In this document: positions 1 through 64,000 of the stretch, piece by piece
Position numbering within the stretch: the first letter of the stretch is position 1
Layout: every line of letters starts with the position of its first letter
Assembly (NCBI GenBank): GCA_961205875.1
Contig: OY540817.1
Span: 3,073,001 to 3,137,000 of the forward strand
Source of the DNA: Sialis fuliginosa
Taxonomy: Eukaryota > Arthropoda > Insecta > Megaloptera > Sialidae
Length of the DNA: 64,000 bases
Reading direction: 5' to 3'
Notes under the pieces: model-generated
The model's database searches: none
What the model was told of the DNA's origin: nothing
The model's input: only the letters and a program-made list of their open reading frames with translations
Position numbers and translations under genes: made by a program

Positions 1-210
1 AACTATAGTATTTTATTTGTTTAAAGTAAAACCAGTAATGGGCACCCAGTGATGGACACTTTCTAATGATTACAAAATTATAAGTACTACGACACAAAAG
101 TTATATAAGGAATCATAAAATTTGAAATAATGTAAAGCAGATGCTTCGATAATATAATAATAATTAATAAATAAATTACACTAATAATTAGTTTAAATGT
201 TCACCGTTTT

Positions 211-690
211 CAAGGGCGCCGACTTGTTAAAAATATTGGGGGGGCTCAATTTCTTTGGACTATCTTTTCCCTTATATAAAACAAAATAATAATACCGTGT
301 ACCCCCCCCCACGAAAGTTGACGTAAGAAGCTTTTTTCATAAACAATTTTTTTTCTTGAATTTAGTTTTCATTTAATTAATAATTTTATTTATTAACCTA
401 AAAAACAGCCACGTCAGGTCTGTATTAAGGAAAATTTTGAAACATATTTATAAAATTAATTATATTTTAGATAGCAAAAATTATGATATTTAATCAAATA
501 AAATGCATTTAAAGTGACATATATATTTTTCATAATGATAACATTATTTTACAAAATATACTCACTAACATATTGGCAACCTATAAAATAATCCGTTAAA
601 TTTTAATGTATAAACTTAAATATTCATCATTTATTGGGTAATATAGGGGGGGGCTTGAGTCCCTTAAGCCCCATGGAGTCGGCGTCTCTG
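211..690. mobile_element. hAT-type MITE
   Basis: Ends CAAGGGCGCCGACT and (reversed) CAGAGACGCCGACT; flanks ACCGTTTT (203-210) and ACCATTTT (691-698) are an 8-base duplication with one mismatch. It contains G-runs near both ends and no ORF. Confidence 0.78.
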
Positions 691-1479
691 ACCATTTTGA
701 CACTCATTAGCCGATTATCATCAAAATAAGCTATTCAGTAATTGTAGTAATCAAATATCAACAAATATTTCTAATTTAGTACATTTAATTAAACAAGAAT
801 CCAACACTGGAGTATGATCCAAGACTGGTGCCAGTACCTTATGTATTAATTTAAACTATAAGTGTTGCATCAGAAACTTCAAATCTAATTTTACATAAAC
901 CCAAAAAAAACATATTAGCAATTTGCATGAAGAAACTGTATGTAATAATATTAAATTATCTTTTATATTTAGTTTGTGAGGACGTATAATAATAATACAA
1001 TATAAAGATATTTTAAAATTAATTTAAAAAACCGCACATCGTTTTTCGGTGTTAAAATACTAGTATCTTTTTTGTTATTATGTTAGCGTAGGGTCATTTT
1101 ATTTTCACTTACGTTCCATTTTGCGGTTTCGTTCATACAAAAAATATACTTTCGTTGTTTTTTGTGTTTTATGAGGTGTCAATAACACGACGAATAGGAA
1201 ATGTGTCCTGTCGGTAAACCTTTTTTTACGTTGTTTTAAATTATTTACTATTTCCTGATCTATAGCTACGATTCTATTATGCAAGGCTTTCTTTCTTGAC
1301 AGTAAAAAAACTGTAAACCAATATGTGGTGACATATATTATATATGGAATCGATGAAAAATATAGGTACTATATGTTTAAGTGTTCCTTTTGAATCTATT
1401 ATTGCTGTATCCTTCCCCTACTCATCTCTCTTAATTTAAATGTTTTATATTAAACGTGCATTGAATTAATTCGTAGCTA

Positions 1480-1570
1480 GTATATACGCGCCCGCACGGG
1501 GTACAACAGACACTCATAGCGAACAAATACACCAGCCTCGGGTACAGTACGCGTCCGCAACAGGTACGAA
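1480..1570 (+). promoter_or_regulatory. speculative GC-rich promoter or untranslated exon
   Basis: A sharply GC-richer island in AT-rich DNA: TATATACGCGCCCGCACGG, then CTCGGGTACAGTACGCGTCC and GCAACAG|GTACGA, which reads as a good splice donor. No ATG lies inside. It could be a non-coding first exon. Confidence 0.25.
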
Positions 1571-4347
1571 GGGAGGATTTTAATATAATCATATGTAATT
1601 TTTGTGAATTTTATTTGTGGGAAAAACACTACAGCCTGGATGTTTTGATAAAATATGGACCGTTTTATATCTTTTACATTGTTATTTTATAAATTAATAT
1701 TTTTGAGATCAGATTCAGATCCGGACCGGGTGTAATTTTTCTGAGGTAACGGTTCCCACAATAACATCCTTTGTGTTCATCTGAAATGCATAGAAACAAT
1801 TATTTTACGAAGGTTGTCGCTATAGCCGGTAATATAGTAGAACCATTTATATAAAATATGAAAAAATTATGAAAAAAATGTTTGACTTTAATTAAAAATA
1901 CATTTTAACTTTACCAAAATTTTTTTACTATTAAAATGTTTTTTACATTTTCGAAAAAAAATTGAATTATAGAAAAATAAAATAAACATAATTATCCTGT
2001 TTTGATCGTCCCAGAGAAAGGAATCCATGTCTGGTTACGTTTTGTAATATTATTCACTGGCTATTTATAAAAAAAATCAAAGCTCCAAAAAAATGTTTTT
2101 TACCCAAAAAGAAAATAATAACATAAATTTATAATAATTTTTTTTAAATTCTGTATTTTTATAATGTCGCTTTTAAACCAAAATGACAAAATAAAATAAT
2201 TAAAAACAATTTAAATGTAGGGTTTGTTGCTGTTTTGTTTCTTTGGTTTAAACACGGCATATTATACGTGCACAATTCAACATGTGTAGATTATTGTTAC
2301 ATATAAACAATATAAAACAACTAAATGTTTTTACATAGAAAATATGTGTGTGTGTATATATGTATATAATTTACTATATTTTAATAAAATAATCATGTAT
2401 TTAAAAATACGTCCGTTTTTAGTTTTTTGTTAAAATAAACATAAATGTATGTTTTTCTATATAAACCAAAAGAATTTAAAAGTCAGTGATAAAATCACAT
2501 GGTATTATTTACACTCAAGTTATTCTGGGTTTTTACTTCAGTTTTCAGTCACCAGATGTGACAAGTTGTAAACTTGCATTACAATTTACAAGTAGATTTT
2601 AGTGTTGTTTCACACATGCAATTTTTTAATTGACAAAATAAAGATATTATTACTACTACCACATCTAATTACGGGGCCCCAGACTGAAATTGTTGGCGGA
2701 CCCACTAAGAATTTTTTTCGACCAGGTTTAAAAAAAAAAAAAAATACCAATACCGGTGAAGACTAGACTGACATTAGATCAAATAATTTTCGAAATTAAG
2801 AACTGAATTTTAAAACGTATAAGTATTATAGGAATGCATGTAAACATTTCAAATGTCAGATTTTTTGCGTACCTATGTACCTACTTACAAATCTCTTAAA
2901 ATTAACAATTAAGGTTAGCTATTTTAGATAATTCAGTACATACCGGAAGTTGTAGCTGTCGGATGTAAACAATTGTGTGTTTTTATTATTGTTCAAGTAT
3001 TGTTGTAATGCGGTGACATTGCATTGAATGTTTATAAAATTTTGCAAATTATGTAAAATATAGACATTCAAAACTGTGTAGGTGTATATTAATTAATTTG
3101 ATTATTATTTATTCATCTAAAATCGCACTTAAGTAAAAAATAAAAAATTATATAATTTTAATAAATCAATATTGTTACCTGATGATTTCTTTGGTAAAGG
3201 TGTAAAAAAATCTTGTTTTTAGGAAAATATTAACAAGTCTCAGAAATCTATAAGAAATCGTCAATAATTATTGAAAATATAAGTTACCTCTAATTCAAAC
3301 TTTAAATCGCTTTTTTCCGAAACTTTTTTTAATGTATGCTCACCATAGCTAAGAAACGGAACTTCGTAGAAAGCTAAAATGTGAACTGAATATTCTCAAT
3401 AGTTGTAACTATCGGATGACACAAGTAAATTAAACAAAAAATTCCCAACAGTTAGTAGAAGAAAATAATATAAGAGGATTTTGTTACAAAGTTTTTATGT
3501 ACATATCCTCCATTTTTACATTTAAAAAACATTATTTGTGTCCCCCAATATTACAGCACTGCTGGAGACAGAGAACAAGGGGTAAATTATGTTTAAGGGA
3601 GGTCAATTTTATATTTTAAGGGAGTTTATACGTTTATGGACTTGCTTGATTTCTTCTATCTATGTTACCAGTTTGTTTGTGTTGACAGGTTGGTATACAT
3701 CTGTTAAATTCTGGTTTCTGATTGGTCCATTTGAAGATAATCATGACTGTTACCAATAACAGATTTATTGATAAAACTGGGGGTAAGTGTAGTTGTGTAA
3801 CGTGTATGAAATATAGACATAAGAAAGCTCATATAATATGACCCTATTAAACAGATGCATTGCTTGGTTAGAAATAATATCCTTTGGTTTTATGGACCAA
3901 CCATTGCTTCCGTATAGTTTACATTAACTGTTTTGTGGTAAACAATCAAGATTTTATTAACATTTAAATAAACACAGAACCCAATGACCGGAAATGCCTA
4001 TGTTATTAATATTCCCAATGAAAATAACTTCTTGCTATGGCTAATTTATGTTATTGTATATCATTATGTAAATCACAAACTGAGAAATAAATATAGAATA
4101 GAAAATCTTATTAAATCTGATTTTTTGGAAAAAAATACGCTTGTTATTATAATTATTTTAATTGAGTTTTAATAATGTTTATGATTCTAATAAATTAGAG
4201 TAATTTAAATTTTTAATATAGCGCGACTTTATTAACTTCCCAACTGGAAATTATTGTAATCGGTCGGAAAATCAAAATCAAAAATTACATTTGTATGTTT
4301 CAAGACCACTATAGTATATTTACACTATTTTCAGAAAGATGTCTGCC

Positions 4348-4379
<32 letters not shown>

Positions 4380-4391
4380 CGTATGTGCGTG
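4348..4391. repeat. GT-rich microsatellite
   Basis: About eleven GT units followed by imperfect GTAT and GTGC variants. Confidence 0.9.
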
Positions 4392-5522
4392 TCATTTTTT
4401 ACGTTCACGAAATCTCGTAAATAAAAAATGCTATTAGCTTCGTTGGGGTGCCAATCGAAGCGTCTTGACGTGATTATGATCTGAAAGAAAGGATTTTTCG
4501 AAATTCAACCCCTAAAAGGGTAAAAACAGGTGTAACGTTTTTTTTGGTCGGATTTACTTGAAACTTACAATTAGTATAAATATTCTACAATACAAATAAT
4601 GAAAAATGTATTTCAGTATTTTTTTTGTTATACGTGCCTAAACAGCCATAGATAGGGTGAAAGGTGAAAACCACCCTCATTTTTTGAATTTTAAATACTA
4701 ATAAATAAGTCTACAATTCATATTACCTTGGAAACAAACGCAATTAAATTAAACAAATGCAATTTAATTCTATGGTATGATGATCTAATACCATCCATAC
4801 TTAATACTTATCCATTTTAATCAAACGATAGAACCAATGTTGGCACGGTTTAAAAATTTCTTCAATTATTATTGGAACTTGGAAAAAATCATATATAAAA
4901 TCACTTTTTTACCCCCTGCACCCCTTGGTCAACTACGCTGAACGATTTCTTAAAGTGCTCTCTGAAAGCAGTGGTTCTTGGTGTACACTATAAAAAGGAT
5001 AGCAGCTTCACATTATTATAAAATTATCTCTGCTCTAAAATTTAAACCAAATGACTGAACACAAATGAAGAAAGAATTTAATAAGATTTTATTTTAGACC
5101 AAATACTTTATAATACCGGATGTTTAAAGAATAATTATGAAGGCAGCGATATTTTATTCGATATATTTATTATGTGAGTTTAATATTAATATAATTTGTT
5201 GATTTTAACAGAAAAAATTCGTTGATTAAAAAAATAATCACATTTCAAAAATGAATGCATATAAGATATGCAATATACTGTATTAATATTTAATCTTTAT
5301 TTGTATATTTAATGCTTGAAATTATCGTATATTAATTTTTTAATATTTGTAAAATATCATTTATGTTATGAAATTGATAAGACTAAATTAAAATTAACAC
5401 ATTCCTATCAAACTACATGACTATTAAGCAAATAATTTTATAAAAAATACAATGTTAATTTACTAAAAAAATTAAATACATTTTTTTTACCTCCATTCTT
5501 TTAATATAAATACAATATAGAC

Positions 5523-6395
5523 CAGGCCGGCATAACTCAAAATGCAAGGCCGTAATACTTTATGAAAAACTTGTGCGGGCCAAAAGAAAATATGACAGGG
5601 GGGAAAGCTATTAAGAAAATAATATTATTTAATTATTTAAAAATGAAATATTTACATTATTTTTCTGAAAATACATTAGGGTGTTTTTATTTTATTTTAT
5701 TTTTTTTGGTCCCATTGGACCTATGTTTTAGCTTTGGGTCAAAAGTTAATTGTTCCAAAATTTCAGACTCGTAGATCAAATCTGTGAGCGGGGGAAACCG
5801 AGTCTTTTTCCCATTTGATTAACATGGAAAAAATTACTTTTTTTACTTACGCGTGAATTATTGAAATAATTTTTTATTTTATTTCCCAAACCAATATTTT
5901 GTAGAGAATTAAGTGTTCAATTAAAAAATCCAATAAATTTTAAGATATATGTATTTGTTCAAAAATTATCATAAAAATTGGATTTTACTTTTTATGATAA
6001 TGTTTAAACGAACATATCTTTAAAAATACTCTGTCTATGAATTGAGCACTTGGGATCTTTTTTGTAAGAAATTTAATTCTCTATAATATACTGCTGTAAG
6101 AAATTAAAATAAATAAATTTTTCAACGAGATATTCTCGCATAAGTAAAAAAGTAATTTTTCTCATGTTAATCAAATGGTTTGCACTTTCACAGATTTGAT
6201 CTGAGTCTGAAATTTTAGGATAATTAACTTTTGATCCAAAAGTAAAATAATATACACACCTTTCGTAATATTATAAATCAATAAGCTAAGATACACATAT
6301 ATTATTTTTAATTTATAATATTATGAATTTTCACCAAAGTCTTCGTGGGCCGCAATGTGGGTGCTGGCCCGCGGGCCGTATGTTGTACAGGCCTG
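5523..6395. mobile_element. hAT-type element with nested fold-back
   Basis: Ends CAGGCCGGCATAAC and (reversed) CAGGCCTGTACAAC, flanked by a perfect 8-base duplication ATATAGAC (5515-5522, 6396-6403). Internally, 5733-6240 is a fold-back whose arms share AATTTCAGACTC and TTTGATTAACATG-type blocks in opposite orientation. No transposase frame. Confidence 0.85.
5733..6240. repeat. fold-back inside the hAT element
   Basis: Inverted arms TTTGGGTCAAAAGTTAATTG and its near-complement ending at 6240. Inner matches include ATTACTTTTTTTACTTACGCG-like text against GCATAAGTAAAAAAGTAAT. The arms are interrupted by small indels. Confidence 0.7.
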
Positions 6396-7068
6396 ATATA
6401 GACTATAGACTATCAAAGTTCACTTTTTTTCTTCATTACCAATGCTTCTAAAAAACAAAAACATCACTGGAATGTTTCAATTTACATATATTTATTATTT
6501 AAACTAAAACAGTACTTTAACATTTAAATTTAAATTAAATATCGGTGACCAATGCATAAGAAGAATTCAATGACCGGAAATTGTCATTGATATTCTCATC
6601 AACACTGGCCGTCCTGTCGAACAACCTGGTTACTTGTAAGTGATTGTTCAATATGATTTAAGTACTACATTTATTTGCATGTATGTATGTCCATCTACGA
6701 GTAATAAACTTGAGTAATTGCTAGTAAACTATCAAAATATATATTTTATTGTTTAGTTTGTTATGCTCTATATAAAATGTTTTATAAGTGTACAATGTAC
6801 ATATTATATGTATGTTTATTATTGGTATTCTAGTTTTGATTTAATACCTTTATGAATGAATGCACTATTAGAGTCTATCCAGACTATAGAGCAGGTCTGG
6901 CTCCAATCAAATATAAATAAACAATAAACTATGAAATAATTCTCACTCGTAGATGTCGGTCAAGTCTAGCTCCAATCTCGCTCAAAAATATATTTTACTG
7001 CAGTGTGATCGAACCTAAGCATGGATTGTACCCATAGGTTTGATCCACATTTTCGTACCGATCTCGAT

Positions 7069-7389
7069 TAGAGGTGTACCGGAATTCCGGTCGGAATTCA
7101 CGTCTTACGTCATTACTATTATATTTTAAATATAAATACATAGATTGTCGTTAAGAAAATACATTAAATTAAAAAAATTGTGTTTTCTACATATTCTGAA
7201 ATTTTTTCAGCTTCGTAAAACTATTTTATAGCTATAATTTCGTTACATTATTTGTATAGTATACGTTCTTTTCGATCGAATGTAATTGCATTTACAGTGT
7301 CAATATATAATAAAATAATAGTAGTGACGTTAAAATATTCACTTAAAATCTACATCGTGAGTTCCGGCCGAAATTCCGCTACACCTTTA
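7069..7389. mobile_element. hAT-type MITE
   Basis: TAGAGGTGTACCGGAATTCC at the left pairs with GGAATTTCGGCCGGA-type text at the right end. Flanks ATCTCGAT and GTCTCGAT form a 7/8 duplication (7061-7068, 7390-7397). Confidence 0.78.
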
Positions 7390-7413
7390 GTCTCGATCCG
7401 ATCTCACTCCAAT

Positions 7414-7702
7414 CAGAGGCGTATTTACCATGGGGGCCATGCCCTAGGGCGGCAGATCGAGAGGGGCGGTAAATTTTTGTAGTACATTTGAAAAAATATA
7501 AAGGAAAAAAAACTGACAATGAGTAGTAAGACTAAAAAAAAAAAAAAGGTCATCAGTTTTTATGTGGTTTATATTTTCCATATACACTTCAGGAATTTTC
7601 ACTGTTAAAAATATATTATATTTTCTCTTAATTCAGGGGCGGCTATTTTTTTTACCCAGGGCGGCATTTTTTTTTGGCCCAGGGCGGCACTTAACGTAAA
7701 TG
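7414..7702. mobile_element. hAT-type MITE with GGCGGC ends
   Basis: Starts CAGAGGCGTATTTAC and ends with GTAAATG. A perfect 8-base duplication ACTCCAAT flanks it (7406-7413, 7703-7710). It contains GGGCGGC blocks at both sides and an internal AAAAAAAGGTCATCAG motif shared with several other elements here. Confidence 0.8.
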
Positions 7703-7760
7703 ACTCCAATCAAATATAAATAAACAATTAAATCATTCACACTATAGGTATCAGTCAGCT

Positions 7761-7903
7761 GTATTTTGCGTTTTTATTTTAACAAAAATCATATTAATCT
7801 CGCTTTTAATATAAAAATAAATACATTTTTAGAATCTTTTTAACTTATTTCATTATTTAAAATCATAATTTCAGTGATACTTTGTTACTGGCATCATGCC
7901 TAT
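7761..7903 (-). mobile_element. truncated copy of the GGCATGATGCC element
   Basis: Reverse-complement match to the left third of the element at 42753-43295, including AAAATCATATTAATCTCGC and the end GGCATCATGCCTAT. Confidence 0.7.
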
Positions 7904-9681
7904 TATCAAAACAAAAAAATATTAAACGCACTTTCTCTATTTGTGGAAAAAATGTTTAAAAGTGAAATAGTGAAGTTTTTTTCTTCTAATTGTATGTATT
8001 TTATAAAACACGAATGACTCACAAATAAATGTAACAACATACAAACATTATACCATATACATAAAACCGTTGAATTTAAAAAGAAACCACACAAATGATT
8101 GTCTAGTCTGGAACCCGATACCAGCGCCGGGGTATCACCAAACCGGAGGCACTCCATCTGTTTAACACCCAGAGTCAAAACATAAATTTAATTCTTGCCG
8201 AGTGCTGATAAAATTGAAACCTTATGTAAAACCAACACTAATTTAGTTCTAATCAATAGCATAAATACCAATTGGACTTTTGAAAAAAGTTTTTATAAAA
8301 TATATTATACAGGTTTATTTTTAATGTTGATAAAATTAACATCTACTATATATAACGAAGTGCCCTGACTGACTGATAATCATTTTTTTGACCATTTCCA
8401 CTCATCGGAGAACCTTGAAATTTGGTATATATATTCCTTGGGGGTAAAAAATAACAACTAGTGGGCCTTTTTTGAAAAAGTTTATAAATGGGGTGACAAG
8501 GGGCCCCCAATTTTTCAAAAAAAAAGTTACAATTTTTTTATTATTTTTTCTATATTCCTTGGGTGATATAATGTAAAGTTCAAATTTCAGATTTAAAAAA
8601 AAGGAAAAAAAAAGTTTTGATGTAAAAAAGTATCAAAACGAAAACCGATATTAAATTTTTTTAATTTTTTTCAAATACTTTGGTTAATTGGCAACCATGA
8701 ACCCGTGTCTGATTTTTGAAAAAGATATGTTAAAGAGGAGAAAATAAATAAAATACGTTTACATATAATGCGCTTTAAGCATTTACTAAATTAATTGCAA
8801 ATGTCGTAACTATGGATACATTATATTTTATTGATTATTTTTAAAAATTTTAAATGTCAGTGGCCATTTAAAATTTTGAAGTGAACAATAAAATATAACA
8901 AAAAAGAAATATAAAGAGCATAACGAACGAAAAAATATGCACAACTCTAATGTAATAAATAATTTAAATTTTCATAAATAAATTTGACAAAAAAATTGAA
9001 GACAAACAATTACAGCATTCGGACACAATTCGACCAACATTCGGCGATAGATATGTGTTCCCGGTACAAATAAAAATTAAGTAGGTATATAATGACATTT
9101 TTTTAATCTTAAGTCATTGAATTATCAATATTTTTACTTTCATAGGTATAGGTATTTTATTATATTTATTTGTAATCATAAATATCAGAAGAATTTATAT
9201 AATTTCAAATTAACATTGTAATTTTAAATGATATTATTTTAATTGTTGTTTGAAACTGTATATCTGTCATCTTTACCCAATGTACTAACCTAAAATGTAC
9301 ATTTACAAAATTAAAACAAGATGTTGATTTATTGCAAATTGTTACGAAAGCTTCATTCAATTGACAAGACCTATATTTGATTGTAATTAATTAATTAATT
9401 GTACAAAGGGTGTACGAGTATCTACAAGAGCTAATAATGTATTTATATAGACACATTGATGAATTTTTGAAAGACACGAGCAGAAAAACCAAAAATGAAA
9501 TTATTTTTAATATTCATAAAATGTTCAAATCATGTAAGTACATGATGTAATACAATACATGTACCAGAAGTCATAAAATAATTTTTTGTCGTTGTCATAT
9601 CAGAAACAAATGTCATAATATGTATTTAGTATGCAATATATTTTCATACGACAAGAGTTGAAAACGCATCGTAAACAAATA
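7904..9681. other. AT-rich stretch without a gene
   Basis: A Helitron-like start TCTACTATATATAACGAAG at 8342 is followed by repeat text. Short frames on the - strand show no motif. Nothing else recognised. Confidence 0.45.
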
Positions 9682-9683
9682 TA

Positions 9684-9972
9684 CAGGTAATCCTCGACTT
9701 ATAATTGTCTTTGTCTCTTTCTTACATGCACATATTACATAAATGAAACAAACAGTTCCGGGAATTTCCCAAAAATGTAATTTATTATTATTTATGTAGA
9801 TATTTTTGGGAACCCGCAACTGTTTGTTATGTATAGAAAATGCGATTCGCTTCACATCAAGGAAAACGTCCAAAGCAAAAATATGTACATATTGTACGTG
9901 TTAACTTACAACTTATTCTATTTACGATCGATGTTTAGAAACCTATCTCGGTTGTAAGTCGAGGAATACCTG
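9684..9972. mobile_element. pogo/Tigger-type MITE
   Basis: CAGGTAATCCTCGACTTATA at the left and the complement of CAGGTATTCCTCGACTTACA at the right, with TA on both sides (9682-9683, 9973-9974). No transposase. Confidence 0.78.
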
Positions 9973-10068
9973 TACTACGATATATAACGTATGTCTTATC
10001 AGTTTAAGCGTAAAAAATATCAAAGTTAATATTCAATGTTTTTAAATGCTGCGAGAAGTTCAAACATG

Positions 10069-10682
10069 TGTAATGGTATCCCACTTCTGACACCAATTTT
10101 GTAATGATATCCCAGCTTCTGACACCAATTTTGTAATGATTTTTGGTCCCAACTTCTTCTGACACCAAATTTGTAATATTTGTTGTAATCGTGTCGTGAA
10201 ATAATCCACAAGAAAACAATTTAATTGCTGATTTAAATATATTTATTTATTACAAGTTGTTACATGATGTTAAAGTCTTAATGTGTATATCTTAGTGTTT
10301 GTATCTTCATGTTCAAGTCTTCATAATAATGTGTTCATAATAATAATAATCTAGTATTTTCTAAGTTAACCTTATATATGTATATGCAATATGTATTGTA
10401 CCTTGTCTTGTACATAGGGTAGATGGTTGTTCCTTTCACAAATTGTCATGCCTCTAGTAATAAAATTATGTCGACCCTAAATGTACAAGTGTGTTAAAAA
10501 TAAATGGGTTTAAATATTATACTTGTTACAAAATAGTAATAAACAATTTAGATGTCAACCCTCGTCCTTTGAGCTATTGTGTAATGATTTAGAATAGATA
10601 GTTATATAGATTTTTACACATAGGAAAAGATATATTACGGTCATTTCAGTCAAAGTCAAGTGTGTCCTGCAAATACATTACA
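10069..10682 (-). repeat. 3' LTR of the gypsy element (left-hand copy)
   Basis: Same length and, by eye, same sequence as the right-hand LTR. It is preceded on the sense strand by a polypurine tract and followed by host DNA after the CATG duplication. It carries the same three internal primer-site-like units near its left edge. Confidence 0.92.
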
Positions 10683-10693
10683 CCTCCCTTCTT
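10683..10693 (-). promoter_or_regulatory. polypurine tract for plus-strand priming
   Basis: On the sense strand AAGAAGGGAGG directly abuts the TGTAATG start of the 3' LTR, the expected position for plus-strand DNA priming. Confidence 0.85.
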
Positions 10694-11130
10694 AATGAAA
10701 AGATAAGTCGAGGCTTATCTTTTGAACCCTTGATTTAACAATGATTTTGATTATTTTGTAAATATACATATTATTATTTTGTTTGATTTTATGACATGTT
10801 ATTAAGTCATCTAATTTCAAGGTACCACTGTGCATTTGTATGAAGTAAGTATAAGGCTAAAATATAACATTGTTTTTTTTTCATTCATAAGTACCAATAT
10901 CGTACGAATATGAAACGAATGTTTTCGTTTGATTATTTTGATTAAAATATAACGTTGAAATTTTCAATTAGACTATATTTTGAAATTTGTTTTAGAGAAA
11001 TTGATATAGTCAGATTTTGGTAGTACAATTAGTATTAAATTATTAAAATTTTAAATTGAAATTAATTTTATTATTAATTTTTATTTTTATATAAGTATAT
11101 ATATGTAGATTTTGAAACGAACACATGTTA

Positions 11131-13827
11131 TTAATCCGTGTTAACAAAAGCGTGTTTTAGTCGATCCACGTGGACTTTTACCTTTCGTTTATTTATTTGA
11201 ATAGTGACATTTGTATCGGAGTTTTGTTCGATAACCGTATATGGACCATTATATTTAGGACTTAGCTTTTTTGATTGATTTAATTTAGTTGATTCGTTTA
11301 GAATATATACTTTGTCTCCTACCGAATAATTTATAATTTTAGATTTTTTATCGTAATATTTTTTATTTGTTAATTTTGATTTAATTATATTATTTCTTGC
11401 GATCTCATAACTTTTATTTAGTTTTAACTTTAATTCGTCTACATAATCTTCGTAAGAGTATTTAAATTCAGGATTTTGTGATATAGAAGTAGGAAGTTCG
11501 GGTTTTTTACCAAATAGCAATTCATGAGGGGAGAATAAGGTAGATGAATGAGGAGTAGTGTTATAAGAAAACATACTGAATTGAATCCACTCGTCCCAAT
11601 CTGATTGATTGTTATTAATATAATGTTTAAGATATTCAGCAAGAGTGGAATGACTACGTTCTAAACTTCCGTTACTTTGTGGTCTATATGCCGTTGTTTG
11701 AATATTTTTTATTTTGAATAACTTAGATATATTTTTGAATAAATTTGATGTAAAATCTTTCCCTTGATCTGTAAGAATGAATTTAGGTATTCCAAATTTA
11801 CAAATAAAATTATTTACAAATGTTTTAGAAATTGTTTCAGCATCATGAACTGGTAATGGATAAGCTTGTGAATATTTAGTTAGATCATCTTGTAAGGTCA
11901 AAATATATTTATTACCGTTTTCCGTTACAGGTAAAGGACCTACTATGTCTAGAGATATTTTTTCAAATGGTTCAGTTGCCGTTGTGGTTAATTCCATTGG
12001 CTTTTTAGATTTTTTTCTAATAAGTTTATTTTTCTGGCAAGATTCGCATGATTTAATAAATTTTGAAATTTCATTTTTCATATTGTCCCATTTATATTTA
12101 TCCTTGATTCTATTATACATTCTATGAAATCCTGGATGTCCTGCTAATGGACTAGAATGATTTTCATTTAAAATAGTTTGTATCTCTTCTCGAGTTGGGT
12201 TATATATTATATTATGATATATATTTATAGATATGTCAGAATCCTTAAAAATGTATCTTAAAATAGACCGGACCTTGTGCCACTTAAGTTTATTAGATTT
12301 ATCCAATTTTGGAATAGAAATAGAAGTTATATTATTTTGAATTAATTGTTCTTTTAATTTAACGAATAAATCAAATATATTTTTGTATTCTAAATTGTCC
12401 CAAAAGTTTTCCTTATATACTAAATAAAATATAAAATGATTGTTATGTTTTAAAAATTGAATATCATGAGTCTTAAGATTTTGATTTTTTAAGGTATCTA
12501 GATGATTGTATTTATGAACGACCTTAGAGAATAAGTGTTGTGATAAATCATCTAGATCTTTAGAAGTAAACACAACTATATTATCATTTATATCTAAAAT
12601 TGATGAATCGAATTCATTTAAATTATTATTATTGATAATGGAATTTTGTAAAGTTTTTAGGAATTCGTCATATTTTATGTTTGTTTGAATTGTATTTATT
12701 TTAGTTTGACTTAATTCTTGGATTAAATCAGAAATTTTACGATTATTTTTATGTTTAATTAATTTATCTGAATTTGGATTTTTATTTGCGAGATTAATGG
12801 TTGATTTAGATTTAGTGTTGTCGTCAAAATTCAATAATGTTTGAGAATTTATTCTTGATATATGATTTATTAAAAATTGACTTGAATAATTCTGACGCAT
12901 TTCTTGAGAACTCGTGATGTTTAAAGAATTAGCGTGATTTTGAGTATTATTGTTATTAAAATTAATATTTCGTTTATTATTATTATATTCACGTCTTCTG
13001 CATTCTGAAATTAAGTGACCTAATTTTTTACAATAATTACATTTTTTTGTGAAGTACGTGTTAGTATAATTATTTGTTTGAATTTGTCTATTAGGTTCTG
13101 ATTTTATTGGCTTAGGTTTTTTATAGCAGTTTGCCAAAGTGTGACCCGTTCTCTCACAGAAACTACAATATTTATTATTAATTGTGTTAAGATTTTGATA
13201 TTTTTGGATTTCGGACTTGGAAATGATTTCTTGTTCTTCTCCTAAAGCTATTGAAATTGCGTGCTCTAACGTTTCGGGTTTTTGAGATTTCACAAGTAGT
13301 GATAAGTCTTTATTTAATCCCGATACAAATACGTTTAGTGCTTGATTTTTCAAAAGTTCGGTACAAGCTAATTTTCCGTCATTTGATAAGTTTCTATCTA
13401 AAGTATTTAATAATTTGATATAATAGTTTTCTACTTTGTTGGCAAATGATAAAACAGGTTCTTTAGGATTTTGTCTACACGAATTTAATTCTAACTGCCA
13501 TTGTCCTACAGTTCTTTTATCGGAATATAATTCTAATAAATGGTTCTTTAGTTCAAACCAATTTGTAAATATTCTATTTTTTATTAAAACTCTCGCGTTG
13601 TCCGTTATTTTAGTTTCAATTATTGCAAACAATATTGGTTTTAGCGATTCTGATACAAGATTATACGCTTTGTCACAATTATCAACAAACTCAAATAATT
13701 TTGACTTGTTACCATCAAATCTGATTAACATTTTCTCTGCTAACTCGATTGAAATTGTCATTTTGATTTTGGTACGAATGAGTGAGACAAAAATGAAGTA
13801 TAATTTTAAATAAAACGCACAATGCAC
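11131..13827 (-). CDS. Gag-integrase fusion protein of mdg1/412-like Ty3/gypsy element
   Basis: One uninterrupted 898-codon frame. Met23 (codon 13759-13761, MTISIELAEK) is the likelier Gag start, because the 22 residues before it look like untranslated leader. In order: a Gag capsid-like region (about 25-200); two CCHC zinc knuckles (C221, C224, H229, C234 and C263, C266, H271, C276); an Asn-rich linker (280-420); a segment resembling the C-terminal half of a macro domain (about 464-539); the integrase zinc-binding module (H557, H564, C594, C597); the integrase core with D627, D687 and E723 in exact D,D35E spacing; and a C-terminal domain ending near residue 898. Protease, reverse transcriptase and RNase H, which normally separate Gag from this part of Pol, are missing, yet the frame is intact. 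The product would be a nucleocapsid-integrase chimera expressed from the LTR. Confidence 0.9.
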   Translation of the reverse strand: MHCAFYLKLYFIFVSLIRTKIKMTISIELAEKMLIRFDGNKSKLFEFVDNCDKAYNLVSESLKPILFAIIETKITDNARVLIKNRIFTNWFELKNHLLELYSDKRTVGQWQLELNSCRQNPKEPVLSFANKVENYYIKLLNTLDRNLSNDGKLACTELLKNQALNVFVSGLNKDLSLLVKSQKPETLEHAISIALGEEQEIISKSEIQKYQNLNTINNKYCSFCERTGHTLANCYKKPKPIKSEPNRQIQTNNYTNTYFTKKCNYCKKLGHLISECRRREYNNNKRNINFNNNNTQNHANSLNITSSQEMRQNYSSQFLINHISRINSQTLLNFDDNTKSKSTINLANKNPNSDKLIKHKNNRKISDLIQELSQTKINTIQTNIKYDEFLKTLQNSIINNNNLNEFDSSILDINDNIVVFTSKDLDDLSQHLFSKVVHKYNHLDTLKNQNLKTHDIQFLKHNNHFIFYLVYKENFWDNLEYKNIFDLFVKLKEQLIQNNITSISIPKLDKSNKLKWHKVRSILRYIFKDSDISINIYHNIIYNPTREEIQTILNENHSSPLAGHPGFHRMYNRIKDKYKWDNMKNEISKFIKSCESCQKNKLIRKKSKKPMELTTTATEPFEKISLDIVGPLPVTENGNKYILTLQDDLTKYSQAYPLPVHDAETISKTFVNNFICKFGIPKFILTDQGKDFTSNLFKNISKLFKIKNIQTTAYRPQSNGSLERSHSTLAEYLKHYINNNQSDWDEWIQFSMFSYNTTPHSSTLFSPHELLFGKKPELPTSISQNPEFKYSYEDYVDELKLKLNKSYEIARNNIIKSKLTNKKYYDKKSKIINYSVGDKVYILNESTKLNQSKKLSPKYNGPYTVIEQNSDTNVTIQINKRKVKVHVDRLKHAFVNTD

Positions 13828-13939
13828 AGAGTGAAATTGAAATTTAAATGACTTACATTAATATCATCAGCTCTTCAATTGGACAGCGATTTGGACAGGT
13901 TGATGGAACAGCGACACAGCGATGTAGAGTAGTGACTCC

Positions 13940-14239
13940 GCGACTTGTAGATTTTGGATTTAGCGACTTGTAGATTTTGGATTCAGCGACTTGTAGATTT
14001 TGGATTTAGCGACTTGTAGATTTTGGATTTAGCGACTTGTAGATTTTGGATTCAGCGACTTGTAGATTTTGGATTTAGCGACTTGTAGATTTTGGATTTA
14101 GCGACTTGTAGATTTTGGATTTAGCGACTTGTAGATGTTGGATTTAGTGACTTGTAGATTTTGGATTTAGTGACTTGTAGATTTTGGATTTAGCGACTTG
14201 TAGATTTTGGATTTAGCGACTTGTAGATTTTGTAGATTT
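13940..14239 (-). repeat. 13-copy 23-bp tandem repeat in element leader
   Basis: The unit is about GCGACTTGTAGATTTTGGAT plus TTA. Thirteen near-identical copies run head to tail between the primer-binding site and the Gag frame. Variation is limited to single changes (TTCA for TTTA, GTGAC for GCGAC). It would be transcribed as part of the 5' untranslated leader. Confidence 0.9.
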
Positions 14240-14401
14240 AGTGTATTTGAAATATTTGTTCAGCGATGTAGATTTGGATTCAATTGAATTTTCTTGATTT
14301 GATTGTCGACACTTTTGATTACTGTTCCTCCTTCAAGATTTGGAAATCTCCGTACTGACGAAATTCTTGATCTTCAAGCTTTGGCGGTACGTAAGGAAGA
14401 C

Positions 14402-14419
14402 ATCCCACTTCTGACACCA
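14402..14419 (-). promoter_or_regulatory. primer-binding site, tRNA-Leu type
   Basis: The + strand reads ATCCCACTTCTGACACCA, matching what I recall of an insect tRNA-Leu 3' end including CCA. The element's sense strand is therefore complementary to it. It lies four bases (ATTT) inside the 5' LTR boundary. Confidence 0.8.
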
Positions 14420-14423
14420 ATTT

Positions 14424-15037
14424 TGTAATGGTATCCCACTTCTGACACCAATTTTGTAATGATATCCCAGCTTCTGACACCAATTTTGTAATGATTTTTG
14501 GTCCCAACTTCTTCTGACACCAAATTTGTAATATTTGTTGTAATCGTGTCGTGAAATAATCCACAAGAAAACAATTTAATTGCTGATTTAAATATATTTA
14601 TTTATTACAAGTTGTTACATGATGTTAAAGTCTTAATGTGTATATCTTAGTGTTTGTATCTTCATGTTCAAGTCTTCATAATAATGTGTTCATAATAATA
14701 ATAATCTAGTATTTTCTAAGTTAACCTTATATATGTATATGCAATATGTATTGTACCTTGTCTTGTACATAGGGTAGATGGTTGTTCCTTTCACAAATTG
14801 TCATGCCTCTAGTAATAAAATTATGTCGACCCTAAATGTACAAGTGTGTTAAAAATAAATGGGTTTAAATATTATACTTGTTACAAAATAGTAATAAACA
14901 ATTTAGATGTCAACCCTCGTCCTTTGAGCTATTGTGTAATGATTTAGAATAGATAGTTATATAGATTTTTACACATAGGAAAAGATATATTACGGTCATT
15001 TCAGTCAAAGTCAAGTGTGTCCTGCAAATACATTACA
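14424..15037 (-). repeat. 5' LTR of the gypsy element (right-hand copy)
   Basis: 614 bases bounded by TGTAATG and CATTACA. On the element's sense strand it would be U3-R-U5 read leftward. AATAAA-type signals appear on the - strand around 14590-14610 and a TATA-like stretch around 14955-14965. Its U5 end carries three primer-site-like units at 14433-14450, 14464-14482 and 14501-14522. Confidence 0.92.
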
Positions 15038-15041
15038 CATG

Positions 15042-16089
15042 CTTGACTGATTTAAATTTACTTTTTTCCTTATTTTATATATTACTTACAAAATAACCAA
15101 GACGTTCCATTAAAATTTCAGGATTTGTGAAGTGTTCTGTCGTAGGAAAAGTTTAGGAAGCACTGTTCTACATCATACTTCAATATCAACCAAATTGAGT
15201 TATTGAGGGTAAAAAATATATTGAAAAAACCTCATAGAGAAACCATATTTAGTTTGTGCAATAAAGTTTTAACAGGTACGATTTTTCTAAAATATCTTAA
15301 AATTAATAAAATTAAAATTGATAAAAGCCCAGCTCTAATGAATAAATAAGAAAGCACTCCGTCACAGCACTATATTATTCCGTCGCGGGAAAGTACCTAC
15401 CATATAGGCCAGTCAGGATCCACTCAGGGCTAGCTACGTCACTGGTTACGATACTATATTATTGTTGGTTACGATATTTCATAAAACAGATATCGGTGCT
15501 TAGAATACATTGTCTGGAGGAATACGATAAAAGTTTTAACAGATTTTTTAGCGGAAAAGAGAATTTTTTCGCTTATATATGAGATTTTTAGAATCGATAA
15601 CTCAATTTCGCAAAAAGTGTATCTTACGATACTTTGCCTTGGAGGGGACGATATAGAAATAATTTAACCAGGTATGTTATAATTTAGGTATATAAAAACA
15701 TAGTACCTAGCCATGGAATACGGAATTTTATAATTTACGGTTTCAATATTTTATTTTATTAATTTAGGTTACTATGATTATGTCTCTTTAAAATATTTTG
15801 TCGAACAATTAAATGATTTTTGACACATATTAACAATTAAATATTTTGAAATGCCTATATTGATTGAAAATTTAAATATGAAGAAACATTTCACTTCTAT
15901 GAAAGGTAAAATATCGAAATTAATTATTAGGTTTGCTGTAAATTTTTCGAAACACAATTTTTCGAATCACAATTTTTCAAATCAAAATTCTTCGAATGAA
16001 CAATTTTTCGAAAAATTTAAGTTTTATTGTTCAAATTTTAATTAGTTAATAAAATATTAAGTAAAGTAATATTTGGACATTTTACGATA
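15042..16089. other. AT-rich stretch with a 15-bp minisatellite
   Basis: No gene recognised. At 15942-16015 the motif AATTTTTCGAANCAC repeats about five times with drift. The short frame read through it (HNFSNHNFSNQNSSN) is a by-product of the repeat. Confidence 0.6.
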
Positions 16090-17043
16090 TCCATACTAAT
16101 ATTATAAATGCGAAAGTGTTTTTGTCTGTCTGTTTTCTGTTTGTTACCTTTTCACGGCTAAACCGCTTTACCGATTTTGATGAAATTTGGCAGTGAGATA
16201 GCTTGCATCCCGAGGACGGACATAGGCTATTTCGTATCTTAAAAATTCAACCCCTAAGAAATTGCAAGGGGGTAGAAATTTTTTAATTTTTTTTAGTAAT
16301 TATTATTTTACCCCCCGATACATATGAACGGTTGTAAGTGGTTTTATTCGATCCGGCGGGAAAAATACCACGGGGGCGTAGGTTTTAGGGGGCAAAACAA
16401 CCCTCTATCTCGCATAGGAGCCGAGATATTTACGATTTTGTATAATGAAAGAAAACTAAAAATAAGAAAAAATTTATATTTTACCCCCTGTCACATATGA
16501 AGAGTTGTAATTGATTACATTCGATCTGGCGGGCAAAAATACTACGGAAGAGGGATTATTAGGGGGACAAAACAACCCCTTATCTTACATAGGAGTCGCG
16601 ACTTATATTATAAATGCGAAAGTGTATCTCTCAGTCTGTCTATTTGTTACCTGTTCACGACTAAACTGCTTTACCGATTTTGATGAAATTTGGCAGTGAG
16701 ATAGCTTACATCCCGAGGACGGATTAAGGCTATTTCGTATCTCGAAAATTCAACCCCTAAGGAATTGCAAGGGAGAGGAAAATTTTAAATTTTTTTTAGT
16801 AATTAATATTTTACCCGTTACATATGAAGGGTTGTAAGTGGTTTTATTCGATCCAGCGGGAAAAATACCACGGGGGTGGGGGTTTTAGGGCGGAAAAACC
16901 CCTCTATCTCGCATAGGAGCCGACACATTTACGATTTTGTATAATTAAAGAAAACTAAAAATAAGATAAATTTAATATTTTACCCCCTGTCACATATGAA
17001 GGGTTTCGAAATCCACGCGAGCGAAGTCGCGGGTAGCAGCTAG
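16090..17043 (+). mobile_element. non-autonomous Helitron with internal duplication
   Basis: Starts TCCATACTAATATTATAAAT after an A and ends CTAG before a T, the Helitron A|T insertion pattern. A stem CGCGA/TCGCG (17016-17031) lies about 9 bases before the end. The 5' part contains the tandem GTCTGTCTGT and the TTTTGATGAAATTTGGCAGT block common to arthropod Helitrons. The body is a roughly 510-base tandem duplication; the second copy begins near 16601. No helicase coding. Confidence 0.82.
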
Positions 17044-17055
17044 TATGTTATATAT

Positions 17056-17330
17056 GCAGAAATGTGCATGTATTTAAGTACAATTGCTTAAGTACATTTC
17101 CATTGAATTATAATTGTATTTGTACTTAAATACATTTATTGAAAAGTAACTGTACTATTGTACTTAAAAATACTTAAGTACTTTTAAAATGTTTAAGTAC
17201 ATTAAAATTACTTTATCAGTTTCAACTTTCAAGTATATACAAATTTAATTGTAATTACATTTTAAGTACAATTACAGAAATGACTTATGTTTTATGTTAG
17301 TACTTTTAGTACATTTATTACTTTCTTATA
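17056..17330. repeat. dense TACTTAAGTA palindrome cluster
   Basis: Many overlapping copies of TTAAGTACA, GTACTTAAA and TACTTAAGTAC in both orientations. This resembles the subterminal repeats of some insect hAT elements; no termini were identified. Confidence 0.55.
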
Positions 17331-17339
17331 CCCGCATGT

Positions 17340-19151
17340 ATATGAAATATACCAAAGTATTAGTAAGTAGTGTAAAGTTATTTTTTTCGAAATCCGAATT
17401 TTGATGGAATTATCCCTTTTGACCTTCCCTTAATTCAATTTTTACTATTTTTGTCATGATGTCTGTTTGTCGGTCTGTAGACGCTGTAACTCAAAAACGG
17501 TAATTCGCAAGAGGGTGAAATTTAATATTTAAAATTAATTTTTGTCTGGGAAGAAAACCTCCTATTTTTGAAAACTATTTTTCAAACAGTGCTAATTAGA
17601 GAAAAATGGTCAAGTTAAAAATTGTAGGTAATATTAATATCTATAATTATGTTCTATTTATTTTTTCGAAAAAACGAATTTTTGAAGAAAAAAAAATTAT
17701 GTTTCAAATGGTTCATTTCAGAGAAAAAATATCTACCATGAGTGTCATGGGACTTTCTTATATGTATTACAAAGATTGGACAGTGTACGTGTTTGCCATA
17801 GGTACCATGAACTTTCTTATACGTAATACTGAGAGCACATAATTTGAGCTATTTTTTAGAAAATACATAATTTATTACATTAACAAACTTTCATTATGTT
17901 CATGTAATGTTAATTCGATTGTAAGACTTTTGGATATTTTAAAATTTCTTAAATTTTATGCACAATAATAGCAACTTGTTTTATTTTTTGACGTATTTTG
18001 CTTGTAGAAGATTTTATATGTATTGTTTTAATTATTGTTTGTATAATATAGATACATAATATACCCATGTTATTAAACAAAGCTTAAATTATGTACTTTT
18101 TTTGTTTTTGTTCATTTTATCAAACTTAGAAAAACGTTCCCGAAATGATAGTTTTTTGCAGAATATCCACTAAAAAGCAATATTACAAAAAAAGTATAGA
18201 ATTCTGTGCGCTGCCCTGTCAAAGTTTATTAATATACAAATTTTGCGACAGTATAAACTAAGAGTCATCATTATAGCTTGCAATTTTTTTTATCATAAAA
18301 CCAATCTTGAAATTCGCAACCTTAGTGATTTTGAGCCATATATTCATTCAACAAGGACCTACTGTTCTAAAACTTGTTCTTATTGTTAGTTCTTATGATG
18401 TTATACATACCATTCACAATTAATGACAGGAAGTTTTAGGTTTAACAAATCAACAGAATCATTATTTCATCAGCAGAAAATCATTGTTCATATGTTTTAA
18501 TTAGAGAATGCGTCAATAAACAAAAGAATTGATGAGTTTTAATATTTAATTGATACTTAATTATCCGGCAATTGTTTTATTATATCAAGACCTAATACAC
18601 TTTCACGTATTTTTTTTCCTTTTAAACTCGAATAGAAAGTATTTTGCATGTATTCATGTTTAAATTTATTATTTATCTAATGTAATTCATTTATTATAAA
18701 TAATTATTTTTATATACACATTGCAAACAAGGTGTGATTGTGTCTTATTTCAAAATAAATTGATTCTACAGCCAAAAATATTCTTTTTATGGAAGAAATG
18801 TTTTCTAAAAAATTGTTTAATTATTTTCGATAACTTCGCATTTTGTATATCTGACGTCACACTTCAAATTTTAAATAGGACCCTGTATTTTTTTTAAACT
18901 ATCAATTAGTGCTTCTTATTTCCTTTACATCCATTTAAAAATATCAAACAGTTGCACGGAAAAAACGAGGAAAATGATGTTGAAAATTAGATTTTAACAT
19001 TGTAATTCATTCGGTTGGAATATATTGCGTTACGCAACTAACCATGGTTAACTAACAACTGAAACCTCTTTTAGGAGTAAACTATTTTTGTAAAAACACA
19101 AACTATTTAAAGAGGCCAACAGGTTTCATAGAAAACTCTCTTTTTTTTATA
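17340..19151. other. AT-rich stretch without a recognised feature
   Basis: Repeat-like text (TTATATGTATTACAAAGA and TTATACGTAATACTGAGAG) suggests a decayed duplication near 17750-17840. No coding motif. Confidence 0.4.
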
Positions 19152-19159
19152 CTGACAAG

Positions 19160-19788
19160 TAGGGTGACCAGATTTTAGTTTTTGTAAACCCTGACATAAA
19201 TGAAGACGTCTTTTTAGGGTACTGTAGAAAACTAAAAACCCTTATAGTTCCGCTCTGTCTGTCTGTCTATATAAATTAAGATGAAATTTATAATCCATTA
19301 AGTGGGGTGTCTTTAGATAGGTCTCCTAAAATGCAACAAAAAATGGTATATGACCTTTTGATTTTAACTCTTCAGTCACGAATTATTAACTTTAAAATGT
19401 CGTTATAGGAGCACCCCCTCCCCTAATTTCTAAACTATATATTAAAAAAATCTGAAAAAAATCCAGAATGTAGCTTTTAGTTAGTACTTTCAATGAAAAC
19501 TATATCGAACACTGTGGCAAAAATAAATTTTAAAATAACTCTTTTTACAAATCGTAATGACTACGGAACCCTATCATGTGCATTGTGTGTGCCCAGCACG
19601 CACTTGGTTGTTTTATTTATTTTTATTTTATTTTAAATTCCTAATCGTCACTTTTGCGCCCTCTGCTATTTCTTTTCGTCGTCATCATTATTACAAAACC
19701 CGGAGAAATTAGACCGAAACCCAGATCCCGGAGAAACAGTATACAAACCCTGAGACTCCGGGTGAAAACTTGAGACCTGGTCACCCTA
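19160..19788 (-). mobile_element. hAT-type MITE with nested repeat
   Basis: Ends TAGGGTGACCAGATTTTAG and (reversed) TAGGGTGACCAGGTCTCAAG with a perfect 8-base duplication CTGACAAG (19152-19159, 19789-19796). It is the same family as 30714-30979 in opposite orientation. About 400 bases of another repeat (roughly 19206-19632) are inserted after the left end. Confidence 0.88.
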
Positions 19789-19850
19789 CTGACAAGTCGA
19801 GTAGGACTCGCGCTCTGTAGTTCCGTGCAGTTATAATAAACTGAATTATT

Positions 19851-20221
19851 GGCCACGTTCACGACTGGCAAAAAACAGTGAACAACGAGCTTTGATTGGT
19901 TGATTTTATGGAATTTCTGGTGGATTGTACCAGAAATTTAAATAATGTCATTTTTTAAGCGTGTAAGAAAGTGAGACAGAAGTAACCATAAAGAGATAGA
20001 AACTAGTGTTCTGACAGAAACGCTCAACATGAAGTGAACATAAAAGTTCTTTGGTTAGCCTGGTCACTAGTTTCAATCTCTATCTAGTTACCTTTTTCTC
20101 ACTTCCTTACACGCTTAAAAAATGACATTCTTTAAATTTCTGGTACATTCCATCAGAAATTCCATGAATCAACCAATCAAAGCTCGTTGTTCACTGTTTT
20201 TGGTCAGTCGTGAACGTGGCC
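19851..20221. mobile_element. long-armed fold-back MITE, ATT duplication
   Basis: GGCCACGTTCACGACTG at the left pairs with its complement ending at 20221. The arms continue about 150 bases each (GAACAACGAGCTTTGATTGG, TTTCTGGTGGA, AATGTCATTTTTTAAGCGTG). The flanks are ATT on both sides. Uninterrupted copies of the host repeat at 41 and 48 kb show AATTATTGACAATAG, which confirms the 3-base duplication. Confidence 0.85.
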
Positions 20222-20621
20222 ATTGACAATAGGTACTTACATAGAAAATGGTCTCAGCAAGGCGGGCGCTTTATGGAAAAAACCCGGAAAATTAAGTTCG
20301 TCACGTAATAATTCTACATAGAATTAGAAATTAACGATTTTCGGATTTTTTCATTTAATTGTACTATATTAGACCTTCCTTTGTATCAAATTTCAAGATT
20401 CTAGGTCAACGGGAAATACCCTATTTTTGATGATCAGATTAATATGTTAGTATTAAAATACCCTTTGAATCTATTTATTTTTTTGTATCTTTTTATTGCA
20501 TTGATTTAGAAATTTGAATTTTTTACAGGACCTTATAGTATTTGATATTAATTTCAACTTGATATCTCCAGCCGTTCTTGAGAAAAGGGATCTTGGCGGA
20601 CAGACAACAAAGTGATCCGAT

Positions 20622-21018
20622 CAGGACCGTAACTAGAGGTTCGGGGGTCCTGGAGCAAAAGGTGACCGAGGGGCCCCCAGATATGCAAAAAATAAAAATT
20701 GAAGACTTTTTTTTGGATTACAGCTTACAAATTTTACATTTGTTACTAATTTTTTTTTAATAACTTTTTTTTGCTTGTCAGCTAGAATTGTACACTTCTT
20801 AGTAATTTTAATAGATAATAAGTGTAAAAAAGTTCATAAGCCGAAAAAAAGGTCATTAAAATCAAAATTAGTAATAACTAAAACACGTTTTCAAGTTAAC
20901 AGCAAATACATTTTTTAAAATCTTCAATTTATTTATTTTTTCTTGCTCACTCCAATTTTTACGCTGCTGCAGGAGCCTTCTAACTTTGGGGGCCCCGGCT
21001 GCGGTAGTTACGGCCCTG
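20622..21018. mobile_element. hAT-type MITE, CAGGRCCGTAACTA family
   Basis: CAGGACCGTAACTAGAGG at the left and TAGTTACGGCCCTG at the right, with flanks GATCCGAT and GATCCTTT (6/8). The subterminal GGGGGCCCC-rich blocks are shared with 29531-29768 and 52010-54780. It contains AAAAAAAGGTCATTAAA and TTGAAGACTTTTTTTT. Confidence 0.8.
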
Positions 21019-21059
21019 GATCCTTTAAGGGTTCCGTTTTTTCATTTTGAGGTACAGAA

Positions 21060-22925
21060 CCCCAAAAAATATTGCAAAAACAAATTAATATTCGTTTTTG
21101 CCTTCTACAAATTTTAACAATGAAAAGATCAATCTAAAAGGAATAATCATTAACGATAATAACTTCAATACATCTAAATAAAGAGTTGATTTTAAAGTGA
21201 ACACCTTTGATAAATATCGAAGACAATAGACTCTTGTTCACGATTGTATTAATTTAACTGACAGAGGTTGGGCACAGTGTGTGTGCTTACATTAGTTAAA
21301 CTGTTCTTGTACATAACTGTCACATAACGTTAAGGTAAAAGCATCGCCGCCTTTCCGTTTCTAGACTCGGTAATGGTTATTTGACTTATTGATGAAGAAA
21401 ACATGCAATTAAATATAAATAAAAACTAATGTTAACCCATTTGTACCCGTTGTACTCATTCGAGTACAGAAAACTCAAAATTTTAGTGACATACATGTGA
21501 AATAATTTGATTTCAATCGATTCTTGTATCTTAATCAATTGTGTTGCTAAAAATTGACAATAGATTTATATTTTCACAATATTATTAAGTTATACAAATA
21601 ATTTATACAATTATTTTATTTAATATTGACAAACACATATCCTTGTAAAGTAAAGTAAATAAAACAGCCAAGTGCGTGTTGGGCACGCATATAATAGGTT
21701 TCTGTAGTCGTTACGATTTATAAACAAGAGCTATTTCAATTTTTTTTATAAACTATTCTAGCTACAGTGTTCGTTATAATTTTCATTGAAAGTACTAACT
21801 AAAAGCTACATTGTGAATTTTTTTCAGATTTTTTGAATAGATGGCTTAGAAATTAAAGCTCCCCCCCCTTAATTTATCAGAGCGTCCCCCCCGCGTACAA
21901 TTTTCAGTCGGAGAGGAGGTCCAAAATAATTTTGACAATGTTCGTTATAAATTTTAGTGGAAGTACTAAATAAAAGTTTCATTCTGAATTTTTTTCCGAT
22001 TTTTTGAATAGATAGTTTAGAAATTAAGGGGGGGGGCTCTGATAACGACATTTAAATGCAAATATATCGTGACTGAAAGGTTAAAATCAAAAGATCATTT
22101 AACATTTTTTATTGCATTTTAGGAGATGGGGTAAGTGAAAAAAAAATGTGAGTTAACTTTTCAGTCTATGGAAACGGGGTCCAAAAAATTTTTTTTCAAA
22201 AATCTTATAATTTCTGTTTTTGTGTTATCAGTCTTCGTCCGTATACCAAATTTCATCTTAATCGGCTTAAATTTTGAGGACGGACGGACATGGCGAAACT
22301 ATAAGGTTTCCTAATTTTCTACGGAAACCTAAAAAACACGTTCAAATATGCTATAGCCAACTTAGTGGCCCATAAGAAAAACTAAAGTTAGGGTTTGGTA
22401 TGAGAATTTGAAATCACGTAGAGAGGAGCAATATTTGAAGTTACACCCCTGCATAGAACATCGGGGTTATTTTTTTTTACCCCGAACGCGTGTCAATTAA
22501 CCGTTAGAGACGCAATCAGTATTCAAGGAAATGTGCGGCTGCATTATGAAATAGAATGACTGTTTACGAATGCATATGTGTGCACTGTCTACACTCCACA
22601 CAAGTAAAATGTGTTCGGTCGTTTTTTTTGTACCTTCTACTACATATCGAATGTATTTGTTTAATAAAAGATTGTATCCTGCACGTTGTCTATTTATAAT
22701 TGTCATATTTGTTTACTAAGTAATGATTTGTTCTGAATCTTTAGATTCTAATTTTATATAGGTACTAAAATAATATACGAATATATTCATTTTCGTACAA
22801 GAAATATTTTTCAAGGATGAGATGGGGATACATGTCAACATATTGGCCCTCCCTCCTTTTCATTCAAAACAAAATATCTCGTAAACTATATTAGCTAGAA
22901 ACTTGAAATTTTTACTGAACATGTA
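21060..22925. other. repeat-derived stretch, including a minus-strand dispersed repeat
   Basis: 21652-22332 is a reversed copy of the repeat also seen at about 19206-19632 and 39128-39600 (CAAGTGCGTG-GGGCACGCA near one end, CTACGGAAACC near the other). Within it, about 21770-22040 is a tandem duplication of a roughly 190-base block with C-rich/G-rich joins. No gene recognised. Confidence 0.55.
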
Positions 22926-22933
22926 CAATGATG

Positions 22934-23179
22934 CAGTGGCGTAGCAAGCATAATTGGCGCCCGGGGCACGATACCTTTTTGGCGCCCCCGAAAATACTAA
23001 AATAAAAAATAATAATAATTTTAGAATAAATCTGAATTGAAATTGGCGTGACTAAAAAAAAAGGTCTTCAGTTTTTATTTATTTAAAAAGTTGGTCTTAA
23101 AGACCATTTGGCGCCCTTCTGTAAGTGGCGCCCGGTGCATGATAGACCCCCTTCCCCCCCTCCCCTCGCTACGCCACTG
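22934..23179. mobile_element. hAT-type MITE, CAGTGGCGTAGC family
   Basis: CAGTGGCGTAGCAAGC at the left and GCTACGCCACTG at the right, with a perfect 8-base duplication CAATGATG (22926-22933, 23180-23187). GGCGCCC blocks lie at both ends and AAAAAAAAGGTCTTCAG in the middle. Confidence 0.9.
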
Positions 23180-23187
23180 CAATGATG

Positions 23188-25747
23188 CACTCTAGTTAAA
23201 GATTTTTGAAAAAAATATTTTTTTATACCAAATTTGTGGCATGTCAAAATGTATAACCAAACTAATGGAACATGACCCTTTTTCTTAATATTTTTTTAAA
23301 TCAAAAATGGTGCCTGCAGGGGGCAATAATATATTTTGCCCCCCCCCCCCCCCCTGTAACTCGGTAACTACTGGCTTAAAAAATCTGAGGAAAATAATTG
23401 GTAATGAGGCTTTGGTGAGACTACCAACGATAAATACTAAAGTCAACAATATAATTTCAAATTTTGGAGAAATAGAGAAGGGCGTCATATAATTTTTTAT
23501 TTTCATATATAGGCATGTGTGATGTCAAAATGTAGATCTCAATTAGTAGTGTATGACTCTATTTTTATATTTTTTTCTAACTCGGAAATACACCTGTGGC
23601 TCCAAACAGTCCGTACTTCGGAACCTTTATTTATAACATACACCCGAATTTTTTGGGCATTAATTAACATATACAGTATACAACCCTTACGTATAAATTC
23701 AAAACTGACATATTGAAACAATAAATTCAAAAAACGCGCGTAATTGGACAGATGATGTGTAAGTAATAAATAAACGAATTCATCAATCAGTCAAAGTTAA
23801 TAAATGACATCTGTGCAATATCAATCAGGAACCACCAATCTCTTGATTAATGTGTTTACACATAAATGCTGTAACAAAATCAATTCCGCGTTTTACACAC
23901 CGTCAAATGTGTTTAGCTACTCTATACCATTTAGCCATTAGTTTTAGCTAAATTTAGCAAGCGTGTTTCCAAAGAAAACTAACACTCAGAAGTATGCTAT
24001 TTTTAAAATTAATGATCGCATACAAATTCAGATTGGGTTACTTGTATGCATAAATTAATGGACTAACGACTTGTGTCATGATATCTACATAAGCATTTAA
24101 ATCAACATTTCATTACATATTTTCACTCATGTCAGAAACCAGAATGACAAATTTAATTCATAATAATAATTTTTAAGAAATAAATATTTAAAATAAATTT
24201 TTAATTATACAGGAAATTTTATAATTGAATGGCAATATTGAAGGGGGTTAATCTGTGCATGATTTTAAGGCAAAAAGTTTAAATAAACATAGGTCCGTTT
24301 TCGCTTTAATTTTGATATACAGAATGATCAATTTTTTTTTGAAAAATTGTTTTTTTTTTTTAATAACTTCGAAACTACAACATTAGATATTTTTATAAAA
24401 GCTGGTGGATGTAAAGGTGTAGAGACACATCTTTTATGGATTTTTTTGTTTAAATACATTCAGTTATGAAACATCCTGTATACAGGATGTTTAAATACCA
24501 GGGTACAGTATAAAATTTTTCTAAATATTAGCCAAAAAACGTAATAGTCCGAAATTTTCCATTGTGAATATTTTTTGCGACTCGAAATTTAAAAAATTTT
24601 AAACATATATTTCTTATTTTCAGAAATCTTGTCATTTTTGAGATATGAGACAAATAGAAGTAATAGAAAATATTCCAATTTTTCAATAAAAGATTTGCCG
24701 TTTCAATGATGCAACTTGCTGATTTTATTTTCAAAATATTTGAAAAATCAGCAAAAAGTATTTTTTATTATTTTTAGACACAATTTTTGAAACACTAGAC
24801 GTTATTCATGTCAAAACGCATCGAAATCGAATAATGCATTGGAAAGTTAAAAATCTACAAACAAATGTACAGATAAAACGCATAAATCCTATCTTTTTGT
24901 TGAGGGTTAAAAATTGACAAAAATGTAGTAAAGAATTAAAAGATATAATTTTATTCGTTTTTTATTTACTTCAAAATAAAGGAACATAATAATTCAAGTC
25001 AAACAAAAAAAAACTTTTTAATTTATATTTTCTTTACTTCACAAAGAAACAGACTTAATTCCTTAGGGACTATTAGGAAAGGAAACATAAAGGGCTCTAT
25101 TTTTAAAATAAATAGCACACTCGTTGCATTCATTAGTAAAACTCCGTTGCACGAAAGAAACGTATTAATTATTTTTATAAATAGAATCACACCAAAAGTA
25201 ATGTAGCATTGCTAAATTTAGTTTCTACTAATAGATTGATTGAAAAGTAGCTAATGCGTGCGACAGTGTGTGAAATTCGGAAATAATTTAACTATACTGG
25301 TATATGAATGATATTTGTATTTGTTTACTTTTTTACATACATAAATCAGTTAGCGAGGTGATTTAACATTTTCCCGCGTTTATGTATATAATACGTAATA
25401 GTCTTACTGAAGAACAGAGATGGATTGACCATTTGGTTAGTTTAATTTTTTTTAATGAAGGTGAAGTCACATTAGATTTTTTTTTCGGGGGGGGGGGGGG
25501 GGAGACCACTTTAGGCACCCGAAAATAAGCGAATTTGAAGATTTTTTTATGTCAAAACTATTAATAGTATACATAATTAAAATTTTATGTACATTTAATT
25601 TTCAAAAACATTTTTTTTTTAATATTTAAAAATGGCGGTTGTACGGCACTTGCTTCAGAGTCGGTTGTCGCCGGAATTGTTCCACGGCGTACAATCTAGC
25701 ATCTGCTACATTGATCGGAAACATCAGAAACAATACCTAAGTATTAT
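23188..25747. other. AT-rich stretch with homopolymer tracts
   Basis: Contains a 16-C run at 23339-23354, a 16-G run at 25487-25502 and a palindrome CATCCTGTATACAGGATG at about 24473-24490, a remnant of the TACAGG-ended element type. No gene recognised. Confidence 0.5.
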
Positions 25748-26032
25748 GTCCGGTATTATAAACGAGCTAGCAAAATTTGCTAGTAAGCACTCTTAAGTGA
25801 GGTACTAATTTTGTGATATTATCTATAGATTTGTTATCGAATTTAGAGCAGTGATACTTAAACTTATTGTAACACAGTTGGTGACTCTGACCGTACAATT
25901 TTTTTTATAATATCGCCACTGTTTTACATACCACACGTAGCGCGAAACTTGTCAAACACTTCATGAAACTCCAAGAGAACTGTCAGATTGGTTTGAAACC
26001 TCATTTGAAATTTGCTAGCTCTAGTACCGGAG
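25748..26032. mobile_element. possible MITE with CCGGTA ends
   Basis: TCCGGTATTATAAACGAGCT and AGCTCTAGTACCGGAGA are imperfect inverted ends; both sides carry GCTAGCAAATTT. A hAT-like end CAGTGATACTTAAACTTATT begins near 25848 inside it. Confidence 0.45.
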
Positions 26033-27227
26033 ATTAGATTTTTAAAATTAATGGTACATGTTAAAAAAACAGTTCGATTTTTCATGAATTTTTGACTATA
26101 TTTGTTAATGAAAAAGTATTTTTTAAATAAATTTCAAGGTACTTTATATTCACATTAGTAATAATATTATCTATAAGAATGCAAAATGATCGATTAAATA
26201 GTTTTTGAGTTATTTTCAAGATGAAATTCTTATTATTAAATTAAAATTTCGAAAATTCTTCACCTGGAAATATTATTCAAATATAGAAATAATTTAACTG
26301 AAAAAAATATTAGAAGAATTAAATAGACTACCATATTTTCTATAATTTATATTTTCATACTCTCTTCTGCAAGTACTTAATATTTTATGATTAAAATTTA
26401 AAACTATAACAAAAACACAATTTTGCAGGACAATGACATATGTGTAAATACACATGTTAAGTGTTAACAGAAGACAGAACAACACATGTAAGAGTTTCAT
26501 TACAAAGTATTTTGACACAGTCTGTAAACAGTTCCCCAGACAGAGAAGTGTTTTAGAATCCTAATTGACTATATATTTTATAAATAGATACCATACGTGA
26601 TTATACTTTATGAATAAGTTCAAACAACGCTGACACGAATATGTACATTTTATTAAGTTAACAATTGATATTGATATACTCAGTTTAATAGTGTAATTAT
26701 TCTGTTATTTGACACGTGTAATATTGAGTTGAAGTTTGTACTGGAAGTAGTTGTTGAAACTGATTAGAATTATTAGTTTTTTGATCAAGATCAAAGTATC
26801 AACGTGAGAAACATAGTGGATTCATATTAGTGATTTTTTTTAAAAGGAACTGAAAGAGGGGAGCAATTTTTTTTATTAACTTGTTCTAGGCACCACAGGA
26901 AGTACGTAAATGAAATCTTTACATTGGGTATATAATTTTTTTTTCTTCGTTTATTTTAAAAGTAAGTAAAAAATGAAAACAAATAATTAAAATATTTTAT
27001 TTGCTAAAAATCAATAATATTGAACAAAAAATAGATATTTTAGAAAAAATCCAATAAGAAAAACGCAAAACAATCAAAACATTTTCTTTGGTAACATCGC
27101 AAAGCACATAAATTATAATATAAAAAAAATAATATTCCTATACCATATTTTGCCCCCAGGTTTATCAACGAGTCAATTTTGATTTTTAAATGCGTTTTTT
27201 AGTCGTTTTTACTAAAATTTTGAAAAG
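26033..27227. other. AT-rich stretch without a recognised feature
   Basis: Very high A+T, no motif-bearing frame, no clear termini. Confidence 0.4.
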
Positions 27228-27272
27228 GTAACAAACAGAGAAATAGACACATTTTCGCATTTATAATATTAC
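27228..27272 (-). mobile_element. Helitron 5'-end fragment interrupted by a small fold-back
   Basis: AAAAGGTAACAAACAGAGAA and TTTTCGCATTTATAATATTA match the reversed Helitron start. The expected continuation is cut by the palindrome at 27273-27393, after which TATGGAT resumes. Confidence 0.5.
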
Positions 27273-27393
27273 CTATACTCTATTTCATTTAAGAATGCAG
27301 TGGTTGCCGTGATTTTTGACAGTAAAATGCACAATTCGTACCGTCAAAACTTCGGCAACCACTGTATTCTAAAATGAAATAGTCAGAGTATAG
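27273..27393. repeat. 121-bp palindromic fold-back
   Basis: The left arm CTATACTCTATTTCATTTAA with GCAGTGGTTGCCG pairs with CGGCAACCACTG and AAATGAAATAGTCAGAGTATAG on the right, leaving a loop of about 30 bases. Probably a tiny MITE. Confidence 0.75.
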
Positions 27394-27900
27394 TATGGAT
27401 TACAGAATTACCACTATCTTGATCTTTGTAATAAATTATTCTTAGCAAAAAATTACTTGAAATCATAAAATAGTACTACATTAATAAATCAACGAAACGT
27501 GGAGTACAAAACCAACAACATTATGTTCTTTATGGCCAATGTTTCATCGCAGTAAGTCTTTTAAATAAGCTATCAGATGTTTAATACAAATAGCGTATCT
27601 AAAATTGAACCCAGTGTAAGTGATCATAAAGTATACACTTTATTTGAAAGATGACCACACTAAACAAACTCTTAACATTTGCACTACGTCTTGTAAACAT
27701 GTGGCCAAGTACCCAGAGGTAGGTACTCGCCTATTATTGATCAATAAGTAAAATGCAAACACATATATAACACATCTTTACATACCATACATTGGCGAAT
27801 CAATCGTTTGAAATAATAAGGTGTATGTTCTTGAAATTTATTCCCGTATTAAATTATTTTGATGTACGAGTATTTTTAGATATGTACCCTACTACTACAT

Positions 27901-28065
27901 AGGCTGAAAAGTCTTTGGCCTGACATACAGAGGGCGACATAAACAATAAATCCTTATAGAGTACCAACCTTAACTAGAATACTGTCAAAATTTCATGCAT
28001 TTCATGTTCTCTTGTTCAATTTACAGCCTGTGCGAAGTGACGCTACTTTTCTTATTTTTTGAATC
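27901..28065 (+). mobile_element. 5' terminal region of the broken mariner
   Basis: Begins after TA with AGGCTGAAAAGTCTTTGGCC and runs to the transposase start codon at 28066. This is the expected 5' untranslated region of a mariner of this type. No matching 3' terminus is present downstream. Confidence 0.6.
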
Positions 28066-28542
28066 ATGGAAAAAAGTGAATTTCGTGTTTTGATTAAACA
28101 TTTTTTTGATGGGGAAAAATACCATCCAAACAAAGAAATGGCTTGATAAGTGTTACGGCACATCTGCCTCAGCTAATTCAACCGTAAAATATTGGTTTGC
28201 TGACAATGAGTTTCGTCCTCACGGTACGAGTACAAATGATGCACCACGTTCAGGAAGGCCAAATGAGGCAGTTACTCCAGAAAACATTCGAAAAATTCAT
28301 GAAATTGTGTTTAATGACCGCAAAATGAAAATGAGTGGGCTAGCTAACACCATAAACATCTCAAAGAAACTTGTTAGTCATATCCTTCATGAATGTTTAC
28401 ATATGAAAAAGCTTTGCGCGCGATGGGTACCGCGTTTTTAACAATTGACCAAAATATGAACGTGTTCGACTTTCAAAGCAAAATTTTGCACTGTTTCACC
28501 GCAATAAGAAGGATTTTTTCATGCGATTTGTGACAATGGATG
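28066..28542 (+). pseudogene. mariner transposase N-terminal half, frameshifted
   Basis: It starts MEKSEFRVLIKH, then shifts frame at a T-run (28101-28107). The second frame reads MMGKNTIQTKKWLDKCYG, then DAPRSGRPNEAVTPENIRK and LHMKKLCARWVPRF, the helix-turn-helix and linker region of an insect mariner. A second frameshift at 28435-28445 leads to DFFMRFVTMD, where the match stops just before the first catalytic region would continue. The 5' end, AGGCTGAAAAGTCTTTGGCC, lies at 27901 next to a TA. The C-terminal half and 3' repeat are lost; a Helitron-like end follows at about 28557. Confidence 0.85.
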
Positions 28543-28556
28543 CAAAGTTATCTCCC

Positions 28557-28646
28557 TGCCAAATTTCATCAAGATCGGTTCAGCGATTTAGCCGTGACAA
28601 GATAATAAACAGACAGAGTAATTTTTGCATTTATAATATAAGCATA
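28557..28646 (-). mobile_element. Helitron 5'-end fragment, reversed
   Basis: CCAAATTTCATCAAGATCGG and the following CGATTTAGCCGTGACAAG, then GCATTTATAATATAAGCAT, are the reverse complement of the start of the element at 16090. It is fused directly to the broken mariner. Confidence 0.6.
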
Positions 28647-29389
28647 GATTTACTTTAAAATTAACATTATATTAAAATATAATGATATTTTTTTTGTTGA
28701 TAGATGTTACAACATAATATAGGTTTGATGATCAGTCAGTCAGTCAGACAGACTGTCAGTATCAAAATACGCTTTGAAAGGCCGTATCTTTTTACAGGAC
28801 TATGATCTTAGTATTTGATATTAATTTCAACTTGATACTTCTAGCCGTTCCTAAGAAAAGGGTCTTGACGGATAACAAAGTGATTCTATTTTTCCATTTT
28901 TTTCATTTTGATGTATGGAACCCTCAAAACAGCCTCATTGAACACACTGATAATAAAATTTTGATACACAGAAAAATATACCTGCTTCGATCGGTTTCAA
29001 ACTTTCGGACGGTAATGCATATTTTTCAATTTAAAAATAAATTTTTTTTAAATCCAAATGGTTATAAAATTGAATTAATAATAATAACATATGTATCGTC
29101 AAAACACGATTATCTTCATTTATATGTTGTATTGAATACAATGTTTTTACATAGAGAATATTAAATCAATAAGACGTGCGCCATGAATTTAAAAATCCAA
29201 ACATTATTTCTTGTTAACTCGGATTTCAGTCACTAACGTGATTCCGTGATCGTCATATTTTATAATTTCTTGTGTTCAGCTTTATAACCGGATTTATGTT
29301 GTAGTTTCACATCACGTGAGATACCATCAGCTAAGAAACGAAAATTTAAACAGATTTTTTTAAATATCTAAATAAATTTTTATTAGTAA

Positions 29390-29475
29390 TCCATATTAAT
29401 ATTAAAAAATGCGAAAATACTCTGTCTGTTTGTTACCTTTTCACGGTTAAACCGCTGAACCGATCTTAATGATAA
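29390..29475 (+). mobile_element. Helitron 5'-end fragment
   Basis: Contains TCCATATTAATATTAAAAAA then TTGTTACCTTTTCACGGTTA and ACCGCTGAACCGATCTTAAT, a diverged copy of the start of the 16090 element, without the 3' end. Confidence 0.55.
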
Positions 29476-29530
29476 AGTAAATTTCAGAATTTCTTGAAAA
29501 AGATTTATCCGATCTAATTTGTTTTGGTAG

Positions 29531-29768
29531 TAGGGCTGTAACTAGAGGCTCTGGGGCCACGGGGCAGTAAGTAACCGAGGGACCCTCACTATATGCAAAA
29601 AAATTGAAGACTTCTATTTTTTGTTGCTACCTCAGTCTACAATTTTTGCTTGTTACTAATTTAATGACCTTTTTTTTCTTAATCTTGCCGACCCCAATTT
29701 TTACGCTGCTACAGGGCCCGTGGGGCACTGCCCCGGCTGCCTCAGTGATAACTACAATTACAACCCTA
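29531..29768. mobile_element. hAT-type MITE, same family as 20622
   Basis: TAGGGCTGTAACTAGAGG at the left and TACAATTACAACCCTA at the right, with flanks TTTGGTAG and TTTGGTGG (7/8). It shares CCAATTTTTACGCTGCT and GGGGCACTGCCCCGGCTGCC with the other members. Confidence 0.82.
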
Positions 29769-30334
29769 TTTGGTGGCAGTCGATACTTTGAAATATCAAA
29801 TATTTTATAGAGTTTGTATCTTATAGTTTTTATAATAGTGAAAAAACAAAACAACTGATACCATGTTGGGAAGTTGGTTGTGTGGACCTCAATTAGGGTT
29901 ATACTTAGTTACAAATGCCACCTAGAGTGTTAGTAAGAGCCATTAAAATCAGTACTGCACCGAAAAAATCACTATATCTGGTCATTTTAATTATATTTGA
30001 TGTTTCGATCAACATTTCGCGGTCTTCTTCAGAAGTAAAGTAAAAAAAATCATGATATGTAAAGAATGTATCATACTATAATGGGAATGGAGAAAAAAAA
30101 ACAAAGATACTCGATTTCAGTCCTTCCATTTTAAAATTCCGTGAATTAATTAATTAAATCTGTTCGATTTCAAAACCAAACAGCACACATATACCTATAA
30201 TCAATATGATATGTAGATTTGATCCAAATAAAGAAACAAATAAAACCATGAGATTGCGAAATACTTCAACTTAATAAAACATCCTCTATAATTTTACCTA
30301 AAATAGAAAACACTAGTATGTAATTATTTATATA

Positions 30335-31268
30335 CAGGATGAGCCACTTATCTATTCACGATTTTGTTTTCTAATATGTTTTTAAATATTTGATGAAATT
30401 CTCAGAGAACATAAACCTATCTTATAATTTTTTTGGGTAACTTTCAAATCGCCGGTTAGAATATTATTAATTTTATTTAAATTTTCAAAATGGCATATGT
30501 GGTTGGACATTTTTTTTGTAAAATTTGAATTTTGTAAGGGTGCTACTTTAAAATTTTCGAATTGTGGTTCGACTAATGTTAAAAACTTTTTAGCAAGACG
30601 ACTTTAGCTGTGAAGATTTTCGGTAAAATGAGATTCAACCTGCTTCTTCTGTACGAGCTGAACGACTGTGTTTTCTGGCGACATTTTGTACTGAGCCTGT
30701 CTCTATAAGTGATTAGGGTGACGAGATCTCAGGTTTTGACCCGAAGCCTCAGGATTTGCATACTGATTCTCCGGGTTCAGGGTTTTGTTGCAATATCTCC
30801 GGGTTTTGCAAAAATTGATGACTAAAAAAAAAAGGTCGTAAAAAGTTCAGATTAGGGTAATGAATTTTTAATATGTTTAATAAAAATAAAAACAAAAAGA
30901 ATAAAATTAAAATAAAACGGATGAAATATTATATCATTTACATGTCAGGGTTTAAAAAAACTAAAATCTGGTTACCCTATAAGTGATTGATGCCATTTGT
31001 AAATGCTGTGATTAGATAACGCCTCCCGCCCAAAATCATCTCGAAATTTTCTTAGAACCAGAACGACACTTTTGCTTCATTCTTGCCACGTAAGGTTGCA
31101 CTTAGCGCGCTTTCTAAGCGCATATGAAAATTAAAATAAAATCAATAATATTTTGTGGCGATCTGAAAATTGCACAAAAAAATGTATATGATTGGTCTAT
31201 GTTCTCTGAATACTTATTTCAAATGATATTAGAAAACAAGATCGTGAACAGATAAGTGGCCCAGCCTG
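30335..31268. mobile_element. TA-flanked element with CAGGMTG ends and nested hAT MITE
   Basis: CAGGATGAGCCACTTATC at the left and the complement of CAGGCTGGGCCACTTATC at the right, flanked by TA. Arms continue into TTTTGTTTTCTAATAT. A hAT MITE at 30714-30979 splits it. On the - strand, ATG at 30684 opens a 26-residue frame MSPENTVVQLVQKK ending at 30604, possibly the start of a lost transposase. Confidence 0.75.
30714..30979 (+). mobile_element. hAT-type MITE, TAGGGTGACC family
   Basis: TAGGGTGACGAGATCTCAGG at the left and ATCTGGTTACCCTA at the right, with a perfect 8-base duplication TAAGTGAT (30706-30713, 30980-30987). It contains repeated CTCCGGGTT blocks and AAAAAAAAAAGGTCGT. Nested inside 30335-31268. 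Confidence 0.9.
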
Positions 31269-31679
31269 TATATCAAACGCACAATTTAAAATCAGCAGCA
31301 GGGTAGAGAGAAGTCTTTATAAAACCGGCTGTAAAATTATATATCTAAGTCGATAATAACACAACACCACCTGTCGGGGTTGTCTCTATGGAACGAAGAA
31401 TCTTTGTGTGGTTCTTGCGTGCTAGCTAGTATTCATCGCAGGTAACGCAACTAGTTTTTACTACGAACACGCCAATGTACGACGAATGTGCATGCATTTA
31501 CCATTTGCTGCGAGTTGTTTCATACGGGTCATTATTTATTTATACACAAATAGATAAATGTTTTGATACGTGCTGATTCTGATACATTTTTGTAAAATGT
31601 GCTTGTGTTTGTACTTAATTAAATACATTATTTGGCAATGACCGTAATCGACCCTTAGTTTGAACCCCTAATGAAATTA

Positions 31680-32671
31680 CAGTCGGGACTCGTTTATTCT
31701 AAGCCTTCTGAATCGTTTTGACACGAGGAAGTCGCGTTTATTCGAAGTCGAAAGGGGCTCCCACCAAGTTATGTATAGATCCTTGACCAATCAGCCTTGG
31801 CGCGGGAATTGACGTCACCACGAAGACGTATTCAAATGTTATAAATGTATAATAGAATATCAATTACAAGAAATCCTTTATTTAATCTTGTCTTCGTATT
31901 TTTTGATATTTTAACAACATATACAATCAAAGAAGTACAAATTCGACATTGCAAAATCATGAAAAAGCTATCACAGACATTTTTGTCTATTCGGGAAGTG
32001 TCATTTTTACTATTCTTAAGTTGGCAATACATTCTGTGATAAATGTCTATATACCTTGGTATTTAATATTTATTGTTAATAGTTAATCGTGATAGTGAAA
32101 TAATTTTACTTTACTTTTAATTTCGAATATGGCAAAATATGAGCACGGTGACAAAATTAAGAAATCCTTTATTTATTATTGTCTTCGTATTTTTTGATAT
32201 TTTAACAACATATACAATCAAAGAAGTACAAATTCGACATTGCAAAATCATGTGTTGTTAAAATATCAAAAAATACGAAAACAAGAATAAATGAAGGATT
32301 TTTTTGTAATTGATATTCTATTTTATACATTTATAACATTTGATTACGTCTTCGTGGTAACTCAATTCTCGTGCCAACGCTGATTGTTCAAAGAGCTATA
32401 GAGACTATGTATGTAAACCTTGGTATTTAATATTTATCTTTAATAGTTAATCGTGATAGTGAAATAATTTTACTTTACTTGTAATTTCGAATATGAGCAA
32501 GGTGACGAGTGACGACGGTGATAAGCGTCTCTAATTAATTCTACAAAAATTTCAAAAATATGTTCGTTTACGCCATGACTCGAGAATGGTGGGAAGGAGG
32601 AGAAAAAATGTAGAATAAACGAAACTCGGCATTTCAGATAAACGAGACTTAGAATAAACGAGACCCGACTG
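31680..32671. mobile_element. pogo-like element, copy 1
   Basis: CAGTCGGGACTCGTTTATTC at the left, the complement of CAGTCGGGTCTCGTTTATTC at the right, with TA on both sides. It contains several inverted segments (ACAAATTCGACATTGCAAAA and its complement) and tandem pieces around AATCCTTTATTTA. No complete transposase; 992 bases. Confidence 0.82.
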
Positions 32672-33442
32672 TACTTGTGAAGTTTCAATCAAAATTGGGA
32701 GAAGGGAGGGGGGGGGGTAACAGTCATCAAAATTGATTTAAGAAGGAGATGGGAATAAGTGCTTGACGATATTGGGTGCAATATTGATAATATTAATATG
32801 TAATTCGCCTCGAGTGCAGAAATATTTAATTAATTTGTAACCTAATAATATTCTGTAAAATATTTTCGTAGTGATTTCTTCTGTAACAAATTCGAGTTTA
32901 AAGGGAAAATAAAAAGAACAGTTGGTTCGTGACCTTGCGTTTGCATGGCTTTAAATTTGTTTTATGTACTACCTATTACTATTATAATTTATAATTTTTT
33001 TATTACTTCGTAACTTGATCTGATTTGGGCTTTGTAAGATTTCGAATTCATTTTTAGAATTTGGTGTAGATAAAAACAATCTTCACATGCTTAATGCTTA
33101 CATTTAATAAAAAAATATCGTGCAGGAATTTAATTAAAATCGTTTAAAGTGTAAATTAGGTACATTTTGTTTATATTTTTACTTTCTTTGTTCTCCTACT
33201 ATTTTTCACAGTTTTATTTTTATAAAAAGTCGTTAAAATAATCAAAATCTGTCCTTCGCCACGTCTGTCTTTCTGTGCACGATTTTCTCAGTAACTATTG
33301 AACGGATTTTATTCCGGTTTTCACTTATGGATAGAGTATTTCAATAGGGAGGATTAGGTGTATATAATTTGTGTAAACTTCATGAAGTAGAAAAAAAATC
33401 ATCAGATAGGTATCTTCGCATGCACTGCGTAAATAGTCAACG

Positions 33443-33650
33443 GAACAACGAGCTTTGATTGGTTGATTCATGGAATTTCTGGTGGAATGTATCAGAAATT
33501 AAAAGAATGTCATTTTTTAAGTGTGAAAGAATTAACCAGAAAGAGATAGAAACTAATGTTCTGGCAGCACGCTTAAAAAATGACATTCTTTTAATTTCTG
33601 GTACATTCCACCAGAAATTCCATGAATCAACCAATCAAAGCTCGTTGTTC
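33443..33650. mobile_element. second copy of the GGCC fold-back, ends degraded
   Basis: GAACAACGAGCTTTGATTGG at the left and its complement at the right, with the same inner blocks as 19851-20221. Because the DNA is nearly self-complementary, both strands show the same spurious frame beginning MVDSWNFWWNV. Confidence 0.8.
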
Positions 33651-33728
33651 TGTTTTTTGGTCAGACGTCAACGCTTTCAATGTTTAATAGTGTTATTATA
33701 TACAGTTCAAATGTATATTCTCGGGTAA

Positions 33729-34234
33729 GGCGACTATTACACTATCAAATAAATATGTCAAAGATCTTTGACAAAGATTTGATCATATTTCTTTGATAAA
33801 ATATGAGATTTTGTTCTATTACACTACATAAAATATTTGATAATATTTTCTCAATATTATCTAGGGATATTTATTTCTTTTTTGGTGCATTTTGATTATC
33901 AGTGCGTGGATGTTCGTCAATTGACGCGATCGAGGTTTGAATTTACAACCGTGTATTGTGGTTTTTATAATCAATAAGAAGATTATCATATAATACAGAA
34001 TTTTGTTGGTGTTCATATATTAATAATTATGTAACTGTAACTGTCAGTGATAACTTGGTAGTCGCCATTTTGTTTTTGACGTCAAAAAACTTTGATCAAA
34101 TATTAGAGACTGTCATTAACTATGATCATAGAAATATTATGAAGGTAAATATTATAAAAGTTGACTTATTACACTGTCATATTTCTTTGATCAAAGAAAT
34201 GTTATCATATTTATTTGATAGTGTAATAGCCGCC
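33729..34234. mobile_element. PIF/Harbinger-type MITE
   Basis: GGCGACTATTACACTATCAA at the left and the complement of GGCGGCTATTACACTATCAA at the right; TAA duplicates at both ends (33726-33728, 34235-34237). The interior carries TTTGATCAAAG-type palindromes near both ends. No transposase. Confidence 0.83.
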
Positions 34235-34237
34235 TAA

Positions 34238-35168
34238 CACCTGATCCAATGCGCTAGTACAGTATAAATATAGTATATTTTTAAAATTGGCATTTGTAAA
34301 GTTTCATCTACCTTGTGGAACAGCTCCAACTTGAAGAATAAACCAGTAAACAAAAGTAAAAATATTCAACAAAAACTGGATTGTGTGAATTGCATAAAAG
34401 GAACTGAATACCAACGCTACAGTTCAGGAATTCTAAATTCCAAACATAGCAATATACGATAAAAATACACTTGCCAGCAACAATCTTACTTTACATGCTA
34501 TTAAAATTTGTATGTTAGATTAAAATTAAAGTATAATTTTGAATGAGTATAATGCCTGTTATTATCGACCAATTTAATGCTCTTTTAGCGCTAAAAACTC
34601 CCTTAAAGTAAATTTGGTGTTTTGCTGACTTTTCTAAATGAAAAATGTACAGTCGAATGCAGAAGTGGTCTTCCAGTTTGTCTTCATTTTCGTTTATCAC
34701 AAACTTAGTAGGCTCCTCCCATTTGATTATTATAATATTTAAATCATTTCTCCATGCACCAAACAAAGACATATATTTTAAAACTCATTTGCTAGATAAA
34801 GAAGTACTCTTCGTTTATATTACTCATATATATTTGGAATCGGTTGTAAGCGTTTGTGGCCTTTAAGGTGGCAGACGAGTTTTCCAGGCGATTGTACATA
34901 ATATGCATTGTAAAAACATAGTGCAGAAATTGAAGAATCCCTTTAATTAAACGTATTATGCTTGGTTCTGTTGATAATAAGTCAGTTAAATAAGTATTAG
35001 CAAGTTTTTTTTCGACATTTTCAGTTTAGATCGATGAAAGTTGAATATATCTAATCTTTATATGTATAATAAGCTTAAAAATTCAGCAACCTCCTCTGAA
35101 AATAATTCAATTTGGTACTCCAAAAAGAATGTTAACTTTCGTATCTTCATCACGATAAATTGTATCTT
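34238..35168. other. AT-rich stretch without a recognised feature
   Basis: Short opposing frames at 34515-34866 overlap on both strands and show no family motif. No termini seen. Confidence 0.4.
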
Positions 35169-35170
35169 TA

Positions 35171-35549
35171 GTCCGGACGTTAAGAGCTATATCTCGATAA
35201 ATCTCTCCACTTTTTGATAGAAGCATGAAAATTGGTATAGTTGTACATTAAACCTTCCTCTACAAAACTAGAAATGGTGACATTTCAAAAATCCGTGTGG
35301 TCCCCCTTTTAGGGGTAAAAATATCTCCGCGGATTTAGTTTTTCTCATTTATCTCGCAAATGGTTATCCGGACGACACAAACAGAAGACACCAAAAATAA
35401 TGTTTATTAAATTCTAAACAAAAGTTGTTATTATAAATTTTACTATTAGAGTCACCGTTGCCGTATGTAGAGGAAGGTTTAATGTACAACTATATCAATT
35501 TTCAAGCTTCTATCAAAAAGTGCAGATGAAAAATTCTTAACGTCCGAAC
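35171..35549. mobile_element. TA-flanked MITE with GTCCGGACGTTAAGA ends
   Basis: GTCCGGACGTTAAGA and TCTTAACGTCCGAAC are inverted ends with TA outside. Arms of about 90 bases include CACTTTTTGATAGAAGC and TGTACATTAAACCTTCCTC and their complements. Confidence 0.78.
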
Positions 35550-35563
35550 TACTTATCTTAATA

Positions 35564-36370
35564 CAGTCGGGACTCGTTTATTCTAAGCCTTCTGAATCGT
35601 TTTGACACGATGATGTCGCGTTTATTCTAAGTCGAGAGGGGCTTCCACCAAGTTATGTATAGATCCTTGACCAACCAGCGTTGGCGCGGGAATTGACGTC
35701 ACCACGAAAATGTATTCAAATGTTATAAATGTATAATAGAATATCAATTACAAGAAATCCTTTATTTATTCTTGTCTTCGTATTTTTTGATATTTTAACA
35801 ACATATACAATAGTACAAATTCGACATTGCAAAATCATGAAAAAGCTATCACAGACAATTTTGTCTATTCGGGAAGTGTCATTTTTACTATTCTTAAGTT
35901 GGCAATACGTTCTGTGGTTTTGAGTTTATGACAGCATTCTATGATTTTGCAATGTCGAATTTGTATGTACTTCTTTGATTGTATGTGTTGTTAAAATATC
36001 AAAAAATACGAAAACAAGAATAAATGAAGGATTTTTTTGTAATTGATATTCTATTATACATTTATAACATTGAATACGTCTTCGTGGTGACTTCAATTCC
36101 CGCGTCAACGCTAATTGGTCAAGGAGCTATAGAGACTATGTATGTAAACCTTGGTATTTAATAGTTAATCGTGATAGTAAAATAATTTTACTTTACTTTT
36201 GATTGACGACGGTGATAAGTGTCTCTAATTAATTCTACAAAAATTTCAAAAATATGTTCGTTTACGCCATGACACGAGAATGGTGGGACGTGAAGAAGGA
36301 GAACAAATTTCGAATAAACGAAACTCGGCATTTCAGATAAACGAGACTTAGAATGAACGAGTCCTGACTG
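35564..36370. mobile_element. pogo-like element, copy 2
   Basis: Same termini as copy 1 (right end CAGTCAGGACTCG when reversed), TA on both sides, 807 bases. The interior is a palindrome built from the ATTCGACATTGCAAAATCAT block. It starts 13 bases after the MITE ending at 35549. Confidence 0.82.
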
Positions 36371-36695
36371 TAATTAAATAGATATTTCCCCGATAAACTT
36401 TTGTTTTATATTACCGACTCTTATTTTTCTTCACATCAAAAAGACACACCAAATATTTCAAGAGAGAAAAAAATATCCTCACTATTCCTCATTTACGTAA
36501 CTGAATGTCATGCTTAGTGTCATGTAAATCATGATGAATTATTATTTGAAAGAGATCACTATCTGTTCCTACTGTGATGTGTGTGTGGCGGGCGAGTGCG
36601 CGATAATGATATTTATAGATTATCGAGCTGTCGTTGCGTTTTTACAGTTTATATGTGTGCAGGGTTGGTGATAAGTTTCTATTGTTCTAGACAAA

Positions 36696-37411
36696 TTGCT
36701 TCCTCGCCAAGATCTTTTGCGTTTTAAAATTAAAAGAAAAAAATTGTTCTCCGATTTCAAAATTTTAACTTGATCTTTCCGTTTCAGACAAGCACTCTTC
36801 GTTACGTGTCTGTCTGTCTGTCTGTCCACTGAATCCTTGTCACACACATAACTCATGAACCACTGAACTGATATTAATGAAACCTGATTGGTTGGTTGAG
36901 TCTGGCTTGAAGACGATCCCATTTCAAAATCGTGTGTAAGGGGGAGGGGTGACATAAAAAAATATTTATTTTATCAAGATATTTCAAGAAAGACACATGT
37001 TACTTGAAAATTGTATAAAATCTTTTTTGTACAACATTCAATTTCTTATAATATCTATAGGTTAGTTGTAAAATATTCCCTTACGAAGATTTATCTCAAT
37101 TTGCCTTAAAAATTGTCATTTGTTTTTTTAAATTGTTATTTACTTTGACATATTAAATGTCATTAGCAAATGTCGTTAGCAAAACAGAAAAATTTAGATT
37201 TAGATTGAAACTGTCAAAAAATTAAAAATATACGAAAAAATTTAAAAAATATATTTTTTAGTAAAATTGTATAAAAATTGAATGTTTAACCAATTCCAGG
37301 CAATTTATCTGAACATTTTATCGGTGTTTATTTAAATTGTATAATAATTAACTCCTTTTGGTGGATTTAGCACGAGGAAGCACTGTGCATTTACTTGGCA
37401 GATGTTTTTTT
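36696..37411 (+). repeat. TTGCTTCCTCGCC family repeat, copy A
   Basis: Runs from TTGCTTCCTCGCCAAG through TTGATCTTTCCGTTTCAG, GTCTGTCTGTCTGTC, TTGGTTGGTTGAGTCTGGCT, TTTAGATTTAGATTGAAAC to GAGGAAGCACTGTGCATTTA. It has five relatives in the next 20 kb in both orientations. No ORF; origin unknown. Confidence 0.7.
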
Positions 37412-37614
37412 ATCTGATTTTGTTTTTCTGGATTTTTATCCATTTTTAAACTAATCAAGTTAAAAAAAATAATTTGGAATATCAACGTCTCCTCTCTGTC
37501 TATCTGTCCGTTTGTATTCGAGAACCACTTATCCGACTTACATGTTTTTTTTTTCAATTCATAAATATGTTCTCTAAGGGATATATTCCTCTATAAATAA
37601 ATAAGTAAATAAAA

Positions 37615-37660
37615 TTGTATCCCCCCCCCCTTAAGATTTTTTTCTGGGTACGCCACTGTG
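37615..37660. mobile_element. remnant end of a CAGTGGCGTA element
   Basis: A C-run and GGGTACGCCACTGTG match the right end of the 22934/46016 type; the left end is missing. Confidence 0.5.
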
Positions 37661-38015
37661 TATAATAATATTGTCGACCTGGTTTCCGAAGCCCCGCGTG
37701 ATAATGTATCAGGTTAACGGTTAGAGTTGACAGCTGGCGTTTGTTGTAGGCGGCGAGGTTTCCGTGAATTAAAAAACAGACAACAACTCTTTAGTCTCAT
37801 ACTTACAGATGTTTGCTTTGTTTGTTTTATTTACGTAGGAAAAAGTCCTTAACAATTCATAATATTTAGTAATGAGGAAGTCGCAAGAACGTCGTTTTAT
37901 AAAGTTAAATGGATTATAATGTAACATTTTAAGACTCTTTGTTTTGGTTTACCCTTTATCGGATTTCATATTTATAAAGAGTAAACAACCCAATATTATT
38001 TTTAAATTCTCTATA
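37661..38015. other. unassigned stretch with moderately higher GC
   Basis: 37680-37770 has CCGAAGCCCCGCGTGATAA and GTTGTAGGCGGCGAGG and does not look like the surrounding repeats. No frame or splice pattern could be supported. Confidence 0.35.
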
Positions 38016-38023
38016 CACTATTA

Positions 38024-38538
38024 CAACGGTTCTTAAACTTATGTAGTCCAGGGACCCCCTTTTGAACAATTATTTTTCAGGAACAAGGGTTATTTTAAGA
38101 AAATTTTACAACCTTATTTTTTTGCTCCATACTTACAATTTTTGCTTTTCAACTGCAATGACCTTTATTTTTTTGCATTACATTTCTTAAATTTTTTGTT
38201 TTTACAACTGCAATAACTTTTTTTGCTCTGCATTTCTTACATTTTTTGCTTTCACAACTGCAATGACCTTTCCACATTTTATTATTTTATTTATTTATTA
38301 TGCATTTTTTCAATTTTTTGCACTACGCAGCTTTTATAACTGCAGAAATAAGCTACAACTACACACTAAAATAACCCGTGCCTCCCTGACAGAAAAACAA
38401 AGGTCGTTAGATAGTTATTAATCATTGGTAAATGGAAATGTAAAAGCACTTTAATTCATGCGAAACATGTTTCACGGACCTCCGGCAAAAGTTCCGAGGA
38501 CCCCCGGAGGTCTACGGACCCTAGTTTATTAATCGCTG
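38024..38538. mobile_element. hAT-type element with internal tandem repeats
   Basis: CAACGGTTCTTAAACTTATG at the left and the complement of CAGCGATTAATAAACTAGGG at the right; flanks CACTATTA and CTCTATTA (7/8). Subterminal AGGGACCCCC and GGACCCCCGGAGGTC blocks. Three imperfect units of about 50 bases (ACAACTGCAATGACCTTT) fill the left half. Confidence 0.8.
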
Positions 38539-39127
38539 CTCTATTAGTATGTTCCGAGTACCTCTCTGGGAGTTCTGCAAGTTAAAATAAAAATTAAAAA
38601 AATTATAAAACACTTAATAAAAAAAAGGTTTTGGGTACATTGCTGGCCTTCAATATTTATATATTTATGAAAATAAATATTTTTTCCCATCATGTCTTAA
38701 ATAGTTTTTTAACGTACCTTTTGAGGGTTTCAGGCCCCTTTCTCTTCCAGTTCAGATGTTACCATTTATTTGTTATTTTATCAATATATGCACTCTTTCA
38801 GTCAAGCAATGATTGTTGGTTACTAATATCGATTAATGACACATCCACACAAAAAAGTACACACTTTTTTTCGGAGACTATTGTATTTATATGTATTTTG
38901 AGACCCTGAATCCGAATTTGAGATTAAAATAGAACCTTATTCTATTAAATTGGAAAATAACGAAAAACTAAATATTTGAAAATTTGGTTTCAAATTCAGA
39001 TTCAGTGCCTCAAAATACATACAAATACAATAAAATATAAATACAATGGTCTTCGAAAAAGGTCTTAATCTTTTTTCTGTATGGCTGTGTTATATAAAAA
39101 GTTTGATTTTCAGTAAGTATCACTGTA

Positions 39128-39600
39128 ATCATCATTTTTTAAGGTTTCGAAGAAAACTATGTAGGAACCCTTCTAGTTTTTATACGTTCGTCCATCTGTC
39201 TGTATATCACAGCCCTCCTATTTTATAATTTATACATATACCTATTTAGATGAAATTTGGTATAAATTAATGACCTAAAAACAGAAATGATGAGATTTTT
39301 GAAAAAATATATTTTTTACCCCCGCTCCCATAGACTGAACTAAATCTCGTAAAGTGCAACAAAAAATGCTTTAGGACCTTTTGATTTTAACCCTTCAGTC
39401 AAGATATATATTTGCTTTTAGTTGTTATCAGAGTGTCTAATTTATAAACTGTCAATGCAAAAAATATGAAAAAAAATCCAGAATGTAGCTTTTAATTAAC
39501 ACTTTCAATAAAAATTATAACAAACACTGTAGCAAAAATAATTAATGAAAAATTGAAAAATAACTGTTTTTTTTTATAAATCGTCACACGAACACGTAAA
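39128..39600 (+). repeat. dispersed repeat (CAGAATGTAGCTTTTA family), + copy
   Basis: Shares CCAGAATGTAGCTTTTA, AACACTGTAGCAAAAATAA and ACCTTTTGATTTTAACCCTT with 19206-19632 (+) and 21652-22332 (-). Confidence 0.6.
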
Positions 39601-39858
39601 CTTTTTTTAGTCCAGTCGTCAGACAATTGAGCTAGAAAAAAATGACGGAGTACGTTTTTTTCGAGAAATTGGTAGATTTCGATGTATAGAACATGACAGT
39701 AACTTTTCTCTCCTTCGAAGGGGATGCAAACTCCAGAACGGTTAATTTTAGGACAGTATTATTTATTACAAATATTAAAGCTGATTAAATTCTGAATAAA
39801 ATTGTCTTTTTAAAAATTACATAGTATTAATAGTTGTTACAATATCTATTATAGAGTT

Positions 39859-40172
39859 TGTTTCATTAATATTTGCACTGTTTATAAATTATTTTGTGGT
39901 TTTAAATTATCAAATTGCTCAGTTTTGTGTTACCAAAAGTAAAACCGAGAAACATTAGCGATGGAACAAGGATTTATTATAGTTGACAAGGAGTGTTTAC
40001 ATAGGCGTGACGTCAAAAATGCGCCATGACACCTGCGAGCGTTTTGGCGCCAAATTCAAAATTTGTTTTAAAAGAGTCAATTTTTGTGATTAAACCTTTA
40101 TTTTCTGCAGAAATAAGCATTTTTTTTGGAAATAAGAGACACGTAAGATCAAAAATTAGGCATCATGCCTAT
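39859..40172 (+). mobile_element. GGCATGATGCC element, 5'-truncated copy
   Basis: Matches the right two-thirds of 42753-43295, including the end GGCATCATGCCTAT. It contains the same 22-codon frame MEQGFIIVDKECLHRR from ATG 39961 to TGA 40027. Confidence 0.75.
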
Positions 40173-40744
40173 TATCGTCCTCATATCTAGAATCTGATAA
40201 AAGCAAATTTTCCAATTTTTATTTCCGCCTCTATTACATGCGTACGTATCTAATTATAGAATGCACACGTGCATGCAGTCAATTATTACAAATATAATAA
40301 AGATGTTCAACGAATCTAAATTCATCTAAACGGTCTGCATATAGTAGCCTTTAGTTTTATTAAGTAATTGAATTTCCAGCTTAAACTCGGTTAAATTATA
40401 TATACCCTGTTCTTTGTGTGACTGATCTGATTTGAACGTGACATCATCTCGTTAAGTTGGTATCACTGCTTGTCTTTATGATTCAAGGTTTTTTTGAGTT
40501 ATGGTTAACCTGCATCTTCACTTCCTTTCACTAACATTTCTTGCAGATAGTGGAATTTGTTTTTATATAAAAATAGACCGGATGTTATCTTGAAACAAAA
40601 ATAATTGAAGGGTATATTTTTATAAACTGTTGTATATAAAATATATATTTTTCATTACTCTCATTTATCCAACCATATTGTTCAGAATTTATTGAATAAA
40701 ATTAACAAATATTACTCAATTCGTACATTTTTATACATTTTTAC

Positions 40745-41250
40745 CGCGTTTTTTTGGGTTCCGTACCTCAAAATGAAAAAAAAACGGAACCCTTATAGAA
40801 TCAAATTGTTGTCCGTCTGTCCGTGAAGACCATTTTTCTCAGGAACGGTTAGAAGTATCAAGTTGAAAATAATATCAAATACTAAGATTTCCAGCCTCAT
40901 AATCCTATAAAAAAATCAAGTTTCTAACTCGATGCAATAAAAATATACGGTCTTGCAAAGTTTATTTTAATACTGACAGACTAATAATCAAAACTTTCAG
41001 GGTACTTCTCGCTAACCTAGACTCCTGAAATTTGACAAGAAGGAAGGTCTCATAGCACAAGTAAAGTAAATCCGAAAAGAATTAATTTCTCATTCTAAAT
41101 TATTACGTAACAAATTTAATTTTACGGTTTCTTTCTACAAAGAGGCCTTGGAAATCATGTCCATTGTCTACGTAACTAACTATTGTCAATAATTAAAATT
41201 AAATTTTATATAATGGTACAGAATCCTCAGGACGCGTGTTTTACTCGCTC
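40745..41250 (-). repeat. GGTTCCGTTTTTTCATTTTG family repeat, reversed copy
   Basis: Contains GGGTTCCGTACCTCAAAATG at the left and CTCAGGACGCGTGTTTTACTCG at the right. It lacks both insertions found in the 19.8-21 kb copy and so serves as an empty site. Confidence 0.65.
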
Positions 41251-41270
41251 TTTTTATTTATTAAATCTTT

Positions 41271-42055
41271 TTGCTTCCTCGCCATATCGAAGAGACGAGA
41301 AGCAGCTTTGTGATCGTTATAAAATGAGAAAAAAAATTGTTCTCCGATTTAAAAATTTTAACTTGATCTTTCCGTTTCACGTCAAGACAAACACTTTTCG
41401 TTCGGTGTCTGTCTGTGTCTCTGTCGAGTAAATGCTTGTCAAAAATCAATATTAATAAAATTTGGTTGGTTGGTTGGGTCTGGCTTGAAGACGGTCCCAT
41501 TTCAAAATCTTCAAAATCGTGTAAGGGGGAGAAGTGACATCTTAAAATATTTATTTTTTCAAGATATCTCAAGAACGACACATGTTATATGAAATTTTTA
41601 TAGAATATTTTTTGTATTAGAGCATTAAATTTCGTATAATATGGGTCTACAAGTTTGTTGTATAATAATCCTTTACAAAGATTTACCTCAATTTATTTTA
41701 AAAATTCGTGTTTTGTTTTTCTAAATTGATATTTACTGGGACATATTAAATGTCATTTTGACGTTTTAAAGGTCATTTTGGCGTTTTAAATGTCATTTTG
41801 ACGTTTGCATAAATTTAGATTTAGATTGAAATTGTCAAAAAATTCAAAATATACGAAAACATAATCAGGTGCGTTTTAAGTAAAATTTCAAACTAATATT
41901 TTTTAGTAAAAATGTATAAAAACTAAATTGTTAACCAATTCCAGGCAATTTATCTAAACACTATCGACTTTTATTCAAATTATAGAATAATTAACTACCT
42001 TTTGTGAATTTAGCATGAAGAAGCACTGTGCATTTACTTGGCAGATATTTTTTTA
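41271..42055 (+). repeat. TTGCTTCCTCGCC family repeat, copy B
   Basis: Same layout as copy A, with a triple near-tandem AATGTCATTTTGACGTTT stretch around 41750-41810. Begins directly after an old dispersed repeat. Confidence 0.7.
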
Positions 42056-42575
42056 AATAAATTTCATTAGAAATTATAATCGGTTTATTTCATACGTGCC
42101 TGACGCCTGACCTATGTAATTATGCCATATCAATTTTTATCATTGATTACACAGAACCACAAAAATAGTCTTCTTTATACTCTTAATCGGACTATGGTTT
42201 TCTTAGGCACAACGTTGATTTATAAATTTTCTGGACATTTATGTATTTTATTATAATTGATTAAATCTGAAACAAATTTTAAATAGTATGTCTCTTGATT
42301 TAATTCGCGTGCTCTTAATATTTATGGTGTGGTAAACGCTGTTACATGTTAACCCTGAAGATCAAGATTTGAAATAAGGCAGAAGCCGCAAACCCTCAAT
42401 AAAACATCAATATGTCTATACACAATATACAGGCTGTGCGCGATAAATTGGCAATAACCTTGCGTCTCCTTATTTCATGCACTTCTTATTAATTTTATGG
42501 AATTATGTTTCTAAAGGTTCGATTAAACATCGTTGCTTCAAATATAATTAAAATTAAATTCTGAGAGTAACTATC

Positions 42576-42752
42576 ATGTCGAAGGAATACAATGTTAAGG
42601 CTAATGAAGTTACGGAATTCAATAACATGCTTTACGTACAGTTTACAACGAAAAGAAGGTGCTGATCCTGTCGCCTCACGAACACACAAATCCAGACTAC
42701 ACAGGATCCAGAAATTATCAATGAAAATCCAGGAAAGTCAATGCGCTCTATA
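42576..42752 (+). pseudogene. transposase N-terminus cut by a nested element
   Basis: Starts MSKEYNVKANEVTEFNNML, has an in-frame TGA after KRRC, then reads QIQTTQDPEIINENPGKSMR before the nested MITE begins. The ENPGKSMR block resembles the second helix-turn-helix of mariner-like transposases; exact subfamily not certain. No catalytic part remains. Confidence 0.6.
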
Positions 42753-43295
42753 ATAGGCATGATGCCAGTAACAAAGTATCACTGAAATTATGATTTTAAA
42801 TAATGAAATAAGTTAAAAAGATTCTAAAAAATGTATTTATTTTTATATTAAAAGCGAGATTAATATGATTTTTGTTAAAATAAAAACGCAAAATACATCA
42901 ATCCGCCATGTTTGATAAAACACCAGTCAGAGTGGATGACGTCACGGCTACGTAAACGTCATTTTTGTTTCATTAATATCTGCACTGTTTATAAATTATT
43001 TTGTGGTTTTAAATTATCAATTTGCTCAGTTTTGTGTTACCAAAAGTAAAACCGAGAAACATTAGCGATGGAACAAGGATTTATTATTGTTGACAAGGAG
43101 TGTTTACATAGGCGTGACGTCAAAAATGCGCCATGACTCCTGCGAGCGTTTTGGCGTCAAATTCAAAATTAGTTTTAAAAGGGTCAATTTTTGTGATTAA
43201 ACCTTTATTTTCTGCAAAAAGAAGTATTTTTTTGGAAATAGAAGACACGTACAATCATCATAAAATAGTTTTTAAAAATTAGGCATCATACCTAT
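42753..43295 (+). mobile_element. TA-flanked element with ATAGGCATGATGCC ends
   Basis: ATAGGCATGATGCC at the left and GGCATCATACCTAT at the right, TA outside. It carries a 22-codon frame (43068-43136, MEQGFIIVDKECLHRR) conserved in the copy at 39961. Other partial copies are at 7761-7903 and 39859-40172. Confidence 0.82.
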
Positions 43296-43381
43296 TATTG
43301 TTGAAGATATCAGATACAGATCGTATTTTCTTAGAGGCCAGTTTTAGTAAAATTTTACCAATTTATCGCGCACACCTTGTA

Positions 43382-44102
43382 TAATCGTCATGATGCCCTT
43401 TCATCTTGTAAAAATGTAATTGCATTTGTTTATATCTTCGTACAGTTTAATCATTTTATAACCTACTTTTATTATACATACATTATACTACTTGCTTTAT
43501 ATCTTATCTTGTTTGCATTTAAAGATAATACTCCTCTTTTTAATTAATGGTATATCATAAAACCTAACAATCTCTGTTGTTTATTTATATATTTACTTAC
43601 CTCATATATACATATGATAAGATTATTATTAAAGGGAAATCGCTGATAAAAATAGTTGAAACACATGTGTTATATTTAGACATTTACTTAAGGTTTACGT
43701 ATCTATCTAAAAATAGAGCATTGCAATCGAAAACTTCAAGTTTTTACTCGTACTGTATTTTCCAAAATTATGAACTTAACGTCTAATAATAAAAGGAAGA
43801 CAAATACAGTTTTCGTAATTATCCCTTAATGAAGGAAAATAAGACTCGATTAAAAATGTAAAACTGAACTATTTTTAATGTAAAGTATCCAGTTATGAAA
43901 CGGTTTTTGCAAATATTTTCTTTGTGCTCATACAAAAAAATCTATAAGTTATTAAATGGAACATTTTAATGCATTATTTGATCGCCATGCTTCCAAAATT
44001 CAACTAAATTTAATATTTTTTACGAAATAAAAAAAAAGTGAATGATTTAATGTCTTCTATGAAAATGAAATGAAAATTTCTCATCTGCGAGACGATATAC
44101 GA
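43382..44102. other. AT-rich stretch without a recognised feature
   Basis: No motif-bearing frame and no termini seen. Confidence 0.4.
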
Positions 44103-44834
44103 AAAATATCTGCCATTTACGAAAGGTAGTTAATTATTGAACAATTTAAATAAAAACCGACAAAGTGTTCAGATAAATTGCTTGGCCATTTAATTTTTAT
44201 ACAAGTTTACTAAAAAATATTAATTCGAAATTTTTCTTAAGACGCACCTAATTATTATTTCTAATATTTTTAATTTTTCGACAATTTCAATCTAAATCTA
44301 AATTAATGCAAACGTCAAAATGACATTTAATATGTCAAAGGAAATATCAATTATAAAAACAAAACACGTTTTTTTAAAGCAAATTGAGATACATCTTTGT
44401 AAGGGAATATTTTACAACAAACGTTGTAGACCTATAATATAGGAAATTGAATGCTCTACAAAAAATATTTTATAACATTTTCAAGTGAAATGTGTCGTTC
44501 TTAAGATATCTTAATAAAATAAATATTTTGGGATGTCACCCCTCTCCCTTACACACTATTTTGATGATTTTGAAATGGGACCGTCCTCAAGTCAGACCCA
44601 ACCATCCAACCAAGTTTCATTAATAATGGTTCATGCGATATGCACGACAAAGATTCAGGGGACAGACATACACACAGACAGATAGACGAACAGAAGGACG
44701 GACAGACAGACAGGCATGGAACGAAAAGTGTTTTTCTTAACCTTAAACGGAAAGATCAATTTAAAATTTTGAAATCGAAGAACAATTTTTTTTTGTCTCA
44801 CTCTATCTAGTATCTTCGCTATTGTGAAGAAGCA
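44103..44834 (-). repeat. TTGCTTCCTCGCC family repeat, copy C (reversed)
   Basis: Reverse-complement copy; the end carrying the GAGGAAGCACTG block is deleted. It carries a long imperfect ACAGACAGA tract (44660-44715). Confidence 0.7.
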
Positions 44835-46007
44835 AAAATAGCATTTTCTATGGTTTTTGAGCATTTTTGATAATTTTTGATTTACCATATCTCCGAAACA
44901 AATGAGCGTCGCGAGTTAATAATTTATTTTGTTTTCCTTGTAATTTTATAAACAACCAAAAAGTATTCTACTATTTTGTCGGATTTCGTGATAGGGTCAG
45001 AGATAAAGTGTAAAACGTAAAAAATCCCACAATAGTGTGATCTTTTTAAAGCCTTCCGGTCGGAATTCAAGGTCACAAAATGAAGTACATTAAGTTTAAG
45101 CCTTAATGAACCCATTTATCTAATAATTTTCGTTGTATGGATTAACGCTTTTTTATTTAGCTCTGGAGACTAGTCTAATAGGCTACTTTGTATACCGAAA
45201 AATTTACTAGATAAAAAAAATGGGTATGTGAGTTGTGACATTTGTAGGCACAAATGCGTAACTAAAAACCTGTTTTATCGACTACCATATACTGTATTAT
45301 ATATCTGTATTATTTACTTAACCTAACTTCACGGTATTGTTTTCACTAACCTAAATTCCACGTGAACGTAACAGCTAGTAAAAAATAATGGCATATATTA
45401 TGAAAAATGCATTGTATAATATATACACGAACGTATAGAGCTTACAGCTTAAAGCTTTACATAAACAATGCCGTTATAGGTAAATCTAGATGTGTTTGAT
45501 TGCGCTGCTATGGAGTCCCGTGCCCCTAGTCACGGAATATTGAATACATGAATCAATATTGATATTTGACGCTATAAAATACATATATCGGAAAATATGG
45601 ACTGTGTAACAAAAATATATAATATTGTTATTTTATTAGATTTATTTCAAAATTTATGTTTTAATTATTAAATAGAAAATTATTTTTGTATATTATATTT
45701 CTTTAAATCAGCAATTTTGAATGTATAGTTACTAATGTATTTAGTATATAGGTATACTGTATACAACAAAATCTCAATAAGAAAATTGCAAAGAGATAAT
45801 TGAATTATGTAAATTCATCCACTTATACAGATTATTATATAGAAAAGAAAGTAGTTCTTTATGTGATAAAATTATGTCGAGCTATAGAAAATTTTTCAGA
45901 TATTAAATTTTAGTAGGTATTTGGTATATTTGAAAATTGAAAACAAAGCTGAGAGCTGTACACGTAAAAATAATTCGTGAAAATATTTAAAGCAAAATAT
46001 CATATAA
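44835..46007. other. AT-rich stretch without a recognised feature
   Basis: Nothing supported. A GC-richer patch near 45495-45540 has no frame. Confidence 0.4.
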
Positions 46008-46015
46008 AGTAGGGT

Positions 46016-46307
46016 CAGTGGCGTAGATAGGGGGATGTTAGAGAAAATTCAAAGATTTTTTAAACTTCTTAGGTATGAACAAAATAGTAGAAGTAAATGG
46101 GAAATTTTTTTTGTAAATTGAGAGTAAAAAAAAAAGGTCTTTAGTTATTTTAAAATTTTGAATTACCTAAATACAGATTATATGATCAAAAAAAAAAGGT
46201 GGTTCAATTTGAAATTACATATCATTTTTTTTTTTGCATATTTTAGAGGCCCCTCAGTCACCACTTGTCATATCGCCCCCCATCGCAAAAAGCTATCTAC
46301 GCCACTG
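46016..46307. mobile_element. hAT-type MITE, CAGTGGCGTAGA family
   Basis: CAGTGGCGTAGATAGGGGG at the left and GCTATCTACGCCACTG at the right, with a perfect 8-base duplication AGTAGGGT (46008-46015, 46308-46315). The interior contains AAAAAAAAGGTCTTTAG. Short frames inside are by-products. Confidence 0.9.
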
Positions 46308-46559
46308 AGTAGGGTTGTTACACAAATAGGTTTTATGAAAAAATGGAAAAGTAATAATTCGTATCAATATGATTTATTTTTTAAAATTAATATTTTATTT
46401 AAAAAAACTTCTGCCATAAATAAACACCTATTTGGTATAAAAGTGTGCTTCCTTATATTAAAAAAAAAAATTAAATACAATTTTCACGTAACATGCGTCA
46501 TTTTTAAGATATTTTGAAAGAAAAATAATGATTTTGAGATACCACCTCAAATCCAAATT

Positions 46560-46700
46560 TCTTTAAAATCCGTTCAGTGGGTTATGCGTGTGACAAGAAT
46601 TTAGGCATACACGGAACGAAAAGTGTTTATTTCAACCTGAAATGGAAAGATCAAGTGAAAATTTTGAAATCGGAGACCAAAATTTTCTGCTATTTTTTTT
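46560..46700 (-). repeat. TTGCTTCCTCGCC family repeat, short fragment
   Basis: Contains ACGGAACGAAAAGTGTTT, TGGAAAGATCAAGTG and AAATTTTGAAATCGGAGA, matching the front of the family reversed. Confidence 0.55.
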
Positions 46701-48169
46701 ATTTATTAGTTTCATCGAAAACAGGTCAACATATATTTTTTTTATATACTAAAAATATACAATTATTTTCAACTAATCCACAATACAAATAATAAAACAT
46801 GCAAACTATAATAAAATCGATAAAATATGAGCTACCAACACATAAAAAACTTTGGCAGTTACCCACTAAATATTACTGTCAGATCGGATCGGTTTTATAA
46901 ATAATGTTTTAATAAACACTGATGCATTTTCAAGCTCGCTCCAGAATTGTTTATGAGATATTTTCGTTAAAAATAACCACAGCATTCTTTGATGTTGTTA
47001 ATATAAATCTCAACAGTATATGTATATATAATTTTTATGTAATGTTTCCATTTGCTTATTAAAAAGTTATTCCTCAACTGAAAGCTATGATCAACCACTT
47101 AACCCTTTCATGAACACTGATCAAACGAATATGTAAAATCAATTATTGTTAATTTAATTAGTGTTTATGTATACATATATGCATGCATATCTAATTATTA
47201 TTGGGTTTAAGTACGATTTAATTGAAAAGCTTCTTTAATGTAATTGATATAAAAAGAACAGATTAAATTGTATAACCGTTTATAGTGCTTATAAATATTT
47301 GAATTGGTTAAAGAAGTCAAATCAATTTAAAACGTTTAGAAGTTTTAAATTTAAGCTATGGATTTTTATTTTTTCAAGTACCTAGGTAAGTATTAAGAAT
47401 TTTTATTCGTATTTGTTTTTTTTTTTTGAGTATTTTAATTTCTGTATACCTATCTAGTTACACTATACTGTGCCCGCACGGATTCGCCCGCGTGGACTAC
47501 GGAATTATTGTTCAGGATTTTTGAAAAATATTGTTGAATTAAGTACAAACACGATTAATTATTATCGTAATAAAAACTAATCAAAACCTAAATTACCTAA
47601 AAAAACTTATCAGAACAAATATTACAAATAATTTTTGTTCTGTTTAAATTTAAAAGTTAATAATTGAAAACAAAATAAACAACTGCCGGCAGAGCGTATA
47701 ATCTTTCCCTCTGCCCCGCGACACTTCATCATAGTTTGCAGGAATGGCCGCGAATAATATGTTACTGTATATATATTTCACGTTATTTCCTAATCCAAAA
47801 GACCAAATTGGACATTAAGTATTTATGACGATGAAATCATTTATTTCGACATGGATTAATGTTTTGCAGGTCATAAGTCCACGTAAACAGAACCCAAATA
47901 TTTTTAATTTTCTTTGTAACATAAAAGCAGTCATTGTGGCTTAAAATAAAAGTTAGACATATGGTGTCGTGGACTTTATTTAAGATCTTTTTATTCTACA
48001 TAATTCTTTAATACATTATTTTGTTTAATATTGAACGGTTTAGGCAGCGTACTGCAAAAGAGCGCGCTGGCGGTAAACTTTTTTCCGACTTTAACGTACC
48101 TATGAATTAAAAAAAACATGTAAATCGGATAAGCGCACTAACGGACATACAGACAGACAGAGATAAATT
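46701..48169. other. AT-rich stretch with repeat fragments
   Basis: GTGCCCGCACGGATTCGCCC near 47471 looks like a reversed repeat end, and CGGTTTAGGCAGCG near 48040 recurs reversed at 51515-51535. No gene recognised. Confidence 0.4.
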
Positions 48170-48435
48170 ATATTGAAATGTTTATAACTCAGGAAAGGAG
48201 AAACTTCCCGTTGACGTAGAATCTTGAAATATGACACCAATGAAGGTCTCATAGCACAAGTAAAGAAAACAATCTGAAAATCAATAATTTTTAATTCTAT
48301 ATGGAATTATTACGTGACAGACTTATTTTTACGTTTTTTTCACACAGCGTCTACGTAAAGATACCTATTGTCAATAATTAAGTTTTATTTAACAGTACGG
48401 AACCCTCAGGGCGCAAGTCCTACTCGCAATTGTCC
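48170..48435 (-). repeat. GGTTCCGTTTTTTCATTTTG family repeat, fragment
   Basis: Shares AAGGTCTCATAGCACAAGTA, CTATTGTCAATAATTAA and GGAACCCTCAGGGCGCAAGT with 40745-41250. It shows the uninterrupted insertion site of the 19851 fold-back. Confidence 0.6.
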
Positions 48436-49084
48436 ATCTTTTTTTTTTCTTTTCTCAAGTCATTTAAAATGTTTAAAAAAACTGTTAATCAATAAAATTA
48501 ATTATACACATGCTGTAGTACCTAATACTTTTTTCCCATGTTAGACATTTTTCCAATGGTTGAATTGATTTATGAACCGCAGTTTTGTCGAGTTTACACT
48601 AAATTAATTTAATTGACTTGAAATTAGTGATTCGATTAAACATAGGGCTATTATCATTATGTAATTAATGTCAGTGTAAAAACGCTGTAAATTGTTTTTT
48701 TTACGGTTAAGAATTTTAAAGTCTATTGCAACATGTTATGTACTTGGAATAAAAAATTACATGGATACCATGGAAGTAGTTACTACATCAAGTTGTTGTC
48801 TTAAAAACAACTTACTTTATGTTTTGTTTATTTGTTATTAAATGGTGGGTATGTATTTTGTATATAGTTTTGTATGCTTGATAATAAAAATTTATTTTAT
48901 AGCGAACAATTTTTTTAAATATTTCTGGTTCTATGAAACAATTGAATTAGAATAAAATAGAGAAAACTCAACAATAAGATTTTAGTGTTTTTCTTTTTTA
49001 TGGTGGGAATCGATTATATAAGTCTTTGAGAACACATACAAACAGTTTTACAAAAATAAAGGATTTACAAAAACTTTTATTGTT

Positions 49085-49435
49085 AATCAAAGACAAGCAT
49101 GATTCTATTATTAACAATTTAATAAAACAAAAGCAATTGAAGATATCAAGTCCTAATTTTCAGTGAATGTTCTGTACTACAGAATGTTTATTTTCAGACG
49201 TATCAACTTAAAAAACGTTAAACTTTATTAGATATTACAGCTTAAAAAAAGTGTGTTTTAGCCATTTTAATCGGCATAGCGGATAAAGAAATGAATTTTT
49301 TTTTTTTCAAAATGGAGGTTGTAGGGAATTTTATAGCGATTAACTTTTATTTGAAACTTTTTTTTGTATAATAATTATTTAGACCGCTACTTAGCAAAAA
49401 TCAAAAAATCTGAAGAATTTTGCAATTGAACCATG
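49085..49435 (+). repeat. direct repeat, copy 1 (about 350 bp)
   Basis: Shares AACAATTTAATAAAACAA, GAGGTTGTAGGGAATTTTAT and TTTTGCAATTGAACCATG with 50515-50855 in the same orientation. Confidence 0.65.
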
Positions 49436-49939
49436 GATAACTCCTGTCGCGGACAACCAAAATCGGAGCAAACTTAGGGTATTATTCTACACCGCTTTTG
49501 TAACATAAACTGTAAGTATTAAAACTGTACGCAAAAATAAACTTTTTTAGCATCCACATCCTGAACTAATACAGATAAGTCGTACTTTAATTTTTCACAA
49601 GAAAACTAAAAATAATTTTTATCTACGAAATTTACTACTAGCGCATTAGACCCGATGTTACCCGAGGATATAAATTTAATTTGTAATAAACCTATTAAAT
49701 ATTGTTTTAATTTATCGCTAACTACGACTTCGTTAAAACACAAATTATACACCTATACCTTCCTCGTGAAACACTCTATCTACAGATTAGTGGAAACCGG
49801 AATAAAATCCGTTCAGTAGTTACTGAGAAAATCGTGCACAGGCACACAGACAAACGCGGTGAGGGACTTTATTTTATACTATCTTGTTGTATAAAAAAAT
49901 CACCAGATTACGAAGATGATATAAAGTTCTATTTATCTT

Positions 49940-50064
49940 AACATAAAATATATGTAGTCAAATTAGTCAGTCATATTTATGTGAAAGAAGTCGGACTTTT
50001 ATCTATTCGCTACAGTCAAACGCATAGCAAGTGTGTTCCGGGACTCATCGTTAATTATGAATGC
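49940..50064 (+). promoter_or_regulatory. speculative core promoter / 5' exon
   Basis: AAAATATATG at about 49945 lies roughly 25 bases before TCAGTC (49967), the insect initiator consensus. Less repetitive sequence follows, including CGCATAGCAAGTGTGTTCCG, then a GAA-rich run. No coding start fits and the donor GCA|GTGAGA at 50064 is weak. The 83-codon frame across here starts at a GTG and shows no motif. Confidence 0.25.
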
Positions 50065-50514
50065 AGTGAGAAACAAGTCAAGAAGAAGAAGAAGAAAACA
50101 AGAAACAGTTGCCGCCTGTTATGTTACATCAGCGCCACATATATTTATAAAATATCTAACCATCTGGTTATTATTATAACATTATGTATTTTCCGCGGTC
50201 TAAATATTTATACGAATGCACTTTATTATTAGAAGTGTGAAAATTTGATTTCCGAAGTTTATTTCAAAGGAAAGGGGTATATTGGTCATTGTGAGTTCAA
50301 ATCTGAAGGATCGCCGTTAAATTGGGGCTGAATGAGACAGATCGCGATGGACCAAGTCACGAAAAAATCAAGGCTTTGAAAATAATTTTTGTTTAATGTT
50401 TGATAAAAATGTGTTGAATCTACTAGAAATAGAATTATATTTTGAAATAAATTAAACTAGAATTTATGTTTTATATTAAAAAAAAACTTTCATTCTTAAT
50501 TAATTCTTAATAAT

Positions 50515-50855
50515 TAAAGACAAACATGATTCCTTTATTAACAATTTAATAAAACAATATCAATTATATTAATTCTTTACTATAGGTACAATGTACATAA
50601 TGGTTATTTTCCAGGGATATCGACTTAAATTAAAATTTATTAGTTATTAAAGCTTAATAAAAGCTAGTTTTAACCACTTTTTTCACTTTAGCGGATAAAC
50701 AAACTATTTTTTCTTTTTTAAATGAGGGTTGTAGGAAATTTTATAGTGAACAACTTTTTGTTGAAAACTTTTTTTTGTATATTGCTTATTTGAATCGCTA
50801 TTAAGCAAAAATAAAAAAAACAGATAAATTTTGCAATTAAACCATGATTTAAAGT
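50515..50855 (+). repeat. direct repeat, copy 2 (about 350 bp)
   Basis: Diverged copy of 49085-49435 about 1.4 kb downstream. No termini defined. Confidence 0.65.
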
Positions 50856-51308
50856 TTAAATCATTGTTGTGCCCTTCGTTGTTTAACTATGAAAATAATC
50901 AATTTGTTTAAAAATATAATCCACCACCTAAACAAATCCTCCCTCAAGTGTTTGTATTTATTCTTTGCCCCAAGCCCTCAAACAGTGCTGCTTAACTACA
51001 CCACTGACAGTGAGAAAATATCTTAATATAGAATAAAACTGTCAATATATACCATCAGAATTCTTCAGAAGGAGAATTATGATATCCTCTGATGTATACC
51101 AATAATTATAAATGTCAAAAACTATAAGAAAGCTGTTAAAATAATACATCTACCTAATATCTATCCATGATAGGTTTTATTTATCTCCAAGAGTTTAAAT
51201 GGGTTTAATTGGGTTCTTAATGTACCAATATATTTCTCCAATAACCAAAACGTGATATTTTCTCTAAATTCATAGATCATAAATATCATAAAAGATCTTA
51301 AAATATCT

Positions 51309-51655
51309 TCTATATTATAAAACGCAACGTCTCTCTGTCTATCTGTCCGTTAGTGCGCTTATCACTCAAGAACCACTTATCCGATTTACGTGTTTTTTTT
51401 TAATTCATAAATATGTTCTATTCCCAGTTACGTTAGGTAACATAAGGAATAAGCAATGACGATAATAGTAAATCAAGTCGGAAAAAATTTGCCGCAGCGC
51501 GCTCTTTTGCAATACGCTGCCTAAACCGTTAAACATTGAACAATATAATATAGTAAATAATTATGTACAATAAAAAAATCTAAAATAAACTCCGCAATAC
51601 CATATATCTAACTTTTATATTTAAGCGAGCCAAGCCGCGGGCACAGTGAGTATTA
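51309..51655 (+). mobile_element. possible degenerate Helitron-like repeat
   Basis: Starts TCTATATTATAAAACGCAAC with CTCTCTGTCTATCTGTCCG and ends near AAGCCGCGGGCACAGTGAGT, a diverged form of the usual GCGGG-ACAGCTAGT ending. Part of the middle (CGCTGCCTAAACCGTTAAAC) recurs reversed near 48037-48060. Confidence 0.4.
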
Positions 51656-52009
51656 TAAAAATATATTATTCATGCGATTACAAATGTAACATCAGGGGGA
51701 TTCTTTTTTTAAATCATAACAATTGACGTTAATCATAAACGTATAATACAATCAGGATAAAATATTAAATATACGTGGGTATCAAGTGCTTGAAAAATTC
51801 AAACCATATGGGACAATAACCACAAAATAAGAATACGCTTATGCATTACATCTAGTATCTAGTGACAACAGATGATCATAGTGTGAAGGGGTGATTTGAT
51901 GAGGGTTAACTTTACCAACCCCAAACCTTTTTTTCACGGCTTATAAGTTTAAATAAATAAATTTATAGTAATCTCTTGTTATACTATCATATTTACCTTA
52001 TGAATTTTA

Positions 52010-54780
52010 CAGGGCCGTAACTAGAAGCTCGGGGGCCCCGAGGCAAGAGGTGGCTGAGGGCCCCCCAGAATATGGAAAAAGAAAAATTGAATACCTTTTT
52101 TTATCATACACTGCTTGTCACAATTAGTGGGACACTTTTTCAATGTAACACAGTTTTGGTAAAAATTGTCATATTAATATGAAAATTCATAAAAATCATT
52201 AGTGTGGTGTTGTTTCCAAGCCCGAAGAGTAAAAACTTTGTGCGTGTATCGATAGCGGGTGTACAACCCTTGGAGGGGTGAAAAATGGAAAGTGACAATT
52301 TCAAGTATTGAAAAAAAAGTTTAAAAACTATTTATTCCAAGATAATGATAAAATTCACATTAATTTTTATACGTAGAACTTATTTGAACCCTAAAGGTAT
52401 AAATTATTTTTTTTAAATCAATATTTAATTCAATTTACCACCTGTTATCATCCCCTAAATTTAGGTTATTAGAAATATAGGAAAATATGAAAGAAATTTT
52501 AAAAATCTTCAAGGGTTGTTAGAAATAATCACAATAAATATAAATTTACAATTTCAATAAAATCCAGTAATTTTCAACCACTTTTCTACCCTTTAATAAT
52601 CAACCCCCTGTGTATTACAATTAATTCGAACAACGTAAGTAAAGATAAATTTTTGAAATTTACAAAATAGGTAGTAAACTGTATATACAACGGTACTGTA
52701 TGTTAAAAAACACAAATAAATTATAAGGGTAGGCTTCAACCCTTAAATACTAAACCGCCCCAAATAGTAGGGTAGAATATTAAATTTAAGTGTGATTTTA
52801 TAAGAAATCAATTAATGCTCTTATTTGAAGATTTTTGTAAAAATTTTGTGCACCACAATTCACCCCTACGGATGTAGCTACCCTAAATTTTAAAAATATA
52901 CACTTTTTTTAAAACATCGTATCTAAAAATTCAGTGGAATTTTTTTGTCATCCTTTCGTAATATAAAAGATCGACATTTGATCTGTCTACACTGGTAAAA
53001 TTAAAACAATACACTATCAGGAACTACCCTTAAATTCATATTTCTTAAAAATAAAATAAATTTTATTTCAATTAATATTGAAAATATAGGTATCTATGGA
53101 AATTAATAGACAATTTACGAGTTTTTTGTAAGTTTGGCTCAAATTAATTCAATCGTTTTGAGACGTTTCTGATAATGTATTGTTTTAATTTTACCCGTAA
53201 TGAAAGAACAAATGTCGGCCTTTTATATTACGAAAGGATGTAACAAAAATACCACGGACTGTCTAGATACCATATTTAAAAAAATGTGTATATTTTTTTA
53301 AATTGAGGGTACCTATATCCGTAGGGGTGAATTGTGGTGCATAAAATTTTCAAAAAAATTGTTAAATAACAGCTTTAATTGATTTTTCATAAAATCACAA
53401 TTGAATTCAATTTACAACCCTGTTATCGGGGGTGATTTAGTTTTTAAGGGTTGATAACTACCCTTATAACTTATTTGTGTTTTTTAACATACAATTCTGT
53501 TGTATACACAGTTTACTACACATTTAGTAAATTTCAACGTCTCTGAATGATTGAATTAATTTGAGCCAAACTTATGAAAAACTCATAAATTGTCTATTAA
53601 TTTCCATAGATATCTATATTTTCAATATTAATTGAAATAAAATTTATTTTATTTTTAAGAAATATGAATTTAAGGGTAGTTCCTGATAGTGTATTGTTTT
53701 AATTTTACCAGTGTAGACAGATCAAATGTCGATCTTTTATATTACGAAAGGATGACAAAAAAATTCCACTGAATTTTTAGATACGATGTTTTAAAAAAAG
53801 TGTATATTTTTAAAATTTAGGGTAGCTACATCCGTAGGGGTGAATTGTGGTGCACAAAATTTTTACAAAAATCTTCAAATAAGAGCATTAATTGATTTCT
53901 TATAAAATCACACTTAAATTTAATATTCTACCCTACTATTTGGGGCGGTTTAGTATTTAAGGGTTGAAGCCTACCCTTATAATTTATTTGTGTTTTTTAA
54001 CATACAGTACCGTTGTATATACAGTTTACTACCTATTTTGTAAATTTCAAAAATTTATCTTTACTTACGTTGTTCGAATTAATTGTAATACACAGGGGGT
54101 TGATTATTAAAGGGTAGAAAAGTGGTTGAAAATTACTGGATTTTATTGAAATTGTAAATTTATATTTATTGTGATTATTTCTAACAACCCTTGAAGATTT
54201 TTAAAATTTCTTTCATATTTTCCTATATTTCTAATAACCTAAATTTAGGGGATGATAACAGGTGGTAAATTGAATTAAAAATTGATTTAAAAAAATTATT
54301 TATACCTTTAGGGTTCAAATAAGTTCTACGTATAAAAATTAATGTGAATTTTTATCATTATCTTGGAATAAATAGTTTTTAAACTTTTTTTTCAATACTT
54401 GAAATTGTCACTTTCCATTTTTCACCCCTCCAAGGGTTGTACACCCGCTATCGATGCACGCACAAAGTTTTTACTCTTCGGGATTGGAAACAACACCACA
54501 CTAATGATTTTTATGAATTTTCATATTAATATGACAATTTTTACTAAAACTGTGTTACATTGAAAAAGTGTCCCACTAATTGTGACAAGCAGTGTAGTTA
54601 ACAAACTGTACTCTACTCCTTTTTAGTAAAAAAAAGAAGGTCATTCAATTAGTATTAATTGAAGACCTTTTTTTGCTCCTAACTTATACAATTTTTCCTA
54701 TTTACTTACTTCCTCCAATTTTTACGCTGCGAGGGCCCCGGGGCACTGCCCCGGCTGCCCCGGTGGTAGTTACGGCCCTG
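52010..54780. mobile_element. hAT-type MITE split by a 2.5-kb fold-back
   Basis: CAGGGCCGTAACTAGAAG at the left and TAGTTACGGCCCTG at the right; flanks GAATTTTA and TGATTTTA (6/8). Subterminal GGGGCCCC blocks match 20622 and 29531. About 290 bases belong to this element; the rest is the insertion at 52109-54594. Confidence 0.83.
52109..54594. mobile_element. giant Tc1-type fold-back element
   Basis: Starts CACTGCTTGTCACAATTAGT and ends with its exact complement, TA on both sides. The left arm (52109-53166) and right arm (about 53536-54594) are inverted copies with only scattered differences. The 369-base centre is not unique: 53176-53535 is a diverged direct copy of right-arm text near 53690-54030 (TTTTATATTACGAAAGGATG, CCGTAGGGGTGAATTGTGGT). 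No ORF longer than chance. Confidence 0.9.
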
Positions 54781-54864
54781 TGATTTTAGTTTATGAGAAA
54801 TATACGTAAACGTATAATATTTCATTTATGATGTCATGGTGTTAGAAATTATGTCAAGATTTTA

Positions 54865-55195
54865 TTTCCTCGCCATATCAAAGATACGAGAAGCTTTGCG
54901 ATCATTTTTCATTGAGAAAAAAAATTGTTTTCTGTTTTCAAAATTTTCATTCTTTCCGTTTCAGGTCAAGACAAACACTTTTTCCGAGTCTGTCTGTGTA
55001 TCTGTCCCCTGAATCCTTGTCACACGCATAACTCATAAACCACTAGACTGATATTAACGAAAATTGGTTGGTTGATTGGGTCTGGCTTGAGGATGGTCCC
55101 ATTTAAAAATCATTAAAATCGTGTGTAAGAGAGAGGGGTGACATCACAAAATAATTAGTTTTCATGATATCTCACGACACATGTTACGTTTTGTA
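54865..55195 (+). repeat. TTGCTTCCTCGCC family repeat, copy D (truncated)
   Basis: Forward front half only. Together with copy E on the other strand it forms a large imperfect fold-back across 54865-55709. Confidence 0.65.
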
Positions 55196-55220
55196 CATAT
55201 TAGTACAGTCAAAGCGTCGT

Positions 55221-55709
55221 AAAAAAACATCTACCAAGTAAATGCACAGTGCTTCCTCGTGCTAAATTCACCATAGGTAGTTAATTATTGAATAATTTAA
55301 ATAAAAACCTATAGTGTTTAGATAAATTGCCTGGAATTGGTTAACCATTTAATTTTTATTCAATTTCACAAAAAAAAATTGTTCGAAATTTTTCTTAAAT
55401 CGCACCTGATAATGTTTTCGTATATTTTTAATTTTTTGACAATTTCAATCTAAATCTAAATTTATGCAAACATCAATTCAACAATATCGGTTCAGTGATT
55501 CATGAGTTATGCGTGTGACAAGGATTCAGGGGACAGACACACACACACACGGACGGACATACAGACAGACAGACACGGAACGAAAAGTGTTTGTCTTGAC
55601 GTAAAACGGAAAGATCATTTTAAAATTTTTAAATCGGAGAACATTTTTTTTGTCTCAATCTGAAACGATCACAAAGCTTCTCGTATCTTCGATATTGCGA
55701 GGAAGCAAT
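55221..55709 (-). repeat. TTGCTTCCTCGCC family repeat, copy E (reversed)
   Basis: Reversed copy with an internal deletion, lying just inside the left end of the TA-flanked element at 55206. Confidence 0.65.
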
Positions 55710-56181
55710 AAATAAGTTAAATTAGGAAACGTTCTACAAAAAAGCTAAAAACATTTTTTTGTAAGACTGCCTCAAAGATTTTCATCCCCTAATTTTTCAT
55801 CTTTTTAGCTCATAGCTTTTTTATTATTAATGAAAACGCCAAGAAGTTACTAATAACAGTTACAGAGAATTAGTATACCTACAAAAATTCCCTTTACATT
55901 GTTTTCAAAACTGCTCCAAAAAGGCATCTTCACAGTCCCGAAAACTCAGTGTTAGACTCACGACCGACTCCCGTAAGAAACCCCCCAAAAAAAAATCGCT
56001 ACCTATCCAAAATGTACGGTTAAAGGCTCTGTCAAACAGGAGGCGGGCAGCCGCGAACCTATATCATGTATTTTGCATTACCCTGGTCAAACAGAAAGCG
56101 GACTATCGCGGCGGACAAGTTCAGTCCGCCGCGGATAGGTTGTAAATTTTTACAGAGTTCGCGCGCTGACTGGATGGCAAA

Positions 56182-56232
56182 ATGAGTAAAAGAGAAGATA
56201 TTGATGAAAAGTTGATTGATCTTGTGCGGTAG
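56182..56232 (+). pseudogene. MADF-like protein start of the Harbinger element
   Basis: ATG at 56182 gives MSKREDIDEKLIDLVR, then a TAG at 56230, then CSCLYD in the same frame. LIDLVR-CSCLYD resembles the first helix of a MADF DNA-binding domain, the usual partner protein of insect Harbinger transposons. Truncated and nonsense-interrupted. Confidence 0.55.
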
Positions 56233-56328
56233 TGCAGTTGTTTATATGACTTCGCTTCAGTATTTAGCTCGAAAAACAACCCTCTCGAACGTAGAATGCC
56301 TATTCACTACATATATAAAATGCCTGCA

Positions 56329-56424
56329 TTATGCACATTGACTATGGCATACCCATTTCCTTTTTCGCCTTGCTGCTGAACTCACAGCTAAGAAAGAAGT
56401 GAAGTCAGACGAACTGCTGGACAT
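56329..56424 (-). pseudogene. Harbinger transposase start
   Basis: On the - strand, ATG at 56422-56424 gives MSSSSSDFTSFLAVSSAARR followed by KRKWVCHS. A Ser-rich start followed by RRKRKW is common at the N-terminus of Harbinger transposases. The catalytic part is deleted. Confidence 0.5.
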
Positions 56425-56544
56425 GATGATCACTATATGAAGAAAGAATTTACACTTGTTCGCCGTCACTTGCGCGTTCTGTTTGACCACCTTAGTCCGC
56501 TTCCTGTTTGACAGAGCCTTAAATGACGCTTTGACTGTACTATA

Positions 56545-57740
56545 GCCCAATCATTTTAGATTTTTTCACGAAAAAAACTGCCTAGTCGAAACTTTTGACG
56601 CAATTATGTGTACCCGGTGGAGTAGATGATGAAATCACATTCTTGCCCATAAATTAGTTACCGGAAGTATCCGCCATCTTGGATTTTGTGTTTTTGTCGA
56701 TTTTAACGCGTATTTTGCATTTCTCGATAAAAAGGTTAATAACAATTTTATAGAAAATTTAATTCTCTACAATCTTTATAAAGTCAATATTGTTGAAAAA
56801 ACATTATTTATTGCTAATAATAAGCAAAAACTGTTAAAAATTAGATGAGTGGCGCAGTTTTTTCAACTTTTATACCATTTTTATTGAAAATAAGTGGCAC
56901 ATTTAAATGACAAAGTTGTAGAGGACTCAATTCCCGACAGCTTTTGTACAAACAAGTTTTTCGTACGACGTGTAGATGACGGTCGAGAATGCGCTCAACA
57001 CAGCTACGATTTTGTATGGTTGAGCCTGAATATGGATTATTTTTCAGAAAAAAATAATAATTTGGCAACACTGTCACTGAATCAAAAAATTAGTAGACGT
57101 TAATGTAGAGGTTAAAAAATGACATTGGAAGACTTGAAACATTACAGGGTGTTCCATTTAAAAAAAAATTGTTTTTGTTATAGGGTAAAAATAGGACACC
57201 CTGTATTTTTGAAAATAATTTTACGACGTTAATCTTTTCAAACCAATAATATCATGTACCAAACTTTTTTTTCTATTTCCTACGGGAAGTGCGCTAAGAA
57301 AGCCGGACTCACTATTGAACTATCCTGCACAAAAGCTGTTGGGAATTGAGTCCTCTACAACTTTGTCATTTAAATATGCCACTTATTTTCAATAAAAATG
57401 GTATAAAAGTTGAAAAAACTGCGCCACTCTTCTAATTTTTAACAGTTTTTGCTTATTATTAGCAATAAAAATGTTTTTTCAACAATATTGACTTTATAAA
57501 GATTGTAGAGAATTAAATTTTCTATAAAATTGTTATTAACCTTTTTATCGAGAAATGCAAAATACGCGTTAAAATCGACAAAAACACAAAATCCAAGATG
57601 GCGGACACTTCCGGTAACTAATTTATGGGCAAAAATGTGATTTCATCATCTACTCCGCCGGGGACACACAACTGTGTCAAAAGTTTCGACTAGGCAGTTT
57701 TTTTGCATCTTACATCGAATTTGATCTAAAATGATCGGGC
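56545..57740. mobile_element. fold-back element with GCCCRATCATTTTAGAT ends
   Basis: Left arm (56545 to about 56951) and right arm (about 57327-57740) are inverted copies, with TA or TATA outside. Shared blocks include ACTTTTGACRCA, AACGCGTATTTTGCATTTCT, AAAGTTGTAGAGGACTCAAT. The centre holds a smaller inverted repeat ACAGGGTGTTCC/GGACACCCTGT at 57146-57205. Opposing short frames over the arms are by-products. Confidence 0.85.
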
Positions 57741-57742
57741 TA

Positions 57743-58426
57743 TATATTAAATTTCAATTTTCACGTTTGCATAGCAGAAAAATTTGGAACCGAACTCGTA
57801 TTGCAATCAGTGTAAACCCGGCTTAACTGTGTATACTACCTATGATATTTTCACCGCAATGTTTACTCGTGTGCCGATGATAACACAGAGCTCTGGTCCC
57901 GTGTAATGTTTATCTATAACGTGTGTGCGTACGTCTGTGTATGTTTAATGTTTATCTTGTTATAGTTTTTATACCGACGATGATGATACGTATCTGCAGA
58001 GTTTAAAATCCGCGTTGAGTAAATATGTAGCGGGTATTTTGTAACCAACCGTAAGATTTCTAGTGTATGTAATAAAACCCGTATATGTATGTTTACACTG
58101 ACGAAATTGAACCTAATTTCGTCGGTGTAAACAAAAATGTCAACATTCCAGACCTGTAAACAAAATAAGGATTAATTAAATTTTATTGGACTTGTTCCTG
58201 AAAGAACGTGTTAATGTCGACTTCCTTTTTCGATAAAACTTGGAAAAATAAAAGTGTTGATAATGCTTGAATTAGCATATTATTTAATACGCACGGAAAA
58301 AATTGTATTAGAAAAATTAACATATAAATAATGGTCAAGATAATTTGATAATATGAGAAATATTATACAATTGTATCCAAATTTTTTAAAATAAAGTAAA
58401 ATGTAAAAAAATACATATATTGCAAG
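57743..58426. other. less repetitive stretch with an 18-bp-arm hairpin
   Basis: 57780-58020 has more mixed base use than its surroundings, with no supported frame. GTTTACACTGACGAAATT at 58091 pairs exactly or nearly with the segment ending at 58132, leaving a 6-base loop. Confidence 0.5.
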
Positions 58427-58560
58427 CAGGGATCCGAACCTGAACTCGAACCCGAAACCCGTATTTTTCATTAACCTGAACCCAAACCGAACCGCTATAT
58501 TTCAAAATCAACGAACCTGAATCTGAATCCGAACCGTTTCATGGATAACTGGTAACCATA
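58427..58560. repeat. GAACCCGAACCT-type hexamer array, probable hAT end
   Basis: CAGGGATCCGAACCTGAACT opens a run of imperfect RAACCYGA hexamers, a layout seen at hAT ends. No second end found. Confidence 0.55.
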
Positions 58561-59297
58561 TATGTATTGTTAAAAGGTTCAATAAATTATTTTTAAAATT
58601 TTTATTCTTTCCTCCAATGATTTTTAAAAGAGATTATGTTTGAATTTTATGGTATGATGTGAGTTATCAAGTCCACTACTAAAATTTACATTTTTTTAAA
58701 TTATATAACTTAATTACATTTCAATTTGCAAAAAAATATTTGAAAAGTAGAGATTACAATCTTTAAATTGTAATTTTATTTTTTGCCCTTTTTTCTAGCA
58801 ATATGTAATGTAATATTTTTTTGTGCTGTAATTTTTGACAGAATTTGGCTGTAGCCTACTGTACAGTAATAAAAATATTATGAAATTCAGTATTTTTATT
58901 TTTGATTTAACGATTGTCTTTGAATAATAAACTATATACGCGGAAGTGTTTTGAGCGATGTCCCAATAAGTTATTATTATCTCACATTTGTCAAATAAAG
59001 TTATTTTAGTAAATCCGGTATTAGTGTGTAGGATTATATAACAGTTTAGTTAATCACCGGCCAAAAGACATTAAACTAGACTCTGTCAGTGCGTATTCAA
59101 ATTTGTCAAACTTATAAATAAATACATGACTAAATGGTAATCCCCAGCCTATAATATTCATAATTTGTAAAAGTTTATATAAACATTAATAAAATAGTAA
59201 AATATACGAAATTAATTTCTCATAATATTAAATGCAACATCGTTACTGTATTTAAAATAGAAAATTTTAATTCAATTATGCCCGGTATTATATAAAA

Positions 59298-59589
59298 TTT
59301 GCTTGCGTGCAAATGCAAATTGGCTTCCAGCTAACGCTATCTGCTAGGTATCAAATTGTTATGAAATTGCTCGATATTTTAAAGCAGTGGTAATAAATGT
59401 ATAATAATGCAAATGCATTTTATGAGGTACACTTGGTAGCACTTATTTTAAGTCGCTAATTTCTACTTAATACGCATGCGTCAGTCATTATATGTACGAT
59501 TGGCTATATCTGTGAGTGGTTGTCATTTATATTTAATACCTAGCAGATAGCGTTAGCTGGGAGCTAATTTGCATTTGCACTCAAGCAAA
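59298..59589. mobile_element. MITE with TTTGCTTGCGTGCAAATG ends
   Basis: Left TTTGCTTGCGTGCAAATGC and right complement ending CAAGCAAA. The inner blocks AGCTAACGCTATCTGCTAGG match over about 55 bases. No target duplication could be assigned. Confidence 0.75.
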
Positions 59590-59607
59590 TTATTTTTTTT
59601 AACATAA

Positions 59608-59862
59608 CAGTGGCGCATTATACAGTAGGCACTTTAGGCACGCCTTACTGACGAATGGTAAATTAATTTTTTTATACCTAAATTATAATTTTTATAAATA
59701 AAAATTCGGAGATCATAATGCTTGAAGACCTTTTTTTCTCTATAGCTTTGGGAGCAAAAAAAGGTCTCCACACATTGTGATTCTCAAATTTAATAATAAT
59801 AAAGAGGGGGCAATATTTTTCTGCCCACAGCTTCTAACTTTGGTAATTAATAAGACATAATT
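59608..59862. mobile_element. partial CAGTGGCG element
   Basis: Starts CAGTGGCGCATTATAC and carries TGAAGACCTTTTTTTCTC and GCAAAAAAAGGTCTCC in inverted orientation, the internal motif of the local hAT-type MITEs. No right terminus. Confidence 0.55.
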
Positions 59863-60247
59863 GTTATCTATAAAAAAAATCGTATATTAATGCATTTCCA
59901 AAATGTTTAACTAAAATTTTCCTTTGTAGGTACCACATAAGGAGGGGGGTATGTTTAGGTTACTACAGTACTCCCTCCTATTTTTTATTGTGATATATAT
60001 AAATTACATAGTTAATTACTTTTATTATTTTTTATATATTTTTTTTTATCAATTTTTTACTCCCCCCCCCCCCCCCCCCAACCCCCAACTTCTAAAAAGT
60101 TTGGGGTATGTCAATATCTACAATATATTCAATCCAAATAGAATAAATTTTACAAATATATACATAAATACTAATAACTAAATATAAGTAAAAAAAATAA
60201 AAAATAAACTTTTGAGTTATACTAATAAATAATTTTTTTTGTTACAG
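59863..60247 (+). other. sdk intron sequence upstream of exon A
   Basis: Contains an 18-C run (60062-60079) and pyrimidine-rich sequence leading to the GTTACAG acceptor. No upstream exon seen. Confidence 0.6.
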
Positions 60248-60343
60248 AATCGCTTCAAGCTCCCCGTTTCATAACTCAACCATCATCTGTAAGCAGTATT
60301 GTTAGTGAAGGACGGACAAAAATTTTACAATGTCAAGCTTTAG
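60248..60343 (+). CDS. sdk: sidekick exon A: first half of Ig domain 1
   Basis: Sidekick is a large single-pass adhesion protein (six Ig and thirteen fibronectin III domains in the fly) that acts at cell junctions and in visual-system wiring. This exon follows a GTTACAG acceptor and ends at TTAG|GTACGT. It starts two bases into a codon and encodes QAPRFITQPSS, then SIVSEGRTKILQCQALG, including the first Ig cysteine. I recognise these blocks as typical of the mature N-terminus of insect Sidekick. No start codon or signal peptide lies in this exon, so at least one exon is upstream. Only the family assignment relies on memory; splice sites and frame are read directly. Confidence 0.9.
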
Positions 60344-60415
60344 GTACGTGTACAAAATTAAAGAAAATTAATTCTATTTACAATGTTAATAACTATTATA
60401 TTTATTTACAAACAG

Positions 60416-60592
60416 GTTTTCCACAGCCAAAATATCAATGGTTACGTGATGACGAACCTTTAGGTGATTTTACTAGTGAACCTTATTACAAGATCATAAA
60501 TACAGGTCGGGGAGATGTTGGTAGCTACAAATGCATAGCTCGCAATGATGTTGGCTCAATATTTAGTGAAGAGATACATGTTACTGTTGCTT
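60416..60592 (+). CDS. sdk: sidekick exon B: second half of Ig domain 1
   Basis: The acceptor is AACAG and the donor is T|GTAAGT. The exon completes the split glycine codon of exon A and encodes FPQPKYQWLRDDEPLGDF, then a stretch with GSYKCIARNDVGSIFSEE. It carries the core tryptophan and the second Ig cysteine in the usual D-x-G-x-Y-x-C context, so domain 1 is a normal disulfide-bonded Ig fold. The preceding intron is only 72 bases. The following intron carries a small TA-flanked element (60661-61139). Confidence 0.92.
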
Positions 60593-60660
60593 GTAAGTTT
60601 TTAATATAAGAAACAACAAAATTGGAAATTCAAAGATACCCTACTGTATAAGAAATCATA

Positions 60661-61139
60661 CAGTAGGGTATCTTTTTACGCGGTAGATACGTTCTACAGC
60701 AAACTGGATACGTTTCATAATATTCTAAAACCGTATTAAATCAAATCAGTCAATTAAAATAGACCAAAAATCGCATAAAAAAGTTTATGAAAATTAATGA
60801 AAATAAGAATGCACAAAGAAAATTAGATTGAAAATCTGAAAGAAATTGATGAAAAACTTACAATAAAATAAGTTTGTTTTTCAATTTTATTTATTTAATT
60901 TTATTGAAAAGTAACAATATTTTTTCATCAGAATTATCGTCAGAAAATAAAACTCGGCACTGTTTGTGAAATCTTGTTAAATGAAGATTTTAATAATATG
61001 AAACGTTTACATATGTATTTAAATTCCTTGAATTGTCAGCTTTCATGTGATACCCCACTTGCCAAAAAGGGGAATCCCTGTATTTGCATGAAAACTCACA
61101 CCACGTAACTTCAAATCATCATAAAAAGATACTCTACTG
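60661..61139. mobile_element. TA-flanked MITE in sdk intron B-C
   Basis: The terminal inverted repeat CAGTAGGGTATCTTTTT pairs with its near-complement ending at 61139, and both ends are flanked by TA, the Tc1/mariner-type duplication. An extra partial copy of the terminus (reading toward 60650) lies just outside the left end and makes a local hairpin at about 60634-60675. There is no coding capacity. Confidence 0.65.
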
Positions 61140-61204
61140 TATATTGTTTGCATTCTTATATGTTTCTTAGTTCCTGCTTTGATTTATTATATAATATATT
61201 TTAG

Positions 61205-61421
61205 ATATGGGATCATTTGAAGACTTGACGGAACAAACAGTCGAAGTTCAATCAGGACAAGCTGCTATTTTAAATTTACCTCAGATAGATTCCCATCCCG
61301 TTTTGTCTGTTACGTGGCAAGCTGACGATGGACAACTTCCATACGATGTTAAGTTTGCATTTTCTAGTGAACATCAGCTTATTATATTATCAGTTGATGA
61401 AAGTAACGAGAAAGCATATAG
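61205..61421 (+). CDS. sdk: sidekick exon C: most of Ig domain 2
   Basis: The acceptor is ATTTTAG and the donor AG|GTAACT. The frame continues from exon B through a tyrosine codon (T|AT) into MGSFEDLTEQTVEVQSGQAA, then VTWQADDGQLPYDVKFAF and LIILSVDESNEKAYR. The core Trp is present, but the positions that normally carry the paired cysteines read L-N-L-P and A-Y-R-A. I recall the same unusual cysteine-free second Ig domain in Drosophila Sidekick, so this is probably ancestral and not damage. Confidence 0.9.
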
Positions 61422-61691
61422 GTAACTTTTTAAATGTTATAATTTATAATAACTTAAATATTAAAAGATAAAATTACAAAAAAAATTTTATTCAAGAAGA
61501 CCTATCAGATATTTCACCCATTTTCATCAATATTTATCATATAGGTATAATAAAAAAATAGCTCGAGAACAAAAGCTAACCTAACCTAACCTATCGCAAT
61601 GCTATTCATTTTAAACGACTATTTAATATAAATAACAGCCACTGACAGTTCTGCATTAAGTAGAAATCGGCGATTTAAAAGCAATGGTGAA

Positions 61692-61960
61692 TTAATTCTC
61701 TGCCTTTTTAATGAAACTTTGTTGTTTAAGTTCTTCAGCGAGTTCTCCTTGCGTCTGATAAGGATTTTGGTCATCAACTTTTTTTAGTTATCCAGGTCGT
61801 TCTTTATCCTGGAGATCAAAATTTCTATCCCGAATGTTTTAAAACCACTTTTTACATGTACTATAGGATTTTTCATCTAAGTCGGAACAAATAATTTTTG
61901 TAGCCTCAGCGGCAGTTTTTTTTAGTTGGAATGCGAATTTCGATGAAATTACTTTCACTA
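61692..61960 (-). pseudogene. mariner-type transposase fragment in sdk intron
   Basis: Read on the - strand, this encodes a broken N-terminal helix-turn-helix region of a mariner-family transposase. Visible pieces are KKTAAEATKIICSD, then KKWF, RNFDLQDKERPG and DDQNPYQTQGELAEEL. The last pieces match the usual FDL-D-xRxG and CQTQ-ELAE blocks of insect mariners. Two in-frame stops lie after KKWF and after ERPG, and the frame ends at a TAA (61692-61694). No DD34D catalytic half is present. It is antisense to sdk and appears inert. Confidence 0.7.
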
Positions 61961-62267
61961 CTGTTTTTATTAGCAAACAGCATCAAGTACTATAGCTCGT
62001 TTTGAAGCTAAAGGATGGAGCTTCAAAACAACTATATGGCGGGAAAGATATACAAATTTATATAGATACTGTCATTGAAAAACTTAGGGGCTAAGAATTA
62101 ATTCATACACCTATACATTTATTACCAATGCTCAAGCAAATTTTTTATAATACCCGACATATAGATATTGTTTAGGTCATCAATTTTTGTGTAAAATTAC
62201 AATGTGTGAATAGATTCATTTGATGTTGATATTTGATTTATATTTATTGGATAATAATTAATTTTAG

Positions 62268-62441
62268 GGCACATGCAATAAATACACAATTAGGTAAAGA
62301 AGAAAATAGTGCATTCATTCGTTTAAAAGTCGTAGGAGATTACGTTAAAGAAGTAGCTCCTGAATTTATCGTTCGACCAAAAAATATGAATCTAATCAAA
62401 GGTCAACAGCAAGCTGATTTACAGTGTATTGCCAATGCGAG
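62268..62441 (+). CDS. sdk: sidekick exon D: end of Ig2, start of Ig3
   Basis: The acceptor is ATTTTAG and the donor AG|GTATTA. The frame runs from R|A at the junction through HAINTQLGKEENSAFIRLKV, a linker with EVAPEFIVRPKN, and QADLQCIANAR carrying the first cysteine of Ig3. Phase matches exon C on the left (AG|G) and exon E on the right (AG|A). The 846-base intron before it contains a degraded mariner transposase on the opposite strand (61692-61960). Confidence 0.92.
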
Positions 62442-62502
62442 GTATTAAACATTACATGAATTAAATGTGAATGATAAATTTCATAATAATTAATATTTTT
62501 AG

Positions 62503-62862
62503 ACCACTACATGAACTCGAAATCTTATGGTTGAAAGATGGTATTTTAATTGAAAATTCTGGAATAACATATAATTTTAACGATCCTTGGAATAGGACTC
62601 TTGCATTGTTAACTGCAAATTTGAATTATACAGGACAGTACACTTGCCAAGTGCGTTTACGAACTGGAGGTTATCCTGTTATAAGTGCATCAGCAAATAT
62701 ATCTGTATTAGAAAAACCATCTTTTGTTAGCAATCAAAAATCAGAAACTTTAGGAGACTACGGATCCACTGTTGTACTTCCTTGTGATATAATCGGAGTT
62801 CCGACTCCAAATGTTACGTGGTTCAGAAATGCAAAACGTATTAAAATTTCTCCCGTTAGTAG
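62503..62862 (+). CDS. sdk: sidekick exon E: rest of Ig3, first half of Ig4
   Basis: This is the longest exon here (360 bases), following a 61-base intron, with acceptor TTTTTAG and donor AG|GTAAGT. It encodes PLHELEILWLKDG, then NDPWNRTLALL and GQYTCQVRLRTGGYP (end of Ig3), then VVLPCDIIGVPTPNVTWFRN (first cysteine and core Trp of Ig4). The WNRTLALL and QVRLR-GGYP blocks are the most characteristic Sidekick signature in the window. There are no internal stops and the reading frame agrees with both neighbours. Confidence 0.93.
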
Positions 62863-62937
62863 GTAAGTTGAAATGAATATGCTTTTGTTAAATATAAATT
62901 GAGAACATAAGCTTAATAAATAAATGTAATATTTTAG

Positions 62938-63065
62938 ATATCGACTTGAAGAAGATAAATCTTTAGTGATTAAAAAACTGCATATGGAAGATTCCGGGAT
63001 TTTTCAATGTCTAGCTTTCAACGAAGCGGGACAAGAATCTGCTTACACATGGCTAAAAGTTAAAA
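62938..63065 (+). CDS. sdk: sidekick exon F: second half of Ig4
   Basis: The acceptor is ATTTTAG and the donor A|GTACGT. It encodes YRLEEDKSLVIKKLHMEDSG, then IFQCLAFNEAGQESAYTWL, giving the second cysteine of Ig4 in a standard D-S-G-x-F-x-C motif. The following intron (63066-63767) is mostly a 633-base fold-back element that begins only 14 bases after the donor. Confidence 0.92.
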
Positions 63066-63079
63066 GTACGTATTTATTA

Positions 63080-63712
63080 AGGGGGAAAATATGAATAGAC
63101 GGTGGAAAAAATATGTGAATTTTGGGAATTATTATCTCAAAAACTATTTGTTCGATTTCATTCAGGTATATATTATTCTAAAGTATATATATTGAGGTAT
63201 GTTTACAAATTTTTTTATGAACATATATCAACTGGGAGCGTTGCTGGCAGTCGGTTGATCTGAAACAGAAATTTCAAAGAGATTCTTAGAAGTTAATATG
63301 TGATGCCTTCGGTACGTAGGATTTATGGAATGGCGTCTGATTGAATGTAACATTTATTTTTCAACCACAATTTCCGACCTTTCTGGCTTGATAAAAAAAT
63401 AATAATTGAGTAAAAAAAAATCCTATGTTCTGAAGGGCATCATACATTAACTTGTAAGAATCTCTTTGAAATTTCTGTTTTAGATCAACCGAGTGCCAGT
63501 AATCCTGGGAACCGCATCGAGGGACATGTTTTACGCCGGTTACGACAGCAGCGCTCCCAGTTGTTATATATTAATAAAAAAAATTGTAAACATACCTCAA
63601 TATATATACTTTAGAATAAAATAAACCTGGATAAAATCAAACAAATAGTTTTTGAGATAATAATTCCCAAAATTCACCTATTTTTTCTGCTGTCTACTCA
63701 TATGTTCCTCCT
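63080..63712. mobile_element. fold-back element in sdk intron F-G
   Basis: The outer parts are inverted copies. The left arm contains GTGAATTTTGGGAATTATTA from 63115 and the right arm contains its complement ending at 63677. Further matches run outward to AGGGGGAAAATATGAATAGAC-like ends and inward past a shared CAACTGGGAGCG motif. The flanks are TA on both sides (63078-63079, 63713-63714). The centre is diverged or rearranged. No ORF. Confidence 0.65.
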
Positions 63713-63767
63713 TAGTGTATTTACATATATATTTATATATATACTTAAAAACCTTTACAATTTTCAG

Positions 63768-63887
63768 CTTCAACGCCAATCATGGAAGAACCTCCTCAGA
63801 ACCTAACTGTACTTGATGGAAAAGATGCAAAGATTACTTGTCGAGCTGTCGGTGCACCAACGCCCAATATTACATGGATTATTAATG
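63768..63887 (+). CDS. sdk: sidekick exon G: start of Ig5 (gene continues past window)
   Basis: The acceptor is TTTTCAG and the donor G|GTAACG. The split threonine codon A|CT is followed by STPIMEEPPQNLTVLDGKDA, then ITCRAVGAPTPNITWIIN with the first cysteine and core Trp of Ig5. The rest of Ig5, Ig6, the fibronectin III repeats, the membrane segment and the tail lie beyond the right edge. The last 113 bases of the window are intron. Confidence 0.91.
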
Positions 63888-64000
63888 GTAACGTGTAGCG
63901 CTTTTATATAATATTATTAAGCAGTTGCTAGTGTTTTGAAATTAACTGCATTAAAATTAATATTTGAAGCACGTTTATCAGCTACTAACAATCTTAAATA

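Follow-up and report, generated by a model that had tools for sequence, protein, structure and literature searches.

Nested, superseded primer-binding sites in the U5 region of an insect Ty3/gypsy-type retrotransposon as a probable record of LTR-boundary displacement

The 64,000-nt stretch of Sialis fuliginosa DNA analysed here (the window) contains a Ty3/gypsy-type retrotransposon, the features of which are collected in Table 1. It is bounded by two direct LTRs that are 100% identical, with TG...CA ends and a target-site duplication (TSD) of CATG, and both a primer-binding site (PBS) behind the 5' LTR and a polypurine tract before the 3' LTR are present. The element is a recent insertion. No tRNA genes or Rfam families were found in the 64-kb window. 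Two frames with immunoglobulin domains, at 60229-60609 and 62471-62866 (+), are probably exons of a protein that we guess to be of the cell-adhesion type.

Table 1. Coordinates of the retrotransposon and its parts (positions in the window)
Feature	Position	Strand	Remarks
Whole Ty3/gypsy-type retrotransposon	10069-15037	-	4969 bp; interior 3741 bp
5' LTR	14424-15037	-	614 bp, ends TGTAATGT...CCATTACA
3' LTR	10069-10682	-	identical to 5' LTR
Target-site duplication CATG, element 5' side	15038-15041	.	
Target-site duplication CATG, element 3' side	10065-10068	.	
Polypurine tract AAGAAGGGAGG	10683-10693	-	before 3' LTR
Open frame, 908 aa	11131-13857	-	first Met 13761
23-bp x 12.7 tandem array in 5' leader	13940-14232	-	
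Functional PBS, 18 nt	14402-14419	-	complementary to tRNA-Leu(CAG) 3' end + CCA
Spacer AAAT (plus-strand ATTT), 4 nt, LTR end to PBS	14420-14423	-	
Fossil unit b	14433-14454	-	exact 18-nt PBS copy 14433-14450 + spacer
Fossil unit c	14464-14486	-	PBS copy 14464-14482 (one base inserted) + spacer
Fossil unit d, innermost	14500-14526	-	diverged PBS copy 14500-14522 + spacer

The sole long frame of the interior specifies gag (a weak match, E 0.015), zinc fingers/knuckle, a macrodomain-like stretch and integrase. Protease, reverse transcriptase (RT) and RNase H are absent from the element, and the gag-integrase frame shows neither a YxDD motif nor an RT match; because these functions are missing, the window copy is non-autonomous, carrying gag and integrase. 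A copy of the same family elsewhere in the genome (C3, L029) has RVP followed by RVT_1 and RNase H, which is the Ty3/gypsy order of pol, and farther downstream this copy shares 99.7% identity with the integrase half of the window element; a further copy (C14) has a frame of 1308 aa, comparable in length to that of the C3 copy and still open where the piece ends. The gag-integrase joint of the window element recurs in the elements of L024 and L017, and about 194 bp at the joint have no match in either full-length copy (E 1e-20). The deletion derivative is present in three copies (the window element, L027 and L028), with 3, 0 and 1, respectively, of the fossil units described below. Arrays related to the 23-bp leader array occur in the elements of L017 and L024. 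The macrodomain-like stretch (12217-12516, minus strand; residues 448-547 of the frame, just before integrase) resembles the macrodomain of OARD1/C6orf130 (phmmer E ~1e-9 with the whole frame, 6e-11 with the stretch alone), the match spanning residues 44-144 of a 146-residue chain; its structure prediction is too weak to rely on (mean pLDDT 49.8).

The unusual feature of the element is the end of its U5, where three fossil units, each consisting of an LTR end, a spacer and a PBS, follow one another with periods of 31, 32 and 40 bp. In element orientation the text runs TATTACA-AATT-(TGGTGTCAGAAGAAGTTGGGACC..) for unit d and CATTACA-AAAT-(TGGTGTCAGAAGCTGGGAT) for unit c, then CATTACA-AAAT-(TGGTGTCAGAAGTGGGAT) for unit b, and lastly CATTACA, which is the LTR end, AAAT and the functional PBS, TGGTGTCAGAAGTGGGAT. 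The nested LTR ends of units b, c and d lie at 14455, 14487 and 14527 and would correspond to LTRs of 583, 551 and 511 bp. All four units of the window retain the motif CA-4nt-TGG, and the 3' LTR contains the same three fossils letter for letter. Two AATAAA signals stand at LTR positions 432 and 436, which suggests that most of U5 consists of the ladder. Folding of the U5-PBS region as RNA gave no interpretable structure.

A reading of the sequence alone had described an exact second copy of the PBS, a copy with one extra base and a diverged fourth, with divergence rising inward. The first two were confirmed, as was the fourth, with its start at 14500, and ungapped likeness of the four 31-nt repeats to the first falls from 100 through 97 and 84 to 74%. 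The same reading took the text between the PBS copies to be the LTR terminus itself; the units are indeed separated by the LTR end, but the ATTT at 14420-14423 is a spacer, and the true terminus is TGTAATG (14424-14430). Chance similarity was rejected as the source of the ladder, since only 15 of 20000 random 614-mers (Markov-1) contain even one PBS-like site (<=3 edits), and the 12-mer TGGTGTCAGAAG occurs seven times in the 64-kb window (both strands), always in the two LTRs or the PBS. An assembly artefact was likewise ruled out, the units being present in both LTRs and at many loci.

The primer can be named from the element's own genome. The 21-nt tRNA 3' end GTTCGAATCCCACTTCTGACA occurs there at six places, at two of which (L058 and L059) ARAGORN finds a tRNA-Leu(CAG). 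When the units were aligned to tRNA-Leu genes, as had been proposed from the sequence alone, the functional unit matched this tRNA plus CCA at 18/18 nt, the 3' end of the L059 gene (1438-1521) plus CCA being the exact complement of the PBS. The other four places, where ARAGORN makes no call, read like intron-bearing tRNA-Leu(CAA) genes (L054, L057) and partial tRNA copies (L055, L056). A 22-nt form of the same 3' end is listed in print as a tRNA fragment from a paper that bears tRNA-Leu-CAA in its title (PMC12025293). The inner units were also considered as copies of another tRNA-Leu and rejected as such, the PBS copies of 19 nt and longer not fitting the 18-nt stretch that runs from position 59 through CCA.

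The genome searched comprised 392 Mb in 20 contigs. A query of 14380-14560 found 20 places, and a query with the LTR body, in which 40 of 66 candidates were scored, gave 49 matches. Two LTR-body matches (C12:96599 and C11:18997714) were left out, and rows with an unusable U5 end (L036, L039, L044, L048-L053) were dropped. L040, L046 and L047 have the same flanks on both sides and were counted as one insertion. Their 5' flank is shared with L048-L053 (in L051 one base of the LTR start differs), so that another repeat seems to have taken this zero-unit solo LTR along to many places.

The number of units per copy is not fixed, as a count that had been suggested beforehand makes plain: LTRs with 0, 1, 2 and 3 fossil units coexist in one genome. 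None is present in L024, L034, L035, L037, L038, L040 (with L046 and L047), L041, L042 and L045; one in L017, L019/L021, L020, L022 and L025; two in L013-L016, L018 and the diverged L043 (the same place as L026); and three in the window element, L010/L011, L012 and the diverged L023. A d-type unit with a longer PBS copy is found in 15 of the 16 unit-bearing core LTRs, the exception being L025. The three elements with two LTRs have equal numbers in both (window 3/3, L010/L011 3/3, L019/L021 1/1), indicating that the number of units was set before integration.

Of the 21 insertions that could be scored, 19 have an exact 4-bp TSD directly outside their outermost LTR end: all 13 of a first set (the window element, two other two-LTR elements and 10 single LTRs) and six of the eight in a second, for which exact LTR starts were used (L037, L038, L040, L041, L042 and L043), the two misses being the zero-unit L034 and L035. 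By unit number, five of the certified insertions have none, four have one, six have two and four have three. L017, L024 and L045 stand outside this count, L045 having no recognisable start. The 3' LTRs of L024 (0 units) and L017 (1) are absent from about 9.5 kb downstream, and for this reason the boundary of these two is read from the PBS alone. Certified zero-unit LTRs measure 511 bp (L037), 495 bp (L038) and 327 bp (L040). The spans between TSDs are longer in L042 (802 bp), L041 (835 bp) and L043 (1660 bp), and these therefore contain other insertions or represent relatives with longer LTRs.

It might be thought that the inner PBSs are kept for a function, such as providing alternative sites for priming or a signal in U5. 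Each of the four window units preserves the 12 nt adjacent to the primer 3' end, unit b matches at 18/18, and a simple placement simulation puts the chance of such conservation at 0.05-0.09. Other copies, however, are altered within the same 12 nt (GTCAGCAG, TGGTATC, CGGTGTC), so that no selection on the fossils is claimed, and zero-unit relatives have integrated, with TSDs. A kept function is regarded as very improbable.

The direction of change was followed on a tree of 26 LTR bodies, taken without their ladders and rooted at the midpoint. All nine zero-unit rows fall outside a ladder-bearing core of 15 rows, within which L022 (one unit) branches first, followed by L017 and L020 (one each) and then a group with one to three. 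The diverged LTRs with ladders, L023 (three units) and L043 (two), lie outside the core on long branches. Unit number changes 7 times on this tree (minimum 3) against a mean of 14.4 after shuffling, with none of 200 shuffles as low, a figure to which near-copies contribute; in the 16 core rows alone clustering is weaker, at 6 changes against a shuffled mean of 8.2, with 16 of 200 as low. The core itself has support of 82/99 and is not starred, and among the 21 inner branches nine are open. Smaller trees again placed the zero-unit L024 outside; the 18-row tree used L026 with an arbitrary start, for which the 26-row tree has L043, the longer row from the same place.

Closer to the tips the numbers rise and fall. 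One starred clade mixes one, two and three units (L019/L021, L018, L012). Within it L018 and L012 have the change TGGTATC in unit c in common, and L012 has one outer unit more, a relationship that, from the sequences, would be expected of outward growth or of outer loss. In L010/L011 the fossil with the inserted C is present twice beside an intact functional PBS; judged from its sequence, the fossil itself is copied within the array. L025, with one unit that is without the d insert, looks like a contraction or a recombinant. The copies with the variant GTCAGCAG in unit d (L010, L011, L012, L015, L020) do not form one group on the tree, and this scatter suggests recombination or gene conversion between copies. 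The innermost unit of L023 and L043 has ATAAGAAGTT in common with the AGAAGAAGTT of unit d, which may mean that unit d is older than the split between these LTRs and the core, L024 then being a loss, or that a d-like unit arose twice. Given the midpoint root, the open branches, the 82/99 of the core and the position of L023 and L043, we are unsure of the number of origins of the ladder. The earlier proposal that the boundary moved outward step by step thus stands in its main part, borne out by the 0-1-2-3 series, the TSDs at the outer ends and the tree order of 0, then 1, then 1-3; the movement was not strictly one-way, as counts go both up and down at the tips and a fossil has been copied inside the array.

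In the established scheme of reverse transcription the PBS that is used sets the LTR end. A fossil PBS in both LTRs therefore means that priming took place at a PBS further out, whatever made the duplication. We consider it probable (roughly 0.78) that the fossils in the U5 end record a displacement of the LTR boundary, brought about by tandem duplication of the LTR end and PBS followed by priming at the outer site. The observations that carry this reading are the units themselves, the nested ends with TSDs, the 0-1-2-3 series, the tree order, the match to the tRNA and the equal counts in the three two-LTR elements. During replication of the element, the segment comprising the LTR end, the 4-nt spacer and the PBS would occasionally be duplicated in tandem. 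Most likely, the polymerase would copy through the PBS into the first bases of the leader (GGGATATC) and then slip back onto the ATC that it matches, immediately within the LTR end (AAATC/ATTACA). The resulting RNA would have two PBSs, and tRNA-Leu would prime at the outer one; everything from R to the outer PBS, including the old LTR end and the old PBS, would then be copied as U5 into both LTRs. The LTR would be longer by one unit, integrase would take the new outer CA, and the superseded PBS would be left to drift. The array would also act as a tandem repeat, in which units may be lost or copied internally. We infer that reverse transcription, and not DNA slippage, was the maker of the duplication, and the outer PBS was presumably the site used at that step.

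Several details of the leader and junctions bear on this scheme. After the PBS the leader reads ATCTTCC in L010, L017, L019 and L024 and GTCTTCC in the window, so that GGGATATC/TTCC is found in four of the five copies that show it, and the one-unit LTR end is AAATC-ATTACA. Among 12 outer-type units (two-LTR elements counted once), L014 and window unit c show the junction so predicted, GGGATATC/ATTACA, without change, and in the other 10 it is one base off (ATACC). Since ATC stands on both sides of the junction, the jump would have occurred at nt 18 or as much as three bases beyond it. No further PBS (<=2 edits of the first 12 nt) was found in the 250 nt beyond the functional PBS in any of the five copies with a leader, as if the outer site wins.

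The fossil PBSs could instead have been copied from the tRNA, plus-strand strong-stop DNA, which ends at tRNA nt 18, being mis-transferred to the U5 end rather than to the PBS complement; the duplication would have another source, while the displacement scheme would be the same. The PBS copies do stop at nt 18 or within 3 nt of it, the first-unit junction in L022 (GGGAT/CAAAT) is without leader bases, and in the available text on cqgypsy_1 of Culex, tRNA sequence lies between duplicated 26-nt LTR ends (PMC3286476). The later junction, GGGATATC/ATTACA, is nevertheless best explained by the ATC common to leader and U5, and bases from beyond position 59 of the tRNA gene appear in no fossil, making this origin distinctly improbable.

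The ATC junction is also compatible with ordinary DNA slippage, and the array could have been made by tandem-repeat slippage or unequal exchange in integrated copies, reverse transcription having only spread it. Unit number fluctuates at the tips, a fossil has been duplicated inside the array, the element has a second tandem array in its leader, and tandem repeats are present in the 5' UTR of three Culex elements of the Mag lineage according to the accessible part of their description (PMC3286476). Against this, the PBS, a site outside the LTR, is part of the unit, so that each fossil can have entered both U5s only through priming beyond it, and the LTR pairs agree in unit number in all three two-LTR elements. 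We regard an origin by DNA slippage as unlikely; it overlaps with boundary displacement by reverse transcription, the outer-priming step being common to both.

The ladder was correctly observed from the sequence alone, the boundary movement drawn from it was largely right, and the evidence for such movement is unusually direct. The evolution of LTR boundaries is usually invisible, but here a single genome keeps the intermediates, ordered by nesting and certified by TSDs, so that the rule by which the LTR end depends on the PBS in use can be followed as it plays out in evolution. For annotation, members of one family may differ in LTR length by unit steps, and a search for the PBS can land within the LTR. 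More tentatively, the LTR boundary may be a movable trait, the tandem exact PBSs (a and b of the window) letting each replication choose between nested LTR ends. LTR length would then rise or fall in steps of 31 bp from one generation to the next, in a ratchet that would convert old primer sites to U5, and the process may be general wherever PBS duplications occur.

No description of an LTR-end ladder of fossil PBSs was found in open-licence full text. Viral contigs held no relatives by protein, exact junction or spaced PBS pair, and genome contigs none by protein; one match to the spaced PBS pair in genome contigs belongs to an archaeal contig and was rejected, being read as a simple 18-bp repeat without relation to the ladder. 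Among known systems, HIV-1 with dual PBSs, reported as stably maintained (Li et al. 1997, Virology, as cited in PMC11181671), likewise has two primer sites in one genome, but these, by the title of that work, are for two different tRNAs, Gly and His. The Steamer element of bivalves resembles the window element in having TGGTGTCAGAAG, given as a tRNA-Leu PBS, behind its 5' LTR and an LTR start of TGTAA; it differs in that one PBS is described in the available text, directly after an LTR of 153-219 bp (PMC8905726). LTR cluster 149 of Anopheles gambiae is stated to have two PBSs; three sequences are assigned to valine and one to methionine, and in the text at hand these look like alternatives in assignment rather than sites in tandem (PMC3212995). 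Another insect LTR also has tandem repeats, but by the title of that work these are in the R region, whereas here they are LTR-end/PBS units. A tRNA-Leu PBS together with a 4-bp TSD agrees with some of the Mag rows seen in PMC3286476 and is not specific to Mag. Together with the dual-PBS HIV-1, the closest parallel is cqgypsy_1, of the Osvaldo lineage in Culex quinquefasciatus. It differs in having a 149-bp head-to-head tRNA pair beside the 5' LTR of one element, likened to a Twin insertion, and the part of its description that was available mentions neither a series of units within the LTR nor nested ends of the LTR; like the window element, it is an insect Ty3/gypsy element with a rearranged LTR/PBS junction, in which a 26-nt direct duplication of the LTR flanks the tRNA copies on both sides (PMC3286476).
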